From Halorubrum sp. CSM-61 (GTDB lineage Archaea > Halobacteriota > Halobacteria > Halobacteriales > Haloferacaceae), in NCBI RefSeq assembly GCF_003781945.1, contig NZ_RJJW01000007.1, forward strand, positions 1 through 64,000: DNA of 64,000 bases, given 5' to 3'. Under the pieces are notes generated by a model. It was not told the origin of the DNA, made no database searches, and saw nothing but the letters and a program-made list of their open reading frames with translations. A program made the position numbers and the translations under genes. This document shows, in pieces, positions 1-64,000 of the stretch. The stretch's first letter is position 1. Each line of letters begins with the position of its first letter.

Positions 1-82
1 CTCCCCCACAGGTTGACCCCCACCCCCACACCGTGAGTAAACCCCCGCATCTGCTACTAATGAATCAACCTACTCAGCTATA

Positions 83-96
83 GGGAGAATTTAACC
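83..96 (+). promoter_or_regulatory. Putative archaeal promoter (BRE/TATA-like) of the first gene
   Basis: The stretch gggagaatttaacc sits about 25-35 nt before the ATG at 121. A purine-rich BRE-like part is followed by an AT-rich TATA-like part. That spacing fits a leaderless or very short-leader transcript, common in haloarchaea. This is inference from composition and spacing only. Confidence 0.35.
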
Positions 97-120
97 GTCG
101 CCTATGTGTAAATAGTTAAC

Positions 121-903
121 ATGGCTCTCTCATCCGGCGACGATCTCGACGCCGTCCTCACCGAGCGCCACTCCTACCTCCGCGTACTCATCGAACACCC
201 ACGCTCGAAACGCGATTTAGAAGACGCGGTGGATGTCTCGCGCTCCACGCTGGACCGTGCCCTGCGCGACCTCGCTGCTGCTGATCTCGCCCGGTATGAA
301 GACGGCGTCTGGATGCCTACGCTTCTCGGGTGGTGTAGCTACCGAGCGCAGGAAGCGTATCGTGACCAGCTCTCTACACTCGCCGAAGCCGCCCCAATCC
401 TCAACCACCTCTCGATCGACGAGCCGATTGGCTGTGCGTTCCTCGATGGCGCTGACGTCTACGAGGCCGACCCATCGATGCCGGACGCAGTCATACAGAC
501 ACTTCTCGATTCGGTTGAGCACGCAACGGAGGTGTATGTCGCTACTCCAGTCGTCGTGACTGGCTTCGCCGAGGAATTCTACGAATGCGTGAAGATTAGC
601 GAACGCTACTCGCTCGAGATGATCCTGCCAACCCAGGTGTTCGAACAGGTCCATACCGCGTTTCCGACGCTCACGAACGAGTTGATGAACGACGGGAACG
701 TGCACCTGTATCGAGCATCGATCCCGTTTTCGTTCGGGCTCTGGATTGCGGATGCGGACGAGGTTGGAATCGTGGTCTTCACTGAGCAAGGGCTGGGTGG
801 CATTTTGGTGAACGATACCGACGACGCGCTCGACTGGGCGACAGACCAGTATGAACGCGCGAAACAGGAGGCTGAGCCGGTCTTCCTCCGAGGCCGCCTC
901 TGA
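121..903 (+). CDS. Winged-helix (HTH) transcriptional regulator, haloarchaeal type
   Basis: This 260-residue soluble protein is probably a DNA-binding regulator. Residues about 20-70 form a winged-helix region; the turn and recognition helix read AVDVSRSTLDRALRDL, followed by a wing ending in YEDGVW. The remaining ~190 residues resemble the C-terminal effector domain of haloarchaeal regulators of this size and contain no recognisable enzyme motif. It is transcribed alone, with an AT-rich promoter just upstream, and is followed by an insertion sequence, so its natural downstream neighbours may have been displaced. The ligand and targets cannot be inferred. The ATG at 121 is preferred because the HTH begins shortly after it. 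Confidence 0.8.
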   Translation: MALSSGDDLDAVLTERHSYLRVLIEHPRSKRDLEDAVDVSRSTLDRALRDLAAADLARYEDGVWMPTLLGWCSYRAQEAYRDQLSTLAEAAPILNHLSIDEPIGCAFLDGADVYEADPSMPDAVIQTLLDSVEHATEVYVATPVVVTGFAEEFYECVKISERYSLEMILPTQVFEQVHTAFPTLTNELMNDGNVHLYRASIPFSFGLWIADADEVGIVVFTEQGLGGILVNDTDDALDWATDQYERAKQEAEPVFLRGRL

Positions 904-951
904 ATAGGAGAAAATCACCCCTCCAATTTTTGATTCAGTTCTCGATATTTT

Positions 952-2858
952 GAATAGAAGGTACGCATCAAATCCATCCTCCGAGATTGTGAAAAGTTGA
1001 GACTATAGTGAGCTCAGCGAGGCTGTAATGCGTGGTTTCGGCTGTTTCAGTGATCGAGGACTGGCTCAGATTGCTCTCCAAACGGCTATTTCTATTGAAA
1101 TACCAACCACATACGCGAATTTTAGCGGCTTCCGACAGCGTTGCCACTCAGACGCCGCGCTAACACGGGTGAAACCTCTCTCTATCCGATTCCCGTTTCC
1201 TTCTTCAGCAGCGTCAGTGTGTTATCGGCCGTCACAATCGGCGAGTGCTCATACTCGCCAGTCAACTCGATCTGGACGAGCAGATCGACCGCTCGCCAGA
1301 TTGAATACAGGAGACACGCGAACGCGAAGTAGAAGAACCTGAGTCCGAAATCCTTCGACGTCGTCGCAGCCATGAACCGTTTGATCGACTTGTAACCACT
1401 CTCGATTTCCCACCTGTAGCCATACTCCGTGAGGTATCCACTCCCCCGATTCGTCATGAACACCGAGTACTGCCGGTGATCGTCATGCTCGGAGTTCTCC
1501 TTCCGTCGATAGATCAGCGTTGTTGAGTGCCACTCGTTGTCACCGAGATGGAGTTTGCGGTCGGTTTCGTACCGATCTCGATCATATCGAAGCAACCGCT
1601 TGGCCTGAGCCCTCTCACTCGTCTGCATCCGCTTGGGCACGACATACGAGAGCCCGCGCTGGCTGATCATCTCCAAGACGTGCTGGCTGTCGAACTCCCG
1701 GTCCATCAGCACGTTATCGACGTGAACAAGGTCCTCGGCAGAGTCGAGCAGATCCTCGACGATTTCTAATCGTGTCTCACCCTTTCGGACCGGACGCGCG
1801 TCCAGCACCATTGGTACGGCATTCCCGACCAACTGCACCGTCGCCCACTGGTAGGCGTACTCGTCGGTCTTCTCCTTCGTCCCGATGATCTCGTCTTCGT
1901 GGCCGGTGCGGTCGCCTGTGAAGGGATCGTCTTCAGTGATATCGATCGCAACGATTCCAGCACGATAGAACGCCTCCGTCGCTGCGACCTCTTCTAAGAG
2001 TCGGCCCACCGCTTGCCGATACATCTCTCGAATCCGTTCGATCGAGAGATCACGAAGATGGTCACGATGCGCGTGTCCCATCGGAGTCCGGTCACGAGTC
2101 GATTCGTGGATGAAACTGCGAGCTCCCTCGTTCGCGGCGAGATTCTCTCGCAATCCCAGATACGTTTGCAAATCCCAATACGCATTCTCGGGGATCTCAC
2201 AGCCCTCACTACGACTGAGCGAGAACGTGGGGAAGATGATGCGGCTGACGTGGTCGGTGATTTCGCTCGCCTGGTCAAGAACGGTCCCATTATCTGGGTT
2301 GGGCTGACCGGATTCAGTATCGTGGTGGCGGACCGTTCGATCCGGTTCACGCGGGACCGTGATGCCCGCGTTCTGAGCGGTGATGAGGATCGTTCGAGCA
2401 ACGATTTCGATGGTCTCGCAGAGCTCGTTCGTGAAGCGTGTGTGCCAGCTTCGCCACAGCGTCGACTGATCTGGGATCGACTCGATACCCAGTTGCTTAC
2501 GGATATCAGATCGACGGTTGAGGTACTCAACGAGTGCTGTCTCGTGGTCCCACCCGTGGAGTTCTTTCAGCACGAACAGACGAAAGAGCGTGGCCATCTC
2601 GTAGCATGTTGAGTTCGTGTAGCGATCGAGAGGATCGAATCGAAAGTAGGCCAGCGGAACCGTACAGACGAACAGCTCAACCGAGGTATGGGCGTCCTGA
2701 TCGAACCACGCTTCCGACACAGTACGAAGGTCCGACTCCAGTCCAGTTAGCGAACTCCGGTCATACAATGGTGTCGAGTCGTACGCCGGCCACTCGACGT
2801 GCGATTTCCGGGCGATCCGACGAAAGACACTCCGGCGAGACTCACTGGTTGGTGCCAC
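952..2858 (-). mobile_element. IS4-type insertion sequence, copy A (right boundary uncertain)
   Basis: The left edge is placed at the sequence starting GAATAGAAGG at 952. The same edge recurs at 59288, in both cases exactly 230 bp from the transposase stop codon. The 230-bp flank carries a conserved core (CATCCTCCGAG). I could not find an inverted copy of the edge upstream of the transposase start, so the right boundary is only known to lie at or beyond 2858 and before the gene ending at 2924. No target duplication was identified. Confidence 0.6.
1182..2858 (-). CDS. IS4-type DDE transposase, copy A
   Basis: A 558-residue transposase. The catalytic triad is readable: D near residue 306 (AIDITEDD), D near 385 (LMDREFDS) and E near 485. 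The last lies in YGYRWEIESGYKSIK, which fits the IS4-family Y-(2)-R-(3)-E-(6)-K signature. It is a paralogue of the 558-residue transposase at 59518-61194; the two align end to end with scattered substitutions, so they are diverged copies rather than a recent duplication. The start is GTG, chosen because the alignment with the other copy begins there. The reading frame is intact and may be active. Confidence 0.9.
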   Translation of the reverse strand: MAPTSESRRSVFRRIARKSHVEWPAYDSTPLYDRSSLTGLESDLRTVSEAWFDQDAHTSVELFVCTVPLAYFRFDPLDRYTNSTCYEMATLFRLFVLKELHGWDHETALVEYLNRRSDIRKQLGIESIPDQSTLWRSWHTRFTNELCETIEIVARTILITAQNAGITVPREPDRTVRHHDTESGQPNPDNGTVLDQASEITDHVSRIIFPTFSLSRSEGCEIPENAYWDLQTYLGLRENLAANEGARSFIHESTRDRTPMGHAHRDHLRDLSIERIREMYRQAVGRLLEEVAATEAFYRAGIVAIDITEDDPFTGDRTGHEDEIIGTKEKTDEYAYQWATVQLVGNAVPMVLDARPVRKGETRLEIVEDLLDSAEDLVHVDNVLMDREFDSQHVLEMISQRGLSYVVPKRMQTSERAQAKRLLRYDRDRYETDRKLHLGDNEWHSTTLIYRRKENSEHDDHRQYSVFMTNRGSGYLTEYGYRWEIESGYKSIKRFMAATTSKDFGLRFFYFAFACLLYSIWRAVDLLVQIELTGEYEHSPIVTADNTLTLLKKETGIG

Positions 2859-2923
2859 TACGAGACGCTGGACATTTCACAGCCAAGAACTCGTTCTCTT
2901 CGACGGACAATCAACAGAGCAGA

Positions 2924-3808
2924 CTACAGGTGGCCGTATCCCTTGCGTTCGAGTTCCGCCTTCAGTTCGACATGCATCGCTTCGACAGTCTCCTCGCCGA
3001 AGTGCTGTCCCGTCATCGCACCCGAGATCTCCGCGATTTCAGCGTGCCACTCGCGCACTGCGTCCGCAAGGGCCGCGAGGAGTTCTTCCTCCGGCTTGTC
3101 TGCTCCGTCAACCTCCTCAACGACCTGCCACCCCGGCTGGAAGTTTTCGAGGACGTATCCCCTCTCTTCGAACTGAATCGCGAACCGCTCGCAGACCGCC
3201 CCGAACCCCGTTTCGAGACTGAGTAATGGAATGACGTGGACAACATCATCTCGCTTCTCCAACTCACGAAGATCCGCAACGGGGACAGCAGTTTCAGGGA
3301 GCACTGAATAGAGTGGGTCAGGGAGTGGCGAATCGCTTTCAGCGGCTCCTGACGCGTCGTACTGGTCGCCGATAGACTCGCCTTTCTCTTTCACGACCTC
3401 CGGGGGTTTGTCGCTCGGCTCATCGCTGAGAATCTCTTTCAAGATTGCGTAGAACCGCCATTCGTCGCCGTAGTCATAGAGGTAGCAGATGCGATCGTAC
3501 TGTTCGAGACCGAGCTGGCGGGTCATCTCCCCGATCGTCACCTCACCGGCGTTCTCGATCCGCTCGGTACGCAATATCGGATCGCCACCAAGCGACTCTT
3601 CGTACTCTTGCGGGCACTGGTATTTCACGGCGCTGTCCCAGTAGTCTTCATCTTTCCCGACGAACCAGAGGTGGCCCTGATCGAGTCCGACTGCGGGGTT
3701 GATCGCCGACTGGAACTCGGCGATGGTTCTGTCCGCGCCGACGACGATATCCCGCCACAGTGACGTCGGATCGGGGTCGAACTTGACGCGAAAGCGGTAG
3801 GCAGTCAT
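2924..3808 (-). CDS. pRiA4b ORF-3-like family protein
   Basis: A 294-residue protein. The N-terminal ~130 residues match the plasmid pRiA4b ORF-3 family (PF07929): the early YRFRVKF strand, the LWFVGKDEDYW segment, and the diagnostic YDYGDEW motif near residues 109-116. The family is common on plasmids and in mobile elements and has no established biochemical role. The C-terminal half is acidic and resembles nothing I recognise. Its start codon overlaps the stop of the upstream gene (ATGA), implying translational coupling with the hypothetical protein at 3805-4776. The insertion sequence at 952-2858 ends within about 65 bp of its stop codon, so further operon members may have been lost. Confidence 0.75.
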   Translation of the reverse strand: MTAYRFRVKFDPDPTSLWRDIVVGADRTIAEFQSAINPAVGLDQGHLWFVGKDEDYWDSAVKYQCPQEYEESLGGDPILRTERIENAGEVTIGEMTRQLGLEQYDRICYLYDYGDEWRFYAILKEILSDEPSDKPPEVVKEKGESIGDQYDASGAAESDSPLPDPLYSVLPETAVPVADLRELEKRDDVVHVIPLLSLETGFGAVCERFAIQFEERGYVLENFQPGWQVVEEVDGADKPEEELLAALADAVREWHAEIAEISGAMTGQHFGEETVEAMHVELKAELERKGYGHL

Positions 3809-4776
3809 CTCTGCATCTCCGCTCCCGTGCGGAAGCTGGTGAGATCGTCGATACGCTGTTCGAGCTCCTCGATCTCCGCTCGGAGCTGGTTCGCCTCGTC
3901 GTCCTCGCTGGCAGCAAGGCGGTCTTTCAACCCCTGCAATCGGGACTCTTTGACGTCTTCATCGACCTCTGCTTTGCGAACGTATTCGCTTTCTTCGACC
4001 TCATACACATCGGATTCGGAGAGCGTGGTGACTTCAAGCGCTTCATCGACTTTCGAGCGGTCGACGCTCAGCACACGTTCGCGGTCGATGCCAGCGTTCT
4101 CGAGGCGTTCCAGCACCTCCTCGTCGTCTTTGAGCGAGCGGTTACGGCGACTCGTCCGTTGGACGGAGCCATACTGCCCGGAAACCGGACGGTCGTGATG
4201 GAGCCGAGCGAGGAGGACATCCGCGATCTCCTTGCGGAATTCGTTAGCATCTCGCTGGACATCCGAAAGCAGGGTGTAGAGATTCACCAACGCGTCCGTC
4301 TCCAGTTCGGAGAGGTCAGTCACATCGTGACGTTTGAGTGCATCGATGAGGAGGAGCGTGTCCGAGTAGACATCAAGTCCGTCGGGTTCAGTTCGTTCCT
4401 CGTCCGTTGGTTCCTGCTCTGCACCCATCACCTGCGTTGCCGTCGCAACCGCTGATTGTGTGATGATGCCAGCGTCCTCATCGACCTCGAATCGTGGATG
4501 GACACTCCACACCGCCGGGTATGGGTCGGCATCCGGCGGGAGACGGTCAAGGTCAAACCCGTCGGAGGCGTCCTGAATTCGTCGATAGAGCGTTTCGAAC
4601 TGATCCCGCTGGAGCGGCCGCGTCTCGTCTCTGTCTTCGAACTGAATGATGACTCGAGCGTCCTGCACGTCAGTAATACGAAATCGCTGATGGGAGAGTG
4701 GCGTGATGAGCGTCGCACTCTCGGGGAGGTTGTCGAGCTCCTCGAGAAGCGTGTGCCAGCTGGCGGTGAAAGACAT
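3805..4776 (-). CDS. Hypothetical protein with C-terminal coiled coil
   Basis: A 323-residue acidic protein without a recognised domain. The N-terminal ~90 residues are rich in beta-type segments (for example FRITDVQDARVIIQFEDRD). The middle is helical. The last ~60 residues (from about 265) are strongly heptad-like and charged, ending in an EEIEELEQRIDDL-type coiled coil. No signal peptide or membrane segment is visible. It is the first gene of a two-gene operon with the pRiA4b ORF-3-like protein (4-nt overlap) and is divergent from the small gene at 4884. The acidic composition and regular codon use support a real gene. Confidence 0.7.
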   Translation of the reverse strand: MSFTASWHTLLEELDNLPESATLITPLSHQRFRITDVQDARVIIQFEDRDETRPLQRDQFETLYRRIQDASDGFDLDRLPPDADPYPAVWSVHPRFEVDEDAGIITQSAVATATQVMGAEQEPTDEERTEPDGLDVYSDTLLLIDALKRHDVTDLSELETDALVNLYTLLSDVQRDANEFRKEIADVLLARLHHDRPVSGQYGSVQRTSRRNRSLKDDEEVLERLENAGIDRERVLSVDRSKVDEALEVTTLSESDVYEVEESEYVRKAEVDEDVKESRLQGLKDRLAASEDDEANQLRAEIEELEQRIDDLTSFRTGAEMQR

Positions 4777-4883
4777 ATACAGAGGTTGCGAGCCATTCCG
4801 ACTAAATCTTGTTCACGACGCGACTACTGGCGGGTCGTCTCTTCAACAGACACTCTGATACGTGGCTCGTCGAAACCACTGAT

Positions 4884-5243
4884 ATGGCTGAAACGTACGC
4901 ACTCCGTGTTCAGGTCGGGTCACACGAGTACGACGGCGAGTTCTATCTCGTCGGCAACGGATACGGAGCCCCAGCAGACGTGTTGGACCACGTCGCTGCC
5001 GACCACCTCTTGCGAATCGCGAATGCGCCACGTATCGAAGAGTACCTGCTCGATGTGCTGAAGCACGGAGAGAATACAGGTGAAGCCGAGTATAAGAGGA
5101 CAGACAGCGATGTCGAATGCTGGATTCACGTCGACGTCTCCTACCAGAGATACGCCTTCGGTGTCGGAGACAGCGTGTTCGAGTTCTCAAGCGAACCGAC
5201 CAAAAGCGAAATCGCATCGACTGTCACGCAACTCCAATCGTAG
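4884..5243 (+). CDS. Small hypothetical protein
   Basis: A 119-residue acidic protein starting MAETYALRVQVGSHEYDGEF. An in-frame ATG exists at 4809, but the preceding 25 residues are basic and unlike the rest, so the ATG at 4884 is preferred. The chain alternates beta-like segments with one helix (ADHLLRIANAPRIEEYLLD) and has no cysteine motif, signal peptide or membrane segment. It lies alone on the plus strand between two minus-strand hypothetical genes, and its 107-bp upstream gap would hold a divergent promoter. Function is unknown. Confidence 0.6.
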   Translation: MAETYALRVQVGSHEYDGEFYLVGNGYGAPADVLDHVAADHLLRIANAPRIEEYLLDVLKHGENTGEAEYKRTDSDVECWIHVDVSYQRYAFGVGDSVFEFSSEPTKSEIASTVTQLQS

Positions 5244-5258
5244 GCTGTGGACTCTCGT

Positions 5259-6167
5259 TCAGGGATCGAAGTGGTAGATGTAGGGGTGATCAGCCTTCCC
5301 AGCGGGCATAATCTCTTCGAGTAGCCCATGAACCTCAGATTCGGAGGGAGCGCTGGTGATGATCCGATCATCGTAGATCGCTACATAGGCTTCGTTGAGT
5401 CCCAACTCGCGCAGTTCGCGACCCAAACTGCGGGCTCGAGCCTTCCCCATTTCTTGGTGATAAATCCGCTCCAGCTCGTCGGTTTTCTCCCGCAACTGCT
5501 CGATCTCCGACGCGTACCGCTCTCGGTTGCGCTTGTTCTTCATATAGAAGCGCAACTCCTCGGCGTCCGTCTTTTCGTCTTCCTCGGGTGCTGGAAGCGA
5601 GTCGATAATGCCGAAGCGATGTTTGGCCTCCTCGTATTCGTCATCGATGTCAGTACTGAGCGAGCCCCCGAAGATGATGTTCTTGACACCGAGCCATCCA
5701 TCGTAGACGATCTGGTCCTCGAACGGCAATAGGACGACACTCGAAACCGGGACTGGAAGTGCCGACTCGTCCCACAGTTCGGCGAACGGAAGCCGAGCCG
5801 GACGGACTGCGTATGCTCTCGGCGGTTCTGTCCAATCGAGGAAAATCGCCTCGTCCTCTCGATAGCGAACGACGACGAACTCTCCGGCGACGAAGTCAGT
5901 CCACGCTGCGACCTGTTCGAGATCAGCGTCCGACAGATCAGCCGGATTCTGTTCAACGAAGTCCTCTATCAGATCCGTCGTTGACTCGTTATACAGCGTG
6001 TTTCGGAGCGGGATAAGTTCGTCAGTATAGTGCTGTTCCAGATCTGCGACCGATTCGATCTCGTCGATGACATCAAATCGGTCGTTGACATATACCAACA
6101 GATGGGCGTACAGGTCCAGAAACCGTTGCTCGCTCTCTTCGGACAACCGTCTGTCGGCTTCACTCAT
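5259..6167 (-). CDS. Hypothetical protein with internal coiled coil
   Basis: A 302-residue acidic soluble protein with no recognised family. Residues 1-95 are helical (a repeated DLEQ pattern). Residues ~95-160 are strand-rich (FVVVRYREDEAIFLDW and SVVLLPFEDQIVYDGW). Residues ~205-240 form a charged coiled coil (SEIEQLREKTDELERIYHQE), and the C-terminus is compact. The pattern resembles haloarchaeal plasmid genes of unknown role. It faces the small plus-strand gene at 4884-5243 with only 15 bp between the stops. I see no catalytic motif. Confidence 0.7.
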   Translation of the reverse strand: MSEADRRLSEESEQRFLDLYAHLLVYVNDRFDVIDEIESVADLEQHYTDELIPLRNTLYNESTTDLIEDFVEQNPADLSDADLEQVAAWTDFVAGEFVVVRYREDEAIFLDWTEPPRAYAVRPARLPFAELWDESALPVPVSSVVLLPFEDQIVYDGWLGVKNIIFGGSLSTDIDDEYEEAKHRFGIIDSLPAPEEDEKTDAEELRFYMKNKRNRERYASEIEQLREKTDELERIYHQEMGKARARSLGRELRELGLNEAYVAIYDDRIITSAPSESEVHGLLEEIMPAGKADHPYIYHFDP

Positions 6168-6230
6168 CGGTAATAGATATGTTCACGGGCACACTAAGTC
6201 ATGAAAGCTAGCCACAAACTGACCACGCCA

Positions 6231-6332
6231 ATGAGTGAACCAGACCAGCAGCAATCGGTCGCCCGCCTGATCGCTCTTTTCGAGATTGGAAACCACGAAG
6301 AGACGGTAGAGTGTCTTGATCGGCTCGGCTGA
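6231..6332 (+). CDS. Very short ORF, possible remnant
   Basis: This is a 33-codon ORF beginning MSEPDQQQSVARL and ending in a helical, acidic stretch (GNHEETVECLDRLG). It is in haloarchaeal-like codons, 63 bp downstream of the divergent start at 6167. It could be a genuine micro-gene or a leftover of a decayed gene. No promoter or motif decides the matter. Confidence 0.25.
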   Translation: MSEPDQQQSVARLIALFEIGNHEETVECLDRLG

Positions 6333-6502
6333 TGCTGAGACTCTCAAGCGTGGGTGCGGGCAGTTCGGAACGTCACCGAGGAGCGTTCATCCCGAAGACC
6401 CGGAGGAGTTCCCGGCTCAAAAGCGATGACTGATGCATCTAATTTTAGTAGCGAGAGAATCCCGCCGAAGCCGTCTTGTATCTGTCTGACGATCTATACG
6501 CT

Positions 6503-7201
6503 ATGGTTGACCGTGCCCAACCCGAACTGCTCTCGCTGTCATTCGAGCTGTGGCACCCCAACTGCTGGGCACTCCAAGTGACTGACTCCCTCGATACAGA
6601 ATTGTTCGCCTACGGCACGCTGACCGATGGGCAGGTCGCTCGTGAGCGATACGTTGTCTCTGGCGAGTCAGAAGCTGCGCTCAACCGGACTATTGAGACA
6701 ATTAGTGAATCATCGTTGACCACAACAGTCGCGGAACTGGGAGCGACTCCAGATGGTCCAGCGATTGGCAGTCACACACGAGAAATCTTCGTCGAGTTCG
6801 ATGCCGCCAACAGCATCGACTCCTCGTTCGTCACGCGCGGGTTCGTCTACGACGGGCTTCCGAAAATGATCGATGGCCACGAAGAGTGGTCGGTTCTGGT
6901 CTACGCGTCTCGTCGTGAGGTATTCGACGCGTTCGATACCATCCGTGAGGAACGTGACGCTGACATCACACTCGAACGGATTACCAGCGTCGAGTCTCCC
7001 ACAGCTCACTCGGTTGACAAGCGGGAACGCCACCTCTCGCCACGCCAACAGGAAGCACTCGCGCTGGCCCGCGAGCGGGGCTACTACGAGTGGCCCCGTG
7101 AGGTAACGGCGGGCGAACTCGCCGCCGAACTCGGCGTCGCGAAGACGACGTTCCTCGAACACCTCCGGCGGGCCGAGTCGAAACTTCTGGACCCCGAGTG
7201 A
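6503..7201 (+). CDS. Bat-type HTH_10 transcriptional regulator
   Basis: A 232-residue regulator of the haloarchaeal bacterio-opsin-activator type. The C-terminal ~60 residues are the HTH_10 domain: LSPRQQEALALARERGYYEW followed by the helix pair around AAELGVAKTTFLEHLRRAE. The N-terminal part carries the LWHPNCW motif and a GFVYDG-type sensor core, shared with the paralogue at 37395-38111. An in-frame TTG at 6476 would add nine residues; the ATG at 6503 is preferred. It lies 78 bp upstream of the dehydratase and decarboxylase genes on the same strand and plausibly regulates them. A decayed copy of the same three-gene set at 39431-40260 supports the association. Confidence 0.85.
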   Translation: MVDRAQPELLSLSFELWHPNCWALQVTDSLDTELFAYGTLTDGQVARERYVVSGESEAALNRTIETISESSLTTTVAELGATPDGPAIGSHTREIFVEFDAANSIDSSFVTRGFVYDGLPKMIDGHEEWSVLVYASRREVFDAFDTIREERDADITLERITSVESPTAHSVDKRERHLSPRQQEALALARERGYYEWPREVTAGELAAELGVAKTTFLEHLRRAESKLLDPE

Positions 7202-7279
7202 GAGATTGCGGCTGATCGAACGCTCCACCCCGACTATGTGAGGGGTAGTTTCAGGCTGTTCGAGCACCCGGGTCCGGGT

Positions 7280-8305
7280 ATGGCACAACCCACTCACGAG
7301 CGCGTCGATTCGCCGGACGCCTCTACCGTTTTCGAGTACCACGACCTCACCCCACCGACGACCGCCGACATCTACCGCGCCCGGCAAACACTCCACGACC
7401 ACCTCCCGCGGACGCCCCTCGTCAGAAGCGAGTGGCTCTCGGCGGAGTATCACGCCGATATCTACCTGAAACGGGAGGACACCCTGCCGACGGGGTCGTT
7501 CAAGATTCGGGGCGTGACGACCCTTCTCGCGAATCTGGACGAGGAGTTTCGTGACCGCGGAGTCGTGACGGCGAGCACCGGCAACTACGGACGAGCACTC
7601 GCGCAAGCCGCCCGCTGGTTCGATACCGAGGCGATCGTCGCCGTTCCAGAGGGAACCGGCCAGAATCGAATCGACGGGATCGAGCGGCTCGGTGGCCGCG
7701 TCAAGGTGGTCGGTGACGACTACGACGATTCGGCGGACTGGGCCGCTAAAATCGCTGCCGAGGAGGGGTATCGGTACGTCCATCCCGGCAACGAACGGCT
7801 GGTAATCGCCGGGACCGGGACCGCCGGGCTGGAGATCGCAGAGTCGCTCCCCGAGGTCGACGCTGTCCTCGGGCCTGTCGGTGCCGGGAGCATCGGCGCG
7901 GGCTACAGTTTGTCGGTCGGGGCTGTTACCGACGCCAAAGTGATCGGTGCGCAGGCCGCCAGTGTGGACACGGCGTATCGGGCGTGGCAAACTGGCGACC
8001 TCGTCCCGCAGGAGGAGGCCGACACCTTCGCTGACGGCATCGCCGCTCGCGTCCCGTACGCCCTTCCAGTACAGGTGATGCGCGAGGAGCTGGATGGGAT
8101 GTACACTGTCAGCGAAGAGGCCATCGTCGAGACGGTTGCTGCGATGTTCCGAGAGGAGCACATCCTGATGGAGGGCGCCTGTGCGCCGCCGTTCGCGGTT
8201 CTAGACGATTTCCGAGAGGACATTACGGGGAAAACGGTCGCGATTCCAGTGACCGGCCGGAACCTTCCAACAGCGAAGGTCGAACGGGTGATGGCCAGTC
8301 GATGA
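7280..8305 (+). CDS. Threonine dehydratase-like PLP enzyme (fold type II)
   Basis: A 341-residue PLP-dependent enzyme of the threonine/serine dehydratase family. The cofactor lysine lies near residue 75 in PTGSFKIRG. It is followed by the ASTGNYGRALAQAA substrate-binding loop. The phosphate-binding glycine loop reads VGAGSIGAG, an unusual form of the GGGG loop of classic dehydratases. There is no C-terminal ACT regulatory domain, so it is the short catabolic type. The ATG at 7280 is preferred to an upstream in-frame GTG at 7238. It is 41 bp before the decarboxylase gene, suggesting a two-gene amino-acid catabolic unit. The exact substrate is uncertain: threonine, serine or a diamino acid are all possible. 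Confidence 0.85.
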   Translation: MAQPTHERVDSPDASTVFEYHDLTPPTTADIYRARQTLHDHLPRTPLVRSEWLSAEYHADIYLKREDTLPTGSFKIRGVTTLLANLDEEFRDRGVVTASTGNYGRALAQAARWFDTEAIVAVPEGTGQNRIDGIERLGGRVKVVGDDYDDSADWAAKIAAEEGYRYVHPGNERLVIAGTGTAGLEIAESLPEVDAVLGPVGAGSIGAGYSLSVGAVTDAKVIGAQAASVDTAYRAWQTGDLVPQEEADTFADGIAARVPYALPVQVMREELDGMYTVSEEAIVETVAAMFREEHILMEGACAPPFAVLDDFREDITGKTVAIPVTGRNLPTAKVERVMASR

Positions 8306-8345
8306 GTCCCCGTACTCGAAGTCAGTGCGATACAAAGGGAGCGAT

Positions 8346-9785
8346 ATGAACCGATCCGAGCTTCCAGACGGAGCCTTCATCGACCCGAGTGGAAAGAATG
8401 CCGAGGCGGTCCGTGACCTCGCTGAGGAAATCCTCGATCAACTGCTCACACAGCTCGAAGCCGCTGACGACCGGTCGCCATTACCCGAACAATCGACTAC
8501 TCCCTCCGCAGCTATTCCGCAGTCGCCACGATCCCAGGACGACCTGTTCGACGACCTCGAAAGCGTCGTCGAGGGGTCGATGAATCCCGCTCATCCCGGG
8601 TACATCGGCCACATGGACACGATGCCGACGACCGTCTCGGTGCTCGGCGATCTCGTCGCCTCGGCGGTCAACAACAACATGTTGAGCGTGGAGATGTCGC
8701 CGGTGTTCTCCGAGCTAGAGGTCGAGTTGACCGAGGCCATCGCCGACGAGTTCGGTCTCGGTCCCAATGCTGGCGGAGTCCTCGCGAGCGGCGGATCGCT
8801 GGCGAACCTCCACGCGCTATCGGTCGCCCGCAACCATGCGTTCGACGTCCACGGCGGGGGACTTGCCGGGCTGGATTGCGAACCGGTGGTGTTCGCCTCG
8901 GAGGTGAGCCACACCTCCTTGCAGAAGGCTGCGATGCTGCTCGGACTCGGGACCGACGCCATCGTTGCGGTCGAGACGGACGACCGCTCTCGAATGGATC
9001 CGGCTGCCCTGGAGCAAGCGATTGAGCGTGCGAAACGAGACGGCCGAGCGCCGTTCTGTGTCGTCGCGACGGCCGGAACGACCACGACCGGGAACATCGA
9101 CTCGCTGCCGGAGATTCACCAAATCGCCGACGACCACGGCCTGTGGTTCCACGTCGACGCGGCCTACGGCGGCGCGCTCGTCTTCTCCGAGGCCGAGCGT
9201 GACCGACTCGACGGGATTGAGGCCGCGGACTCGGTGACGTTCAACCCCCAGAAGTGGTGTTACGTCGCCAAGACGTGTGCGATGGCGTTGTTCGCCGACG
9301 TCGACGTGTTACAGGAGGACTTCCGGATCGGAGCGCCGTACATGCGCGGTGACGATGCAATTCCAAATCTCGGCGAACTGAGCGTCCAAGGGACCCGGAG
9401 AGCGGAGGTCCTGAAGCTCTGGCTCACCTTGCAGCATCTCGGTCGCGACGGGCTCGAACAGTTGATCGACGAGAGCTATCGCCTGACTGCGGAGGTCCGC
9501 GACCGCATCGCCGAACACGAGGCGTTGGAGTTGGCCAGTGAACCGGAAATGAACCTCGTCTGTTTTCGTGCCGCACCCGAGTGGTGTCCGCCCGGCGAGC
9601 GCGACGACCTGAACAGTCGACTACAGCAAACCTTACTCTCAGAGTTTGACGTGTTCGTGTCGTTACCGACCTATCGAGACGACCGGTGGCTCCGCGTCGT
9701 CTTGCTGAACCCGTTCACCGACGCAACAGTCGTCGACCGGCTGTTCGACAGCATTGACGCATTCCTCAAACATTCCGACCAGTAG
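8346..9785 (+). CDS. PLP-dependent group II amino-acid decarboxylase
   Basis: A 479-residue fold-type-I decarboxylase of the glutamate/aromatic-L-amino-acid/diaminobutyrate group. Visible hallmarks are the cofactor aspartate in HVDAAYGG (near 270) and the Schiff-base lysine in FNPQKW (near 302). N-terminal motifs are NPAHPGYIGHMDT and an ASGGSLANLHAL turn that binds the phosphate. The length matches the family (about 470-490). The start at the ATG at 8346 is used; an upstream ATG at 8325 would add seven residues. It follows the dehydratase-like gene on the same strand. A decayed 5' end of a second copy exists at 39919. The substrate cannot be read from the sequence. Confidence 0.88.
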   Translation: MNRSELPDGAFIDPSGKNAEAVRDLAEEILDQLLTQLEAADDRSPLPEQSTTPSAAIPQSPRSQDDLFDDLESVVEGSMNPAHPGYIGHMDTMPTTVSVLGDLVASAVNNNMLSVEMSPVFSELEVELTEAIADEFGLGPNAGGVLASGGSLANLHALSVARNHAFDVHGGGLAGLDCEPVVFASEVSHTSLQKAAMLLGLGTDAIVAVETDDRSRMDPAALEQAIERAKRDGRAPFCVVATAGTTTTGNIDSLPEIHQIADDHGLWFHVDAAYGGALVFSEAERDRLDGIEAADSVTFNPQKWCYVAKTCAMALFADVDVLQEDFRIGAPYMRGDDAIPNLGELSVQGTRRAEVLKLWLTLQHLGRDGLEQLIDESYRLTAEVRDRIAEHEALELASEPEMNLVCFRAAPEWCPPGERDDLNSRLQQTLLSEFDVFVSLPTYRDDRWLRVVLLNPFTDATVVDRLFDSIDAFLKHSDQ

Positions 9786-9822
9786 AACCGGTAATAAAAT
9801 ATTCAGTCGGAGTATCCTCTTC

Positions 9823-10299
9823 TCAAACGTCTGTGGAGAGGCAGCGCGAGAGATAGGCATCGATGTCTGGACCAGTCTCGTTCGCCAGGACGGTTTCCAC
9901 CCACGCATCCCGCTCGAACGAAAGCACCTCCAATTCCCACACACATGCGGTGATATCAGTTTCGGAGATATCTTCGAATTCGGTCGGTGTGTCCGGTTGT
10001 GAGAGGTAGACGACATTCTTCAACACGTTCTCGTCGACCCACCAGTTCAGCGAGACGAAATTCACATCACGCGCTTCGTGAACGATCAAAACGGCTACGC
10101 CGTACCGGTTCTCGGTAACCGGCGGAGAGGGGAGGCGGTCGACCGCCCGCTTGCTTCCAGCCGCAACCATATCGTCCGGTGGATATTCGCCACGCGTCGA
10201 GATTCCGTACCGTTTGATCTGCCACCCATCACGTTCCAGACAATCGAGAAACCTGATTGGACGTGTCTGGTACGGCTCAGAGAGGGTAATCGACGCCAT
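9823..10299 (-). CDS. Conserved haloarchaeal hypothetical protein
   Basis: A 158-residue acidic protein starting MASITLSEPYQTRPIRFLDC. I chose the ATG at 10299 because the 41 residues upstream in frame are basic and unlike the rest. The first half holds a WQIKRYGISTRGEYP segment and a VAVLIVHEARDVNFVSLNWW strand pair. The second half is helical and acidic. The composition and pattern suggest a compact alpha/beta protein with no membrane segment or catalytic signature. It is convergent with the decarboxylase (37 bp between stops) and divergent from the interrupted acyl-CoA dehydrogenase. Function is unknown. Confidence 0.65.
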   Translation of the reverse strand: MASITLSEPYQTRPIRFLDCLERDGWQIKRYGISTRGEYPPDDMVAAGSKRAVDRLPSPPVTENRYGVAVLIVHEARDVNFVSLNWWVDENVLKNVVYLSQPDTPTEFEDISETDITACVWELEVLSFERDAWVETVLANETGPDIDAYLSRCLSTDV

Positions 10300-10535
10300 A
10301 TCGGCCCTACGGGTACGCGTAAAATAACTGTTCAGTCCCCTCGTAATTTCCTCCGGTCGTTGCTGTGCCGTATGACCTGCACACGTAGGAATCGAACTCG
10401 CCAACCCCTGCCTCACGCACAACCTCGACCGTTCACTCTAATCGATAGACACAGATTGTCCCCGTCACGGATGTGTTTCAGTCAGCCTGCTATAGCAGGT
10501 CGTAGATTAACTAGAGGAGGGACACCCCATGACAT

Positions 10536-10941
10536 ATGAGATTTGATCTGACCGAGGATCAACGGGCGCTTCGAGATCAGGTTCGGGTGTTCACAAATGA
10601 AGAGATCGAACCCAAGGCAAGAAATCTTGACCGGGAGGAGGAATATCCGAGCACGATCTTCGACGAACTCGGTGAACGACGTCTGACGGGCCTGACGATC
10701 CCGGAAGAGTACGGGGGACGGGGCGAAGGCTTCGTCGAGCTCGCGCTAGTGATCGAAGAGCTATCGGCTGGGCTGATGTCCGTGGCAAGCACCATCGGAC
10801 TCCATCTCGGAGTTGCGGAAGTCATCGAGCGCTTCGGAACCGAGACACAGCGTGAGGACTTCCTCCCCGAGATGGCGTCCTTCGACACTGTCGGCGCTCT
10901 CGGCTTGAGTGAGGCGAACGCAGGGAGTAATAAACTGGAGA
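10536..10941 (+). pseudogene. Acyl-CoA dehydrogenase, 5' part (interrupted by the 24-kb element)
   Basis: Encodes the first 135 residues of an acyl-CoA dehydrogenase: the N-terminal helical domain (FDLTEDQRALRDQVRVFTNE) and the beginning of the FAD/acyl-binding middle domain (LGLSEANAGSN). The frame then runs into the terminal repeat of the mobile element and stops after three foreign residues. The gene continues at 35329-36062. Joining the parts after removal of one copy of the 8-bp target duplication gives a continuous 379-codon frame, the usual family length of about 380. A purine-rich stretch (gaggagg) lies about 16 nt before the ATG. In its present state the fragment lacks the catalytic base region and must be non-functional. 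Confidence 0.92.
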
Positions 10942-10957
10942 GGCTCTGTTGAAATCC
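10934..10957. repeat. Left target duplication (8 bp) and left terminal inverted repeat (16 bp)
   Basis: ACTGGAGA at 10934-10941 is repeated directly at 35321-35328. GGCTCTGTTGAAATCC at 10942-10957 is the perfect reverse complement of 35305-35320. Together they mark one end of the inserted 24,379-bp segment. About 30 bp inside is GCGGTCAGTACAGG; a related inverted stretch (CTGTACTGACCG) lies about 85 bp inside the right end. Confidence 0.93.
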
Positions 10958-11082
10958 TTCGTCGGTGATAAGTTAAGCCCCGACTGCGGTCAGTACAGGT
11001 GAAGCAGTTACCGCTTCAGGAGTCGATCGGACGAGAGCAGCGTGCAGGGGACGGTTCTCATCTGATGTCGATCCTGGTATTA

Positions 11083-11123
11083 ACTAACCAGTCAGTCAAA
11101 ATTCTCTTAACTAACCAGTTAGT
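11083..11123 (+). promoter_or_regulatory. Twin operator sites for the TetR-family repressor
   Basis: Two copies of a 14-bp inverted repeat lie directly upstream of the regulator gene. ACTAACCAGTCAGT (11083-11096) is imperfect. ACTAACCAGTTAGT (11110-11123) has perfect 6-bp arms around CA. Their starts are 27 bp apart and the second ends 15 bp before the ATG at 11139, overlapping the expected promoter. This is the usual geometry of autoregulation by a TetR-type repressor. The site is seen in the sequence; its binding protein is inferred. Confidence 0.75.
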
Positions 11124-11138
11124 AAGTAGGGGTAGGGA

Positions 11139-11729
11139 ATGGAATCGGAGACACGAAGGGAAATTATCGAAGCGACAAATCGTGCACTCTGCGAACACGG
11201 CTACGCCAGCCTGACGATGAAACGAATCGCCGCGGAGGCGTCGATGACGACCGCGGCGATCCACTATCACTTCGACACGAAAGAGGAACTCCTGAACGCC
11301 TTCCTCGACGAACTTATCGAACGGTTCGAACAGGAGTTAGCCTGCAACGCCAGCGACCCACGGGAGCGGCTCAACGCGTATCTCGATGCGGTTTTCACTC
11401 CGCCAGACCCCGCTTCAGACGGCTTTTCGGTGGCAATCATGGAACTGAAAGCGCAGGCTCCGTACCACGACCTGTTCCGAGAGCGGTTTCTTGATCTCGA
11501 CGAGTTGATGCGGGAAGTCGTCGCGGACATTATCGAAGACGGCATCCAGGCCGGCCACTTCGAAGAAACGGACCCCGACGAAGTCGCCCGACTCGTCACG
11601 ACGGTAAGCAACGGCGCACATGCCCGTACCGTCGCGCTGGGTGAACAGGCAGACGAGACGCACCAGGTACTCGAACACACGCTCGAACTACACCTCGGAT
11701 GGAAACCAGGTTCTGAGGTGATCGCGTGA
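11139..11729 (+). CDS. TetR/AcrR-family transcriptional regulator
   Basis: A 196-residue repressor. Residues 5-50 are the TetR_N domain, with the helix-turn-helix MKRIAAEASMTTAAIHYHF and the typical following KEELLNAFLDE. The rest is an all-helical ligand-binding and dimerisation domain. Its last codons overlap the GTG start of the MATE transporter (GTGA), so the two are translationally coupled. Twin palindromes upstream (11083-11123) are its probable operators. It likely represses itself and the pump until a toxic substrate is bound. It sits just inside the left end of the 24-kb element. Confidence 0.9.
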   Translation: MESETRREIIEATNRALCEHGYASLTMKRIAAEASMTTAAIHYHFDTKEELLNAFLDELIERFEQELACNASDPRERLNAYLDAVFTPPDPASDGFSVAIMELKAQAPYHDLFRERFLDLDELMREVVADIIEDGIQAGHFEETDPDEVARLVTTVSNGAHARTVALGEQADETHQVLEHTLELHLGWKPGSEVIA

Positions 11730-13192
11730 ATCTGTTCAAGGGCCAAGAGGAACTCGACCTCACGAACGGTGGGATCATCAAGCCGCTGTTGTACCTCTCG
11801 CTCCCCATTGTCGTCACGAATCTGCTGCAGACTGCCTACAATCTGGCGGACACCTTCTGGCTCGGCCAGTACTCAACGGAGGCGCTGGCGGCCATCTCCT
11901 TTGCGTTCCCGATGGTGTTCCTCCTCATTTCGCTCGGGATGGGGCTCGCGGTTGCAGGCAGCGTTCTCGTCGCTCAACACACCGGTGCAGACGAAACCGA
12001 CCAGGCCGAGTACGCCGCCTCACAGACGGTCACGTTCGCGTTCCTCGCATCAGCTATCCTCGGCGCGGTCGGCTATCCATTTGTGAGGCTGTTCCTCGCG
12101 TTCCTCGGGGCCTCACCCGAGGTCCTACCAGGCGCGACAGCCTATATGCAAGTGGTCGCCCTCGGCTTGCCATTCATGTTCGGGTTTTTCGTGTTCATCT
12201 CACTGATGCGCGGGGCCGGCGACACCATCACGCCCATGCTCGTGATGTTCGGGACCGTCGTCCTCAACGTGATTCTCGATCCGTTCCTCATCAACGGCTG
12301 GTCTCTTGGACCACTCGCGTTCCCCGAACTCGGCATCCAGGGCGCGGCCATCGCTACCGTCTTCTCGCGGAGTCTGGCGATGCTCGTCGGCCTCTACATC
12401 ATGTTGTCAGGGACGCGCGGCATCCAGATCAATCTCACAGATATGAAACCCGACCTCCAGTATTTGCGGAAGATCCTTCGTATCGGTGTCCCGGCGAGTA
12501 TCGAGGGGACCGGCCGTGCGCTCTCGATCAACGCCCTGCTGATCGTGGTGGGGCTGTTCTCGACGTCAGTTGTTGCGGCCTTCGGCATTGGGACGCGCGT
12601 CTTTTCGGTTATCTTCCTGCCTGCAATCGCCGTCGCCCGCGGAGTCGAGACGATGACCGGCCAGAACATCGGGGCGCAAAAGTACGACCGCGCTCAGAAG
12701 GCAAACTACGTCGCCGCGAAGGCACTGTTCGCCATCCTCGGACTTGCAGGCGTGGTAATCTTCCTCGTCCCGACGCCTATCGTCGCGGTCTTCACCAACG
12801 ACCAGGCCGTCTTGGACGTCGGCGCGGAGTTCCTGCGGTTCGTCGCCCTGTCGTTCGGATTCATCGGGATCCAGCGAGCGTTCACGGGTGGCTTCCGCGG
12901 CGCTGGTAAGACGCTGATCGCCGCTGCTATCTCGATTATTGCGCTCGCCGGCGTTAGACTCCCCACCGCATACGTTGCCTCCCAAGGCGTACTTCCCACC
13001 GACCTGTGGTTCCTCGGACAGCCCGACGCCCGCGGGATCTGGATCGCGTTCTTCGCCTCGAACGTCGTCGGCGCGATCATCGCCTACGCGTGGTTCCGTC
13101 GGGGAACGTGGCGCGAGGGCGACGTCCGTGACACACCGGACCCTGCAGGGATCGAACCAACGGAAGGCGACGCCTCGGTCGGAGACGATTGA
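11726..13192 (+). CDS. MATE-family multidrug/Na+ (or H+) antiporter
   Basis: A 488-residue polytopic membrane protein with about 12 predicted helices in two homologous halves. It shows the MATE features PLLYLSLPIVVTNLLQTAYN at the first helix, the LADTFWLGQYS loop, MRGAGDTITPM in the first half, and FRGAGKTLIAA in the second. The C-terminal ~35 residues are an acidic cytoplasmic tail. It probably exports cationic drugs or toxic metabolites using an ion gradient. It starts with GTG overlapping the stop of the TetR gene. It is about 100 bp upstream of a solo insertion-sequence end at 13293-13318, which may mark the end of this cargo block. Confidence 0.92.
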   Translation: MNLFKGQEELDLTNGGIIKPLLYLSLPIVVTNLLQTAYNLADTFWLGQYSTEALAAISFAFPMVFLLISLGMGLAVAGSVLVAQHTGADETDQAEYAASQTVTFAFLASAILGAVGYPFVRLFLAFLGASPEVLPGATAYMQVVALGLPFMFGFFVFISLMRGAGDTITPMLVMFGTVVLNVILDPFLINGWSLGPLAFPELGIQGAAIATVFSRSLAMLVGLYIMLSGTRGIQINLTDMKPDLQYLRKILRIGVPASIEGTGRALSINALLIVVGLFSTSVVAAFGIGTRVFSVIFLPAIAVARGVETMTGQNIGAQKYDRAQKANYVAAKALFAILGLAGVVIFLVPTPIVAVFTNDQAVLDVGAEFLRFVALSFGFIGIQRAFTGGFRGAGKTLIAAAISIIALAGVRLPTAYVASQGVLPTDLWFLGQPDARGIWIAFFASNVVGAIIAYAWFRRGTWREGDVRDTPDPAGIEPTEGDASVGDD

Positions 13193-13292
13193 GATTTGCA
13201 ACCTCTCGTGAGTTACTGAAACCAGTCGCTGGCAGCGATGTTTCATGCTGTTCGCAGCTCTCATCGACCGGCTGTTTCAGGCGAAAATATAT

Positions 13293-13318
13293 CTGAAGAA
13301 TAGGATTTCAACAGAGCC
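13293..13318 (+). repeat. Solo insertion-sequence right end
   Basis: GGATTTCAACAGAGCC (13303-13318) is identical to the right terminus of the 24-kb element. The preceding bases ctgaagaata and a looser upstream stretch (cgaccggctgtttcag) are shared with the solo ends at 15305-15330 and 26095-26120. No matching left end lies immediately upstream other than the one at 10942. Confidence 0.85.
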
Positions 13319-13505
13319 ATCGCTCCACAAGGCGTGGAACGCACGCTTGGAAACTGATCTCTACGGCCAACGGAGTCAATCCGAGACGGTCAACTCAACG
13401 CTCAAGCGGAAGTACGGTGCGTTCGTTCGCTCACGACGCTGGTGGAAACAGTTCCGTGAACTTACCATCGTCTGTCTCATTCATAATATAGACCGATCAC
13501 TCTGA
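13319..13505 (+). pseudogene. Transposase C-terminal fragment (DDE, IS5-like)
   Basis: Directly after the solo insertion-sequence end, the plus strand encodes about 62 residues of a transposase C-terminus. It includes the glutamate-containing helix QSETVNSTLKRKYGAFVRSR, then WWKQFRELTIVCLIHNIDRSL and a stop. The ATG at 13245 only opens a frame through the repeat and is not the true start. The 5' two-thirds of the gene, with the two catalytic aspartates, are missing. The frame end (IDRSL then tga) resembles the sequence at 35212-35231 near the right end of the 24-kb element, so this may be the decayed cognate transposase. Confidence 0.7.
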
Positions 13506-13591
13506 GCGGTCAATACAGGGAATCACATACTGATAGAGATTGTTAATCTACTCATGTCGTTGTAGTGGGCCGTGGATTTAATCCCGTGTGA

Positions 13592-14119
13592 ATGTACCTA
13601 TCACATATGGTCTCCCGACATTGGCTCTATTTCAGTGGGTTCGTCGTCACGGGTATCTTGGTGGTTGGCGCTGGGTTGATTGGACTGTTCGAGGGGCTGT
13701 CAGCGCTGTCCGGGGGTATCCCGGCGAGTGGGGAGTTCATTCTCATCGCAATGCTCAGCGCCGCAGCCGAATGGGTGATTGCTGTTATTGTCCTCGGTCT
13801 GTTTACAGGTTTCTTTCTCGTTGCGACCGGTGTGTCGATTCTCCGGAATGCTTCTATCCCGCGAGATGACCGACTCGTATCAGTTGTCCAGTGGCTCGAA
13901 CGACAATATCCACCCCTTCGGAAATTTGACGTATCCGGACATGTTGAGCCGACGACCGAGGAGCGGAGACAGGAGATTGAAGAGGAATACGTCTCAGGAG
14001 AGATGAGCGAGGCAGAGTTCGAGCGCAGACTCACACAGCTGATGGATGACACGTCCAGTGAGGAGCGTTCACAAGCTTCCACCGACTCAACGATCGAAAT
14101 CGAAGACGATACTCGCTGA
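13592..14119 (+). CDS. Two-helix membrane protein with C-terminal SHOCT-like motif
   Basis: A 175-residue protein. Two hydrophobic helices occupy about residues 13-40 and 48-85. A basic linker follows, then a SHOCT-like C-terminal motif near 128-156 (EIEEEYVSGEMSEAEFERRL). SHOCT motifs are short helical segments of unclear oligomerisation role, frequent in haloarchaeal membrane proteins. A second in-frame ATG at 13607 is an equally plausible start. It is 69 bp upstream of the HtrA-like lipoprotein gene on the same strand, so the two may be co-expressed in envelope stress. No catalytic residue is visible. Confidence 0.75.
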   Translation: MYLSHMVSRHWLYFSGFVVTGILVVGAGLIGLFEGLSALSGGIPASGEFILIAMLSAAAEWVIAVIVLGLFTGFFLVATGVSILRNASIPRDDRLVSVVQWLERQYPPLRKFDVSGHVEPTTEERRQEIEEEYVSGEMSEAEFERRLTQLMDDTSSEERSQASTDSTIEIEDDTR

Positions 14120-14188
14120 AACTCTCTGAGCAAGTCGTCTTTGCGGGCACAAAACCTACAAGACTCGCAACTGAACTCAGAGCCGAAG

Positions 14189-15280
14189 ATGTCCGAAGAG
14201 ACATCTACCCGCCGTCAGTTTTTGAAAGCCGGGAGTGTTGCTCTCACAGCGGCGCTTGCGGGCTGTAGCAACGTCTCTTCGTCTGGTACAGAGCCATCAC
14301 AGCCGGAGAATCAGCAAGTAAACTCCACGTCACAAAACAAGGGCAGCAAGTACACCCAAGTCTATCGTGAGACGATCCCGTCAGTCGTGTTGGTGGATAC
14401 GGGACAAGGACAAGGGACTGGGTTTCTGTACAATGATGCGCATATCGTCACGAACGCGCACGTCGTTGGCACCACATCAGAGACACAGATCCGGTTCCAC
14501 GACGGAACGTGGAGTGACGGGACAGTACTGGGGACTGATTTCCACAGCGATCTCGCCGTCATTTCCGTAGATGAGGTCCCGGAGTCAACAGAGCCGCTGT
14601 CATTCGTTCAAAACAGCCCAGTCATCGGTCAAGAGGTCGTCGCCATCGGGAATCCGTATAATTTGGATGGAACGGTCACGTCAGGCATCGTTAGCGGTCT
14701 CGACCGGCTGATCCCGTCACCCGCAGGGTACCAGATTCCGGATGCGATTCAGACGGATGCTGCGGTAAACCCCGGAAACAGTGGCGGGCCACTGATGTCG
14801 CTTGATGGGAGCGTTATCGGTGTCGTAAATTCCAAGCGCGGGGACAACATCGCATTTGGCATCTCGGCTGCACTCACCCAACGCGTCGTTCCTGAACTAA
14901 TTGAGGCAGGGGAATACGAGCACGCGTACATGGGTGTGTCGCTACAGAACGTCACACCGACGATTGCGGAAGCAAATGAGATGAGTGGGCCTCGCGGACT
15001 GTTGGTCGTCCAGACAGTTCGTGGCGGGCCAGCTGACGGTGTACTCCAATCGAGCGATATCGAGTTTGTGAATGGGGCCCGTGTCCCCGTTGGTGGAGAC
15101 GTTATTCTTACAATCGACGGGGAACCGATGAGTTCCTTCGAGGATCTAGCGAGTTACCTAGCACTACAGACTCGGCCGGGTGACACACTTGAAGTGACCA
15201 TCCTTCGTGATGGGACAGAGCAGACGGTTGAGCTCACACTCGTTTCGCGCCCCGAACAATCACAGTCTCCCCTACAGTAA
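14189..15280 (+). CDS. HtrA/DegP-like trypsin-family serine protease, Tat lipoprotein
   Basis: A 363-residue exported protease. The N-terminus has a twin-arginine motif (STRRQFLKAG), a hydrophobic stretch and a lipobox (ALAGCSN), predicting Tat export and lipid anchoring outside the membrane. The catalytic triad is visible: H near 90 (TNAHVV), D near 121 (SDLAVI) and S near 197 (NPGNSGGP). A single PDZ-like domain occupies about residues 245-355. Length and order match haloarchaeal HtrA proteins. The ATG at 14189 is used; an upstream start at 14141 would put 16 polar residues before the Tat signal. It probably degrades or refolds damaged envelope proteins. Confidence 0.93.
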   Translation: MSEETSTRRQFLKAGSVALTAALAGCSNVSSSGTEPSQPENQQVNSTSQNKGSKYTQVYRETIPSVVLVDTGQGQGTGFLYNDAHIVTNAHVVGTTSETQIRFHDGTWSDGTVLGTDFHSDLAVISVDEVPESTEPLSFVQNSPVIGQEVVAIGNPYNLDGTVTSGIVSGLDRLIPSPAGYQIPDAIQTDAAVNPGNSGGPLMSLDGSVIGVVNSKRGDNIAFGISAALTQRVVPELIEAGEYEHAYMGVSLQNVTPTIAEANEMSGPRGLLVVQTVRGGPADGVLQSSDIEFVNGARVPVGGDVILTIDGEPMSSFEDLASYLALQTRPGDTLEVTILRDGTEQTVELTLVSRPEQSQSPLQ

Positions 15281-15304
15281 GAGTAGCTTCAGGCGAGAAT
15301 ATCT

Positions 15305-15330
15305 CTGAAGAATAGGATTTCAACAGAGCC
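15305..15330 (+). repeat. Solo insertion-sequence right end
   Basis: The 26-bp block ends in GGATTTCAACAGAGCC (15315-15330) and is identical to 13293-13318 and 26095-26120. About 100 bp further, at 15415-15432, a degenerate version (gagggtttcaacaaggcc) follows a short cysteine-containing remnant. The 15331-15506 interval otherwise has no gene, apart from a gaggtgg ribosome-binding-like stretch just before the exchanger at 15507. Confidence 0.85.
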
Positions 15331-15506
15331 GCCTGGTTCTATCGTTCGAGGGCAGTTCGCCCTTGCGGACTTGTGCCCTGTATGTAGCACGGCCGCTAAA
15401 ACCTATCACCGATTGAGGGTTTCAACAAGGCCATTCTCTTGGGAGCGCAGGTCTACTCTCGACAGTTATCAAACATTAACTCTGTCGCCCACTGAGGTGG
15501 TCAATA

Positions 15507-16541
15507 ATGGTACTCGGTCAGTTCCTCCCCGATACTACAGCGGTACACGTGGTTGTTATCGTTGTCAGTACAGTGATGATCTGGTTCGGTAGTGTATGGC
15601 TCGAAAGTTCTGCTGAACACCTCTCCGCGTACTACGGCTTGCCTGCTGTGGTACAAGGTTCGATCGTCGTTGCCGTCGGGTCAAGTTTCCCGGAATTGAT
15701 GAGCGTTGTCATCACCGCACTCGGAGGTTCGTTTGGACTGGGAGTTGGTGCTATCGTCGGCTCGGCCATCTTCAACATCCTCATGATTCCGGCACTGTCC
15801 GGGATAGCAACCAAGGAACCGCTGGACGCTAACCGGACAATCGTGTACAAAGAAGCCCAATTTTACATGCTGGCCGTATCCGCACTGGTGATTACGTTCG
15901 CCTTCGCCGTCATCTACTTTCCCGTCGAGGGTTCGCCAGCTCTTGACGGAAACATAACGCGCCCGCTCGCACTGATTCCGTTGCTATTGTACGGTCTGTA
16001 CCTGTTCATCCAGTGGCAAGACGTTGGGGACCACGAGAGCGATGACAGTGGCAGTGACGTAAACGTGCTCCGTGAGTGGGGTCGATTAGCAGCCGGGTTG
16101 CTTGTTATTCTTGTCGCTGTTGAGTTGCTCGTCGGAGCGGTCAAGGGGTTGAACGCAACCTTCGGCATTCCTGAGTTCCTCGCCGGCGCGACGATTCTTG
16201 CTGCTGCAACAAGCCTCCCCGACGCATTGGTCAGTGTCCGGGCAGCACGTGATGCGAGAGGTATCACGAGTCTCGGGAATGTTCTTGGGTCGAACACGTT
16301 TGACTTGTTGGTGGCAATTCCTGTCGGCGTTCTCCTTGCCGGAAGTGTGCCGGTATCGTTCACCACCGCAGTACCGATGATGGGGGTTCTGACCCTCGCT
16401 ACGATTCTCCTATTCACCGTTCTTCGTACCGATCTAACCATGACCACAGTCGAATCGTATGCGCTGCTGACTGCCTATCTCATTTTTGTCGGGTGGGTTA
16501 TCGGAGAGACGATCGGAATGTTCGGACTCATCAAGATGTGA
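15507..16541 (+). CDS. Sodium/calcium exchanger-family (CaCA) membrane protein
   Basis: A 344-residue polytopic protein with two inverted halves of about five helices each. The two alpha repeats carry the exchanger signatures: VGSSFPELMSVVITA with GAIVGSAIFNIL in the first half, and AATSLPDALVSVRAA with GNVLGSNTFDLL in the second. These contain the acidic and Ser/Asn ion-coordinating residues typical of CaCA exchangers. A short hydrophilic loop (residues ~175-190) joins the halves. It probably extrudes Ca2+ in exchange for Na+, useful in high salt. A gaggtgg stretch precedes the ATG. It is the first ion-transport gene after the efflux and protease block of the island. Confidence 0.9.
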   Translation: MVLGQFLPDTTAVHVVVIVVSTVMIWFGSVWLESSAEHLSAYYGLPAVVQGSIVVAVGSSFPELMSVVITALGGSFGLGVGAIVGSAIFNILMIPALSGIATKEPLDANRTIVYKEAQFYMLAVSALVITFAFAVIYFPVEGSPALDGNITRPLALIPLLLYGLYLFIQWQDVGDHESDDSGSDVNVLREWGRLAAGLLVILVAVELLVGAVKGLNATFGIPEFLAGATILAAATSLPDALVSVRAARDARGITSLGNVLGSNTFDLLVAIPVGVLLAGSVPVSFTTAVPMMGVLTLATILLFTVLRTDLTMTTVESYALLTAYLIFVGWVIGETIGMFGLIKM

Positions 16542-16590
16542 GGGTAGTCCCATAATCTCGGAGGATAGATTTGATGCGTGCCTTCTATTC
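16541..16590 (-). repeat. Solo end of the IS4-type element, inverted
   Basis: Reading the minus strand from 16590 gives GAATAGAAGG followed by the CATCAAATC and TATCCTCCGAG core. This is the same edge seen at 952 and 59288, where intact IS4-type copies begin. There is no transposase beside it, so it is a leftover of a deleted copy. The rest of the gap up to 16748 is AT-rich and contains no gene. Confidence 0.7.
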
Positions 16591-16747
16591 TGTTCACTAG
16601 AAATAAATTAGAGTTGAAGTTAGTATTTTGACGGCTTTACACTGGGTATTCTTCACACCAATCTCGACTGTCAGTCTCTCCGACTAACAAAATGGACGCC
16701 CAAAGGTCAACACATCTATAATATAATCTACAGATTTAGGGGTGTTT

Positions 16748-18085
16748 TTACGCAAATGAAGCCAATTCACTAGCAAACTCCATCTCAACGAGAATAATTA
16801 CGTGGTCTCCCGGCTCTAGGATCGTCTCTCCTCGTGGGCTTATCAACGACTGCTCCCGTGTGATTGCCCCGATTACGAACTGACCTTCTATTTCCTTCAC
16901 GAGGTTTTTGATCGGCTTTCCCACGAGACGTGAATTGTCACTTAACTCAAGCTCTAAGACTTCTGCCTGATCGTTTTCGAGGACCGCGATGTTTTCTGCA
17001 ACGCTCTCGTAGGTGAACCTGATAATCTCTTCAGCGGTTACGGTTCGGGGATTAATCGCAACATCGATGCCGATCTCTTGGAACAGTGTGATGTAATCCG
17101 GACTGTCGACGATCGCAAAGACCCGATCAACACCGAGACGCTTCGCAAGAATCGATATGAGGAGGTTTTGCTCGTCAGAGTCAAGCGCTGCGATGACAAT
17201 ATCCGCCTCATCGACGTGCTCTCGCGTGAGGAATTCCGTGTCGGTTCCGTCGTGTTCCAGTACTATTGTCTTCGGGAGATTCTCTGCGAGCCACTGCGCA
17301 CGGTCAGTGTCCTGTTCGATAATCCGGGCTGCTAGCTCACGCTCTTCGAGAAGTCTGGCTGTTTGATACCCGATCTCGCTGCCACCGAGAATTACGATAT
17401 CATCTGTACTGTCTGGGGTTACCTGCGGTGCGATATCTCTGGCAAACAGCTGGATACTTTCCGGACTCCCGATCACGACTGCCCGATCCCCAGCGACGAT
17501 GTCTGTCTCCCCACGGGGTAAGATCATCTCCTCGTTACGGAAGAGCCCGACAAAGGTGAGCGATTCAAATCGGTCGGCCTCAGCAACCGTCTGTCCGACG
17601 ACCGGACTGTCTTCCGGGAGTTCAAATTCCGCCATTTGGACGAGCCCCCCTGCGAATGGATCGACATCGATCGCCGCTGGTAAACCGATAATTCGCACGA
17701 TGTTCTCTGCAGTCTTCAGATCTGTACAGACCATGAAGTCGACACCGAAGGCTGTCTGGTCACGTTCCCAGGTCCGCAGATATTCCGTGTTTTTCACCCG
17801 CGCGATGGTGAACGCATCACCCAGTGTTTTCGACGTTCCACACGCGACGAGATTCGTCTGGTCATCGTCGGTACAGGCAATGACCATGTCGGCATCCGGA
17901 ACATCCGCCGAGCTCTGTATCTCGGATGTCGTTCCATCACCGGCTACGGTGAGCACGTCGTATTCGTATTTGAGTTCCTCTGTACGATTCGGATCGATGT
18001 CGATCACTACCACGTCGTGACTCGTTGCGAGACTGGCAGCAATACTCGTGCCCACCTCACCTGCCCCAATAATGACCACCTCCAT
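16748..18085 (-). CDS. trkA: Potassium uptake regulatory subunit TrkA (two-domain)
   Basis: A 445-residue cytoplasmic NAD(H)-binding subunit of a Trk potassium channel. It has two tandem TrkA units. Rossmann fold 1 starts at IIGAGEVG (residues 4-11) with the nucleotide-binding acidic strand end VVIDIDP, followed by an RCK_C domain (~140-220). Rossmann fold 2 starts at ILGGSEIG (~230), followed by a second RCK_C domain (~365-445). This is the classic double-length TrkA. The start is the ATG at 18085; a GTG at 18091 would add two residues. It is divergent from the zinc-ribbon gene and the TrkH at 18757, whose gating it probably controls. Confidence 0.95.
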   Translation of the reverse strand: MEVVIIGAGEVGTSIAASLATSHDVVVIDIDPNRTEELKYEYDVLTVAGDGTTSEIQSSADVPDADMVIACTDDDQTNLVACGTSKTLGDAFTIARVKNTEYLRTWERDQTAFGVDFMVCTDLKTAENIVRIIGLPAAIDVDPFAGGLVQMAEFELPEDSPVVGQTVAEADRFESLTFVGLFRNEEMILPRGETDIVAGDRAVVIGSPESIQLFARDIAPQVTPDSTDDIVILGGSEIGYQTARLLEERELAARIIEQDTDRAQWLAENLPKTIVLEHDGTDTEFLTREHVDEADIVIAALDSDEQNLLISILAKRLGVDRVFAIVDSPDYITLFQEIGIDVAINPRTVTAEEIIRFTYESVAENIAVLENDQAEVLELELSDNSRLVGKPIKNLVKEIEGQFVIGAITREQSLISPRGETILEPGDHVIILVEMEFASELASFA

Positions 18086-18314
18086 AGACACACTACATAT
18101 CTATTCGCTGAAGTCGGTTACTATGCCCCCGGCTCTACTGTTGATACAGTGAGCCCAGTAAGATTGCGCTGGGGGGCTGTGACAGCAGTGACTTCAAGCG
18201 ATCCAGTTCATTGAGTATCGATTCTGTCGTTGGGTCGTGTCATCGGAAATAGAACTCTTGGACACTCCCGATGGATACAAGCGTACACCGAGTAGAAAAC
18301 GGAGAACGTGAAGA

Positions 18315-18542
18315 ATGGTGATACCGATACTCAAGAGGATGCTTCCTTTCTGGTCAAGGGAATCTCCGTCTGTCGAGTGTCCGTCTTGCGGTACGCCAAT
18401 TAAGGTCGCTCTTGAAACGTGTCCCCATTGCCGTTCTGCTGTCGCTATCGAATGCCGCGGTTGTGGGAACACGATCGAGACAGAGACAAACATGTGTCCT
18501 GACTGTGGGGGAACCGAATACGAAATATTCCTCCTCGAGTAG
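18315..18542 (+). CDS. Small double zinc-ribbon protein
   Basis: A 75-residue protein with four CxxC knuckles forming two zinc ribbons: VECPSCGTPI and ETCPHCRSA, then IECRGCGNTI and NMCPDCGGTE. A short hydrophobic N-terminus (MVIPILKRMLPFW) could contact the membrane. Such proteins are abundant in haloarchaea and usually uncharacterised. It lies between the divergent trkA and the downstream trkH, so a role with the Trk system is possible but unproven. The overlapping minus-strand frame lacks these motifs and is a shadow. Confidence 0.75.
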   Translation: MVIPILKRMLPFWSRESPSVECPSCGTPIKVALETCPHCRSAVAIECRGCGNTIETETNMCPDCGGTEYEIFLLE

Positions 18543-18713
18543 TCTACCACGCCGACTAGAGTTGTTCAGCGAATCTGCGATCAAACACCCCACTGTCCCA
18601 CGGATGATTTCACATCAGCCCATATTTCGAATCTCCGGGAGCTAGGTCCTTGCGGGTGTCGCAGCGCAAGAAAACGGATCGTCGATCTTCTCTTGTAGCA
18701 TCCTCTTCGACAG

Positions 18714-18720
18714 TTTAATA
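18714..18720 (+). promoter_or_regulatory. TATA-like box of the first trkH
   Basis: TTTAATA lies about 37-43 nt before the ATG at 18757 in a locally AT-rich stretch. It would place transcription start some 10-15 nt before the start codon. It is assigned from composition and spacing only. Confidence 0.3.
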
Positions 18721-18756
18721 CAGCGAACGAGTCACCGCTATATCGATCGAATAAAT

Positions 18757-20325
18757 ATGTCTTGGGGGGTCAACTGGAAGGCGAGTGTGGGGCTTCTCGG
18801 GGTTGGAATCAAATATCTTGCTGTCACGATGCTGGTTCCGCTGGTCGTGGCGGTTGCCTACGGTGAAGATATCTGGGTGTTTTTGGTCTCGATGGCGCTG
18901 GTCGCCGCGATCGGGTTTCTCGTCGAGCGAGTAGACCCGGATCCAGACCTTGGCCCCCGAGAGGCGCTGTTATTTGTGTCTCTCGCATGGCTCGCCGCTG
19001 CGGCCATCGGTACTGTCCCGTACCTCCTCGCCGGCTACGGGACGGCGTCGACAGTCGGACTTCAGACTGGGTCGATTGGCGCACTCACGGGATCGATCAG
19101 CAACGCTCTGTTCGAATCGATGAGCGGGTTCACTACCACGGGCGCGACCGTGCTCGGAGAGATCAGCACGGACCGTCACTCGCACGCTGTGATGATGTGG
19201 CGCCAGCTTACGCAGTGGCTCGGCGGGATGGGGATCATCGTGCTGATGATCGCCATCCTTCCTGAAGTCGCGGTTAACGGTGCACAGCTGATGGAGTCGG
19301 AGGCGCCGGGCCCAGAACTCCAGAAACTCACGCCGAGAATTGAGGAGACGGCACGCGCTCTCTGGCTGATCTACTTCGGATTTACCGTGGTGTACATCGT
19401 GATCTTGTACGGGCTCCATCTCGCCGGGATGGCCCCAAACATGAACCTGTTCAATGCGATCGCCCACGGGTTCACGACACTTCCGACCGGCGGATTCTCG
19501 CCGGAGGCCGACAGTATTGCGGCGTTCTCAGCTGCCGTCCAATGGGTCGTCATTCCGTTCATGGTCGTCGCCGGCGTCAACTTCGCGTTGTTCTGGCACG
19601 TATTACGTGGCGAGATCGAGATAGTGCTGGAGAACGCGGAATTTCGCGCGTACGCTGGTGCGATCGCAGTTGTGACCGCCGTCCTCGCGGTGCTTCTGTT
19701 CCGCGGCGCGGCGCCGACCATCGAATTGGGTGGCGCGACACAGGGGATCGCAGAAAACTCGCTCCGACAGGCCACGTTCCAGATCGTGTCACTTCTGAAT
19801 TCGACCGGGTACGCGACCGCCGACTTCGTACAGTGGGATACCGACGCGCAGATCTTGCTCATGTTCGCGATGTTTATCGGTGGCTCTGCCGGCTCAACTG
19901 GTGGAGGTGTCAAGATCGTGCGGTGGCTCATCGTTGGGAAGACGATCCGCCGGGAACTGTTCACCTCCGCTCATCCTGACGTTGTTCAGCCCGTTCGCCT
20001 CAGCGGGAACGTCGTCGACGAGGATGCAATTCGCGGCATTATGGCATTCACGATTCTGTACCTCGTCTTATTCGGCATCTCGGCGGTGTTTCTCTCTCTC
20101 GACGCCGCACGGATCGGGATTCAGCTAACGATGCTTGAGTCGACGAGTGCGTCGCTCGCGACGATCGGGAATATCGGACCGGGATTCGGTCGCTTAGGCC
20201 CATTCGGGAGTTATTTGTTTTTCCCCGACACGTCGAAGCTGCTGATGGTGTTTCTGATGTGGATCGGTCGGCTGGAGATCGTCCCGGTGCTTGCGGTGTT
20301 CATTTCGGCGACTGACAATCGATAA
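18757..20325 (+). CDS. trkH: Potassium channel/transporter subunit TrkH (copy 1)
   Basis: A 522-residue integral membrane K+ uptake subunit of the TrkH/KtrB superfamily with four M1-P-M2 repeats. The four pore-loop segments are readable: SMSGFTTTGATV (~120), TTLPTGGFSPE (~238), LLNSTGYATAD (~346) and ATIGNIGPGFG (~468). Each has the conserved filter glycine. The GGSAGSTGGGVKIVRW stretch (~375) is the mobile intramembrane loop region typical of TrkH. Downstream it is followed on the same strand by a UspA, an amino-acid permease, a short TrkA and a second TrkH. Compared with copies 2 and 3 its fourth pore loop differs (IGNIG rather than AQxNVG), so it is the outlier of the three. Confidence 0.95.
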   Translation: MSWGVNWKASVGLLGVGIKYLAVTMLVPLVVAVAYGEDIWVFLVSMALVAAIGFLVERVDPDPDLGPREALLFVSLAWLAAAAIGTVPYLLAGYGTASTVGLQTGSIGALTGSISNALFESMSGFTTTGATVLGEISTDRHSHAVMMWRQLTQWLGGMGIIVLMIAILPEVAVNGAQLMESEAPGPELQKLTPRIEETARALWLIYFGFTVVYIVILYGLHLAGMAPNMNLFNAIAHGFTTLPTGGFSPEADSIAAFSAAVQWVVIPFMVVAGVNFALFWHVLRGEIEIVLENAEFRAYAGAIAVVTAVLAVLLFRGAAPTIELGGATQGIAENSLRQATFQIVSLLNSTGYATADFVQWDTDAQILLMFAMFIGGSAGSTGGGVKIVRWLIVGKTIRRELFTSAHPDVVQPVRLSGNVVDEDAIRGIMAFTILYLVLFGISAVFLSLDAARIGIQLTMLESTSASLATIGNIGPGFGRLGPFGSYLFFPDTSKLLMVFLMWIGRLEIVPVLAVFISATDNR

Positions 20326-20408
20326 CGGTCATCTCACTTCATCTGACATTACGGATTTTCCATAGATGAGAGGTCTTCTAATTGTCTCTCACATCCTCAA
20401 TGTAGAGA

Positions 20409-20418
20409 GCATATATTC
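20409..20418 (+). promoter_or_regulatory. TATA-like box upstream of uspA
   Basis: The AT-rich string GCATATATTC lies about 28-37 nt before the ATG at 20446, the spacing expected for an archaeal TATA box with a very short leader. It suggests that the uspA-permease-trkA-trkH block has its own promoter. Confidence 0.4.
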
Positions 20419-20445
20419 TTAACTGACGAGAATTGTAGTGTTTGT

Positions 20446-20886
20446 ATGACGAGTACCGACGACGCCGATGGGCAGGACCTGCTCGGTCATGTACTCCTCC
20501 CGGTCGCCAACGAAGAAGACGCGTTTGCGAGTGCGATGGCACTCGAACCGTACGAGCCGGAGCATGTGACAGTGCTACACGTCGTCGAGAAGGGCGAGGG
20601 CGTCCCGGACAAGACGCCCGTCGAGCAATCTGAGGAACTGGCCTCGGAGTCGTATGCCGCCGTTCGGCGCGTATTCCCCGATGCCGACGATCACACTGCG
20701 TACGCTCGTGACATCGTCGGCGCCATCTTCGACGCGGCTGATGAGGTTGACGCTAGTGCGATCGCCTACCGGTCCCGCGGCGGGAACCGAATCATGCAAT
20801 TCCTTTCCGGTGATCTCTCTTTGAAGCTGGTCACAAATGCACACCTTCCCGTGATCGCTCTTCCACGCGAGGACTCAAGCGAATGA
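20446..20886 (+). CDS. Universal stress protein (UspA) family
   Basis: A 146-residue single-domain Usp. It begins with an acidic tail, then the first strand HVLLPVANEEDA, the [16 protein letters not shown] segment, and the C-terminal nucleotide-loop region SRGGNRIMQFLSGDLSLKLV with final strand LPVIALP. The glycine loop departs from the usual G-2x-G-9x-GS. It is a close paralogue of 28299-28718, sharing [12 protein letters not shown]. Its stop overlaps the start of the permease (ATGA), implying coupled translation. Usp partners commonly modulate transporters in haloarchaea; here it may regulate the permease or the Trk channel. Confidence 0.88.
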   Translation: MTSTDDADGQDLLGHVLLPVANEEDAFASAMALEPYEPEHVTVLHVVEKGEGVPDKTPVEQSEELASESYAAVRRVFPDADDHTAYARDIVGAIFDAADEVDASAIAYRSRGGNRIMQFLSGDLSLKLVTNAHLPVIALPREDSSE

Positions 20887-23165
20887 GCGACGAGGAGCTC
20901 GCCAAGGACCTGGGACTGGTATCGGCGATGACAATCGGGATCGGGACGATGATCGGGGCGGGGATCTTCGTCCTCCCTGGCGTTGCCGTCAACGCTGACG
21001 GCGGCGCCGGTCCGATTGTCGTCGTGTCGTTCATCGTCGGCGGTGTGATCGCAATGGTGAACGCGCTCTCCGTCTCCGAACTCGGCACCGCCATGCCGAA
21101 GGCCGGAGGCGGCTACTACTATATCAACAAGTCACTCGGTCCGATGTTCGGGTCGATCGCCGGGATGGGCGATTGGATGGGGCTCGCGTTCGCTTCCGCG
21201 TTCTATTGTATTGGGTTCGGCCAGTATCTCGCTGTGTTCGTCGGACTCCCCGCAATTCCTGGTCTCAACTCGATTCAGGTGGGGGCGCTCGTGGCTGGAG
21301 CTATCTTCATCGGTGTGAACTACATCGGTGCGAAAGAGACTGGCGGGATTCAGACGGTGATTGTCGGCCTTCTGCTTTCGATTCTCGCGATCTTCGCTGT
21401 CGCCGGTTTCTTCTCATTCGACTACGCGACGCTCGCGGGCAACGAGGGCGGCCTCGCCCCCGGCGGCTACGGGGCGATCCTCCCTGGGACCGCGCTCGTG
21501 TTCGTCTCCTTCCTCGGGTATGCGAAGATTGCCACAGTGGCCGAGGAGCTGAAGAACCCCGGTCGAAACCTCCCGATAGCGATCATCGGGAGTGTCGGCA
21601 TCGTCACCGTGATCTATGCGATCCTCGTCACAACGATGCTCGGCGTCGTTCCGTGGCCAGAGCTCAGTCAGGACGCACCGGTGGCGCAGGCAGCACGCGT
21701 GGCCTTCCCCGAATCGATCGGTCCGATCAGCGGTGTCGCGGGCGTAGCGGCCGCAGTGATGACCGTTGGTGCGCTGCTGGCGACTGCCTCGTCGGCGAAT
21801 GCCTCGATCCTCGCGTCGGCTCGGATCAACTTCGCGATGGGTCGCGACAAGATCGTCACCAACTGGCTCAATGAGATCCATCCCAACTACGCGACCCCGT
21901 ACCGGTCGATCCTCGTGACGGGCGGGCTCATCGTGGTCTTTATCGCGCTGTTGGGACAAGACATTGAGATCCTCTCGAAGGCCGCCAGCGTGCTCCACCT
22001 CATCGTGTACGCGCTGATGAACGTCGGGCTCATCGTCTTCCGTGAAGCCGACACGCCGGAGTACGATCCCGACTTTACCGTTCCGCTGTACCCGCTAACG
22101 CCAATACTCGGCGCAGTTCTATCACTCGGGCTCGTCGCGTTCATGGACGGGATCGAGATCGCGCTGTCTGGCGCGTTTGTCGTCGCCGCCGTGGCGTGGT
22201 ACTTCATTTACGCCCGCGATAAGACCGACAAGCAGGGCGTGCTCTCCGAACACATCCGGAGCCGCGGGAGCGACCTTCCCGACGGGGTCGTCGATGCCGC
22301 GGACGCGGTTGCTCCGACCGGAACCGGGAACGACGGGCCGACGATCATGGTCGCCGTGGCGAACCCGCGGACCGAAAGCGCGCTCATCACCCTAGCAGGT
22401 GCACTCGCCCAACACGAAGGTGGTCGCGTACTCGCGACACACATCGTTACCGTCCCCGACCAGACCTCGCTTGAGACGGCCGCCGAGAACCGGACCGGAC
22501 TCGACCAATCCTCTGAGGAACTGCTCGCCGCCGCCGCGTCTGACGCAGAGTCATTCGATGTGCCGATCGAAACAAAGACGATCCTCTCACACCGCGGGAT
22601 CGAAGAGGTGTTCGACGCTGCGCGGACTAACGACGCCGACACCGTCGTGATGGGCTACGGTGGGACACAGTTCGCGGGAGGACGGGTCGAGGGTTCGCTG
22701 GATGAACTCACTCACGACCTCCCGTGTGACTTCCTCGTCTTAGACGGCCAACGACTGGACCTCTCGGATGTGCTCGTGCCGACTGCCGGCGGTCCCTCTT
22801 CAGACCTCTCTGCGGAGGTTGCTCGCGCGCTCCGAGACACAGCCGGTATCGATGTTTCCCTACTGTACGTCGTCAATTCCGGAGAAGAGGCGTCCGGCCG
22901 CGAATTCCTCGCCGATTGGGCCGACGGGCACGGTCTCGACGACGCGGAGATTCGAGTTGAGACGGGCGACGTCGAGGAGACGATCGGCCGCGTCGGTGAG
23001 GAGTACGACCTCGTGATAGTCGGAGCCACCGAGCGCGGGCTACTCTCGCGAATCGTTCGCGGCTCCTTGGCATTCGAAACGATAGAAAATCTCGAGACGC
23101 CCGTGCTACTTGCGGAGCGCCCGTCCGCGCGATCGCTGTGGGAGCGGCTGGTCGGCCGCCGCTGA
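20883..23165 (+). CDS. APC-superfamily amino-acid permease fused to two Usp domains
   Basis: A 760-residue protein. Residues ~1-440 form a 12-helix APC-type permease with the first-helix signature SAMTIGIGTMIGAGIF and the PKAGGGYYYIN segment. After a linker, two UspA domains follow. Domain A spans ~480-620, with VVMGYGGTQFAGGRVEGS. Domain B spans ~625-750 and carries the canonical ATP-loop pattern GATERGLLSRIVRGS. This permease-Usp architecture is known in haloarchaea and suggests nucleotide-gated transport of cationic or other amino acids. Its ATG overlaps the upstream uspA stop. It lies between two trkH genes, linking amino-acid and K+ transport in one expression unit. Confidence 0.92.
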   Translation: MSDEELAKDLGLVSAMTIGIGTMIGAGIFVLPGVAVNADGGAGPIVVVSFIVGGVIAMVNALSVSELGTAMPKAGGGYYYINKSLGPMFGSIAGMGDWMGLAFASAFYCIGFGQYLAVFVGLPAIPGLNSIQVGALVAGAIFIGVNYIGAKETGGIQTVIVGLLLSILAIFAVAGFFSFDYATLAGNEGGLAPGGYGAILPGTALVFVSFLGYAKIATVAEELKNPGRNLPIAIIGSVGIVTVIYAILVTTMLGVVPWPELSQDAPVAQAARVAFPESIGPISGVAGVAAAVMTVGALLATASSANASILASARINFAMGRDKIVTNWLNEIHPNYATPYRSILVTGGLIVVFIALLGQDIEILSKAASVLHLIVYALMNVGLIVFREADTPEYDPDFTVPLYPLTPILGAVLSLGLVAFMDGIEIALSGAFVVAAVAWYFIYARDKTDKQGVLSEHIRSRGSDLPDGVVDAADAVAPTGTGNDGPTIMVAVANPRTESALITLAGALAQHEGGRVLATHIVTVPDQTSLETAAENRTGLDQSSEELLAAAASDAESFDVPIETKTILSHRGIEEVFDAARTNDADTVVMGYGGTQFAGGRVEGSLDELTHDLPCDFLVLDGQRLDLSDVLVPTAGGPSSDLSAEVARALRDTAGIDVSLLYVVNSGEEASGREFLADWADGHGLDDAEIRVETGDVEETIGRVGEEYDLVIVGATERGLLSRIVRGSLAFETIENLETPVLLAERPSARSLWERLVGRR

Positions 23166-23231
23166 GGACATCCCTCTTCTATTTGAACCGGAGCGGTAGC
23201 CTTTCGGTGATCGGTTCTGAATCGCTGTAAT

Positions 23232-23915
23232 ATGTATTTGATCGTCGTAGGTGCGGGAGATATCGGGACACCACTCGTCGATCTCGCGACCAGCAGCGGC
23301 AACGAGGTCGTCGTCATCGAGCGCGACGAGGAACGGGCCGAACGGGCGTCGAGACAGTATGACTGTCTCGTGCTCAACGACGATGCGACTTCAAAAGAAA
23401 CGCTCCAGGACGCGGGCGCCGACCGGGCCGACGCCCTCATCTCAACGACAGATCAGGACGCGACGAACATCATGGTCTGTCTGCTGGCCCAAGAACTGTC
23501 GATCCCGAATATTGTCTCGGTCGTCCACAACCCTGAGCACATGAACGTGTTCGAACAGATCGGCGTCAACACGATGCAGAATCCACAGAGCCTGATCGCA
23601 GAATATCTCTACCGGGCTGTGAGCCGCCCTTCAATCATTGACTTCATGCACATCGGAGAGGAGGCGGAGGTGTTCGAAATCACCGTCGGACCCGAGGCAC
23701 CAATCGCTGGCAAGACGCTGCGAGAGGCGGACGAGGCTGATTTAATCGGCAGCCAAACCTTGATCGTCGCTGTTGAGCGGGACGGAGAGGACACGCCAAT
23801 AACGCCGCGTGGAACCACACGCATCGAGGCTGGCGATCTGCTCACGGTCTACTCGGGGATCGGTGTGGCCCCGGAGGTGACGGACGTCTTTGGTCACGTG
23901 GAGGAACACGACTGA
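23232..23915 (+). CDS. trkA: TrkA-type regulatory subunit, single unit (copy 2)
   Basis: A 227-residue cytoplasmic RCK protein. The N-terminal Rossmann domain opens with VVGAGDIGTPL and has the acidic strand end VVVIERDEE. The ISTTDQDATNIM segment is identical in style to copy 3 (29179). The C-terminal RCK_C domain (~145-220) includes ITPRGTTRIEAGD. A single unit like this is expected to tetramerise or octamerise on one TrkH. It ends 1 bp before the ATG of the second trkH, making the TrkA-TrkH pairing firm. Confidence 0.94.
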   Translation: MYLIVVGAGDIGTPLVDLATSSGNEVVVIERDEERAERASRQYDCLVLNDDATSKETLQDAGADRADALISTTDQDATNIMVCLLAQELSIPNIVSVVHNPEHMNVFEQIGVNTMQNPQSLIAEYLYRAVSRPSIIDFMHIGEEAEVFEITVGPEAPIAGKTLREADEADLIGSQTLIVAVERDGEDTPITPRGTTRIEAGDLLTVYSGIGVAPEVTDVFGHVEEHD

Positions 23916-23916
23916 A

Positions 23917-25611
23917 ATGACCGAACCGAACGGTGGCCGACTCCCGTCTGATCTGGGGGTTATCGCCCGTGACATCGGCTCACTGCTCCTGATGGAGGCT
24001 GGACTGATGACGGTCACCGTCGTCGTCGCCCTTGCGTTCGGTGAACTCTACGCCGCGCTCGGATTCCTTGTCGCAGGCGGGATGACGGCGTTTGTCGGTG
24101 GGGTGGCCAATCGACGATTCGCCGACGCGTCAGAGCCGAAAATGAAACACGGGATGGTGATCGCTGCCGGCGGGTGGCTCATGGTTGCCGTCTTCGGCGC
24201 TCTCCCGTTGTTCCTCACGGCGTGGGTAACGCCGCCGGCCGCGATGGACGCGTTCGTCCCCGCTGCTACGGACACCGGATCCTGGGATCCAATCAGCGTC
24301 GGCGGAACTACAACACTCTCCAGTCTCGCGTACTTCCGTGATCCGCTCCACGCCTTTTTCGAGAGCATGAGCGGGTGGACCGGGAGCGGACTGACGATGG
24401 CGATCCACGAGCCGTCACTGCCGCGGGCGGTACAGTGGTGGCGGTCATTCATCCAGTGGGTCGGCGGCGTTGGCGTCATCGTCCTCACAGTTTCAATCCT
24501 CTCACGTCCCGGCAGCGGGAGCTATGCGCTCTATCAGAGTGAGGCAAGAGAGCAGAAAATCCATCCGAGCGTCGTCTCGACGGTTCGGACGGTCTGGAAG
24601 CTCGTCGTCGGGTACACACTGCTTGCCTTCCTGCTGCTGTTTGTAGCGATCTCTGCCAGCGGAAGCACCTACTCCGAATCACTCACTCCCGGCGAGACCG
24701 CATGGCAGGCCCTCAACCACGCCATGACGGGCCTCACGACGGGTGGATTCTCCGTCACGGACAACTCGATCGCGACATACGGTTCACCACTGGTTGAAGC
24801 GACACTCCTCCCGATTATGATTCTCGGTGCTATCGCCTTCCCTATCCACTACATCGTTCTCAAAGACCGGAACGTACACGAACTGGTCGCAGACCTCCAG
24901 ACCCGGTGGCTGTTTGCGCTTCTTGGGATCGGTGTCATTGTACTCTCGATACAGAATCTCGCATCCGTTCAGACAACTTCTGGCGCGTTCGCGACGAGTT
25001 CGTTCGTCCCATCTCCTGTGCCGTTCTTTGATGGGATACAGCTTGACGCTATTCGAGACTCAATATTCCAGTGGGTCAGTGCCCTGACTTGTACCGGGTT
25101 CCAATCGGCTCCAATTGGCCGCTGGATCGCTGGCGCGAAGGTGATCGTCGTTGGTGCGATGGTTCTCGGTGGTGCTGCGGGGTCCACCGTCGGCGGGATC
25201 AAGATCGTCCGCGGATACACGGTCGGTCGTGGTATCGCCTGGCAGTTCTCCCGCGTATTTCTGCCAAAAAACGCTGTCGTCACGGCGCGTCTCGGTGACC
25301 GGACGCTGGACCGCGAGACGATGGAACGCGAGTTCGGCGAAGCCGCTATTGTCACTCTCCTGTGGCTCGTCGCACTCGTTATCGGGAGCCTTGTTCTCGT
25401 CAATGTCGCCGGTCCGGAATTCGGCTACGCTGACGCGCTGTTCGAGGTCGCTAGTGCACAGGGGAACGTCGGATTGTCCTCGGGAATAACGGGTCCCTCG
25501 ATGTCACCGCTGGCCGAGGGGATGTTCGTCCTCAACATGTGGATCGGGCGATTGGAGATCATTCCGGTACTCGTGTTCGTTCGGGCTGGTATCTGGGGCC
25601 TTAACCCATGA
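23917..25611 (+). CDS. trkH: Potassium channel/transporter subunit TrkH (copy 2)
   Basis: A 564-residue TrkH. Pore loops are SMSGWTGSGLT (~150), GLTTGGFSV (~271), CTGFQS (~391) and AQGNVGLSSG (~513). The GGAAGSTVGGIKIVRG stretch (~420) is the intramembrane loop. The start is the ATG at 23917, directly after the preceding trkA stop; an upstream in-frame start at 23890 would overlap trkA by 26 nt and is less likely. It shares the SGITGP ending of its fourth repeat with copy 3, so copies 2 and 3 are closer relatives. The first pore loop has tryptophan in place of the phenylalanine of the other copies. Confidence 0.94.
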   Translation: MTEPNGGRLPSDLGVIARDIGSLLLMEAGLMTVTVVVALAFGELYAALGFLVAGGMTAFVGGVANRRFADASEPKMKHGMVIAAGGWLMVAVFGALPLFLTAWVTPPAAMDAFVPAATDTGSWDPISVGGTTTLSSLAYFRDPLHAFFESMSGWTGSGLTMAIHEPSLPRAVQWWRSFIQWVGGVGVIVLTVSILSRPGSGSYALYQSEAREQKIHPSVVSTVRTVWKLVVGYTLLAFLLLFVAISASGSTYSESLTPGETAWQALNHAMTGLTTGGFSVTDNSIATYGSPLVEATLLPIMILGAIAFPIHYIVLKDRNVHELVADLQTRWLFALLGIGVIVLSIQNLASVQTTSGAFATSSFVPSPVPFFDGIQLDAIRDSIFQWVSALTCTGFQSAPIGRWIAGAKVIVVGAMVLGGAAGSTVGGIKIVRGYTVGRGIAWQFSRVFLPKNAVVTARLGDRTLDRETMEREFGEAAIVTLLWLVALVIGSLVLVNVAGPEFGYADALFEVASAQGNVGLSSGITGPSMSPLAEGMFVLNMWIGRLEIIPVLVFVRAGIWGLNP

Positions 25612-25756
25612 TCTGGCTTTGTTGGAATCCACACAGGGTGACAGATTCTGATCTGTGCGATCAATACAGCCTCTGAACCTAGCACCGGCCGACCCAAATA
25701 TTGAGACAAGTTCTGGAGACTAGTTCACCAACCGGACGTATCGTCCAATTACTGGA

Positions 25757-25960
25757 TTATTCTGCATTGAGAACCGAAAGTAAACCCCCTACGCCGACCA
25801 TAGAAAATCCGACGATGAGCGGCAGAAGCATCCCTGAAACATCAATAAGAAATACAGTTGCTGAGGCAGCGACCATACTGATTCCAGCCACGATCATCCA
25901 TCGGCACATAAATCGTCTCTGTGTCCAGCCCATCAGCCCCGACTTAAAATATCTAATCAT
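25757..25960 (-). CDS. Small two-helix membrane protein (hypothetical)
   Basis: A 67-residue ORF. A basic N-terminus (MIRYFKSGLMGWTQRRFMCR) is followed by two hydrophobic helices of about 18 residues each, separated by VFLIDVSGM, and a short acidic end. The positive-inside pattern is good for a membrane protein. It is the only gene-like content of the 506-bp element and has no recognised family. It may be a cargo gene or a chance ORF. Confidence 0.45.
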   Translation of the reverse strand: MIRYFKSGLMGWTQRRFMCRWMIVAGISMVAASATVFLIDVSGMLLPLIVGFSMVGVGGLLSVLNAE

Positions 25961-26094
25961 GAATGTCGAATACTCTATGGGTAAGTTGATACAATGGTAT
26001 AAGGATCGACCAAGCAGTAGTTTCCAGCCGAGTTCCGCTGAAACAGCCGATCTATATACAGTCTACTGACCGGCTGTTTCACACGAGAACCTGT

Positions 26095-26120
26095 CTGAAG
26101 AATAGGATTTCAACAGAGCC
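26095..26120 (+). repeat. Solo insertion-sequence right end
   Basis: The block ends in GGATTTCAACAGAGCC and is identical over 26 bp to 13293-13318 and 15305-15330. The CGGCTGTTTCA stretch just upstream is also shared with the 13.3-kb copy. It forms the right edge of the possible 506-bp element. Confidence 0.85.
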
Positions 26121-26167
26121 AATGATCCCTATTCGGACCATCTAAAGGGACGGTTGTTTTCGCTTGG

Positions 26168-26524
26168 TTACTCCTCTTGAGAGTGGACCGGTCCCATGAA
26201 CGACCAGTGTACTTTGTGGCTTCCGTCGGGATGCGGTTCCTCCGTAACGTGGTAAAGATAAGGTCCGTGTGGGCAGTCGTCGCAACCGTCCGCACACCGG
26301 AACTGTTTCACCACTTCTGTGTATCCCTCGTGTTCTTTTACGCGGAGGATATCGTCATTAGCTTCTGCGTTGATGGGGAGCTCCGCCTCTCCGTGGAAAT
26401 GGAGCAATTCCTGGGCGTGGACGATCGCTTTCCGAAGCTCTTCCGGCGTACAATTGGTGAGTGCGTCGATTACTTCCCGGGGAAGTCCTTCCGGGGGTGT
26501 CGGACGCTCCGAAGAACGTGTCAT
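26168..26524 (-). CDS. Small cysteine-containing protein, paralogue of 27844-28296
   Basis: A 118-residue acidic protein. Residues ~10-50 form a helical N-terminal part (PPEGLPREVIDALTNC and PEELRKAIVHAQELLHF). A cysteine/histidine cluster, FRCADGCDDCPHGPY, follows near 85-98. The C-terminal motif LYHVTEEPHPDGSHKVHW corresponds to [18 protein letters not shown] in the paralogue at 27844-28296. The cysteines could bind a metal. The start is the ATG at 26524, and an AT-rich region lies just upstream. It may belong with the Trk/Usp genes, because its paralogue starts the second Usp-TrkA-TrkH block. Function is unknown. Confidence 0.65.
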   Translation of the reverse strand: MTRSSERPTPPEGLPREVIDALTNCTPEELRKAIVHAQELLHFHGEAELPINAEANDDILRVKEHEGYTEVVKQFRCADGCDDCPHGPYLYHVTEEPHPDGSHKVHWSFMGPVHSQEE

Positions 26525-26566
26525 AGACAAAGATTGAGTCCACACACATATAATGGATCTGTGGTT

Positions 26567-26701
26567 GTGACAGCACCGGGAGTATGTGGTTGTCAGGGAG
26601 GAAGCGGTCAGGATGACTTTGAGGATAGAGCCGAAGAGTTCTTTGAGTACACAGAGATCTCCTTGAAGATGGCTGAACGGTATCCCGGACTGCTGAGTTA
26701 G
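26567..26701 (+). CDS. Very small acidic protein with CGC motif (tentative)
   Basis: A 44-codon frame opens at a GTG (another in-frame GTG is at 26561) and includes VCGCQGG. It ends in the acidic helix DDFEDRAEEFFEYTEISLKM. An AT-rich promoter-like stretch (CACATATAATGG) precedes it and is shared with the divergent gene at 26524. The helix is haloarchaeal in composition, which is the only support for a real micro-gene. Confidence 0.35.
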   Translation: MTAPGVCGCQGGSGQDDFEDRAEEFFEYTEISLKMAERYPGLLS

Positions 26702-26761
26702 AAAACTAGGTCAGAACGAACATGTATTCATGGGTATGAGTCCCTCTAGCTGGCGGATCGA

Positions 26762-27505
26762 TCAGTCACCAGTAAACGCTTCGAGCGTCTCTTCAGTAAC
26801 ACCTGACCGGGAATGAATTGTGACGAAATCGTTCTCCTTCATCACCGTCTCTCCAGTTGGCGTTATTGTTCCCTCGTCGCGGTTGATCCGGACGACCAAC
26901 ACATCCGGCGAAATAAGTTCCTCCTCGTTTGCTTCTTGGAGCGTTCTCCCGGCGATAGGTGCCTTTTTTCTGACAATAACTTCGACGACATCGGCGTCGC
27001 CAGCGAGACCTGCGACCCCGGTAACTGGTGAGGCTACCTCTTCGTCCCGAGGCCCGAATGGAGCATAGGGACGGAAATACTCTCGGTGGACCAGATCCTC
27101 GTCGTCGATCTCAATACCGAGCGAAATAATTCCTTGAGCGATTCGCGTGAGATCATCAGTATCTGTTCCGACGACCGTAATTCGGAGATCGCCTTTCCCG
27201 GACATGATCTCCCGGACGTTAATCACGCCCGGAATATCGAGGACGCGCTGTGCCATCTCTTTTCGGTCACGGTTTCCCGTACTGCAGACGTAATGATTGG
27301 TCAGCCGCCCGCCTACCTTTTGATAATTAACGTCGGCATGGTATCCTCGAATAACTCCTTCCTCTTCGAGCCGCCTAATCCGATTTCGGACTGTCGGAGC
27401 TGAGACATCGACTTTCTCCGCGATATCCGGAGCGGACGTGTGTCGGGCTTCCTCGGTCAGATAATACAGGATCTGTTCGTCGATCGTATCGATCTGAAGA
27501 GACAT
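26762..27505 (-). CDS. Lrp/AsnC-type regulator with C-terminal TrkA_C (RCK_C) domain
   Basis: A 247-residue protein. Residues 1-60 are an Lrp-type winged helix (IDTIDEQILYYLTEEARHTS and APTVRNRIRRLEEEGVIRGY). Residues ~65-140 are an AsnC/RAM-like ligand-binding domain (VREIMSGKGDLRITVVGTD). Residues ~170-245 form a TrkA_C/RCK_C domain with ITPTGETVMKENDFVTIHS, the same motif order as in the TrkA proteins here. The fusion links a DNA-binding switch to the ligand-sensing module of K+ channel regulators, making it a strong candidate controller of the surrounding Trk/Usp genes. It is divergent from the block starting at 27844. Confidence 0.9.
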   Translation of the reverse strand: MSLQIDTIDEQILYYLTEEARHTSAPDIAEKVDVSAPTVRNRIRRLEEEGVIRGYHADVNYQKVGGRLTNHYVCSTGNRDRKEMAQRVLDIPGVINVREIMSGKGDLRITVVGTDTDDLTRIAQGIISLGIEIDDEDLVHREYFRPYAPFGPRDEEVASPVTGVAGLAGDADVVEVIVRKKAPIAGRTLQEANEEELISPDVLVVRINRDEGTITPTGETVMKENDFVTIHSRSGVTEETLEAFTGD

Positions 27506-27843
27506 ATTTATACGCTGAAATTGGCTCCGTAGGCCCTTTTAAATTATCGTTTGGTATTTGTTCTATTCTTGAGTTGCTGTCTCTGCCAGCCGGTGGCTGA
27601 CCTGCTGAAAACGACGCTCAATACGTGATAGACACCCAGAAAACAAAGATAAACGATAAGAAAGTGAATAGGGAATAAATTACGGAATCGTTGGCTGATA
27701 CGGCAGATTTTTATCTTACCGTAATATGCGTTCGTACACGATGTTCACCCACGGTGCACCAGCGGCAAATACGAATCACGTCTCGAATGGAGTGCCCCGC
27801 GATCCGGATGGCCCTGATGCTGCCTCGAGACGGAAGTGAGACC
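27506..27843. other. Divergent intergenic region between the Lrp-TrkA_C gene and the second Trk/Usp block
   Basis: 338 bp without a convincing gene. It is AT-rich, with several TATA-like strings (atttatac next to the Lrp start; gatttttatc about 130 nt before 27844). It would hold the two divergent promoters and any operator of the Lrp-type regulator. I could not identify a clear palindrome. Confidence 0.4.
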
Positions 27844-28296
27844 ATGAGTAACACCAATGAGGATCCGACGCCACCGGACGATCTCCCCCAGGCGCTGATT
27901 CAACGGATCGATCCGTTGGAACTCCCCGAGTTGAAATCGCTCCTTTCGTACATCGAGAAGCGCATCGAATCACTTCGAACGCCAATCGAAGCGGAGATCG
28001 AAGCAGACGCCGCCGGGGAAGTCCTCAACATCGAGAACCATGGAGCGTACGCACTCGTGCGACAGCACCCTCCGGATCCGGATGGTCCAGGCGTGAATAC
28101 GGATATTACGTCACTGTACCACGTTCGACGTGAACCGCACTACGACGGGACGGAATCGCTGTATTGGGCGTATCTTGGGGATCTCCATAACGCGGCGGAG
28201 GCACGGTGTGAAAGCTGTGGACAGACATTCGACCGTGGGGTAGACATATGTCCGAATTGCGGGAGTGACGACGTCGATACTGGGACGGAGGAATAA
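27844..28296 (+). CDS. Small protein with C-terminal zinc ribbon, paralogue of 26168-26524
   Basis: A 150-residue acidic protein. The helical N-terminal half ([18 protein letters not shown], then a leucine-rich helix) and the [14 protein letters not shown] segment match the gene at 26168-26524. Unlike that paralogue it ends with a full zinc ribbon: [10 protein letters not shown] and [11 protein letters not shown]. The ATG at 27844 is chosen because the paralogous alignment begins there. Two nucleotides separate its stop from the next gene (UspA), so it heads an operon: this protein, UspA, UspA, TrkA, TrkH. It may be a regulatory adaptor; no enzyme motif is present. Confidence 0.75.
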
Positions 28297-28298
28297 TC

Positions 28299-28718
28299 AT
28301 GCATCAATTACTGACTGGCCATCTCGTCGTCCCGGTCGTAAACGAGGAGGATGCGCGAGCCACAGCACGCACTCTCAGCGCCTACGAGTACGGTCAGGTA
28401 ACTGTCGTTCACGTTGTTGAGAAGGGTGAAGGAGTTCCTGACAAGCTCCCGATTGAACAGGCAGAACAACGAGCTGCGGACGCGTTCGCTGCGTTTCGAG
28501 GTTTCATCCCGGAGGCAGATGAGGAAATTGTCTATCGGAGAGATGTGGTTGAGGCCATCATCGATGTCACGGCGGATGTGGACGCCAGCGCGATCGCGTT
28601 TCGCCCCCGAGGTGGGAGCCGGATCGTCCAGTTCCTCTCCGGCGATGTCGCTCTCAAGCTGGTCACGGACGCAGATAGGCCGGTTATCGCACTTCCAGAG
28701 GAGGACGGAAGCGAATGA
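28299..28718 (+). CDS. Universal stress protein (UspA) family
   Basis: A 139-residue single-domain Usp, a close paralogue of the one at 20446-20886. Shared elements are [28 protein letters not shown] and [19 protein letters not shown], ending in the strand [13 protein letters not shown]. The glycine loop is atypical, as in its paralogue. It overlaps the next uspA by 4 nt (ATGA). The repeated pairing of this Usp subtype with Trk genes in two separate blocks argues that it is a functional partner of K+ uptake. Confidence 0.88.
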
Positions 28719-29173
28719 CGGTTGACATCATGATGTTCTCCGGAAGAGGTCCCCATGTGCCGGCCGCGGCTCAGCGGGCTGTCGAATTCGTGTCCGCAGC
28801 CGACGACGAGTCGTCACTAGCGTTGCTCAACGTCCAGTCTCCGGAGACGGGTAGTGGCGAGGATAGTTCTCACACCGATCGTGGTGGAGCAGTGATCAAG
28901 GAGTTATCCGAACGCGCTGGAATCAGATACATGACATATGATGCCGAGATCAGAGTTGTAGGGGATACCGAACAGGCGATCATCGACGCGGCTGAAGAAT
29001 ACGATACGATCTGTGTCGGAGCCACCCGATCCGGGACGATCTCTCAGGTGCTATTCGGATCGCTCCCGGAGACGGTCGGTGTAGAAATGGATCGGACCAT
29101 CGTGATGGCTCGTGGCCCGGAGGAATCGGCGATGTCAATCCGTGAACCGCTGCTGCGGCGACTGGAGGTGTGA
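28715..29173 (+). CDS. Universal stress protein (UspA) family, ATP-loop type
   Basis: A 152-residue Usp domain. The C-terminal loop [15 protein letters not shown] fits the canonical G-2x-G-9x-GS nucleotide-binding pattern, unlike its upstream neighbour, so this one probably binds ATP. The N-terminal strand ([10 protein letters not shown]) lacks the usual aspartate after the first strand. It corresponds in arrangement to the second Usp domain of the permease at 20883-23165. It overlaps the upstream uspA by 4 nt and ends 5 bp before trkA copy 3. Confidence 0.82.
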
Positions 29174-29178
29174 TCAGC

Positions 29179-29889
29179 ATGTACATTATCATCATCGGGG
29201 CGGGCGATATCGGAACCCCGCTCATCGAAATCGCAACGAGAACCGGATACGAAGTCGTCGTCATCGAAAGAGACGCCGCGAGAGCAGACCAGGTCGCCAG
29301 CGAATTCGACTGTATGGTCATCAACGCTGACGCGACAGTCAAAGAGACGTTGGAAGACGCGGGGGCCGACCGCGCAGACGCCATTATTTCGACGACGGAT
29401 CAGGACGCGACCAACATCATGATCTGCTTGCTCGCAAAGGAACTCGATATTCCCGCGATCGTCTCGGTGGTCCACAACCCGGAGCATATGTCCGTCTTTA
29501 GTCAAATCGGCGTCAACACGATGGAGAACCCACAGCGGCTCATTGCGGAATCGCTGTTCCGATCTGTGGATCGCCCGTCGATTGTCGATTACATGCGAGT
29601 CGGAGATGTCGCCGAAGTGTTCGAGATCACGGTCACAGAAGACGCACCGATCGCCGGTCTGACCCTCATGGAAGCAGACGAGAAAGGATTGTTTGACGAA
29701 GACACGCTCGTTGTAGCGATCGAACGAGACGGATCGGAGTCACCCATCACCCCGCGAGGCCAAACTCGCCTCGAAGAAGGAGACCTGCTAACAGTGTACT
29801 CCGGCACTGGAGCAACACCGGAAGTGACCGACATTTTCGGCCATTACGAAGATCACGAGACAAACAACTCGAATGGATTCAGCTTGTGA
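29179..29889 (+). CDS. trkA: TrkA-type regulatory subunit, single unit (copy 3)
   Basis: A 236-residue RCK protein closely similar to copy 2 (23232). The Rossmann domain opens IIGAGDIGTPL with acidic end VVVIERDAA. Shared segments are ISTTDQDATNIM, VVHNPEHMSVF and IGVNTMENPQRL. The C-terminal RCK_C domain includes ITPRGQTRLEEGD. A short extra tail (ETNNSNGFSL) is absent from copy 2. The ATG at 29179 is preferred to a GTG at 29170. It is 96 bp upstream of trkH copy 3, which it probably gates. Confidence 0.94.
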   Translation: MYIIIIGAGDIGTPLIEIATRTGYEVVVIERDAARADQVASEFDCMVINADATVKETLEDAGADRADAIISTTDQDATNIMICLLAKELDIPAIVSVVHNPEHMSVFSQIGVNTMENPQRLIAESLFRSVDRPSIVDYMRVGDVAEVFEITVTEDAPIAGLTLMEADEKGLFDEDTLVVAIERDGSESPITPRGQTRLEEGDLLTVYSGTGATPEVTDIFGHYEDHETNNSNGFSL

Positions 29890-29985
29890 GCAATCTGTTG
29901 GTCGCGCACCATCCATGACATCACTCATGCTTGGACGACAGTCACTTCGCACCCACTTAGCCAACCTGACAGCCTCTCGATTATC

Positions 29986-31542
29986 ATGAGCCTGATCGTA
30001 AACAGACGAACTGTCGGCCGTGACGTCGGTCGCATCGTGCAAGCCATCTCGTTGATGATGGTGATTTCTATCGTCGTCGCGGCAGTAAACGGCGAATTCT
30101 TTGCAATTCCGGCTTTTGTCGTCTCTGCCTTCATTATGGCCGGTATCGGGAGTGCGCTCGTCTGGCGCTATCAAGACGCTGAGCCGCCGGAGAAACGCGA
30201 GGCGATGGTTACTGCAGCCACTGCCTGGGCGCTCGTCGGTGTTCTCGGAAGCCTCCCTTTCCTCTTCATCGCGTGGACAATCCAGCTCGATCCGTTGCCG
30301 ATCTGGATGAACACACCGGCGATGGACGAGACGACAGCGGTGTTTCTGAACCCGCTCGATGCAGTCTTCGAGAGCATGAGCGGGTTCACTGGAACAGGCC
30401 TGACGGTGGCTGCCGTCGAAGAAAAACTGCCCCGGTCACTACACTGGTGGCGGTCGTTCATCGAGTGGATCGGTGGTGTCGGCGTTATTGTTCTGACCGT
30501 GGCTATTCTTCATCGGGGTGGTAGTGGCGGCTCATACACACTCTATGAGAGCGAGGCTCGCTCAGAGAAAATCCATCCGAGCATCGTAACCACCGTCCAG
30601 GAGATATGGAAGATCTTCGTCGGCCTGACGCTTGCCTCGATCGCCCTGTTCCTGCTGGCTGGCATGCCGTTGTGGGACGCCATCAATCACGGGATGACCG
30701 GGATCGCCACAGGCGGGTTCTCCGTTCACGCTGCATCGATCGGATTCTACGACAGCCCGTTGATCGAGTACGTGACTGTGCCTATCATGATCGCGGGAAG
30801 CATCGCGTTCCCTATCCACTATCTGATATTCAAAGGCGAGGTACGAACTCTGTACAGCGACCTGCAGACGCGGTGGGTGTTCATCTGGTTCGCTGTCGGC
30901 TCATTCGTTCTCACGGGCATTCTACACGCCAACGGCCAGTACGCGACGCTCGAAGAGACGTTCAGGGTTGCGCTGTTCCAGTTCGTCTCCGCCACCTCGA
31001 ACACCGGCTTTGGCAGCGCGGCAGTCGGCGGTGGTACAGAGCAGGTCTGGAGTGCTGGGGCGACCCTGTGGACCTGTCTCGGAATGCTCACCGGTGCTGC
31101 AGCGGGTTCGACAGTTAGCGGTCTCAAACTCATTCGCGTGATAACGTTGATCAAGGGGACCATCTGGCAGATTCAGGACGTGTTCCGTCCACAAACTGCA
31201 ATCAGGTATCTCCAGATCGGCGATCGACGTCTCAGTGAAGAGCAGGCCGAACGTGAGTACACAGAAGCGACCGTGGTGTTCATCCTTTGGATTACGTTCC
31301 TCGTAATCGGTGTTGCGGTACTTCTCCGTGTGCTCTCACCGGCTCATCCGCTTGAGTACGTCATTTTTGACGTTATGAGCGCACAGAGCAACGTCGGCCT
31401 CAGTAGCGGTATCACCGGACCAGACATGCCGGATACTGCAAAAGCGATGTTGATACTCAATATGTGGGTCGGACGGCTTGAGATCATTCCCATAGCGGTG
31501 CTAATTGGATCGGTCCTGCAGCGACTGAATCTATATCGCTAA
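29986..31542 (+). CDS. trkH: Potassium channel/transporter subunit TrkH (copy 3)
   Basis: A 518-residue TrkH. Pore loops are SMSGFTGTGLT (~129), GIATGGFSV (~239), ATSNTGFGS (~335) and AQSNVGLSSG (~465). The intramembrane loop reads GAAAGSTVSGLKLIR, with serine where copies 1 and 2 have glycine. The YESEARSEKIHPS segment matches YQSEAREQKIHPS of copy 2, confirming their close relationship. It completes the second block (small zinc-ribbon protein, UspA, UspA, TrkA, TrkH). Three TrkH genes in 13 kb imply channels tuned to different K+ or osmotic conditions. Confidence 0.94.
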   Translation: MSLIVNRRTVGRDVGRIVQAISLMMVISIVVAAVNGEFFAIPAFVVSAFIMAGIGSALVWRYQDAEPPEKREAMVTAATAWALVGVLGSLPFLFIAWTIQLDPLPIWMNTPAMDETTAVFLNPLDAVFESMSGFTGTGLTVAAVEEKLPRSLHWWRSFIEWIGGVGVIVLTVAILHRGGSGGSYTLYESEARSEKIHPSIVTTVQEIWKIFVGLTLASIALFLLAGMPLWDAINHGMTGIATGGFSVHAASIGFYDSPLIEYVTVPIMIAGSIAFPIHYLIFKGEVRTLYSDLQTRWVFIWFAVGSFVLTGILHANGQYATLEETFRVALFQFVSATSNTGFGSAAVGGGTEQVWSAGATLWTCLGMLTGAAAGSTVSGLKLIRVITLIKGTIWQIQDVFRPQTAIRYLQIGDRRLSEEQAEREYTEATVVFILWITFLVIGVAVLLRVLSPAHPLEYVIFDVMSAQSNVGLSSGITGPDMPDTAKAMLILNMWVGRLEIIPIAVLIGSVLQRLNLYR

Positions 31543-31700
31543 AACGAACAAGACCACATCATTTTTAAATTCTGGTTAGTATGGTGTCTTCAAATCGGTC
31601 GAATGTCAAAAAGCTAGAGTAATTATATTTCTTCACTATATGAGCGATTCGTGAGTCTCCTGTACTGACGAGTGCTAGAGGGGGAACGTATCACGGCCTA
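31543..31700. other. Gap between trkH copy 3 and an IS4-type transposase
   Basis: AT-rich 158 bp without a gene. It includes atttttaaattctgg and a CTGTACTGACGAG string related to the subterminal motif seen near the ends of the 24-kb element. It probably contains the left end of the following transposase element, but no terminal repeat could be fixed. Confidence 0.35.
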
Positions 31701-33341
31701 ATGGTTTCAACAGAGCAGCGCAGTTCTATTGGTCCACTTAATAGTGAACATCCTCGAATGAGCTCTTTGTGCGAAGCGTACCAGCTCGGGATCACCATCC
31801 GGAATAAACTCAAAGAAACCGGTCTCGTCACCGTGTTCGAAAATCTCGATCATTCGACAGACGCGGTCGAGGACGGGTATCCAGCGTGGCATCCTGCACC
31901 ACTCTCGTTTCGCGCGATGATCCTCTCATTCGTGTTCATGGAGATCACTGGGGATTCGTACGCTGACTTCACTCGACGACTCACCCGGCAACCGGAAGTG
32001 GTGACTATCCTCGGTTTTAGCCGAGTGCCCGACGAATCAGCGTTCTCGCGGGCGTGGCGAAATCGATTCGACGACGCAACACACGAATACATCCACGCTG
32101 CTGCCCACTTCGTCATCAAGGAAGTCCACGATCGCGACATCTCAGCGCCGGAGGTGCGGCCTAAGGCAGAGATCGTCGACGATGAGCAAGAAGCCGCAGA
32201 CCCAGTAGAAGACAAATCCTTCTCACAGGAGGAGATCATCCAGACAACGCGCCTCGCGCGTGATCACGCTTTTGGGCACTTCGACTCTGGTCGGGCGTCG
32301 AACGCCTCGTACGAGGACACACAATTCTTTGAGCTACAGACGTTCATGGGGATGGTCCACTGTGGAACTGCGCAGGGAGCGACTCGTTTTCAATATCGCC
32401 ATGGCGAAGAGTACAGCCCCCATGGTGATACCCACCTCCGCGCCGTCAAGCAGTTCGATCCTGACGAGCTCGTCGACGGCTTCAACGAGACAACGGATCG
32501 CTTGCTTTCCGTGATCGCTTCTGAATCCTCATTCCGCCGTCCAGTCACTGCGGCGATCGACATCACCACCATTCCCTACTACGGAGAGGTCGAAGGAATG
32601 CCGATGGTCAGCGGGACGAAGGATAGAGACGGTCGAGCGTTCAAATTTGCGACGCTTTCGATCATCGGGCAGAACATCCCGCTCGTTCTGGCGGTTGAGC
32701 CGGTCCGTGAGAGTTCCGAGTGGGATGAGAACCCTTCGAATCAGATCCATCGTACTGTGCGACGGCTCGTTCGACGAGCGAAAGAGCATGTTCCAATCGA
32801 GACAGTACTGTGTGATCGAGAGTTTGACTCGAGACAAGTGTTCCAGACACTCTCAAACCTCGATGTGAACTACCTCATACCCAAGCGGATCTCCAGCTCC
32901 GAACAGGATGTACTCGAACAAATGGTGGAAGACGACCAAGAGGTGGCTGTTGAATCGGCTTCTGTCCATGTGGAATCTGGATCGCATCCAATGCGGCTCC
33001 TGTACGTGCCGTCGACGAGTGGGGAGGGAACGGCTGTCTTCGCGACGAATCTTCGAGTCGGTCCCGAGGAAGCCGAGACATTCTGTCAGCGCTACAGCCG
33101 CCGGTGGCAGATCGAGAGTGAGTACAAATCGATCAAAGGTGATTTTCTCGCCAAGACCTCCTCGAAAGACTACCGGGTTCGATTGTTCTACTTCGTGTTC
33201 GCGGTCCTCTTGTACAATATCTGGCGGCTCACCGACTTTCTACTGAAAGCGGGTGTGGGAGGTGAAATGGACTACGCACCCGTGTTAACTGCGGGTGAGT
33301 GTGTCGAACTCGTTGCCTCGTCGTTGATCCCGCACGACTAA
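31701..33341 (+). CDS. IS4-type DDE transposase
   Basis: A 546-residue intact transposase, distinct from the 558-residue pair at 1182 and 59518 but of the same general family. The triad is readable: D near 286 (AIDITTIPYYG), D near 371 (LCDREFDS) and E near 471. The last lies in RYSRRWQIESEYKSIK, fitting Y-(2)-R-(3)-E-(6)-K. It lies within the 24-kb element between trkH copy 3 and the phosphate transporter. It may be a later insertion or the source of some rearrangements. No target duplication was found around it. Confidence 0.9.
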   Translation: MVSTEQRSSIGPLNSEHPRMSSLCEAYQLGITIRNKLKETGLVTVFENLDHSTDAVEDGYPAWHPAPLSFRAMILSFVFMEITGDSYADFTRRLTRQPEVVTILGFSRVPDESAFSRAWRNRFDDATHEYIHAAAHFVIKEVHDRDISAPEVRPKAEIVDDEQEAADPVEDKSFSQEEIIQTTRLARDHAFGHFDSGRASNASYEDTQFFELQTFMGMVHCGTAQGATRFQYRHGEEYSPHGDTHLRAVKQFDPDELVDGFNETTDRLLSVIASESSFRRPVTAAIDITTIPYYGEVEGMPMVSGTKDRDGRAFKFATLSIIGQNIPLVLAVEPVRESSEWDENPSNQIHRTVRRLVRRAKEHVPIETVLCDREFDSRQVFQTLSNLDVNYLIPKRISSSEQDVLEQMVEDDQEVAVESASVHVESGSHPMRLLYVPSTSGEGTAVFATNLRVGPEEAETFCQRYSRRWQIESEYKSIKGDFLAKTSSKDYRVRLFYFVFAVLLYNIWRLTDFLLKAGVGGEMDYAPVLTAGECVELVASSLIPHD

Positions 33342-33810
33342 TCGGCTGACCTCTCGCTGGGTCCGCCGCTCAAGAGTGACAACCGTATTCAGCAGCACCA
33401 AAATCCACGCAATTTCGTGCTTTCGTCCGGTGGTTGAAGAGTAAAGCTTCAAAATCGATCCCTGACCGCTGAGAATCACCACGACTTGATGGCGATTCGA
33501 TCCAAAACTAGCCTATCCTCCGAGACTGTGGTAGTCCTTGCGTGTCTCATCATTATACTCTTGACGAATTCATCATCGACAATAACTTTTCCACCTCACT
33601 ATACTGAACGATGAAGACTGCTCGATGTTAAGCGGCTGTAGATAGCGCCGGTTTCAGGCTGATTTGATTCGCAAGACTTGCGCGTTGTATCTCGCACGAC
33701 TATCGGTACACCTATTTGAGCTGGTATAACCCTCAACCTCAATAAGCAACTCTCATCGACTGGCTGTTCGGGCAGAGATGGCTGAACTACCCGCTCGGTG
33801 TATCTGCTTA
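33342..33810. other. Gene-free stretch with insertion-sequence debris
   Basis: At 33508-33530 the TATCCTCCGAG core of the IS4-type end recurs (compare 972, 59312 and the inverted 16570). At 33750-33775, ctctcatcgactggctgtt resembles the sequence preceding the solo right end at 13303. The rest shows no coding pattern. The stretch looks like the scar of successive insertions and deletions. Confidence 0.5.
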
Positions 33811-33921
33811 TCAAACAATAGTCACCAGAACCGGTGAGCGACGGAACACCTTCTGAGCGACGTTTCCCACGAATAAACGACTCGTCGGACCGTTGTATCT
33901 GAACCGCTCAGCGGAATCGCA
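33811..33921 (-). pseudogene. UspA C-terminal remnant
   Basis: Read on the minus strand, 36 codons encode ERFRYNGPTSRLFVGNVAQK followed by VFRRSPVLVTIV and a stop. This is the typical Usp nucleotide loop (G-2x-x-LF-G-NVAQKV) plus the last strand. The 5' two-thirds are missing. It shows that at least one more Usp gene once stood next to the phosphate transporter. Confidence 0.55.
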
Positions 33922-33954
33922 ACAAGTACACGTATGCTATTATTAAGTTATTGC

Positions 33955-35130
33955 ATGGTTTCAATTTTGTACCTAATCGCACTTGCGGCAGCTATCTTTG
34001 TCGGGTTCAACATCGGTGGGTCATCAACGGGCGTGGCGTGGGGACCGCCTGTCGGAGCACGCATCACTAACAAAACCGCAGCAGCCGCCATGATGACGTT
34101 TTTTGTCTTCCTTGGTGGTTGGACAGTTGGACGCAACGTCATCGACACACTCAGTGGTGGTCTCGTCCCACAAGCGCTGTTCTCGACCGAAGCAAGCATT
34201 GTCATTTTAGGGTTTATCGGACTCGGAATGCTGCTTGCCAACATCTACGGGGTTCCCGTTTCAACCTCGATGACCGCAGTCGGGGCGATTGCCGGTCTCG
34301 GACTCGCAACTGGCGAGCTCGATTATGCTGTTATCGGTTCAATCATGATCTGGTGGGTTATTGCGCCAATCGTCGGGTTCTGGGTCGGTGCAATCATTGG
34401 TCGCCATTTTTACCCCTACCTCGACCAAAAGTTTGCTCTCGAACAATCCAGTGGCCCGCTTCTCACGCTCAACCGGTCAGGAGTCGTGCCGACACCGGAA
34501 TTAGGCCCCGGAACCACTCCTCGTGAAGCAGTCAGCAGTGTTCTAGTACTCGTTATCGCCTGCTACATGTCATTTAGTGCTGGTGCGAGCAACGTTGCCA
34601 ACGCGGTCGCACCACTCGTCGGTGGTGGATTAATCAACATAAGTAATGCCGTTATTCTTGGGAGTGTCGCCATTGGTATCGGTGCGTTCACCATCGCTCG
34701 GCGGACGATGGAGTCTGTCGGAAACGATCTCACAGACTTGCCATTACTGGCAGCGACGATTGTGATGGTCGTTGCCGCCAGTATTACGACAGTTGCTTCA
34801 GCGCTCGGCATCCCGATGAGCCTCGCACTTTCCACAGTCATGTGTATCGTCGGTCTCGGATGGGGACGTGCTACGCGCCCAACAGGGATTTCCGACCTCG
34901 TGAAAGGAAACACTAAAAATAAAATCTCAGTCGATGCAGTCGCCGTTGAAACCGGTGATGAAGTCCCACCAGTCGGCGAAGAAAACCCCGAAAACATACA
35001 AAACGCCAAGCAATTGTTCGACCCCTCCTCCGTCGTTCGGTTCGTCGCATTCTGGATTATTGGCCCCTCTATTGCCACCGGACTCTCCTATGTGACGTTC
35101 GTTCTCCTCCCAATCGCAGGGACTCCATGA
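33955..35130 (+). CDS. PiT-family inorganic phosphate (or sulfate) transporter
   Basis: A 391-residue polytopic protein of the PiT/PHO4 family. The second PiT signature is well preserved (FSAGASNVANAVAPLVGGG, ~205). The first is altered (VGFNIGGSSTGVAWGPPVGA, ~14), lacking the usual asparagine-aspartate pair. GVPVSTSMTAVGAIAG and ASALGIPMSLALSTVM are the paired substrate-site segments. It probably imports phosphate using a Na+ or H+ gradient. Haloarchaeal PiT genes are often linked to Usp genes; a Usp remnant lies just upstream. The ATG at 33955 is preferred to one at 33934 because hydrophobic helix 1 starts directly after it. Confidence 0.9.
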   Translation: MVSILYLIALAAAIFVGFNIGGSSTGVAWGPPVGARITNKTAAAAMMTFFVFLGGWTVGRNVIDTLSGGLVPQALFSTEASIVILGFIGLGMLLANIYGVPVSTSMTAVGAIAGLGLATGELDYAVIGSIMIWWVIAPIVGFWVGAIIGRHFYPYLDQKFALEQSSGPLLTLNRSGVVPTPELGPGTTPREAVSSVLVLVIACYMSFSAGASNVANAVAPLVGGGLINISNAVILGSVAIGIGAFTIARRTMESVGNDLTDLPLLAATIVMVVAASITTVASALGIPMSLALSTVMCIVGLGWGRATRPTGISDLVKGNTKNKISVDAVAVETGDEVPPVGEENPENIQNAKQLFDPSSVVRFVAFWIIGPSIATGLSYVTFVLLPIAGTP

Positions 35131-35194
35131 TATCCGAGACGGCAGATCTCTTGTTGGGAAACATCCTCGGGTAGCGAGGTTTCCTTCTTTGGTG

Positions 35195-35219
35195 GTCAGT
35201 AGGTGTGCTGTACTGACCG
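35195..35219. other. Perfect 8-bp hairpin downstream of the phosphate transporter
   Basis: GGTCAGTA and TACTGACC are perfect inverted arms separated by 9 nt. They could form a terminator-like stem 65 bp after the transporter stop, although no T-run follows. The right arm continues into CCGATTCACTCTGA, which resembles the end of the transposase fragment at 13505 (GACCGATCACTCTGA). The hairpin therefore may instead belong to the insertion-sequence end. Confidence 0.4.
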
Positions 35220-35304
35220 ATTCACTCTGATTGAACAGGAAATAATTCTGTGGGAGAAACGCGCACTGTATTCAGTATGGCCTCTCCAAACTATCAGCAG
35301 TTGA

Positions 35305-35328
35305 GGATTTCAACAGAGCCACTGGAGA
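35305..35328. repeat. Right terminal inverted repeat (16 bp) and right target duplication (8 bp)
   Basis: GGATTTCAACAGAGCC at 35305-35320 is the perfect reverse complement of 10942-10957. ACTGGAGA at 35321-35328 repeats 10934-10941 exactly. These mark the right end of the 24,379-bp insertion and re-entry into the acyl-CoA dehydrogenase frame. Confidence 0.93.
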
Positions 35329-36062
35329 TGGAGACGACCGCTGAACGTGACGACGATGGGTATGTGCTCAACGGCCACAAGCAGTGGGTGACGAACTTCT
35401 TCGATGCAGACTACGTCCTCACGTACGCAAAGACCGGTTCCGATGAGGACACGCCACACAGCATCAGTACGTTTCTCGTACCCACCGACGACTTCGAAGT
35501 CGAAACCGTGTGGGAGACGCTGGGCGCGAACAGTGTGAAGTCCCCGCGCGTCTCCCTCTCGGATGTTCATATTCCCGACGATCGGCTCATCGGCGAAGAG
35601 GGCGAAGGCTACGTCCAGCGTGGAGAGCTACATACTGGTGTGAACGTCCCCGCTCGCGGTGTCGGTATCGCCCGTGCTGCCCTCGAAGATACGGCGGCCT
35701 ACACGAGCAGTCGTGAGCAGTACGGCCAGCACATCCGCGACTTCCAAGGAGTCAGCTGGGAAGTCGGCAAGATGGCCGAACGAGTCGATACCGCCCGGTT
35801 GCTCACCCTCCGCGCAGCCGACCGTGCAGATCGCGGACACGACGTCACACGCGAGTTCAGCATGGCGAAGATTAATGCGACACAAGCCGCCGTGGACAAC
35901 GCTAACGAAGCGATGCAACTCTACGGCGGTATCGGTTACACGACGGAACACGACATCGAGCGGTATCTTCGTGATGCGAAACTCCTCACGATTGCCGGCG
36001 GCCCGAACGAAGGTCACAGGAACACGCTCGCTGAGGCAGTCTTCGAGCAACACGGCGACTGA
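35329..36062 (+). pseudogene. Acyl-CoA dehydrogenase, 3' part
   Basis: Encodes the remaining ~244 residues of the gene begun at 10536. It continues the middle beta domain (METTAERDDDGYVLNG, then KQWVTNFFDADYVLTYAKTG) and the C-terminal helical domain. Family landmarks include ARGVGIARAALEDTAAY, REQYGQHIRDFQ (FAD contact) and the LYGGIGYTTEHDIERYLRD motif. The open frame extends upstream to 35250 only by reading through the element's end. Alone it lacks the N-terminal domain and should be inactive. Excision restoring one target copy would rebuild a normal enzyme. Confidence 0.92.
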
Positions 36063-36160
36063 GTCAGTCGAGCAGCTGTATCTCGCTGCTCACGGAAGCG
36101 TGATCTGGTTGTAGAGAAAATTCTAGCTAGTAGAATTTCAGTAGATTCTTATATGTAAAA

Positions 36161-36511
36161 TTATATTATAATTTGCATTCCCCAAAGAATCATCATCCCA
36201 ACGGTGATCGTCGCGACGATATTTTTCGTTCGCCATGCCACTATCGCAGCGACGCTTCCCGCGAGCAGTTCTGCTGGCTCGTACGTTATGACGGGCATCG
36301 TCTGTGGTGAGACGGAGACAGAGAGAAATAACGGGAGGACGAGCGCGGCAAACACCGCCGCTGGAATGAACCTGAGTACTCCCTTGATCCGTGGCGAGAC
36401 CTCATCTACTTTCCCTATTATCGGAATGAATGAAAGCCGGATGAGATATGTCGCCAGACCAGCGGCGACGAAGATGATCCAGATCGCCAGTGGACTGTGT
36501 TCGGTCGTCAT
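36161..36511 (-). CDS. azlD: AzlD-family branched-chain amino-acid exporter subunit
   Basis: A 116-residue membrane protein with about four helices: IWIIFVAAGLATYLIRLSF, then LRFIPAAVFAALVLPLFL, then AELLAGSVAAIVAWRTK and IVATITVGMMILWGMQ. Length and the TYLIR and RFIPAAVFAALV motifs are typical of AzlD. Its ATG overlaps the stop of the larger AzlC gene (ATGA), the usual two-gene arrangement. The pair likely exports branched-chain amino acids or analogues. It lies immediately downstream of the acyl-CoA dehydrogenase 3' part in convergent orientation. Confidence 0.88.
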   Translation of the reverse strand: MTTEHSPLAIWIIFVAAGLATYLIRLSFIPIIGKVDEVSPRIKGVLRFIPAAVFAALVLPLFLSVSVSPQTMPVITYEPAELLAGSVAAIVAWRTKNIVATITVGMMILWGMQIII

Positions 36512-37296
36512 TCCTCCCCCACCTCGGTCGTCGAGCTCCGTTCAGCGTCTGGCCCATCGGTACCATCGACCTTCGGGAATTGTCCACCGCGGATGTCGAT
36601 GACCACTCCAGCGACGATTCCTGTCGAAGCTGCAATGACAAGCCCGAGATTTAATGGAACTGACGAAGCGAGGACAGCGACAGCACCGCCGACAAGCGCA
36701 GCGATTTCGGTTGACTGGTCATCCAGCACCGAGAACAGAAGCGCGAGATACGTCAACGGGATGGCGAACTCCAACGAGAGTCCGGAGGGGAGATTCGCCC
36801 CAAGCACTACTCCGAGGGTCGTGCTACTCAGCCACGTCGTAAAGAACGCCGTTGCCGCTCCAAAGTAGAACAGCTTGTGGCTTCGTAGCTCCGTCACAGG
36901 ATCACGATACTCCGTGATAGAGACCGCATAGATCTCGTCAGCGAGAAAGTAGGCGGCAACCCATTTAGTTGCCGTGTCGAATCGCCGGAAGTACGGCGCG
37001 ATGGATGCGCTGTACATAATGTGTCGGATATTAATGATTATCGCCGTCACGATGACCACCGCAACGGGAGCATTCTGACCGATGAGGTCGATTACTGCCA
37101 GCTGTGCCGCACCAGAAAAGAGGAGGAGCGACATTCCGACCATCTGTGTGAGCGAAAGGCCCACATTCGCCGCAGTAACTCCTGTAATTAACCCGAATGG
37201 CAGAACGCCAAGGAGAAGGGGTACGGCAGCCACGATGCCAGCAAGGAACCCTCGTCCGGTATCAGTGTCTTCACCACTTGCTGTGTATATTGTCAT
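36508..37296 (-). CDS. azlC: AzlC-family branched-chain amino-acid exporter subunit
   Basis: A 262-residue membrane protein. The first helices contain AAVPLLLGVLPFGLITGVTA, the AzlC signature. INIRHIMYSASIAPYFRR (~90-107) is the conserved family motif, followed by AAYFLADEIYAVS. About 7-8 helices end in an acidic cytoplasmic tail. The ATG at 37296 is chosen because an upstream in-frame extension to 37356 reads through the promoter area. It is divergent from a Bat-type regulator at 37395 (98 bp gap), which may control the exporter. Confidence 0.9.
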   Translation of the reverse strand: MTIYTASGEDTDTGRGFLAGIVAAVPLLLGVLPFGLITGVTAANVGLSLTQMVGMSLLLFSGAAQLAVIDLIGQNAPVAVVIVTAIIINIRHIMYSASIAPYFRRFDTATKWVAAYFLADEIYAVSITEYRDPVTELRSHKLFYFGAATAFFTTWLSSTTLGVVLGANLPSGLSLEFAIPLTYLALLFSVLDDQSTEIAALVGGAVAVLASSVPLNLGLVIAASTGIVAGVVIDIRGGQFPKVDGTDGPDAERSSTTEVGEE

Positions 37297-37394
37297 CGCA
37301 CTCGAAAAAAGTGGGATTTGGGGATAATAGAACAGCCAACTATAACAGGTAACCACCCCTACAGACAGGTGGAGTCAATCGCTCTACGACACGT

Positions 37395-38111
37395 ATGGAA
37401 GAAATCACGAATACTGGTGCTCTCCGGCTCAAGATGGATCTCTGGCACCCAAACTGTTGGATCATCCAAACGACAGAGCAGTACGATGTCGGCATTCTCG
37501 GGCATCTCGTGTACTCGCGAAAAGGGGGAAAGGCAACATCACACGTAACGATCTACGGCCAGCAACAGGAGACGATTGAAGACGCAATCGGATGGATTTC
37601 TGAGTTCGAGTCGGTATATCATGTGTCAGAGATGATTAGCGGGTACCATCATCGTTCGTCGGCGACGCCACCGGGGAATGCGAGTCGTGAAATCCTCGTC
37701 GAACATGACGGCAGAAAACAGGTCACCGAGCAGTTCATTTCGAGAGGATTCGTGCATGACGAGCGGACGAACGTGTACGACGGGATAGAGCGATGGGTGG
37801 TTCTGACAAATCACGACTGCGAGGAGATTCAATCGTACCTCAATGAGATCCGAGATGAAATGGACGCAGAGATCACAGTCAGGAGTATCGCACCAGCGGC
37901 CCGTTCGCCGAGCGGAGAGTTAGAACCGCTCCCGCTCGACAAACTCACTAACCGTCAACGCGAAGTATTTCAACTCGCTCGTGAACGAGGACACTATTCG
38001 TGGCCGAGCAAGGCAAAACCCGGCGAACTAGCCGCGGAATTAAACATCAGCAAATCCACGTTCAATGAACACCTCTACAAGGCTGAAGAGAAACTCCTTG
38101 ACATTTCGTAG
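37395..38111 (+). CDS. Bat-type HTH_10 transcriptional regulator
   Basis: A 238-residue paralogue of the regulator at 6503-7201. The N-terminal sensor part has DLWHPNCWIIQTTE and ISRGFVHDERTNVYDG. The C-terminal HTH_10 domain reads LTNRQREVFQLARERGHYSW followed by AAELNISKSTFNEHLYKAE. It is transcribed divergently from azlCD. Together with the regulator next to the dehydratase/decarboxylase pair, it suggests that this regulator subfamily senses amino-acid status, an inference from context only. Confidence 0.86.
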   Translation: MEEITNTGALRLKMDLWHPNCWIIQTTEQYDVGILGHLVYSRKGGKATSHVTIYGQQQETIEDAIGWISEFESVYHVSEMISGYHHRSSATPPGNASREILVEHDGRKQVTEQFISRGFVHDERTNVYDGIERWVVLTNHDCEEIQSYLNEIRDEMDAEITVRSIAPAARSPSGELEPLPLDKLTNRQREVFQLARERGHYSWPSKAKPGELAAELNISKSTFNEHLYKAEEKLLDIS

Positions 38112-38163
38112 CGAGTATTGTGGTTTCACTCACAGCAGAGGCTGTGGTAGAACGCTGGCATCC

Positions 38164-38552
38164 TTACGAGAATAGATCCTCTACTCGACCAATACAGGTC
38201 TCTGCTTCCGTTGCCAATCGTTCGACAACCTCACCTGCATGCAGGATATCGTCGGTCAAGCCGCTGCTCTGTCCTGCATAGAGGGCAAGCGCCTCAAGAT
38301 CACCATCGACACCAGCCATCGGGAGGCCATCACTGTAGCGCTCAATAGGGTGACCGCCCGGGTCAATTCACGGGTTCGCTCCACGAACGTGGCGGCTTCC
38401 TCCGGCGGCCGCCAGGTGATTGCGAGGGTGCCGAATCCACCGGCGTTCGACACCGCGGCAGCTAGTTCTGGCCGGGTCGCGCTCTCGATAGGGGCCTGTA
38501 CGATCGGGTGGTCTATGCCGAGACGAACACAGGGAGGCGTCGAGATACACAT
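38164..38552 (-). pseudogene. Nitronate monooxygenase (2-nitropropane dioxygenase), internally deleted
   Basis: The first ~63 residues match the N-terminus of the FMN-dependent nitronate monooxygenase family: LGIDHPIVQAPIESATRPEL and AVSNAGGFGTLAITW. After VERTRELTRAVTLL the frame shifts. The remaining ~58 codons in another frame encode a typical C-terminus: YSDGLPMAGVDGDLEALALY, then AGQSSGLTDD and a stop at 38164. The middle ~200 residues, including the FMN phosphate site and catalytic histidine, are absent. This is a single large deletion rather than scattered decay. Confidence 0.8.
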
Positions 38553-38610
38553 GCCTAACGTTCTCTACCGACACAAAAAGGTGTTTCTGGGGTACAGAAC
38601 GGTTGTATCG

Positions 38611-39390
38611 TTATCCCCGTGTATTCGCAGCCACGATCCGTAATCGTCGGTAGTCTGCAATCCACACCCCGTCTTGGTAGTAGTCGTCCCGGAGTTGGTC
38701 CTCGATTGTGCTGATGAGTTCGGGCTGCTCGCTCTCTGGGATCGGTGCCAGCAGGCTATCCCCAAACATGTCGAGCCAATTTGCCAGTCCGTCCGATCCG
38801 TTCTCGAGTTCGGTTGGACGGTCGAACAGCGAGGCATACTGGGTTTCGAAGCTATGTGACTCGATTCTCGTTGTGTACTCTCCAATCGTGGGGAAATACC
38901 ACGGGCTCGTGACATCGTACCCGCGGTCGGCGGCCACCTCACGGACGGTATCGACGATTGCGCTAACGTTCCCGGCTCCGCCGAGCTCAGCCACGAACCG
39001 TCCGTCCGGAACGAGCGCAGCAGAGATCGATTCGAGAACGGCGTCCTGTTCTGGAATCCAGTGGAGGGCTGCGTTGGAGAACACCGCGTCGAACGGCTCC
39101 TCGAAAGAGAACGAACGCGCATCAGCGTGAACGAACTCACAATCGGGATAGCTCTCGCGTGCCTGTGTTATCATTTCCGCCGACGAGTCAACTCCGACAG
39201 CATCCGCCCCGGATGCTGCGATACGGGCCGAGAGGTGCCCCGTCCCACAACCGAGATCGAGGATTCGCTCATCGGCTTCAGGGTCGAGAAGTCCAACAAC
39301 ATCTTCTCCATACTCGAATACGAAGGAGTGCCCTCCGTCGTAGGAATCACTATCCCATTGGTTCGACATTCCGTTCTCCGATCCGGTCAT
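38611..39390 (-). CDS. Class I SAM-dependent methyltransferase
   Basis: A 259-residue Rossmann-fold methyltransferase. Motif I is ERILDLGCGTGHLSARIA (~37-54), with acidic motif II DAVGVDSSAEM. Motif III is FVHADARSFSF and motif IV is FDAVFSNAALHWIPEQ. The NAALHW motif and overall length recall the trans-aconitate methyltransferase group, but the substrate is not certain. Starts at the ATG at 39390 or 39369 are both plausible. It is convergent with no partner gene and lies between two pseudogenes. Confidence 0.88.
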   Translation of the reverse strand: MTGSENGMSNQWDSDSYDGGHSFVFEYGEDVVGLLDPEADERILDLGCGTGHLSARIAASGADAVGVDSSAEMITQARESYPDCEFVHADARSFSFEEPFDAVFSNAALHWIPEQDAVLESISAALVPDGRFVAELGGAGNVSAIVDTVREVAADRGYDVTSPWYFPTIGEYTTRIESHSFETQYASLFDRPTELENGSDGLANWLDMFGDSLLAPIPESEQPELISTIEDQLRDDYYQDGVWIADYRRLRIVAANTRG

Positions 39391-39430
39391 TAGACAGTAC
39401 TCTCCTACACGAAAACTTAACGTTTCGTCC

Positions 39431-39922
39431 GATGTCGACGTGGTTCTTGGATCGATCAGGGCTGGCAGCATCAGTGGCGGCCACGGTCTATCGGCCGGGA
39501 CCGCCACCGATGCCGAAGTGATCAGCGTCCAGGCCGAGAGCGTGGATGCGACGTATCAGGCTTGGCGGATTGGCGAGGTCACACCCAAGACGAGGCCAGT
39601 TCCTTCGTCGACGGTCTCGCGACACACGTCCCATACGCGCTCCCAGTAGAGGTGATGCGAGCAGATACACTCGATGTACACCGTCACCGAGGAGGCGATC
39701 GTCGAGACGGTCGCAAGAGTGTTCCGAGAAGAGCGGGTACTGATAGAGAGCGCGTGTGTATCGCCCTGCGCCATTCTCGACTCACTCCGGGAGGAGGTGG
39801 CGGGCAAGACGGTCGCAATTCCGGTCACCGGCCGAAACCTCCCGAGACCGAAGGTCGTCCGGGTGATGTCGCGTGTGTCAGCCCCCGAATCGAGGTCCCT
39901 GCACTCTGAGAGAGAGGTATGA
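39431..39922 (+). pseudogene. Decayed threonine dehydratase-like gene (C-terminal part)
   Basis: The 5' section in one frame encodes AGSISGGHGLSAG and EVISVQAESVDATYQAW, matching AGSIGAGYSLSVG and KVIGAQAASVDTAYRAW of the intact gene at 7280. It then shifts frame near 39600. The last 82 codons (from 39674) encode MYTVTEEAIVETVARVFREE and KTVAIPVTGRNLPRPKVVRV, matching the intact C-terminus. The PLP-lysine half is missing. It is therefore a truncated, frameshifted second copy of the enzyme. Confidence 0.85.
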
Positions 39923-39999
39923 GCCGGTCTAAGCTTCCCGACGCGTGCTTCGTCGATCCGAGTGGGGCCAACGTCGAGACTGTCCGTGAACTCTCGTAA
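39919..39999 (+). pseudogene. Decayed decarboxylase 5' end
   Basis: Twenty-six codons starting MSRSKLPDACFVDPSGANVE match MNRSELPDGAFIDPSGKNAE, the start of the intact decarboxylase at 8346. It then stops at 39997. Unlike in the intact cluster, where the genes are separated, it overlaps the dehydratase stop. It is the second member of a duplicated and degraded gene pair. Confidence 0.8.
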
Positions 40000-40003
40000 C
40001 CGC

Positions 40004-40260
40004 TCAGGACCGATCGAAGAGTTTCTCCTCGGCCTTGCGCAGATGTTCGTGGAACGTCGATGTCGTAATCCCAAGTTCGGTAGCGAGCGTCTCGGGGCTG
40101 ACCTTTCTCGGCCAGGCGTAGTACCCACGCTCCCGAGCCAGATCGAACGTCTCACGCTGTCGTGCCGATAGCCGATCAAGCGGGAGTGGGCCCTGCCCAC
40201 GCCCCGCCGCGGCTCGGTGGCGCTGTCTGACCGTGATGTCTGCGTCCGCAGCCGTTCGTA
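40004..40260 (-). pseudogene. Decayed Bat-type regulator, C-terminal HTH_10 part
   Basis: The minus strand encodes GPLPLDRLSARQRETFDLAR and ERGYYAWPRKVSPETLATEL, then GITTSTFHEHLRKAEEKLFD and a stop. This is an HTH_10 domain very like those at 6503 and 37395. The N-terminal sensor domain is missing; recognisable sequence fades upstream of about 40260. It stands next to the decayed dehydratase/decarboxylase pair but in opposite orientation, so the second copy of the cluster was rearranged before decaying. Confidence 0.82.
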
Positions 40261-40352
40261 TCTATCTTCTTTAACTGACTACTTGGGAATGCGTAGTAAG
40301 AGATCCCCTCCTCATTGAGATCCGTCAAACGGAGGGGTTTCACACCACTATA

Positions 40353-40583
40353 CTACGGGAGCTCTTTCTTCAAGGTGTTATAATGGAGAAGGACAACAAC
40401 GTCGTCGTCTCTAGGGTACTCCGGGTTATCTTTCGATAAGAGGCCTCTCCCCGGCACATGCCACTGGTCCGCCTGCTTGTTGGGAAGATTGATTACGATT
40501 CCTTTTCTCCGTGGATGGTCCCAATCGAACACGATATCCCCCGGCAGGAAGGGACTGTCAGCCCACCGCCCCTCTCTCGACAT
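40353..40583 (-). CDS. Small conserved-looking hypothetical protein
   Basis: A 76-residue protein with a compact beta-type pattern: FLPGDIVFDWDHPRRKGIVI, then a WHVPGRGLLSKDNPEYPRDD segment and DDVVVLLHYNTL. The PGDIVFDW and VVVLLHY strands suggest a small SH3-like or KOW-like barrel, which is speculative. It marks the left edge of a run of plasmid-like small genes and lies alone on the minus strand. No partner is evident. Confidence 0.55.
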   Translation of the reverse strand: MSREGRWADSPFLPGDIVFDWDHPRRKGIVINLPNKQADQWHVPGRGLLSKDNPEYPRDDDVVVLLHYNTLKKELP

Positions 40584-40671
40584 GCCGAGAGGGTTTCTCC
40601 TACAGTGTATTGTAGTTCTGGACCGATCGGTAACCGATCGGCGTCGACACCACTAGCAAATCGCGAACCGC

Positions 40672-41037
40672 ATGACGCGAGAACGACACCAAGCAGTCTA
40701 CGATGACACCCGTCTTCCGTTGTTTACTTTCCACAGCCTTGGGATCAATGTGGTTCTCCCGGGTAGCTATCTTAACCGCGAGCTCGAGCCGTTCGAGGAG
40801 TAGGCCGGCGACAATCAGGAGGAGGACGACGAGCGGGTGCGGCTCACCCAGCGCACGCCGCAGGACCTCGTCGACGACGTCGAGGCCGTCCAAGAGCAGT
40901 ACCATCTCCCGAGCCGGAACGCCGCGATCAACTTCATGCTGAAGACGGCGTCCGACGAATCCTCGAGGAGTAGCCACTCAGCGGAGGGTGTCGTTATGGA
41001 CCTTCTGTCCCGCCTCATCGATCAGCACGTTGAGTGA
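40672..41037 (+). pseudogene. ORF pair in one frame separated by an amber codon
   Basis: The frame starting at the ATG at 40672 encodes 43 residues (MTRERHQAVYDDTRLPLF onward) and stops at TAG 40801-40803. The same frame then continues for ~78 codons without interruption: VRLTQRTPQDLVDDVEAVQE, then YHLPSRNAAINFMLKTA, to a stop at 41035. A GTG at 40837 could start the second part alone (66 residues, helical, ribbon-helix-helix-like order). Either it is one gene broken by a nonsense mutation or two small genes. It belongs to the plasmid-like cluster. Confidence 0.35.
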
Positions 41038-41126
41038 TGTCCACTCGCCAAGGCCGCCGACGGTCGGGTGTGTGGGATCGGGGGTGACATATACCTCGAA
41101 AATAGTCACGGAAGTGAGGCACGTCG

Positions 41127-41513
41127 ATGGGTGACAATAGCGTCGAGTATCGGGACTGGGTCGAGTACCCGCACGCCCGGCTCCGCGTCGAGATCGTGAA
41201 GGAGTCGGGGGTGCCGACGCGGTTCGTTGTACAGCTAGAGCGTCGCGTCGACGACGACTGGCGGCAGGTCGTTCGGTTCGACCACGACCCTGAGAACCCG
41301 ATGGGCCACGACATCACCGAGGAAGGCCTCCACATGGACGTCTACAGAAACGGTGAGAAGTCCCGCGTCAAGGACGATTTCCCACCCGTGAGTTTAACAC
41401 GAGCGCCGCGCTACTGTATCGCGTACATCGAGCAGCACGCCGATCCGCTGCTCCGGAGGTTCGAGACATGGCACGATCTGAATCAGGATCCGACTGGCGG
41501 GACGAGTCCATGA
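41127..41513 (+). CDS. Plasmid-type hypothetical protein
   Basis: A 128-residue acidic protein with a repeated beta pattern: ARLRVEIVKESGVPTRFVVQ, then VVRFDHDPENPMGHDITEEG, then LHMDVYRNGEK. The HDPENPMGHD segment is a compact turn rich in acid and histidine. Small proteins of this layout occur in haloarchaeal mobile elements next to a short acidic partner, as here. Its stop overlaps the start of the next gene (ATGA). A toxin-antitoxin-like or regulatory pair is possible but unproven. Confidence 0.6.
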   Translation: MGDNSVEYRDWVEYPHARLRVEIVKESGVPTRFVVQLERRVDDDWRQVVRFDHDPENPMGHDITEEGLHMDVYRNGEKSRVKDDFPPVSLTRAPRYCIAYIEQHADPLLRRFETWHDLNQDPTGGTSP

Positions 41514-41677
41514 GCGACGCCGAGCTCGAGGCATTCGAGGACGCCGTCGGCGATCTCGGCGGTCGCGTGAGTGATTTCCTCGCCGAGGAGTCGGAGCTCT
41601 CCGCGGAGGAGATCGAGGCCGAAGTCGAGGACCTCCCGATGCCGGACCCCCTTGACGACCGCGCCGTCGACGAGTAG
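41510..41677 (+). CDS. Short acidic partner protein
   Basis: A 55-residue highly acidic, helical protein starting MSDAELEAFEDAVGDLGG. An in-frame ATG at 41468 would add 14 residues; the ATG at 41510 is favoured because it overlaps the preceding stop as ATGA. It contains no motif beyond charged helices. The tight coupling to 41127-41513 suggests that the two proteins act together. Confidence 0.5.
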   Translation: MSDAELEAFEDAVGDLGGRVSDFLAEESELSAEEIEAEVEDLPMPDPLDDRAVDE

Positions 41678-41890
41678 CGCCTCTACTACCTCTCTGGTTT
41701 CTCGGCACGTCTCACCGTCAGACAGATTGCTAGCGGTTTTGATGGTGGATCGGGGCGCGGGTCCGTGCGTGGCAGGACGGCGAGCATCGCGCTTTTGTCG
41801 CCAAGCCCGCCCCGACCGCCGACGCGACGAGCGCCGAGTAGGTAATCGTGGACGGCGGCGACCCGCGACTGCTACCCAACCCATGCCGCT

Positions 41891-41903
41891 ACTACTTAGT
41901 AGT
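41891..41903 (+). promoter_or_regulatory. Palindrome in the promoter region of the plasmid-like operon
   Basis: ACTACTTAGTAGT has perfect 6-bp arms around a central T. It lies about 50 nt before the ATG at 41951, just upstream of the TATA-like gacttttacaag (41911-41922). This is a plausible operator for the operon 41951-44234. The binding protein is unknown, though the operon itself encodes candidate HTH proteins. Confidence 0.5.
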
Positions 41904-41950
41904 TGTTAAGGACTTTTACAAGTGCTTAGTGTATATAGCTGAGTACGCCA

Positions 41951-42466
41951 ATGAAATCCCAGTCAGAAGACGGTAACACGGTCACGTATCAGTTTGAGAT
42001 CGACGACTCCGACTGGCGGGAATGGAAAATGACGGTTCCGCGAACGAAGAGCCTCGATACCCGCATTCGAGAGCTCATTGAGGCAGACACAGAAGGTCGC
42101 ATTGTGGAGCATGACGATGAAGAAGTGGCTGAGCCTGAACCGGCTGAGAGGCAGTCTGTCAGTCGAGAACCACAACAAACTGTTGATGAGGCTCACCGGG
42201 ATCGGCTCCGCGAGGAGCTGGCTGGCAGCGGAGACCTCCTGGAGCGTCGTGTCGACGTGGTGATGTCGATGTACCACTTCCTTCGCCAGCGGGGCGAGGC
42301 TGAGAAGGACCATCTCCTGAATGCTGTCGACGTCGATGCGACCCGGTACGCGAGCCGCGAGAGCGTGTGGTCGAACATGGTGAAGGGGAAAGATACGCTG
42401 CGGGCGCTCCCCGGCGTTAAGACCCCTTCTACCGGGGAGACAGTGTGGAGGTACATCGATGAGTGA
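41951..42466 (+). CDS. Plasmid-type protein with C-terminal winged-helix-like domain
   Basis: A 171-residue protein. The N-terminal ~45 residues read FEIDDSDWREWKMTVPRTKS and resemble a short DNA-binding or dimerisation arm (DTRIRELIEADTEG). An acidic linker follows. The C-terminal ~75 residues look like a winged helix: MYHFLRQRGEAEKDHLLNAV, then ESVWSNMVKGKDTLRALPGV, ending in a short wing TVWRYIDE. Such proteins are frequent in haloarchaeal plasmids and viruses. Its 3' end overlaps the next gene. It may regulate its own operon through the palindrome at 41891. Confidence 0.6.
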   Translation: MKSQSEDGNTVTYQFEIDDSDWREWKMTVPRTKSLDTRIRELIEADTEGRIVEHDDEEVAEPEPAERQSVSREPQQTVDEAHRDRLREELAGSGDLLERRVDVVMSMYHFLRQRGEAEKDHLLNAVDVDATRYASRESVWSNMVKGKDTLRALPGVKTPSTGETVWRYIDE

Positions 42467-42932
42467 CTTTGACCTCCCCCCGCTGGAATTCGAGGACTAC
42501 GGCTACGGGATGATCGTGTGTAGCGGCTCGTGGTACTACTTCACGGTGCCCGTACAGATGGATATGGGCGCGTGGAGCAAGGACGTAGAAAATACGCGCC
42601 TCTACGGGGACGTGTACCACCTGGTGGGGGGTCTGAGTGAGGAGAAGACCGGAGATCGGGACGCCCCTCCTTCAGTCGAAAGTGCCGGCGAGGATGTCCT
42701 CATCGCGTACATGATGGCGCAGCCCGAGATGAATGCTGAGTCGGTGGCGCGTCGCTACGATCTGTCGGAGCAAGAGGTCAAAGACCACGTACGCGCAGTT
42801 CGCGAGCGCGCTGAGGAGGCACGTCAGGACGGTGAGGTGAAGAAGCAGATAGTAGAGTTCGTATTTGCCGAACGCAAACGCCGGAAGGAGGAGCAACGCG
42901 CTATGGAGGAGGCTATGTTCGAAGATGAGTGA
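42459..42932 (+). CDS. Plasmid-type hypothetical protein with helix-turn-helix-like segment
   Basis: A 157-residue protein. The first half is strand-rich (YGYGMIVCSGSWYYFTVPVQ). Near residues 90-115 AESVARRYDLSEQEVKDHVR has the spacing of a sigma-region-4-like helix-turn-helix. The C-terminal ~35 residues are a highly charged helix ending EEAMFEDE. It overlaps the upstream gene by 8 nt and the following small ORF by 8 nt, indicating a compact operon. Role unknown; DNA binding is possible. Confidence 0.6.
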   Translation: MSDFDLPPLEFEDYGYGMIVCSGSWYYFTVPVQMDMGAWSKDVENTRLYGDVYHLVGGLSEEKTGDRDAPPSVESAGEDVLIAYMMAQPEMNAESVARRYDLSEQEVKDHVRAVRERAEEARQDGEVKKQIVEFVFAERKRRKEEQRAMEEAMFEDE

Positions 42933-43083
42933 CGACCCTGACGGCGAGCTCGTCGAGGACTGCGATCACGGGAAGATCGTGCGACAACGAGTACCCGCCG
43001 CAGACGGTGCAGGAGTGTTACAATACGTCGGTGCTCGGGCTGCGGTTCAGGACCGACATCGGGCAGAAGTGGCGATAAGTTAG
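42925..43083 (+). CDS. Small ORF, possibly frameshifted
   Basis: A 52-residue frame beginning MSDDPDGELVEDCDHGKIV at an ATG overlapping the preceding stop. After CDHGKI, a different frame reads EYPPQTVQECYNTSVLG, which looks more protein-like than the annotated continuation. A +1 frameshift near 42985 may have broken a small zinc-binding protein (CDH... C). Evidence is limited to composition. Confidence 0.3.
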   Translation: MSDDPDGELVEDCDHGKIVRQRVPAADGAGVLQYVGARAAVQDRHRAEVAIS

Positions 43084-43091
43084 ACTACAGT

Positions 43092-44234
43092 ATGCCCTCT
43101 CCTTCCGGCGGAACCCATGACCTTCGGGATGTCCCTCCGGGCATCGCGGATTTCGACCCATCAGCAAACGAGCCCGACCTTGACATCTGGCCGATCGCGG
43201 GTGACATAGGCGCGGAATCGTTCTCCGGGGATCCAGATGATCTTGTTCCGATCTACAACTCATTCCCCGAGCCGCACGTGCGTTTTCTCACCCACGAGCA
43301 GTTCAGAAGCGAGTTCGGCTACTTGCCAAACGACCCCGCAGGAATCGTCTCTGACGACGTTGTCGAGGACATCCACGACCTGAACAGACTGACTCTCTCT
43401 GAATCGCGCATCGAGGCGTTCCGTCGCCTAGCGAAGCTATGGAATGGCGAGCGTGTCGGGCCGAGTGACGTGCATTTATTAGCCGATAAGGCCCCATCTT
43501 GGGACGACGTCTTCGGCGGTCTCGACCAGCGCCAGCTCGAAGCTCTCCGCCCGACTGTCCGCCGCCAAGACGACGCTCTCATTGACGCATTCGGGGGATA
43601 CGAATGGTTCGAGGCCGAGTACACCGTCCCAGGCTGGCTCAAATCAACGTACATCGCACGGTCGCGAGCCGACTACGACATCGAAGAGCGCACTCGGACA
43701 CTGATTAATGGCCGCGAGGACTTACCAAATCTGCGTGGGGACCCACATGAGGGCCTGACACATCGCTTTGGGGTGGGTGTCGAGGCTGTGCGAGCTGAGT
43801 ATAACGAAGGGAGGGATGTCGAGACCTACGTGTCGCTCGGCGATTACACCGTGGACATCTTGGAAAACGATCCCGACCGCGGCGAGAAGATCATCGGCGA
43901 GGTCCTCACGTATCACCACAACAACGAGTTGTACAGGCATACTCACCGAAAACTAGCCGGCCTCGGTCGGCCCGCTGTCGTAATATTCGACACGCGAGCG
44001 ACCGCCAAGAGGGTATTCAATCACTGGCACGACCAAGGCATCGAGGTGCCCGGCGCTCCGTTTGGGTCCGCGCTGAACCTCGAGTGGACACGTTCAAAGT
44101 TCGCCGAGGCCGCCGCCGACAGCTCGCGACCGTGGGTGATCGAGGAGATATTCACCGTGGCCCAGCTGTGGGATGTCGTATTCGGAGACAGTCCAACCCC
44201 GACCGCTTGGTTTTTATCGTCAGTAAACTGGTAG
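43092..44234 (+). CDS. Plasmid- or virus-type protein, candidate nuclease-like fold
   Basis: A 380-residue acidic protein with no confident family. Residues ~100-190 are helical, including a WDDVFGGLDQRQLEALRPTV segment. Residues ~245-330 have an alternating strand/helix layout with conserved-looking polar residues: DYTVDILENDPDRGEKIIGE, then YHHNNELYRHTHRKLAGLGR and PAVVIFDTRATAKRVFNHW. This spacing (D, then E with a strand) is compatible with a PD-(D/E)XK-type nuclease core or a plasmid replication-associated domain. That is speculation. It ends the compact operon that starts at 41951. Confidence 0.55.
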   Translation: MPSPSGGTHDLRDVPPGIADFDPSANEPDLDIWPIAGDIGAESFSGDPDDLVPIYNSFPEPHVRFLTHEQFRSEFGYLPNDPAGIVSDDVVEDIHDLNRLTLSESRIEAFRRLAKLWNGERVGPSDVHLLADKAPSWDDVFGGLDQRQLEALRPTVRRQDDALIDAFGGYEWFEAEYTVPGWLKSTYIARSRADYDIEERTRTLINGREDLPNLRGDPHEGLTHRFGVGVEAVRAEYNEGRDVETYVSLGDYTVDILENDPDRGEKIIGEVLTYHHNNELYRHTHRKLAGLGRPAVVIFDTRATAKRVFNHWHDQGIEVPGAPFGSALNLEWTRSKFAEAAADSSRPWVIEEIFTVAQLWDVVFGDSPTPTAWFLSSVNW

Positions 44235-44808
44235 TTCCACCGTTCCACACACCCCACCACTCTCCTTCAAATCGATGCATGGTGTACATGTATTACTGGA
44301 CATGCAGATACCCCTGTCATAGTGGAAGAACAACCGGCTCAGGGCTTTCCGGAGTTGGTATTGGGTGCGGAACGGTTGTTGAGACGATGAAAGATGTAAT
44401 GGAAAATGACACGTAGGTAAATATTCGCAATCTGTGTCGGTAACTGACAGTTGTAACTCTGTTGAAACCTCAATAGTTGACACATTTTGACCCGGCTGCG
44501 GTCAAGACAGGTGATCCACATAGCGACACACAGTACAAATGTGCGTTCTGTGAATTCAGAAGTTAGGTCTCAATAGACGTACAATCGAGACGAGGACCAT
44601 CCTGATCTGCTTCTACTAACGCCTCCGAAGCAGCTACCTGAGATCCGATCATTTAATGAGTTCCATATAGAATGGAATAAATAATTGGTTAAGAGAATGT
44701 TCATCCGTCTTTAGTTAAGCGAGAAACCGCGTGATAGCGACGGCTTATCGAGGTATCTTTCAGGAGGAATCCCAGTCTATGTACGACAAGGATTCCTCAT
44801 CTGGAATT
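44235..44808. other. Gene-free debris region
   Basis: No convincing ORF. It contains a degenerate insertion-sequence left end at 44455-44469 and AT-rich stretches (44640-44720). The sequence after the left end (GGCTGCGGTCAAGACAGG) parallels GACTGCGGTCAGTACAGG inside the left end of the 24-kb element. Confidence 0.55.
44455..44469 (+). repeat. Degenerate insertion-sequence left end
   Basis: AACTCTGTTGAAACC differs from GGCTCTGTTGAAATCC at the first two bases and by one deleted base. It is followed, at about the same distance, by the shared subterminal motif. It marks an old insertion of the same element family outside the 24-kb segment. Confidence 0.6.
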
Positions 44809-44970
44809 ATGCGTCGGCTCACTACACTGGTTCCCTCCGAGTTCCTCGAAGAATGCCGAGGAACTCGGCGTGGTCAAACGTGACCGCAAGCTCCTGATTC
44901 CTGCCTTCGTTTGGGCATTCGTGTTCGGCTTCGCCGCAGGTGAAAGCCGAACGACCATCGGTTCAATACA
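44809..44970 (+). pseudogene. Transposase N-terminal remnant (IS4/ISH8-like)
   Basis: MRRLTTLVPSEFLEE in one frame is followed after a frameshift by AEELGVVKRDRKLLIPAFVW and AFVFGFAAGESRT in another. This is the typical beginning of a haloarchaeal ISH8-like transposase. Similarity fades after about 44970 and no catalytic motif remains. Confidence 0.6.
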
Positions 44971-45487
44971 CAGGAGTCGGTCCTGGATGGGGGTGTGGAC
45001 GGGCCAACCGATCTGGGAGTACCGGGTGTGTGGCTCGGCTCGCTACGGCCCCAATCTCGAGTAAGGCCAGTGCTTGGCATCGATTAACCAACAGCCTGCG
45101 ACTACCGTCGAGATTCGTTGGTTAAGACTAGGATCCCCTACAAGCCCAACGTCAGTCTCGATGGCGAGTCTTTCCGCGTCAGCGAGCGCGTGAGCATCTT
45201 CCTCAACGCCCGAACGCCGGATCCGGCACCGAGGCGGGCGATACCCTCGATGCCGAGGTGCCTGAGAGGCCCGTGAGATCTCCGAACAGGAGTCGAAAGA
45301 GGATATCACGACCGCCGAGCGCCTCGCGCTCAGCGTGTACCTCGACACCAAACGGAAGTGTAACCCCTTCTGGGCGATGCCAGAGCTGGTCACCAACTGA
45401 GGTCCGACAAGACGCTCGCTCACCGGCTACGTATCGCTCAATACCGCTCATAGCAGCCGTTAATTATTATGATTTCGTGATGATCTC
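44971..45487. other. Unassigned stretch before the glycerophosphodiesterase
   Basis: Several short frames without family resemblance. One frame (about 45270-45400) encodes ESKEDITTAERLALSVYLDT and KRKCNPFWAMPELVTN before a stop, which looks protein-like and could be the tail of a decayed gene. The start of the next gene at 45488 is preceded by AT-rich TTAATTATTATGATTTCG, a possible promoter. Confidence 0.35.
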
Positions 45488-46573
45488 ATGGCTCGCTTGG
45501 GTCGGTTCGCGCGTCCCGCGTGTGGGGACCCGTCTCGGTCCCGCTTCGAGAAGATTGAGAGGGGCATCGCCGACGGTACTGACGAGACGAGCGCCAACAG
45601 GGATGCTTGGGCCGACGCCGGCTCTCACCGCCGCCGAGCCGTGTTGGTGGGGACCGCAGGCGTGGCAGGGCTCAGCGGACTCGCCGTCTCACGCGGATCG
45701 CGTCGACTGACCGACGGGGGCGCCCATACGGCAACTGACGATTCGCCTCCCTCGCCAACGGACGACCCGACGCTCGTCGCGCATCGGGGGTTCGCGGGGG
45801 AGAACCCCGAGAACACGCTTGCGGCCGCGCAGGCGGCAACGCGTGAGGACGGCCCCGGCGGCCGCGCCGATTTCGTCGAGTTCGACGTCGTCGCCACCGG
45901 CGAGGGCGATGTCGTGGTGTTCCACGACGACGAGCTCGCGGGTCGCGACGGGGACGAGCCGGGGGTCACGGATGTCGACGGCGTCGTGTGGGAGACGGAT
46001 ACGGAGACGGTCACGAGCGCAGCGGTGCTCGGAAGCGGAGAGACTGTGCCCCGGCTCAATGAGATGCTCGCCGCGATCCCGACGGATGTCGGCGTCAACG
46101 TTGAGTTGAAGAACCCGGGCAACGGGTCGCTCCGGTTCGGGGAGAAGCTCTCCGAGGGAGATCTCGAAGCGCGGAAATCAATCTGGGGTCCCTTCGTCGA
46201 CCGCGTTCTCGCGGCGTTGGACGCGACTGATCACGAGGTCCTCCTCTCGTCGTTCTACGAGGCGGCGGTCGCGGTCGCAGCCGAGCGGTCGACGTACCCG
46301 GTCGCGCCGATTCTGTGGGACTCGGTTGAGGACGGGATCGCCATCGCCGAGCGGCACGACGCCGCAGCGGTTCACCCCCCCGCAGAGATGATCCGACGGA
46401 CTCCCTTCTTTGACGACGCGCGGTTCGGCGGCACCGACATCGTCGAAGCTGCTCGGACGGACGGCCGCGCGGTCAACGTTTGGACGGTCGAGACGTGGTA
46501 TCAGGCGGAACGCCTCGTCGAGGCCGGCGTCGACGGGCTCATCGCCGACTACTCGACGCTGCTGTCGGAGTGA
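45488..46573 (+). CDS. Glycerophosphodiester phosphodiesterase, probably exported
   Basis: A 361-residue GDPD-family enzyme that hydrolyses glycerophosphodiesters to glycerol-3-phosphate and an alcohol. The catalytic core is readable: LVAHRGFAGENPENT (first histidine ~98, E/N pair), FVEFDVV (~130) and VVVFHDDELAGRDG (second histidine ~145), with the NVELKNPG substrate strand later. The N-terminal ~75 residues contain SHRRRAVLVGTAGVAGLSGL, a Tat-type signal preceded by an unusually long ~45-residue leader, so the true start may be further in. It lies 145 bp upstream of a Ugp-like ABC transporter that would import the glycerol-3-phosphate released. Confidence 0.88.
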   Translation: MARLGRFARPACGDPSRSRFEKIERGIADGTDETSANRDAWADAGSHRRRAVLVGTAGVAGLSGLAVSRGSRRLTDGGAHTATDDSPPSPTDDPTLVAHRGFAGENPENTLAAAQAATREDGPGGRADFVEFDVVATGEGDVVVFHDDELAGRDGDEPGVTDVDGVVWETDTETVTSAAVLGSGETVPRLNEMLAAIPTDVGVNVELKNPGNGSLRFGEKLSEGDLEARKSIWGPFVDRVLAALDATDHEVLLSSFYEAAVAVAAERSTYPVAPILWDSVEDGIAIAERHDAAAVHPPAEMIRRTPFFDDARFGGTDIVEAARTDGRAVNVWTVETWYQAERLVEAGVDGLIADYSTLLSE

Positions 46574-46688
46574 GCGTCGGCCGTCGAACCGCCGGCTAGG
46601 TTCTGGAGCGATACGCGCCGGTATGTATCTCTATTGACTAATATATGCTAAGATGGCCTGAACCGTGCCCCTCGGGAGAACTATTATC

Positions 46689-46699
46689 AAAAGTTATAC
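46689..46699 (+). promoter_or_regulatory. Promoter of the ugp-like operon
   Basis: AAAAGTTATAC combines a BRE-like purine stretch and a TATA-like box 20-30 nt before the ATG at 46719, the spacing of a leaderless haloarchaeal transcript. It lies within a 60-bp AT-rich window that contrasts with the surrounding GC-rich DNA. Confidence 0.5.
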
Positions 46700-46718
46700 A
46701 CTTCGTTTGGAATGATTG

Positions 46719-48083
46719 ATGCGTATGGCTCCAACTCGCGGGAGTTCAAATGGTATCTCACGGCGGAACACCCTCACGACCACTGGCGCCGCGCTCGCCG
46801 CGGCGACCGGCCTCACCGGTTGTCTCGGAGGCAGTAGCGGTGGCGGCGGAGCGGAGTTCTCTCCGATCGCCGAGGAACTCACCGTATGGCACGCTATGGG
46901 CGGGACGAACGGGGAGACGCTTGACCAGATCGGGTCTGACTTCGAAGACGAGACGGGGAAACCGGTTAACATGGAGTTCCAGGACAGCTACGAGAACGTC
47001 CTGACGAACACCCTGTCCGCGTTCGACTCCGGGAACGTCTCGGACATGCTCCAAGTTGACAGCCTGTTCGCACAGCAGGTGCTCGACACGGACCAAGTCC
47101 GCCCCGTCGAGGAGATCCTCCCCGACGACTTCGATTCGGGCGTCTTCCTCGACAACGTCGCGGAGTTCTTCACCGTTGACGGCGAGCTCGCCTCGCTCCC
47201 GTTCAACAACTCCAACGCGATCATGTACATCAACCGGGATGCTTTCGAGGAGGCCGGGCTCGACCCTGACGACCCGCCACAGACGCTGGCCGAGGTCAGG
47301 AGCGCATCGGAGCAACTCGTCGACCAAGACGTGACGCAGTTCGGGATCACTTGGCCGAACCACGTGTGGTTCGTCGAGACGTGGTACGGGTTCGAGGGCG
47401 AGCTGATGACGGACGCCGAGAACGGCCACGCCGGCGAGCCGTCCGAGTTCCGAACGCCGGACGCGGCCTACGACATGTTCGAGTGGTGGAGGGGGATGGC
47501 CGAAGACGACCTCTACACGAATCCGGGGATTGAGGCGTGGGGCGAGGCCACGTCGCTCTTCACCGAACAGGAGTCGGCGATGCTGCTGACGAGTACCGCG
47601 TCGGTCGCCGGACTCATCGCCAACTCGGACGGTTTCGAGGTCGGCGCCGCCCCGTATCCGGGCATCAGCGACACGCGCGTCGGTCCCGTGATCGGTGGCG
47701 CCTCGTTTTACGTACCTGACGGGCTCCCCGAGTCGCGGTACGAGGACATCGGCCAGCTCTTGCAGTACATGTCCGAACCGGAGGTCCAGACGCAGTGGCA
47801 CAAGGGGTCGGGGTACTACCCGATCACGCAGCCGTCGGTCGACTCGCTTCGCGAGGAGGGCTGGTTCGAAGAGAACCCCATGTACGGCGTCGCCCTCGAT
47901 CAACTCCAGAGCGGGGATGCGAGCAACCCGGCAACGAAGCGCGCGCTCCTCGGGCCGGCGCGGAACGTTCAGACGGTGATCCAGGACAAGTCCGTCGACA
48001 TCCTGAACGCCGACGACATGGACGCCGAGATTGAAGCGCTCAAAACGGAGGTCGAAGACGTGCTTGACGGCTACTACAACTGA
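46719..48083 (+). CDS. ugpB: ABC transporter substrate-binding lipoprotein, UgpB-like
   Basis: A 454-residue family-1 extracellular solute-binding protein. The N-terminus has SRRNTLTTTGAALAAATG and a lipobox (LTGCLGG), predicting Tat export and membrane anchoring. The mature part opens ELTVWHAMGG and contains LPFNNSNAIMYINRDAFEEA, typical of the UgpB/MalE cluster. It binds substrate outside the cell and delivers it to the two permeases that follow. Specificity for glycerol-3-phosphate or glycerophosphodiesters is inferred from the adjacent diesterase and from the transporter's similarity to Ugp systems. The ATG at 46719 is used; TTG 46716 and ATG 46728 are alternatives. Confidence 0.85.
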   Translation: MRMAPTRGSSNGISRRNTLTTTGAALAAATGLTGCLGGSSGGGGAEFSPIAEELTVWHAMGGTNGETLDQIGSDFEDETGKPVNMEFQDSYENVLTNTLSAFDSGNVSDMLQVDSLFAQQVLDTDQVRPVEEILPDDFDSGVFLDNVAEFFTVDGELASLPFNNSNAIMYINRDAFEEAGLDPDDPPQTLAEVRSASEQLVDQDVTQFGITWPNHVWFVETWYGFEGELMTDAENGHAGEPSEFRTPDAAYDMFEWWRGMAEDDLYTNPGIEAWGEATSLFTEQESAMLLTSTASVAGLIANSDGFEVGAAPYPGISDTRVGPVIGGASFYVPDGLPESRYEDIGQLLQYMSEPEVQTQWHKGSGYYPITQPSVDSLREEGWFEENPMYGVALDQLQSGDASNPATKRALLGPARNVQTVIQDKSVDILNADDMDAEIEALKTEVEDVLDGYYN

Positions 48084-48161
48084 CGAGGCCGACCGACGCA
48101 CGCCAGATCCAAACGATTCGAACCCACGCCCATCTAACCCACACAACGTTATCTCACACGA

Positions 48162-49046
48162 ATGTCCACACGCGAAATATTCGACAGTCGGATCGAGTCG
48201 GGGTTGCTGTTGCTGCCGACGCTCCTCGTCACGGTGGTGTTCCTCTATTACCCGACGGCGCTGGCGTTTCGGACCAGCTTCTTCGACTCGAGCTTCGGAC
48301 GGGCCGAGGTGTTCGTCGGGCTCGAGAACTACGTCGGGCTGTTGACCAGTTCGGGGTACCACCGGAGCATTTTCATCTCGGTCGTCTTCGCGGCCGTCGT
48401 CGTCGTCGGCGTCGTCGTCGTGTCGCTGTATCTGACCTTCCTCATCCACGAGGTCGACACGGGTCAGGGGCTCTACCTGATTTCCGTGATCTGGCCATAC
48501 GCGCTTCCGCCGGCGGTCGGCGCGCTCGTGTTCCTCTTTATCACTCACCCGACGCTCGGCGTGCTGACGGGGCCCATCGAGTCGCTCGGCGTCGAGGTCG
48601 ACTGGTTCAACAACGGGTCGCAGGCGTTCGTCGTCGTGGCGTTGGCGGCCATCTGGAAACAGATCGGCTACAACGTGATCTTCATGATCGCCGCGATGAA
48701 CAACGTGCCGGACACGCTCACGGAGACCGCCGAACTAGACGGAGTCGGCGGGCTGCGCCGGCTCGTATCTGTGTACATCCCGATCATGACGCCGACGATA
48801 TTCTTCCTCGTCATCATCAACACGATCTACGCCTTCTTCGGCACGTTCGCGTTCGTCGACCTCCTCACGAGCGGCGGGCCGTCGAACGCGACGAACATCC
48901 TGATATTCAACCTGTACCAGGAAGGATTTTCCTTTTTCAACTTCGGCGTCGCCTCCGCGAAGTCGGTCGTGTTGTTCGTCATCGTCGGCGTGCTGATGTT
49001 CGTCCAGTTCCAGATTACGGACAGATATTCGTATTACGGTGGCTAA
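48162..49046 (+). CDS. ugpA: ABC transporter permease, UgpA-like
   Basis: A 294-residue inner-membrane permease with about six helices. The cytoplasmic coupling motif is TETAELDGVGGLRRLVSVYI (EAA loop, ~190). The first helix reads SGLLLLPTLLVTVVFLYYPT. Order and length match MalF/UgpA-type subunits. It follows the binding protein by 78 bp and precedes the second permease by 1 bp. The pair forms the membrane channel. Confidence 0.85.
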   Translation: MSTREIFDSRIESGLLLLPTLLVTVVFLYYPTALAFRTSFFDSSFGRAEVFVGLENYVGLLTSSGYHRSIFISVVFAAVVVVGVVVVSLYLTFLIHEVDTGQGLYLISVIWPYALPPAVGALVFLFITHPTLGVLTGPIESLGVEVDWFNNGSQAFVVVALAAIWKQIGYNVIFMIAAMNNVPDTLTETAELDGVGGLRRLVSVYIPIMTPTIFFLVIINTIYAFFGTFAFVDLLTSGGPSNATNILIFNLYQEGFSFFNFGVASAKSVVLFVIVGVLMFVQFQITDRYSYYGG

Positions 49047-49047
49047 G

Positions 49048-49932
49048 ATGGTCGGAGTACTCCAGTACGCGAAACGGCGGGTCGACGCGCTGAGAGGCAA
49101 CTACGAGACGCAGCGGATCCACGAAGACGATCTCGGGACCCACTTCCAGCTCCTGCTCCTCGTCGTGGTGGTGGTGTTCCCGATCGCCGTCGCGCTGGCC
49201 GTCAGCACGAAACAGTCCGGGGTCGTCACCAGCGTCGTCGACCTCTTCCCCGGGGGTAACGCCGTCGAGAACTACCGCGAAGTGCTCGTGGACTATCAGT
49301 TCGGCCGCTTCATGTGGAACTCGTTGGCGATGTCGGTCGTGATCGTCGTCGGGAAGCTCATCATCTCGGTGTTCGCAGCGATGGCGATCGTCTACTACCG
49401 GGTCCCGTACAAGGACCTCGTGTTCCTGTTTATTCTGTTCACACTGCTTCTGCCGGTTCCCGTCCGGTTCATCCCGCTGTTCCAGCTGATGAACGACCTC
49501 GGGTGGAGCAACACGATCCTTGCAATCACGGTCCCGTACCTCGCGAGCGCGACGACGGTGTTCATCCTCCGCCAGCACTTCCTGTCGATCCCGACGTCCA
49601 TCGTCGAGACGGCGAAACTGGACGGCGTCGGCCCGCTGAAGTTCATGCTGTTCGTGCTGCTACCGATGTCGAAGGGGGTCCTCGTCGGCGTCTCGATCAT
49701 CATGTTCGTCTACGCGTGGAACCAGTACCTCTGGCCGCTGATCATCATCGACTCCGAGGCGAACCAGGTCGCGCAGGTCGGCCTCCAGCTGTTACAGGGC
49801 GACGTGCAGGGCGGACAGCTCTCGTGGTCGCTCGTGATGGCCGGGTCCACACTGACGCTTTTACCCCCGCTGCTCCTGATGATCGTGTTCCGAAAGCCGC
49901 TGTTAGAGACGTTCAGTATCCAACAGAAGTGA
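49048..49932 (+). CDS. ugpE: ABC transporter permease, UgpE-like
   Basis: A 294-residue permease of the MalG/UgpE type with about six helices. The coupling loop reads IVETAKLDGVGPLKFMLFVL (~190). WNQYLWPLIIID (~230) is the conserved late-helix motif of this subunit family. The ATG at 49048 directly follows the upstream stop; a GTG at 49039 would overlap it. It is 2 bp upstream of the ATPase gene. Confidence 0.85.
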   Translation: MVGVLQYAKRRVDALRGNYETQRIHEDDLGTHFQLLLLVVVVVFPIAVALAVSTKQSGVVTSVVDLFPGGNAVENYREVLVDYQFGRFMWNSLAMSVVIVVGKLIISVFAAMAIVYYRVPYKDLVFLFILFTLLLPVPVRFIPLFQLMNDLGWSNTILAITVPYLASATTVFILRQHFLSIPTSIVETAKLDGVGPLKFMLFVLLPMSKGVLVGVSIIMFVYAWNQYLWPLIIIDSEANQVAQVGLQLLQGDVQGGQLSWSLVMAGSTLTLLPPLLLMIVFRKPLLETFSIQQK

Positions 49933-49934
49933 CA

Positions 49935-51116
<1,182 letters not shown>

Positions 51117-51338
51117 ACGATCCGTCGCGGTAGGCGACCTCAAGCTCCTACCTCGATGTTAGAACCGCAGAATAAACGCAATAGAACATTCGAGAAAGGG
51201 TCAGTCAACCCGGACACTTCGCCATCGAGAACTACATAGCAGTATAGTCTACTAATACAAACTGATTAATTCGGGAGCATAATATCTTCATTTGAGTCCG
51301 ATCCTCAGACGAACTGTTTTGGCTCTGGACCTACCCAT

Positions 51339-52022
51339 ATGAACACGAAACCACAGTTCGGTAACGGCGTTGAAGCACAACATGAACGGTTCAAAATCGA
51401 CAGCTACGGGAAGATCTACATCGTCGGAGATATCCACGGGAGCCGAAAGATTCTCGAACGGCTCCTCACCGACCTCGAATTAGCGGGCGATGATCTTGTC
51501 GTCTTTGTCGGTGACCTCGTCAGAAAAGGGCCGGACAGTCCTGGTGTTATCGATCTCGTTCGTGAGGATTCGCGTCTCATCAGCGTCCGTGGAAACAACG
51601 AGCAGAAGATCGTGCGCGGCGACAAGAACCCGGACTGGCTCCGCGAGAGTGACCGCGAGTATTTCGAATCACTTCCGGTTGCCATCTCGTTCGACGACGT
51701 GCTCGTCGTCCACGGTGGCATCGATCCTCAACGGTCGCTGGCTGACCACACCGTCGAAGAGCTGCTGACGATGCGTTCCCCGCATGGTGATGGGTACGAC
51801 GGACCATTTTGGTATGATGATTACGAGGGGCCCTATCGCGTCTTCTTCGGCCACACTGTTCATGACCACCCGGTGGAGCGAGAACATGCTGTCGGCCTTG
51901 ATACCGGCTGCGTCTACGGCGGAACGCTTACCGCGTACGACTACCGGAACGACGAATTCCTCACCGTAGAGGCGAAGACTCATCAAGAACGCGCCAACTC
52001 GAAAATTGTCGATCCGGCCTGA
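51339..52022 (+). CDS. PPP-family serine/threonine phosphatase-like metallophosphoesterase
   Basis: A 227-residue calcineurin-like phosphoesterase. The PPP motifs occur in order: VGDIHGS (~31), FVGDLVRKGPDS (~57), VRGNNEQKI (~84), VHGGIDPQ (~125) and FFGHTVHD (~170). They supply the two-metal site. The size and the GNNE (rather than GNHE) motif fit bacterial-type PPP phosphatases or symmetrical diadenosine-tetraphosphatase relatives. The substrate may be phosphoproteins or nucleotides. It is transcribed alone between the Ugp operon and the convergent ppk operon. Confidence 0.85.
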   Translation: MNTKPQFGNGVEAQHERFKIDSYGKIYIVGDIHGSRKILERLLTDLELAGDDLVVFVGDLVRKGPDSPGVIDLVREDSRLISVRGNNEQKIVRGDKNPDWLRESDREYFESLPVAISFDDVLVVHGGIDPQRSLADHTVEELLTMRSPHGDGYDGPFWYDDYEGPYRVFFGHTVHDHPVEREHAVGLDTGCVYGGTLTAYDYRNDEFLTVEAKTHQERANSKIVDPA

Positions 52023-52124
52023 GTGGCTCTATTTATTCGGCCCTTGGTAGAAGAGAGATATTTTCCAAACTAGTTCTTTTGTGACCCTCTTAGCCACTAT
52101 CCGAAGTGGAACGATGGTGGGCGA

Positions 52125-52568
52125 TTAGCGAAACACTCGGCCTAGTGTCCATGCGATTCCGTTCGCCACGGAACAGAACAGAAGAAGGCCGATGAAAAGA
52201 GTAGCCGGTCCCGAGTCGTAATACCCGATACCGAGAGCAACAGTCACCAATGAGCCGAGACAGATTCCCACAACTGGAGCCAGTCCCAACAGAGCGCTGA
52301 TCAAGATGCTCACACGCTCGTAACCGAGCACTCCAGCGATCACGGCCCCACCGAGGACGCTACTGGACAGAACGACATTCGAAGCGAAGTTGTAAGTCTC
52401 GGCGCTGATTCCGTCACCAGCGTAGCCGATTCGAAGGACAACGTACGCTACTACGGTTGCCGCACAAAGAACCAGTACACCGGTGACAATACTGAGATCT
52501 TCATTGATCGAGGGTCGATCGGAGAGTATCTGACTCTCAAATAGTGAATTCCTCATGAACGTAGTCAC
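52125..52568 (-). CDS. Four-helix membrane protein (hypothetical)
   Basis: A 147-residue protein with about four hydrophobic helices (VTGVLVLCAATVVAYVVL; ASNVVLSSSVLGGAVIAGVL; a third around APVVGICLGSLVTVALGIG; a fourth near ATLFIGLLLFCSVANGIAW). A hydrophilic N-terminus precedes them. The start GTG at 52568 overlaps the ppk stop (GTGA), suggesting coupling; ATG 52556 is the alternative. It may support polyphosphate or phosphate metabolism by association with ppk only. No family recognised. Confidence 0.6.
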   Translation of the reverse strand: MTTFMRNSLFESQILSDRPSINEDLSIVTGVLVLCAATVVAYVVLRIGYAGDGISAETYNFASNVVLSSSVLGGAVIAGVLGYERVSILISALLGLAPVVGICLGSLVTVALGIGYYDSGPATLFIGLLLFCSVANGIAWTLGRVFR

Positions 52569-54943
52569 TTGTACTCAGTCTGAAGACGGTTCCGTGCTCC
52601 GTCGCGCGTTTTGAAGTATCGTCGGTCGCCCTCTGCTGTCCGAACAGCCCAGTCGTACGTCTCGCTATCAGGACGGTACCAGTATTCTGAGTACACGTCG
52701 AACACGGACACTCCCCCATCCGAGTGGGTCTGTTTTTCATCGGCATCGAGATCGGCTTCGTCCGACACCTCGGATCGAGCGTCCGTCTCGCTCTCTGTGA
52801 AATCCTCAATGAGAAGCGCTTCCTCGATCAGATCCGTATCGACGATCATTCCAGGACCGTAGCCGTGGTCAAGTGCTGCTTCCGTCGCTGTCATCAGTAT
52901 CTCTTGGATGTCTCGAACCGGGTCGTCGTCGGAAGAGACCGCTTCGTAGCTTCCGTCGCTCTGCATCACCCATCGACGGCGGTTATCTGTTAGTGACGCC
53001 TCCAGTATGAACCGGAGCTGTTCGCGCAGTTGCGTGTCTTCGACCGGCGTGACCGCTTCTACTCGATAATCGAGATTCCGGGTCATCCAATCAGCGGAGC
53101 CGATGTACCACTCGGGACTGCCTCCGTTCTCGAAGTAAAATATCCGAGCGTGTTCGAGGAATCGGCCGACAATCGAGTGGACGGTGATATTCTCGCTTAG
53201 TCCTTCAATACCGGGACGAAGCCGGCAGATATCTCGGACGATCAAATCGATTTCGACGCCAGCCATCGAAGCACGATAGAGTTCCTCGACCATCGACGGG
53301 TCTTCAAGCCCGTTTATTTTGACCACAATCCGTGCCCGCTGACCATCACGAGCGTGCTCGGCCTCTCGTCTGACCATCTCCGTGAACCGCTCACGCATCG
53401 TTACGGGTGCAATCAAGAGCTTCCGGAAGCGGTCGTCAAGCGTCGGTCCGGTAAAGAAGTTGAACACCTTCGTGAGATCGAACCCAATGTCTCGATCAGC
53501 GGTCAACAACCCTAGGTCGGAATACCCTTTCGCGGTTCCTGAATGGTAGTTTCCGGTGCCGATGTGCGAGTAGAGCTGAACGCCATCGTCCTCTCGGCGC
53601 ACGACGAGCGCCGTCTTCGTGTGCGTCTTCAGCCCTACAGTCCCGTACGCGACGTGGATGCCCTCTTCTTCGAGTTGCCGAACCCATTCGAGGTTGTTTT
53701 TCTCGTCGAACCGAGCCTTCAGTTCGACCATCACCGCGACCTGCTTGCCGTTGTCGGCGGCATTTATAAGGCTCTGAATTACCTTCGAGTCGCTCGCGGT
53801 TCGATAGATCGCCGCCTTCACCGCGAGCACGTCGGGATCGGTCGCGGCCGCGTTGAGGAATCGCTGAACCGTCCCCTCGAACGAGTGATACGGGTGGTGC
53901 GCGAGAATGTCCCCGTGTTTAATTTCGTCAAAGATACTCTTCGTCTCGTCTCTAGTATCACTCGCCAGTGAGCCTAATCGGGGATGAGGCTTTGGTGACC
54001 ACGCCGGCGGCTTGAGATCGGGGCGATCGAGATCGATGAGCTCGAAGAAGTCCTCGAAGTCGATCGGTCCCTCACGGTGGAACACTTCTCGGTCGTCGAC
54101 CCCGAGCTGATCTTTGAGAATCGCCAGCGACTCGTCGGGCATATCAGCGTCAACCTCTAGCCGGACTACCGTCGCGAAGCGTCGCTGTTCGATGACCTCC
54201 TCAACCATATCGACGAGGTCTTCGGCGACCTCTTCGTTCCGCCGCACCTCGGCGTTTCGCGTCACCTTGAATTTCGATACGTCACGGATGTCGAGATCGG
54301 GGAGCAACAGGTCGAGGTTACGTTCGATGAGGTCTTCGATGAGAACGTACCTGTCAGCCTCGCCAGAAACGCTGATGAGGCGGGGTTGATTCGGCGGAAT
54401 CTTGATCCGGGTGAATGTCGGCTCTTCACCCCCGTTCGACGAGAGCACAGCGAGCGAAAGCGAGAGGTTAGAGATGAACGGGAACGGGTGAGCGGGATCG
54501 AATGCGAGCGGCGTCAGTGTCGGCAGAATAGACTCCTCGAAGTGCGTCCGCAGCTGTTCTTGATCTCCTTCGGGTAACTCGTCAGGGGTACAGATCTCGA
54601 TCCCTTCGTCGGCGAGCGTCGGTTTGAGAACAGACTGCCAGTATTCCGACTGCTGCGCAAAGAGCGGGCGTGCGGTGTCGAGTACTTCGACCCACTGCTC
54701 TTTCGGTGTCCGTCCATCGGGCGTCGTCTTCGTCACGCCGGCGTCGATCTGCTGTTTGAGTCCGCCGACGCGCTTCATGAAGAACTCGTCCGTGTTTTTT
54801 GTGAAGAACGCGAGAAATCGGAGCCGTTCGAGCGGCAGATTCCGATCGTCCATTCCCTCTCGAAGAACTCGCTCCTGAAACGCCAGTTCGGAGAGTTCTC
54901 TGTTGAGGTAGTACTCTGGGTCTGTGAGGTCTCTGTCGGTCAC
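52565..54943 (-). CDS. ppk: Polyphosphate kinase (PPK1 type)
   Basis: A 792-residue enzyme that reversibly transfers the ATP gamma-phosphate to polyphosphate. The N-terminal domain starts YLNRELSELAFQERVLREG and contains FLAFFTKNTDEFFMKRVGG. The autophosphorylated-histidine region reads VGLKTHTKTALVVRRED (~440), and the second site is NITVHSIVGRFLEHARIFYF (~588). YSHIGTGNYHSGTAKGYSDL is another hallmark. The C-terminal ~110 residues form an acidic haloarchaeal extension (SEVSDEADLDADEKQTHSD) followed by a short domain ending in EYWYRPDSETYDWA. It extends the usual ~690-residue length. It fits the phosphorus-storage role of the region. Confidence 0.94.
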   Translation of the reverse strand: MTDRDLTDPEYYLNRELSELAFQERVLREGMDDRNLPLERLRFLAFFTKNTDEFFMKRVGGLKQQIDAGVTKTTPDGRTPKEQWVEVLDTARPLFAQQSEYWQSVLKPTLADEGIEICTPDELPEGDQEQLRTHFEESILPTLTPLAFDPAHPFPFISNLSLSLAVLSSNGGEEPTFTRIKIPPNQPRLISVSGEADRYVLIEDLIERNLDLLLPDLDIRDVSKFKVTRNAEVRRNEEVAEDLVDMVEEVIEQRRFATVVRLEVDADMPDESLAILKDQLGVDDREVFHREGPIDFEDFFELIDLDRPDLKPPAWSPKPHPRLGSLASDTRDETKSIFDEIKHGDILAHHPYHSFEGTVQRFLNAAATDPDVLAVKAAIYRTASDSKVIQSLINAADNGKQVAVMVELKARFDEKNNLEWVRQLEEEGIHVAYGTVGLKTHTKTALVVRREDDGVQLYSHIGTGNYHSGTAKGYSDLGLLTADRDIGFDLTKVFNFFTGPTLDDRFRKLLIAPVTMRERFTEMVRREAEHARDGQRARIVVKINGLEDPSMVEELYRASMAGVEIDLIVRDICRLRPGIEGLSENITVHSIVGRFLEHARIFYFENGGSPEWYIGSADWMTRNLDYRVEAVTPVEDTQLREQLRFILEASLTDNRRRWVMQSDGSYEAVSSDDDPVRDIQEILMTATEAALDHGYGPGMIVDTDLIEEALLIEDFTESETDARSEVSDEADLDADEKQTHSDGGVSVFDVYSEYWYRPDSETYDWAVRTAEGDRRYFKTRDGARNRLQTEYK

Positions 54944-55111
54944 AGAATCACCCGCAAGGAGAACGTGGATACCGCGACGCGGCTCCTGTATCTGTCAAAC
55001 TGAAATATTCCTATCATTTTTGAGTCAGCGGAAACGACACCTTACAAATGAGAGAGTAGCACTCATTTTTCGGGTTCACCTGACTGGGGTCGGTTATCTT
55101 TCGACATCGGA

Positions 55112-55441
55112 CTAGCGGGATGAGATCTCGACTGACGGTTCGGGTGCTGACAGAGACCCTTCGCCACCGGACAGGGCACCATCGGGAAGCCATGTGTCGT
55201 CGCGTTCCATCCACTCTCCGATCGGAAGTCGCTGAGTAGTCTCTGAGGGGATGACAATTTCAGTAGCGTTAGAAATGATCCCGTACTTTCGAATCGCCAT
55301 TTTGGGCTCGTTGAGATCGTGCCTACCTAGATGGGGCTTCACGCGAGCGTACAGATCCTGTTTCGAATACTCGCTTCGTCGCCCTTCGAGTGCGCGAACG
55401 GCGTTACAAACTGGACAGCTAAGGACCATAGCCGATTCCAT
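55112..55441 (-). CDS. Small hypothetical protein with CxxC motif
   Basis: A 109-residue protein. LSCPVCNAVRALEGR near the N-terminus has a single zinc-knuckle-like CxxC. The middle (SKQDLYARVKPHLGRHDLNE) is helical and the end is acidic, rich in serine. A second CxxC is absent, so metal binding would need dimerisation. An internal ATG (residue 5) is an alternative start. The promoter side holds AT-rich TATA-like strings (ctaatatataatatttaa). Function is unknown. Confidence 0.55.
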   Translation of the reverse strand: MESAMVLSCPVCNAVRALEGRRSEYSKQDLYARVKPHLGRHDLNEPKMAIRKYGIISNATEIVIPSETTQRLPIGEWMERDDTWLPDGALSGGEGSLSAPEPSVEISSR

Positions 55442-55616
55442 GACTTACAGATGCTACGCTAACTACAAGAAGCCCGATCAATAGTTGTATATACTAATAT
55501 ATAATATTTAAAACCGTCCGTATCGAGGCTAAGCTCACGGATAACAACCTCCCCCACCGAGCGAAGTCGGTAGACTGAGCGAAGTAAGGTGGAGTTGTTG
55601 ACCACGGTTGCTCCGG
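55442..55616. other. AT-rich promoter stretch and imperfect inverted repeat
   Basis: The part next to 55441 is AT-rich (atactaatatataata) and suits the promoter of the minus-strand small gene. At 55546-55602 an imperfect inverted repeat (aacaacctccc with ggtggagttgtt) with a repeated gagcgaagt could act as a terminator of the gene ending at 55617. No ORF. Confidence 0.35.
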
Positions 55617-56696
55617 TCAGTGGGGGCGCTTCGCCGACGCGTCAGCAATCGTCTGAAACTGCGTCGGGTCTCGGAGGAACTCCTCACCCGTGTCGGTGAT
55701 CGCCGACTGGTCGATGTATTCGACGCCGTCGCCGTACACCGCTAGCACGGGCTCGTCTTTGAACTCACCAATCGGGCGAGACGTGGTGCACTCTATTGCG
55801 ACGTACGTCCCTCCCGGGAGGGTGGGCGCGTCCGCGTACACCGCCGGGAGGTCGTCCCTGTGAACGCCGACCAGCATGTGACCGGGAAGGATCACCATCG
55901 CGGTCCGGTAGCCGATCGCCGGCTGCGAAAGCATCCCGACAAGCAGATACGTGAGGTCCTCGCAGTCACCGCAGCCATCGACAAGCGTCTCCTCGACGGT
56001 TCGGATATAGTCCGGCGCTCCCATCGATTCCGCATCCGTCGCGTATTCGAGCGAGTGTACAAGTCCGATCGCTCCGTCGAGAAGGACCGACTCAGGGAGC
56101 GACCGTCGAGCACTCTCGCCCATCGCGCTCGCGTTGACGAGCGTCTCCGTGAGTCGCTTGGCATGAGCGCTCGCCTTCGCCGCTTCGAAGCCACTCAGAT
56201 ATCCGTGCGTCTCGTCGGCCGCTTCTCTGTACGCGGACCGTTCGATCGGAAACTCCAGGCGCCACTCACGCCCGGACCGGTCCGTCCACTCGTACGTCAT
56301 GGCGTAGCCGTCCGCGGTCCGTTCCCGAGCGACCGAATCTTTCCCGTCGATGGGTGTCGGCCGCGTCGGCTCGCTCGCAGAAAGAGACAGCGCCACAGAC
56401 CACAGATCGGACAGTTCGAGGACCGAGGAAGCGACGACCCCAAGCGCGACTCGGTCCAGCGTTTTGCTGAGGAGTTCCCGTCGTTTCATGCCCACCGACG
56501 GATCACCTCGGATTCGTCCGTCACCGGTAGAGGCGTCCGAATCGGTGGCGGGCGAAACATCCGAGTCCGCGTCGATCGGGGCTTCGGATTCGACGGGGAC
56601 CGGTAGCGTCGGGCTTCGCGACCGTCTCGCCCGCCGCAGTCGCGGTACATCCGGGGGGTTATCGGAAGCATTCGGGCTTGACGACGGAGTCGACAT
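55617..56696 (-). CDS. Transglutaminase-like domain protein
   Basis: A 359-residue protein. The C-terminal half carries a transglutaminase-like cysteine-protease core: VDGCGDCEDLTYLLVGML (catalytic Cys near 240) and VILPGHMLVGVHRDDL (His near 272), with an acidic residue in TYVAIECTT later. The N-terminal ~70 residues are low-complexity acidic and basic. They are followed by MKRRELLSKTLDRVALGVVA, which looks like a Tat or membrane-anchor signal, so the true start may be the ATG at 56489. The protein probably acts at the membrane or outside. Its annotated 5' end overlaps the upstream small gene by 38 bp. Confidence 0.75.
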   Translation of the reverse strand: MSTPSSSPNASDNPPDVPRLRRARRSRSPTLPVPVESEAPIDADSDVSPATDSDASTGDGRIRGDPSVGMKRRELLSKTLDRVALGVVASSVLELSDLWSVALSLSASEPTRPTPIDGKDSVARERTADGYAMTYEWTDRSGREWRLEFPIERSAYREAADETHGYLSGFEAAKASAHAKRLTETLVNASAMGESARRSLPESVLLDGAIGLVHSLEYATDAESMGAPDYIRTVEETLVDGCGDCEDLTYLLVGMLSQPAIGYRTAMVILPGHMLVGVHRDDLPAVYADAPTLPGGTYVAIECTTSRPIGEFKDEPVLAVYGDGVEYIDQSAITDTGEEFLRDPTQFQTIADASAKRPH

Positions 56697-56877
56697 CCAC
56701 CGTCACCCACGTCGACAGCCGCTCGTCATCGGTCGCCTCAGCTGGGAACACCGTGACCCGATCGGGACCCGAAGACCGCCTGTCAACCTGATGTACCAGA
56801 CCGGTAAACGCGGGACTCACCGATTTCCGCCCGGTCGTCTCGTCGTTCTTCGACCTCCGGTTGGTATCTGTTGTCAT
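56659..56877 (-). CDS. Short conserved haloarchaeal protein
   Basis: A 72-residue protein. The C-terminal half GPDRVTVFPAEATDDERLST followed by WVTVDVDSVV has the layout of a small haloarchaeal domain found in many short proteins of unknown role (resembling the DUF7511 group, from memory). The N-terminus is basic and flexible. It overlaps the start of the transglutaminase-like gene, suggesting joint expression. An AT-rich cttataatagg lies about 40 nt upstream of the ATG. Confidence 0.6.
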   Translation of the reverse strand: MTTDTNRRSKNDETTGRKSVSPAFTGLVHQVDRRSSGPDRVTVFPAEATDDERLSTWVTVDVDSVVKPECFR

Positions 56878-57235
56878 CTGTTACTCGTTCGAGTTATTCG
56901 GCAGCCTGTGCTTGAACCCTTATAATAGGCGAACGGACGCGTCAGAAGCCGACCGGTGGGATATATACTCGTCGTGACCAGTCCGTCATGCCCCTTCTCG
57001 CTCAACGAAGACGAGTCCACTCCGACATTTAGATTGTAGTTTTCAGATTGAGATAATCAGACTATCGCGTGGGCCCGGACGGGACTCCGGAGATGGGCGA
57101 TCATGTCATAGTCGGCTTGATACAAATTCGACTCTCTCTTGATCAGAGAACGCCCGTTCGGCCGCTGATTTCGTACGGAGCGATATATATCACTCATAGC
57201 AACGAAAACCGTGCCTCGGTGAAATCCCCAGGTGT
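56878..57235. other. Divergent intergenic region
   Basis: 358 bp without a supported gene. A TATA-like TTATAATA at 56921-56928 serves the minus-strand gene at 56877. Another AT-rich box at 57182-57190 serves the plus-strand kinase at 57236. The middle shows no further structure. Confidence 0.4.
57182..57190 (+). promoter_or_regulatory. TATA-like box of the histidine kinase gene
   Basis: GATATATAT ends about 45 nt before the ATG at 57236 and would give a leader of roughly 25-30 nt. Assigned by composition and position. Confidence 0.45.
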
Positions 57236-58294
57236 ATGTCCTCGCCCGAATGCGGGACGCTATCCCCGGTACTTGATACGCTCCACACCGGTGTGGCGAT
57301 CTATGACGCCGCCTCCGGGGCTGTTATCGACGCAAACGCGCGAATGGAGGAAATCCTCGGTTACAGTTCGGACCAACTGCGTGAGCTCTCCGTGGCCGAA
57401 TACACGGCAAACACGTACCCACACACCGAGTCTGAGTTCCACAATCGACTCTCTAGGGCCGCCAACGGAAGCCCGCAGCAGTTCGTGTGGCGAGCCAAAC
57501 GAGCGGACGGCGAACTCATCTGGATTCAGGTGTTTACTTCTCGACAGCGTCCGACGGCGGACCGCTGTGTCCACGTCGAGGTACGGGACATTACGCGTCA
57601 CTACGACACCCACCATCGAGCGGAGCTGTTCTGGCGGGTCCTTCGGCACAACCTCCGGAACGAGGCCGCGATTATCATCGGATGTGCGGAGCAGGTGATG
57701 AACGGCTCTGAGAGCGAACCGCCCAAAGAAGTGGTCTCAACCATTCTTTCCAGAGGAGAGAAGCTCGGGAACATTGCGACGTCCGTGAAACAAATCGAAC
57801 ACGCGGTGACCGACTCGCAGACGAGCGTCGCCCGGGTTTCCGCCGCGGGCGCCGTGCGGGACATCGCGAATCGGATAGGCGCCGAACACCCCGACGCGGA
57901 CATCCGAGTCAGCGAACGGAAACGGATGTGGATAGACGTCAACGATGCGTTCGAGTACGCGCTCGCACACGCCGTTGAGAACGCGATTGTCCACAGCAAC
58001 GACGAGGCGCCGGCAGTCGAGATAACGGTCGGCCCGTCGCCCAACACCGGTCGCGCGGAGATCCGCATCGAAGACACGAATCCGCCGATCCCACCCGAGG
58101 AGATCGCCGCGCTGTTTTCGCCGACCGTCACTACGAGCACGTCCCATGGCTCCGGGATCGGCCTGTTCGTGATGAAGTGGTGCGTCGAATCGCTCGGCGG
58201 AGAGGTGTTGTTCGAATCGCGGAATTCCGGGGGAAACGCCGTCTGCTTGCTCCTGCCGCCTAAGCAACTCCCGGATTCGATGACGACCGATTGA
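57236..58294 (+). CDS. PAS-domain sensor histidine kinase
   Basis: A 352-residue cytoplasmic kinase. Residues ~10-125 are one PAS domain (LHTGVAIYDAASGAVIDANA, then EEILGYSSDQL and a PAC end, VEVRDITRHYD). The phospho-acceptor histidine is near 138 in FWRVLRHNLRNEA, the haloarchaeal H-box type. The ATPase domain shows the N-box (HAVENAIVHSNDEAP, ~247), the G1 region (RIEDTNPPIPPEE) and GSGIGLFVMKWCVESLGG (~306). No membrane segment, so it senses a cytoplasmic signal. No response regulator is next to it, making it an orphan kinase. Confidence 0.92.
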   Translation: MSSPECGTLSPVLDTLHTGVAIYDAASGAVIDANARMEEILGYSSDQLRELSVAEYTANTYPHTESEFHNRLSRAANGSPQQFVWRAKRADGELIWIQVFTSRQRPTADRCVHVEVRDITRHYDTHHRAELFWRVLRHNLRNEAAIIIGCAEQVMNGSESEPPKEVVSTILSRGEKLGNIATSVKQIEHAVTDSQTSVARVSAAGAVRDIANRIGAEHPDADIRVSERKRMWIDVNDAFEYALAHAVENAIVHSNDEAPAVEITVGPSPNTGRAEIRIEDTNPPIPPEEIAALFSPTVTTSTSHGSGIGLFVMKWCVESLGGEVLFESRNSGGNAVCLLLPPKQLPDSMTTD

Positions 58295-58610
58295 GTTCGC
58301 TGTTCGCGACGCCGCGTACGTCTCAATGGGAGTTACCCTCCATCAGTCAGCATGAATCGGTCTCCAATTCGCTCCATTCAATATCGATCCGAGCTCTGTC
58401 GGCAGCGACATGTCCAGAGGCGAAACGGGAGGGTTCACGAAGACAATCGAGGCGACCGCACCTGTGAGTCACCTTGATAATCGCAAGCGGCTCTGTTGGA
58501 ATCCTCAAACGATGATTTGTTTTCGGCGGCATACTAAATATATCGCGCGAGTCGGTTAGGTGAGTGGCAAACGTGCCCGCGGACACCGGCCCGCTCACGA
58601 GTCAACACAG
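58295..58610. other. Gene-free stretch with an insertion-sequence end
   Basis: 317 bp with no supported ORF. At 58489 it contains a left-type insertion-sequence end (separate entry). The remainder is GC-rich without visible motif. Confidence 0.4.
58489..58504 (+). repeat. Solo insertion-sequence left end
   Basis: GGCTCTGTTGGAATCC differs from the 24-kb element's terminus by one base (G for A at position 11). It stands alone, without a transposase or a right end nearby. Confidence 0.7.
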
Positions 58611-59135
58611 TCAGTGCCCACTGAACCGGCGGCGACGCTGAGAGGCCCACCCTGTGACCGCTCCGAGGGGAACGAGCAGGGCACCGACCAGCGGACTCCA
58701 CGCAGTAGCGACGGTTCGAGTAACATCGACAGCAGTCCACAGCGGTTCCGGATAGAGCTGTATTGCGTAGTGTAACCCCTGCCCGGTAACGATACTGAGG
58801 AGGAGTGGAAACAGTAGTACGTACACTCCTGCCAGTATTGGGACGAGTGCCACGATTCCGAGGGCCATCGCGCTACCCACGAAGGCCCCCTGTTCCGGAG
58901 TAGATACCCGAGACATGACCCGTCGCCAGACGATTGCGCCCAGCACAAATCCCGCGACAAACGCGAACTGTGGCGCGTGTCCGACCCAGTACTGCGCGTC
59001 TGGCGACAGCCGTAACGGGGCAACCATCGCCACGAGCACATAAAGGAGGGAGGCGGCGAGTGCCGCCGCCGCCGTGACGACCCCGGCACCCATATCCCAC
59101 CACCACGTCACCGAGCGTTGCTGCCATGTGACCAT
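58611..59135 (-). CDS. Four-helix membrane protein (hypothetical)
   Basis: A 174-residue membrane protein. Hydrophobic segments are GAGVVTAAAALAASLLYVLV, FAFVAGFVLGAIVWRRVMS, AMALGIVALVPILAGVYVLL and AWSPLVGALLVPLGAVTGWA. The C-terminus is basic (SQRRRRFSGH), consistent with the cytoplasmic side. An ATG at 59135 is used; the upstream extension to 59174 is basic and unlikely. No family recognised and no operon partner. Confidence 0.65.
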   Translation of the reverse strand: MVTWQQRSVTWWWDMGAGVVTAAAALAASLLYVLVAMVAPLRLSPDAQYWVGHAPQFAFVAGFVLGAIVWRRVMSRVSTPEQGAFVGSAMALGIVALVPILAGVYVLLFPLLLSIVTGQGLHYAIQLYPEPLWTAVDVTRTVATAWSPLVGALLVPLGAVTGWASQRRRRFSGH

Positions 59136-59517
59136 ACGGACTTGAACGCTGCGTGGGAATATAACTGAGCGCAACCGGTCGGTGACAGTTGTATCCTCTG
59201 TATTCAGCAGCTGGTTACTGTCAGCATCTGTGGATTACAACAGATGGTAATATACCAGCTCTCCTTTCAATTCTGCCAGACTGACGTGAATAGAAGGCAC
59301 GCATCGAATCCATCCTCCGAGGTTGTGGGAAGTTGAGACTACACCCGGTTTAGCGGGGCTGTGATGCGTGGCTTCAGCCGAATCGATGAGCAGAAACGGA
59401 TCCAGATCGCTTTTTGACTGGGCGTTATTGTTGGATCGTCAACTCATTCGGAGTGTTTCCCAGACCGCGGGTAGTGTAGCCACTCAGACGTTGCGCTACC
59501 ACGGATAGAGATCCTCG
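59136..59517. other. Gap containing the left end of IS copy B
   Basis: The first part holds the promoter region of the membrane-protein gene. From 59288 (GAATAGAAGG) it is the non-coding left arm of the second IS4-type element, whose layout matches 952-1181 with moderate divergence. Confidence 0.55.
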
Positions 59518-61194
59518 CTATCCGATTCCGGTTTCCTTCTTCAGCAGCGTCAGTGTATTATCTGCCGTCACCGCCGGCGCGTGCTCGTACTCACCAGTCA
59601 ACGCAACCTGGACGAGTAGATCCACGGCGCGCCAGATCGAGTACAGGAGACACGCGAACGCGAAGTAAAAGAACCGTAACCCAAAATCCTTCGACGTCGT
59701 CGCCGCCATGAACCGTTTGATCGACTTGTAGCCGCTCTCGATCTCCCACCTGTAGCCATACTCGGTGAGGTGACCACTCCCGCAATTCGACATGAACACC
59801 GAATACTGCCGGTGATCGTCGTGCTCGGAGTCTTCTTTCCGGCGGTAGATCAGCGTCGTCTCGTGCCACTCGTTCTTGCCCAGATGGAGCTTGCGGTCGG
59901 TTTCATACCGGTCTTGGTCCCGCTGGAGTAACCGCTTCGCCTGGGCCTTCTCGCTGGTTTGCATCCGCTTCGGGACAACATAGGAGAGCCCGCGCTGGCT
60001 GATCATCTCCAGGACATGCTGGCTGTCGAACTCTCGATCCATCAGGATATTATCGACGTGGACGAACTCTTCAGCCGAATTCAGCAAGTCCTCGACGATT
60101 TCCAGCCGTGACTCGCCTTTCCGTACCGGGCGGGCATCAAGGACGAGCGGGACGGCGTTCCCGACCAACTGAACCGTCGCCCACTGGTACGCGTACTCGT
60201 CACTCTTCTCTTTCGTCCCGATGATTTCGTCCTCGTGGCCGGTGCGGTCGCCGGTGAAGAGATCGGCTTCGGTGATGTCGATAGCGACGATACCCGCCCG
60301 AAAAAACTCTTCAGTCTCTGCGACCTCATCCAGCAGTCGACCGACCGCTTGTCGGTACATCTCTCGAATCGCCGGTATCGAGAGGTCACGAATGTGGTCA
60401 CGGTGGCCGTGACCCATCGGTGTCCGGTTCCGCTCCGACTCGTGAATGAAGCTCCGTGCCCCCTCATTTGCAGCCAGATTCTCACGAAGGCCGAGATACG
60501 TCTGTAAGTCCCAGTATGCGTTCTCGTGGATCTCACAGCCATCCCCACGCTCTAGCGAGAACACGGGATAGACAATACGACCGACATGATCAGTGATCTT
60601 CTCTGCTTCCCGCAGGATGGTGTGATCGTCTAGTTCTGACTCCCTGAACGTGTCCTCGTGGAGCCGGGGTTTTCGGTCTGGTTCACGTGGGACCGCGACA
60701 TCCGCGGTCTGGGCCCTGATGAGGACCGTCCGCGCTGCTATCCTGACGGTCTCACGAAGTTCGGCTGTAAACCGATTGTGCCAACTGCGCCATAGTGTTG
60801 ACTGATCTGGAATTGATTCCAAATTAAGTTGTTCGCAGAGCTCCGGCTGTCGATCCAAGTACTCAACGAGGGCTGTTTCGTGAGCCCAACCGTGGAGTTC
60901 TTTCAACATGAATACTCGAAAGAGAGTATCTACCTCGTAGCGCGTCGAGCCAGCGTAGCAGTCGTGGATTCCGAAATCGACGTAGTTGAGTGGATACTGG
61001 CAGACAAATTGCTCGACTGAGTGGTGTTCCTCATGTTCGAACCACCGGCGTGCAATAGTTCTGATATCTGCTTGCAGGGCGTCAAGAGAACTGCGGTCGT
61101 ACAGAGGTGTTGAGTCGTACACTGGCCAATCGACAGTTGATTTTTCGGCAATGTGCCGAAATACATCTCTTTGAGAGGTTCTTGTTTGTGTCAT
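59288..61194 (-). mobile_element. IS4-type insertion sequence, copy B (right boundary uncertain)
   Basis: Left edge at GAATAGAAGG (59288), exactly 230 bp from the transposase stop as in copy A. The transposase is intact. It lies immediately downstream of dabA (96 bp between its start codon and the dabA stop) and is in the same orientation as copy A, 58 kb away. No right inverted repeat or target duplication was found. Confidence 0.6.
59518..61194 (-). CDS. IS4-type DDE transposase, copy B
   Basis: A 558-residue transposase, collinear with copy A (1182-2858). The triad is D near 306 (AIDITEAD), D near 385 (LMDREFDS) and E near 485 in YGYRWEIESGYKSIKR. Differences from copy A are concentrated between residues ~150 and 215 and in the N-terminus, so the copies diverged before or after separate arrivals. 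The ATG at 61194 follows a short gap from dabA. It appears functional. Confidence 0.9.
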   Translation of the reverse strand: MTQTRTSQRDVFRHIAEKSTVDWPVYDSTPLYDRSSLDALQADIRTIARRWFEHEEHHSVEQFVCQYPLNYVDFGIHDCYAGSTRYEVDTLFRVFMLKELHGWAHETALVEYLDRQPELCEQLNLESIPDQSTLWRSWHNRFTAELRETVRIAARTVLIRAQTADVAVPREPDRKPRLHEDTFRESELDDHTILREAEKITDHVGRIVYPVFSLERGDGCEIHENAYWDLQTYLGLRENLAANEGARSFIHESERNRTPMGHGHRDHIRDLSIPAIREMYRQAVGRLLDEVAETEEFFRAGIVAIDITEADLFTGDRTGHEDEIIGTKEKSDEYAYQWATVQLVGNAVPLVLDARPVRKGESRLEIVEDLLNSAEEFVHVDNILMDREFDSQHVLEMISQRGLSYVVPKRMQTSEKAQAKRLLQRDQDRYETDRKLHLGKNEWHETTLIYRRKEDSEHDDHRQYSVFMSNCGSGHLTEYGYRWEIESGYKSIKRFMAATTSKDFGLRFFYFAFACLLYSIWRAVDLLVQVALTGEYEHAPAVTADNTLTLLKKETGIG

Positions 61195-61290
61195 CTTGTT
61201 GGGGAGAGAATCGAAGGAGGTCGGATTCCTGGGTCCAGAGAAGGGTCAGAGCAGCCCACTGATTCCCGTCCAGTACGGGTTCCGGAGTGG

Positions 61291-63696
61291 CTAGTCGTCT
61301 GCGACAGCCTGAGTGTTCGGCATCTCCGGATGTGCTTCGGTCTGTTCGGACACTGGCATCCACTCCAAGGATTCCTCGTAGTGGAAGACGCGGTGATCCT
61401 GAGTTGGATCGACAACCGTCAGTGAGAGCCAGTCGTTGTCCAGCAATTCGGTCAACTTTTCGTTGTCGGCCAAGACGCCGGTGACGCGCTTGACTGGCGC
61501 GTGTACGACCGTCGAGAGGCGGAGCGGCTGGTGATACGGTTTGTCATCGGCGGCCATCAGCGATTCGAGGGGGAGACCGGTCATCAGGTCGCCGCCGTTG
61601 CCCTGGTAGACGCCGATGTTGCCGACGGGGTTTTGGGTCACCTTCGACCCGCTGCCGTAGACGGCGTTGTCGACTGTCGAGAAGTAGTACTGGGTATTGA
61701 TCCACTGGGTGACGACCATGGGGCCCGTGAGGATCGCTTCGAGCGCGCCGCCGTCGGGGTCGGTCGACCAGTCGTACGAGTGGAGGAATGCACGCCCGTC
61801 GAGATCACAGCCGCTGGTCAACTCGCGAGGGCCGATCACGAAGCCAGCGTTGCCAGCCAGCCCCCACTCGGGACGCGTCTCGGCCCAGTCGGCGGCACGA
61901 CGTTCCGTCTCGGTGACGCCGGCCGAGCCGTCGGCCCCCATCGCCTCGGCGCGTTCGGCCGTCGCGTGCTCGCGAGCGGCGGCGAGGTCTGCGCGCAACT
62001 GGTCGAGGTTGTCCGTGTGACTCTCGGGTACGTCGCCGTCGTATAGTTCGATCTCGTCGGTCGTCGTGTTGTGTTCGCCGGCGAGGAAGACGGTGTCGTC
62101 GGGGATGTCGAAGCCGCGTTCGCGCAGCTCCGTCTTGACCTTAGCGTCGTTGCAGATCGCTGCGAGGACGCGGGCACTCGGGCCGCCGGGGTTGCCGGCG
62201 CAGGCACCGCAGTCCAGACTCGAGTCGTAGGGGTTATTGGCCGTCTCGCTGGCGTGGCCCGTGAAGACGACAAGGCGACTGAACTCTTCCCAACCCATCT
62301 GCTCGAAGGCGGCCGCGGCGTAATCGACTTTCTCCTCGCGAGTCAGTCCCACCCGGAGATCACCGACGTATTGATGCTGGTATTGGACGATCTGCGAACA
62401 GAACTCGTGGTCGTCGGGCACCGCGTCGTCGGCGGTATCGAACAGATCGTAGACACGACCGGGAACGAGCGTGCGGGCTGCAAGCGCCAGCCCGTACCCA
62501 CTGCCAGCGTTCTCGACGAAGCCAAAGGCGGTGGCAGGGTTTGTTTTCAGTGTCTCGACGGCCTCACTCGCGGCCTCGCGGAGACTCGACCAGCGGTCGT
62601 GGCTCGCCTGCGTGTCCCTGTCGGTTGGAATCTCGGTGATATGGTGCTGTGGATCGAGAATTGGTGGGCAGGCATCGACCGCCACCTTGGCATCGTATCC
62701 CTGGTACTCCATCGGGATGCCGAAGAAGCCGGCGTAGCCGTGGGTTTCGTAGTCGCCCGTGGCCTCGATGTGACGACGGATGATCTCCGAACGGGTGTCG
62801 ATACAGAAGACCAGTTGTGCATCCGGGCGACCCGATGGATCGCTCTCGGCGAGCGACTGGCTCTCGGCGGCGACGCGCTCGACGACTTCGGTGCGGTAAC
62901 TCACCTCCCACGCGTTCAGGAACGCTTCGGCGAGTTCGTCGGCCGTGTCGACCTCGGTTCTGTCGGGGCCAGTCGAGGGCTCGATTGCGACGCCGAAGCC
63001 GTCGAGCAACGAGAGGCGGACTGCGAGATAGCCCGCGAGCGTGATCGGGTATGCCGACTGCCACACGTCCTCGTTGTCAGCGCGCTGCTTGATGAAGCCG
63101 GTCCAGCCGGGGAGCGCGGCCAGTTGCTCCTCGAAGATAGGTACCCATTGGCTCTCCGGGTATGGCTCCAGTACGGCCTCGATGGCCTCGACTGGCGTTT
63201 CGGGCAGATCAGCGACGACCCCTTCGTCGGGGATTTCACTGTCGTAGTCGGCCACTACACGGAAGGCGGCGTAGAATCCGTCCTCGCGGTTGGGCATCGA
63301 CCATTGTGCATGGCCCTCGTCGAGGAAGGCCGACAGCCACTTCGTCAGTACGTGGTCGGCACGCTCGGCGGCGGTATCTTGGGTATTCGAATCGGCGGCG
63401 GTGTCTATGCGCTCAAGCAGCGTTTCCGGGTCGGCCTCGTAGCCGTGCTCTGCGAGTTCCGAGTCGAGTATCTCCGGGTCGATTTGGCCCTCGTCGAGTG
63501 CCGCCTGGAAGGTCTCCGGGCTCGGGTAGCCGCGACCACCCAGCAAGTCGGCGGTCTGTGTCACCGCCTCGCCGAACGGCAGGTCCTCGAATCCCGAGAG
63601 GGGGTTTGCCGTCACGAACGAGTGGATAGGCCAAACCGATCCGACGGTGGTCGCTGCTTGGTCGATGCTGTCTTCGATAGTGGGTTCAGTACTCAT
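61291..63696 (-). CDS. dabA: Inorganic-carbon transporter subunit DabA (UPF0753/DUF2309)
   Basis: An 801-residue cytoplasmic subunit of the DAB CO2/bicarbonate accumulation complex, distantly related to beta-carbonic anhydrases. The zinc-site motifs are present: VFCIDTRSEIIRRHIE (Cys and Asp near 296), FTGHASET (His near 478) and DCGACAGNPGG (Cys near 494). Length is typical (~800). Its ATG overlaps the stop region of the upstream dabB. The pair energises carbon uptake by ion flow through DabB. It sits at the window's end and is followed by IS copy B, which could affect downstream genes but not dabA itself. Confidence 0.93.
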   Translation of the reverse strand: MSTEPTIEDSIDQAATTVGSVWPIHSFVTANPLSGFEDLPFGEAVTQTADLLGGRGYPSPETFQAALDEGQIDPEILDSELAEHGYEADPETLLERIDTAADSNTQDTAAERADHVLTKWLSAFLDEGHAQWSMPNREDGFYAAFRVVADYDSEIPDEGVVADLPETPVEAIEAVLEPYPESQWVPIFEEQLAALPGWTGFIKQRADNEDVWQSAYPITLAGYLAVRLSLLDGFGVAIEPSTGPDRTEVDTADELAEAFLNAWEVSYRTEVVERVAAESQSLAESDPSGRPDAQLVFCIDTRSEIIRRHIEATGDYETHGYAGFFGIPMEYQGYDAKVAVDACPPILDPQHHITEIPTDRDTQASHDRWSSLREAASEAVETLKTNPATAFGFVENAGSGYGLALAARTLVPGRVYDLFDTADDAVPDDHEFCSQIVQYQHQYVGDLRVGLTREEKVDYAAAAFEQMGWEEFSRLVVFTGHASETANNPYDSSLDCGACAGNPGGPSARVLAAICNDAKVKTELRERGFDIPDDTVFLAGEHNTTTDEIELYDGDVPESHTDNLDQLRADLAAAREHATAERAEAMGADGSAGVTETERRAADWAETRPEWGLAGNAGFVIGPRELTSGCDLDGRAFLHSYDWSTDPDGGALEAILTGPMVVTQWINTQYYFSTVDNAVYGSGSKVTQNPVGNIGVYQGNGGDLMTGLPLESLMAADDKPYHQPLRLSTVVHAPVKRVTGVLADNEKLTELLDNDWLSLTVVDPTQDHRVFHYEESLEWMPVSEQTEAHPEMPNTQAVADD

Positions 63697-64000
63697 TGTA
63701 ATCCTCCATGGAGGTCAGCAGGGTGCTGGACGCTGGTTGGCTCGCGTTCACCAGTGCCACGTAGAGACGCTGGCTGCGTTCGTGGACGCCGGTTTCCATG
63801 GCGACGTAGGCGGCGAGGAAGACGGCGGCGACGACGCCGTGAAACACAGTCAGTTCGGTCGGTGCCGTCACTGCCGGGAGTCCGGCCAAGAGAGACGAGA
63901 TAGCCGTATAGACGAGAGCATAGACGGTGATGGCCGGGAGGAAGACTAACGGAACTGCCCCGTAGCGGACCGTCGCCGGTAGCGAGGTGTTCTGGACGGC
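63686..64000 (-). CDS. dabB: DabB, NADH-dehydrogenase subunit-L-like membrane subunit (3' part only)
   Basis: Only the last 104 codons lie in the window; the gene continues beyond 64000. The visible part has two hydrophobic helices: PLVFLPAITVYALVYTAISS and LTVFHGVVAAVFLAAYVAME. A C-terminal RLYVALVNASQP segment, typical of the NuoL/MrpA-like DabB tail, follows. Its stop (TGA, 63686-63688) overlaps the start of dabA by 11 nt, so the two are co-translated. DabB conducts the ions that drive DabA. Confidence 0.8.
   Translation of the reverse strand, partial: AVQNTSLPATVRYGAVPLVFLPAITVYALVYTAISSLLAGLPAVTAPTELTVFHGVVAAVFLAAYVAMETGVHERSQRLYVALVNASQPASSTLLTSMEDYNEY

Follow-up and report, generated by a model that had tools for sequence, protein, structure and literature searches.

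The window, i.e. the whole stretch of 64,000 nucleotides analysed here (Halorubrum sp. CSM-61, contig NZ_RJJW01000007.1), contains the gene of an Lrp-type regulator with a C-terminal RCK_C domain. The gene is located between two blocks of Trk and universal stress protein (Usp) genes. It is divergent from the right-hand block, a DUF-Usp-Usp-TrkA-TrkH cluster at 27844-31542, and 338 bp separate the start codons. The ORF map and the Pfam assignments thereby agree with the location given in an earlier note on this DNA. The genes are as follows:

26762..27505, minus strand: Lrp-RCK_C regulator of 247 aa (Pfam, AlphaFold2, VIA-align and the 49-sequence alignment A1)
27844..28296, plus strand: first gene of the operon, a small protein of no known family with C-terminal zinc-ribbon-like CxxC pairs (profile scan, translation)
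28299..28718, plus strand: universal stress protein (Pfam, 6.4e-8)
28715..29173, plus strand: universal stress protein (Pfam, 3.9e-7)
29170..29889, plus strand: TrkA with one RCK unit, TrkA_N + TrkA_C (Pfam)
29986..31542, plus strand: TrkH, the potassium-uptake membrane subunit (Pfam, 1.5e-72)

The regulator belongs to the Lrp/AsnC family, and within it to the haloarchaeal Lrp-TrkA_C proteins, in which wHTH and RAM are followed by one C-terminal TrkA_C domain. Its domain map comprises the wHTH (residues ~5-53), the RAM fold (67-144), a low-confidence linker (~145-170) and the RCK_C domain (~164/171-247). For the wHTH, HTH_24 (1.2e-13) and HTH_AsnC-type (1.7e-9) match residues 5-53, both above the curated Pfam cut-offs. 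The TrkA_C match covers residues 173-230 (5e-9; 36.4 bits against a Pfam cut-off of 27). Sequence alone gives a weak RAM match: AsnC_trans_reg scores 15.3 bits, under its cut-off of 25. When the predicted structure is compared to solved ones, however, residues 67-144 do form a RAM fold (Z ~12 to RAM-only proteins, VIA-align), so that the regulator appears to possess a diverged RAM. In the same type of comparison, residues 4-147 match Lrp/AsnC proteins as a whole.

The structural model was obtained with AlphaFold2, using 49 homologues from the fetched loci as input alignment. It reached a mean pLDDT of 80.3 and a pTM of 0.50, with a linker at 155-169 below pLDDT 50; the individual folds are therefore reliable and the relative placement of the domains is not. 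Residues ~164-247 show the RCK_C fold, with Z ~10-11 to the RCK_C of TrkA, KhtT and MthK (VIA-align), 11.4 to KhtT with c-di-AMP (7ahm) and 9.9 to 4ys2 (RCK_C with c-di-AMP). Foldseek ranks Lrp/AsnC structures on top, and BusR chains come next. The fusion of an Lrp HTH, a RAM-like domain and an RCK_C domain, as read from the sequence in the earlier note, is thus confirmed, by Pfam for the HTH and TrkA_C and by the predicted structure for the RAM, while the RCK_C fold at ~164-247 is recovered by AlphaFold2 and VIA-align with Z ~11.

The Lrp-TrkA_C fusion as such is already known (2014, 2021); new here are a specific candidate target operon and a predicted operator. In 2014, Trh2 (VNG1285G) from Halobacterium salinarum NRC-1 was presented as an FFRP that carries a TrkA-C domain; K+/NAD+ was proposed as its effector, and its RAM was considered likely non-functional (PMC4236453). 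Trh2 has neither targets nor motif in common with the other FFRPs, and in the accessible part of that paper a Trk regulon is not reported from the ChIP and PWM work (PMC4236453). Haloferax mediterranei contains two Lrp-TrkA_C proteins (WP_004056739.1 and WP_004058688.1), and in a 2021 survey, Lrps with HTH and TrkA_C were counted in most haloarchaeal families (PMC8229911). In domain order the regulator is like Trh2 and the H. mediterranei pair, with an Lrp/AsnC HTH followed by TrkA_C. Whereas an operator is predicted for the regulator of the window, the accessible parts of both papers describe no operator beside a Trk operon for these proteins (PMC4236453, PMC8229911).

Parts of the regulator can also be recognized in other protein groups. 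Unfused haloarchaeal Lrps are homologous in wHTH and RAM (~40-49% identical to the N-terminal part), but do not contain the RCK_C. Conversely, the single-RCK TrkA/KtrA and CpaA/KhtT share the RCK_C fold (Z 10-11), but they serve as gates or parts of membrane transporters and lack a DNA-binding domain. BusR is a bacterial regulator of osmolyte uptake that combines a wHTH with RCK_C and uses a spaced two-part operator (PMC8517857). The regulator resembles BusR, which is also among its Foldseek matches, in the C-terminal RCK_C, in a two-part site of fixed spacing (predicted here) and in the control of osmolyte uptake (for the regulator, the proposed control of K+ uptake). BusR of Streptococcus agalactiae and Lactococcus lactis, however, is built from a GntR-type wHTH, a coiled coil and RCK_C, where the regulator has Lrp and RAM instead. 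Membership of the BusR family was considered and rejected, as Pfam assigns an AsnC-type wHTH and the model displays a RAM fold in place of the coiled coil. The operator spacing differs as well, i.e. 22 bp in BusR (PMC10243994) versus 31 bp between the half-sites of the predicted site. Of the two proteins, c-di-AMP binding has been shown for BusR only.

The association of the fused gene with Trk genes extends well beyond this genome. Trk genes are found within 4 kb in all 23 close loci and in 32 of the 52 distant ones, compared to 1 of 19 loci with unfused sister Lrps. Fisher's test gives p = 5e-8 when all fused loci are taken and 2e-5 when only the distant ones are, values that overstate independence because the loci are interrelated. 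The proposed link between the regulator and Trk/Usp genes hence proves to be strong and conserved (55/75 fused against 1/19 unfused loci). Close orthologues from many haloarchaeal genera mostly retain the arrangement DUF-Usp-(APC)-Usp-TrkA-TrkH, transcribed divergently from the regulator. Homologues of the 27844-28296 protein adjoin the regulator in 19 of 23 close loci, and in related genomes the Usp/Trk operon usually begins with such a gene. The 27844-28296 protein and the one encoded at 26168-26524 (minus strand) are small paralogues, neither with a Pfam or NCBIfam match above cut-off. In Halorubrum sp. Boch-26 (locus L119, regulator 98% identical), an extra APC-type gene, absent in the window, is inserted between the Usp genes. 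An APC-type gene is also adjacent to 12 of the 19 unfused related Lrps (L142-L160), a second possible pairing of regulator and transporter.

The region between the regulator and the operon contains three predicted elements:

27652..27692, no strand: predicted operator, AACGA-N31-TCGTT (strict form AACGAT-N29-ATCGTT), a conserved dyad of 41 bp
27708..27715, plus strand: TTTTTATC, predicted TATA box for the divergent Usp/Trk operon (from sequence; conserved columns -207 to -203 relative to the lrp start codon)
27538..27545, minus strand: TTTAAAAG, predicted TATA-like element in the promoter of the regulator itself (A-rich, conserved alignment columns -40 to -33 relative to the start codon; placement inferred)

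The dyad is located upstream of the operon TATA box, with 15 bp between the operator edge and the box. With equal spacing and 184-188 bp before the start codon, AACGA-N31-TCGTT is present in 16 of 21 close loci, and shuffled sets contain it at most once per set. An alignment of the intergenic region from 18 close loci, chosen without selection for the motif, gave half-sites that are 89-100% conserved, although the interrelation of these loci means that such conservation does not represent independent events. The conserved columns mostly correspond to the two half-sites, the operon TATA box and the A-rich element of the regulator itself, whereas the spacer and flanks are variable (spacer ~44% mean identity in an alignment anchored on the motif).

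The strict dyad (AACGAW-N29-WTCGTT) occurs as a single copy in the 3.7 Mb genome, at the regulator/operon promoter. Among 15 genomes chosen because the dyad is present, it is found at this locus in all 15 and is the sole copy in 7, including the window genome. If up to two mismatches are allowed, the window yields 51 dyads versus 43.7 expected, which is near chance, and only the exact site is thus meaningful. The intergenic region 27506-27843, which the earlier note had singled out for binding studies, accordingly has a conserved dyad inside it. Control of both Trk blocks by the regulator is not supported, since no exact dyad occurs in the left Trk/Usp block. The dyad is also missing from all 52 distant fused loci and hence cannot be regarded as typical of the whole family; a dyad search in these 52 loci revealed no clear common site. 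A distant subfamily may have a compact TTTCG-N4-CGAAA palindrome near the divergent TATA box, a weak signal in 6 of 9 loci examined upstream of the fused gene (L085, L090, L096, L100, L101, L103, L104, L105 and L107). Such a site would differ from the widely spaced dyad in the close clade.

We consider it fairly likely that the regulator is a dedicated local RCK_C-sensing transcription factor for the operon 27844-31542, probably an activator, acting via the predicted operator. That the regulator itself binds the dyad is inferred; the co-occurrence of lrp gene and dyad is partly due to joint inheritance, and another factor could bind there. During regulation, dimers or higher oligomers would assemble via the RAM fold and probably also through an RCK_C dimer. 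These oligomers would occupy the two-part site at 27652-27692, AACGA-N31-TCGTT, which lies just before the operon TATA box. The RCK_C would then detect an intracellular K+ or osmotic signal, probably a nucleotide like those bound by the RCK_C of Trk/Ktr gates. Binding of this signal would shift the seating of the DNA-binding heads on the two half-sites. By its position alone, an operator just upstream of BRE/TATA suggests activation rather than repression of the operon.

Archaeal repressors usually bind over the TATA box or the start region, and the predicted operator overlaps neither of these in the operon. The main rival reading, rather unlikely although deserving of some weight, is that the same protein and site act as a BusR-like repressor, where a ligand on the RCK_C would strengthen DNA binding and stop K+ uptake at high K+ or second messenger. 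Such a mechanism has its precedent in busA, which is repressed by BusR when c-di-AMP sits on its RCK_C (PMC8517857), and c-di-AMP generally lowers K+ uptake in bacteria (PMC10243994). In addition, a protein spanning the operator could obstruct the TATA region 15 bp away.

The closest relative of the regulator's RCK_C in the genome is that of the TrkA at 29170-29889, which is encoded 2 kb away (50% identity over 76 aa). The ligand may consequently be common to sensor and channel gate, and a response of the regulator to the channel-gating ligand is plausible. The genome has 15 TrkA_C matches, inside and outside the cluster, of which the protein search recovered only the two single-RCK TrkA neighbours. 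c-di-AMP is a possible ligand. A local similarity connects the RCK_C (DVLVVRINRDEGTITPTGET) to 5f29/4ys2 (DIIFVRIIRNNESIVPHGDT), the c-di-AMP-binding RCK_C of a Na+/H+ antiporter-like protein, although this may be largely general TrkA_C sequence. Likewise, the proline P216, invariant in the regulator alignment, may correspond to BusR Pro181 or be general to TrkA_C. It should be added that the KtrA pocket motif is less conserved in the c-di-AMP-binding TrkA of streptococci (PMC12453120). The genome encodes a protein with a DAC (diadenylate cyclase) domain, so c-di-AMP is probably made. In Haloferax volcanii, the diadenylate cyclase DacZ and c-di-AMP have been tied to osmoregulation (PMC6741144). 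A literature search found no direct archaeal c-di-AMP receptor.

Tentatively, the regulator could represent an independently arisen archaeal counterpart of BusR, i.e. a direct receptor of c-di-AMP or another nucleotide linking the signal that gates the channel with transcription of the Trk operon through a spaced two-part operator. If true, this would be one of the first receptors through which c-di-AMP acts on transcription in Archaea. The separate joining of a DNA-binding head to RCK_C in bacteria (BusR) and in archaea would moreover illustrate convergent design.

The role as a local regulator of the Trk operon can be set against a broader one like that of H. salinarum Trh2, in which case the neighbourhood would reflect co-transfer of a K+ island and not control of the adjacent operon. 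The close clade is indeed patchy, with 66-98% identity across many genera, and TrkH is followed by a transposase-like ORF. Genome-wide mapping covered Trh2 among eight FFRPs, which have target sets of their own (PMC4236453). This explanation is nonetheless improbable, as the Trk linkage is also seen in the distant fused members (32/52) and the strict dyad occurs once in the genome, precisely at the regulator/operon promoter. Compact sites are usual for single Lrp dimers, and the 36 bp between the half-site centres exceed these, but ownership of the dyad by another regulator, the Lrp-RCK_C protein being only autoregulatory or uncoupled from the operon, is the least probable of all, because the dyad accompanies the close orthologues and is found in 0/52 distant loci, several of them with a similar operon.

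Haloarchaea maintain a very high internal K+, and no regulator acting on the transcription of their Trk uptake systems emerged from a literature search. The promoter shared with a K+-uptake operon and the conserved two-part site therein provide a likely target that can now be tested. With a defined protein, a predicted site of 41 bp and an operon, the control of Trk and the c-di-AMP receptor both become directly testable questions.

The Lrp-TrkA_C fusion is common in haloarchaea. Full-length homologues of the regulator (~36-91% identity) are present in well over half of 146 genomes of the order, and no internal stop was observed in those among the matches listed. The close clade (66-98% identity) is, in contrast, small and patchy, with genera that include Halorubrum, Halosimplex, Halobellus, Halorussus, Haladaptatus, Haloferax and Halovivax. 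The remaining genomes from the genus of the window possess only homologues of ~43% identity, or none at the threshold used, which together with the patchiness suggests lateral spread. In a tree of the N-terminal part, a single fused clade is rejected (p-AU 0.004, 3 changes needed), and long branches are present. Either the RCK_C has been lost or gained more than once, or the long branches mislead. The ORF directly after TrkH (31701-33341, plus strand) is transposase-like, as judged by eye from its translation, and in combination with the patchy close clade it hints at a mobile K+ island.
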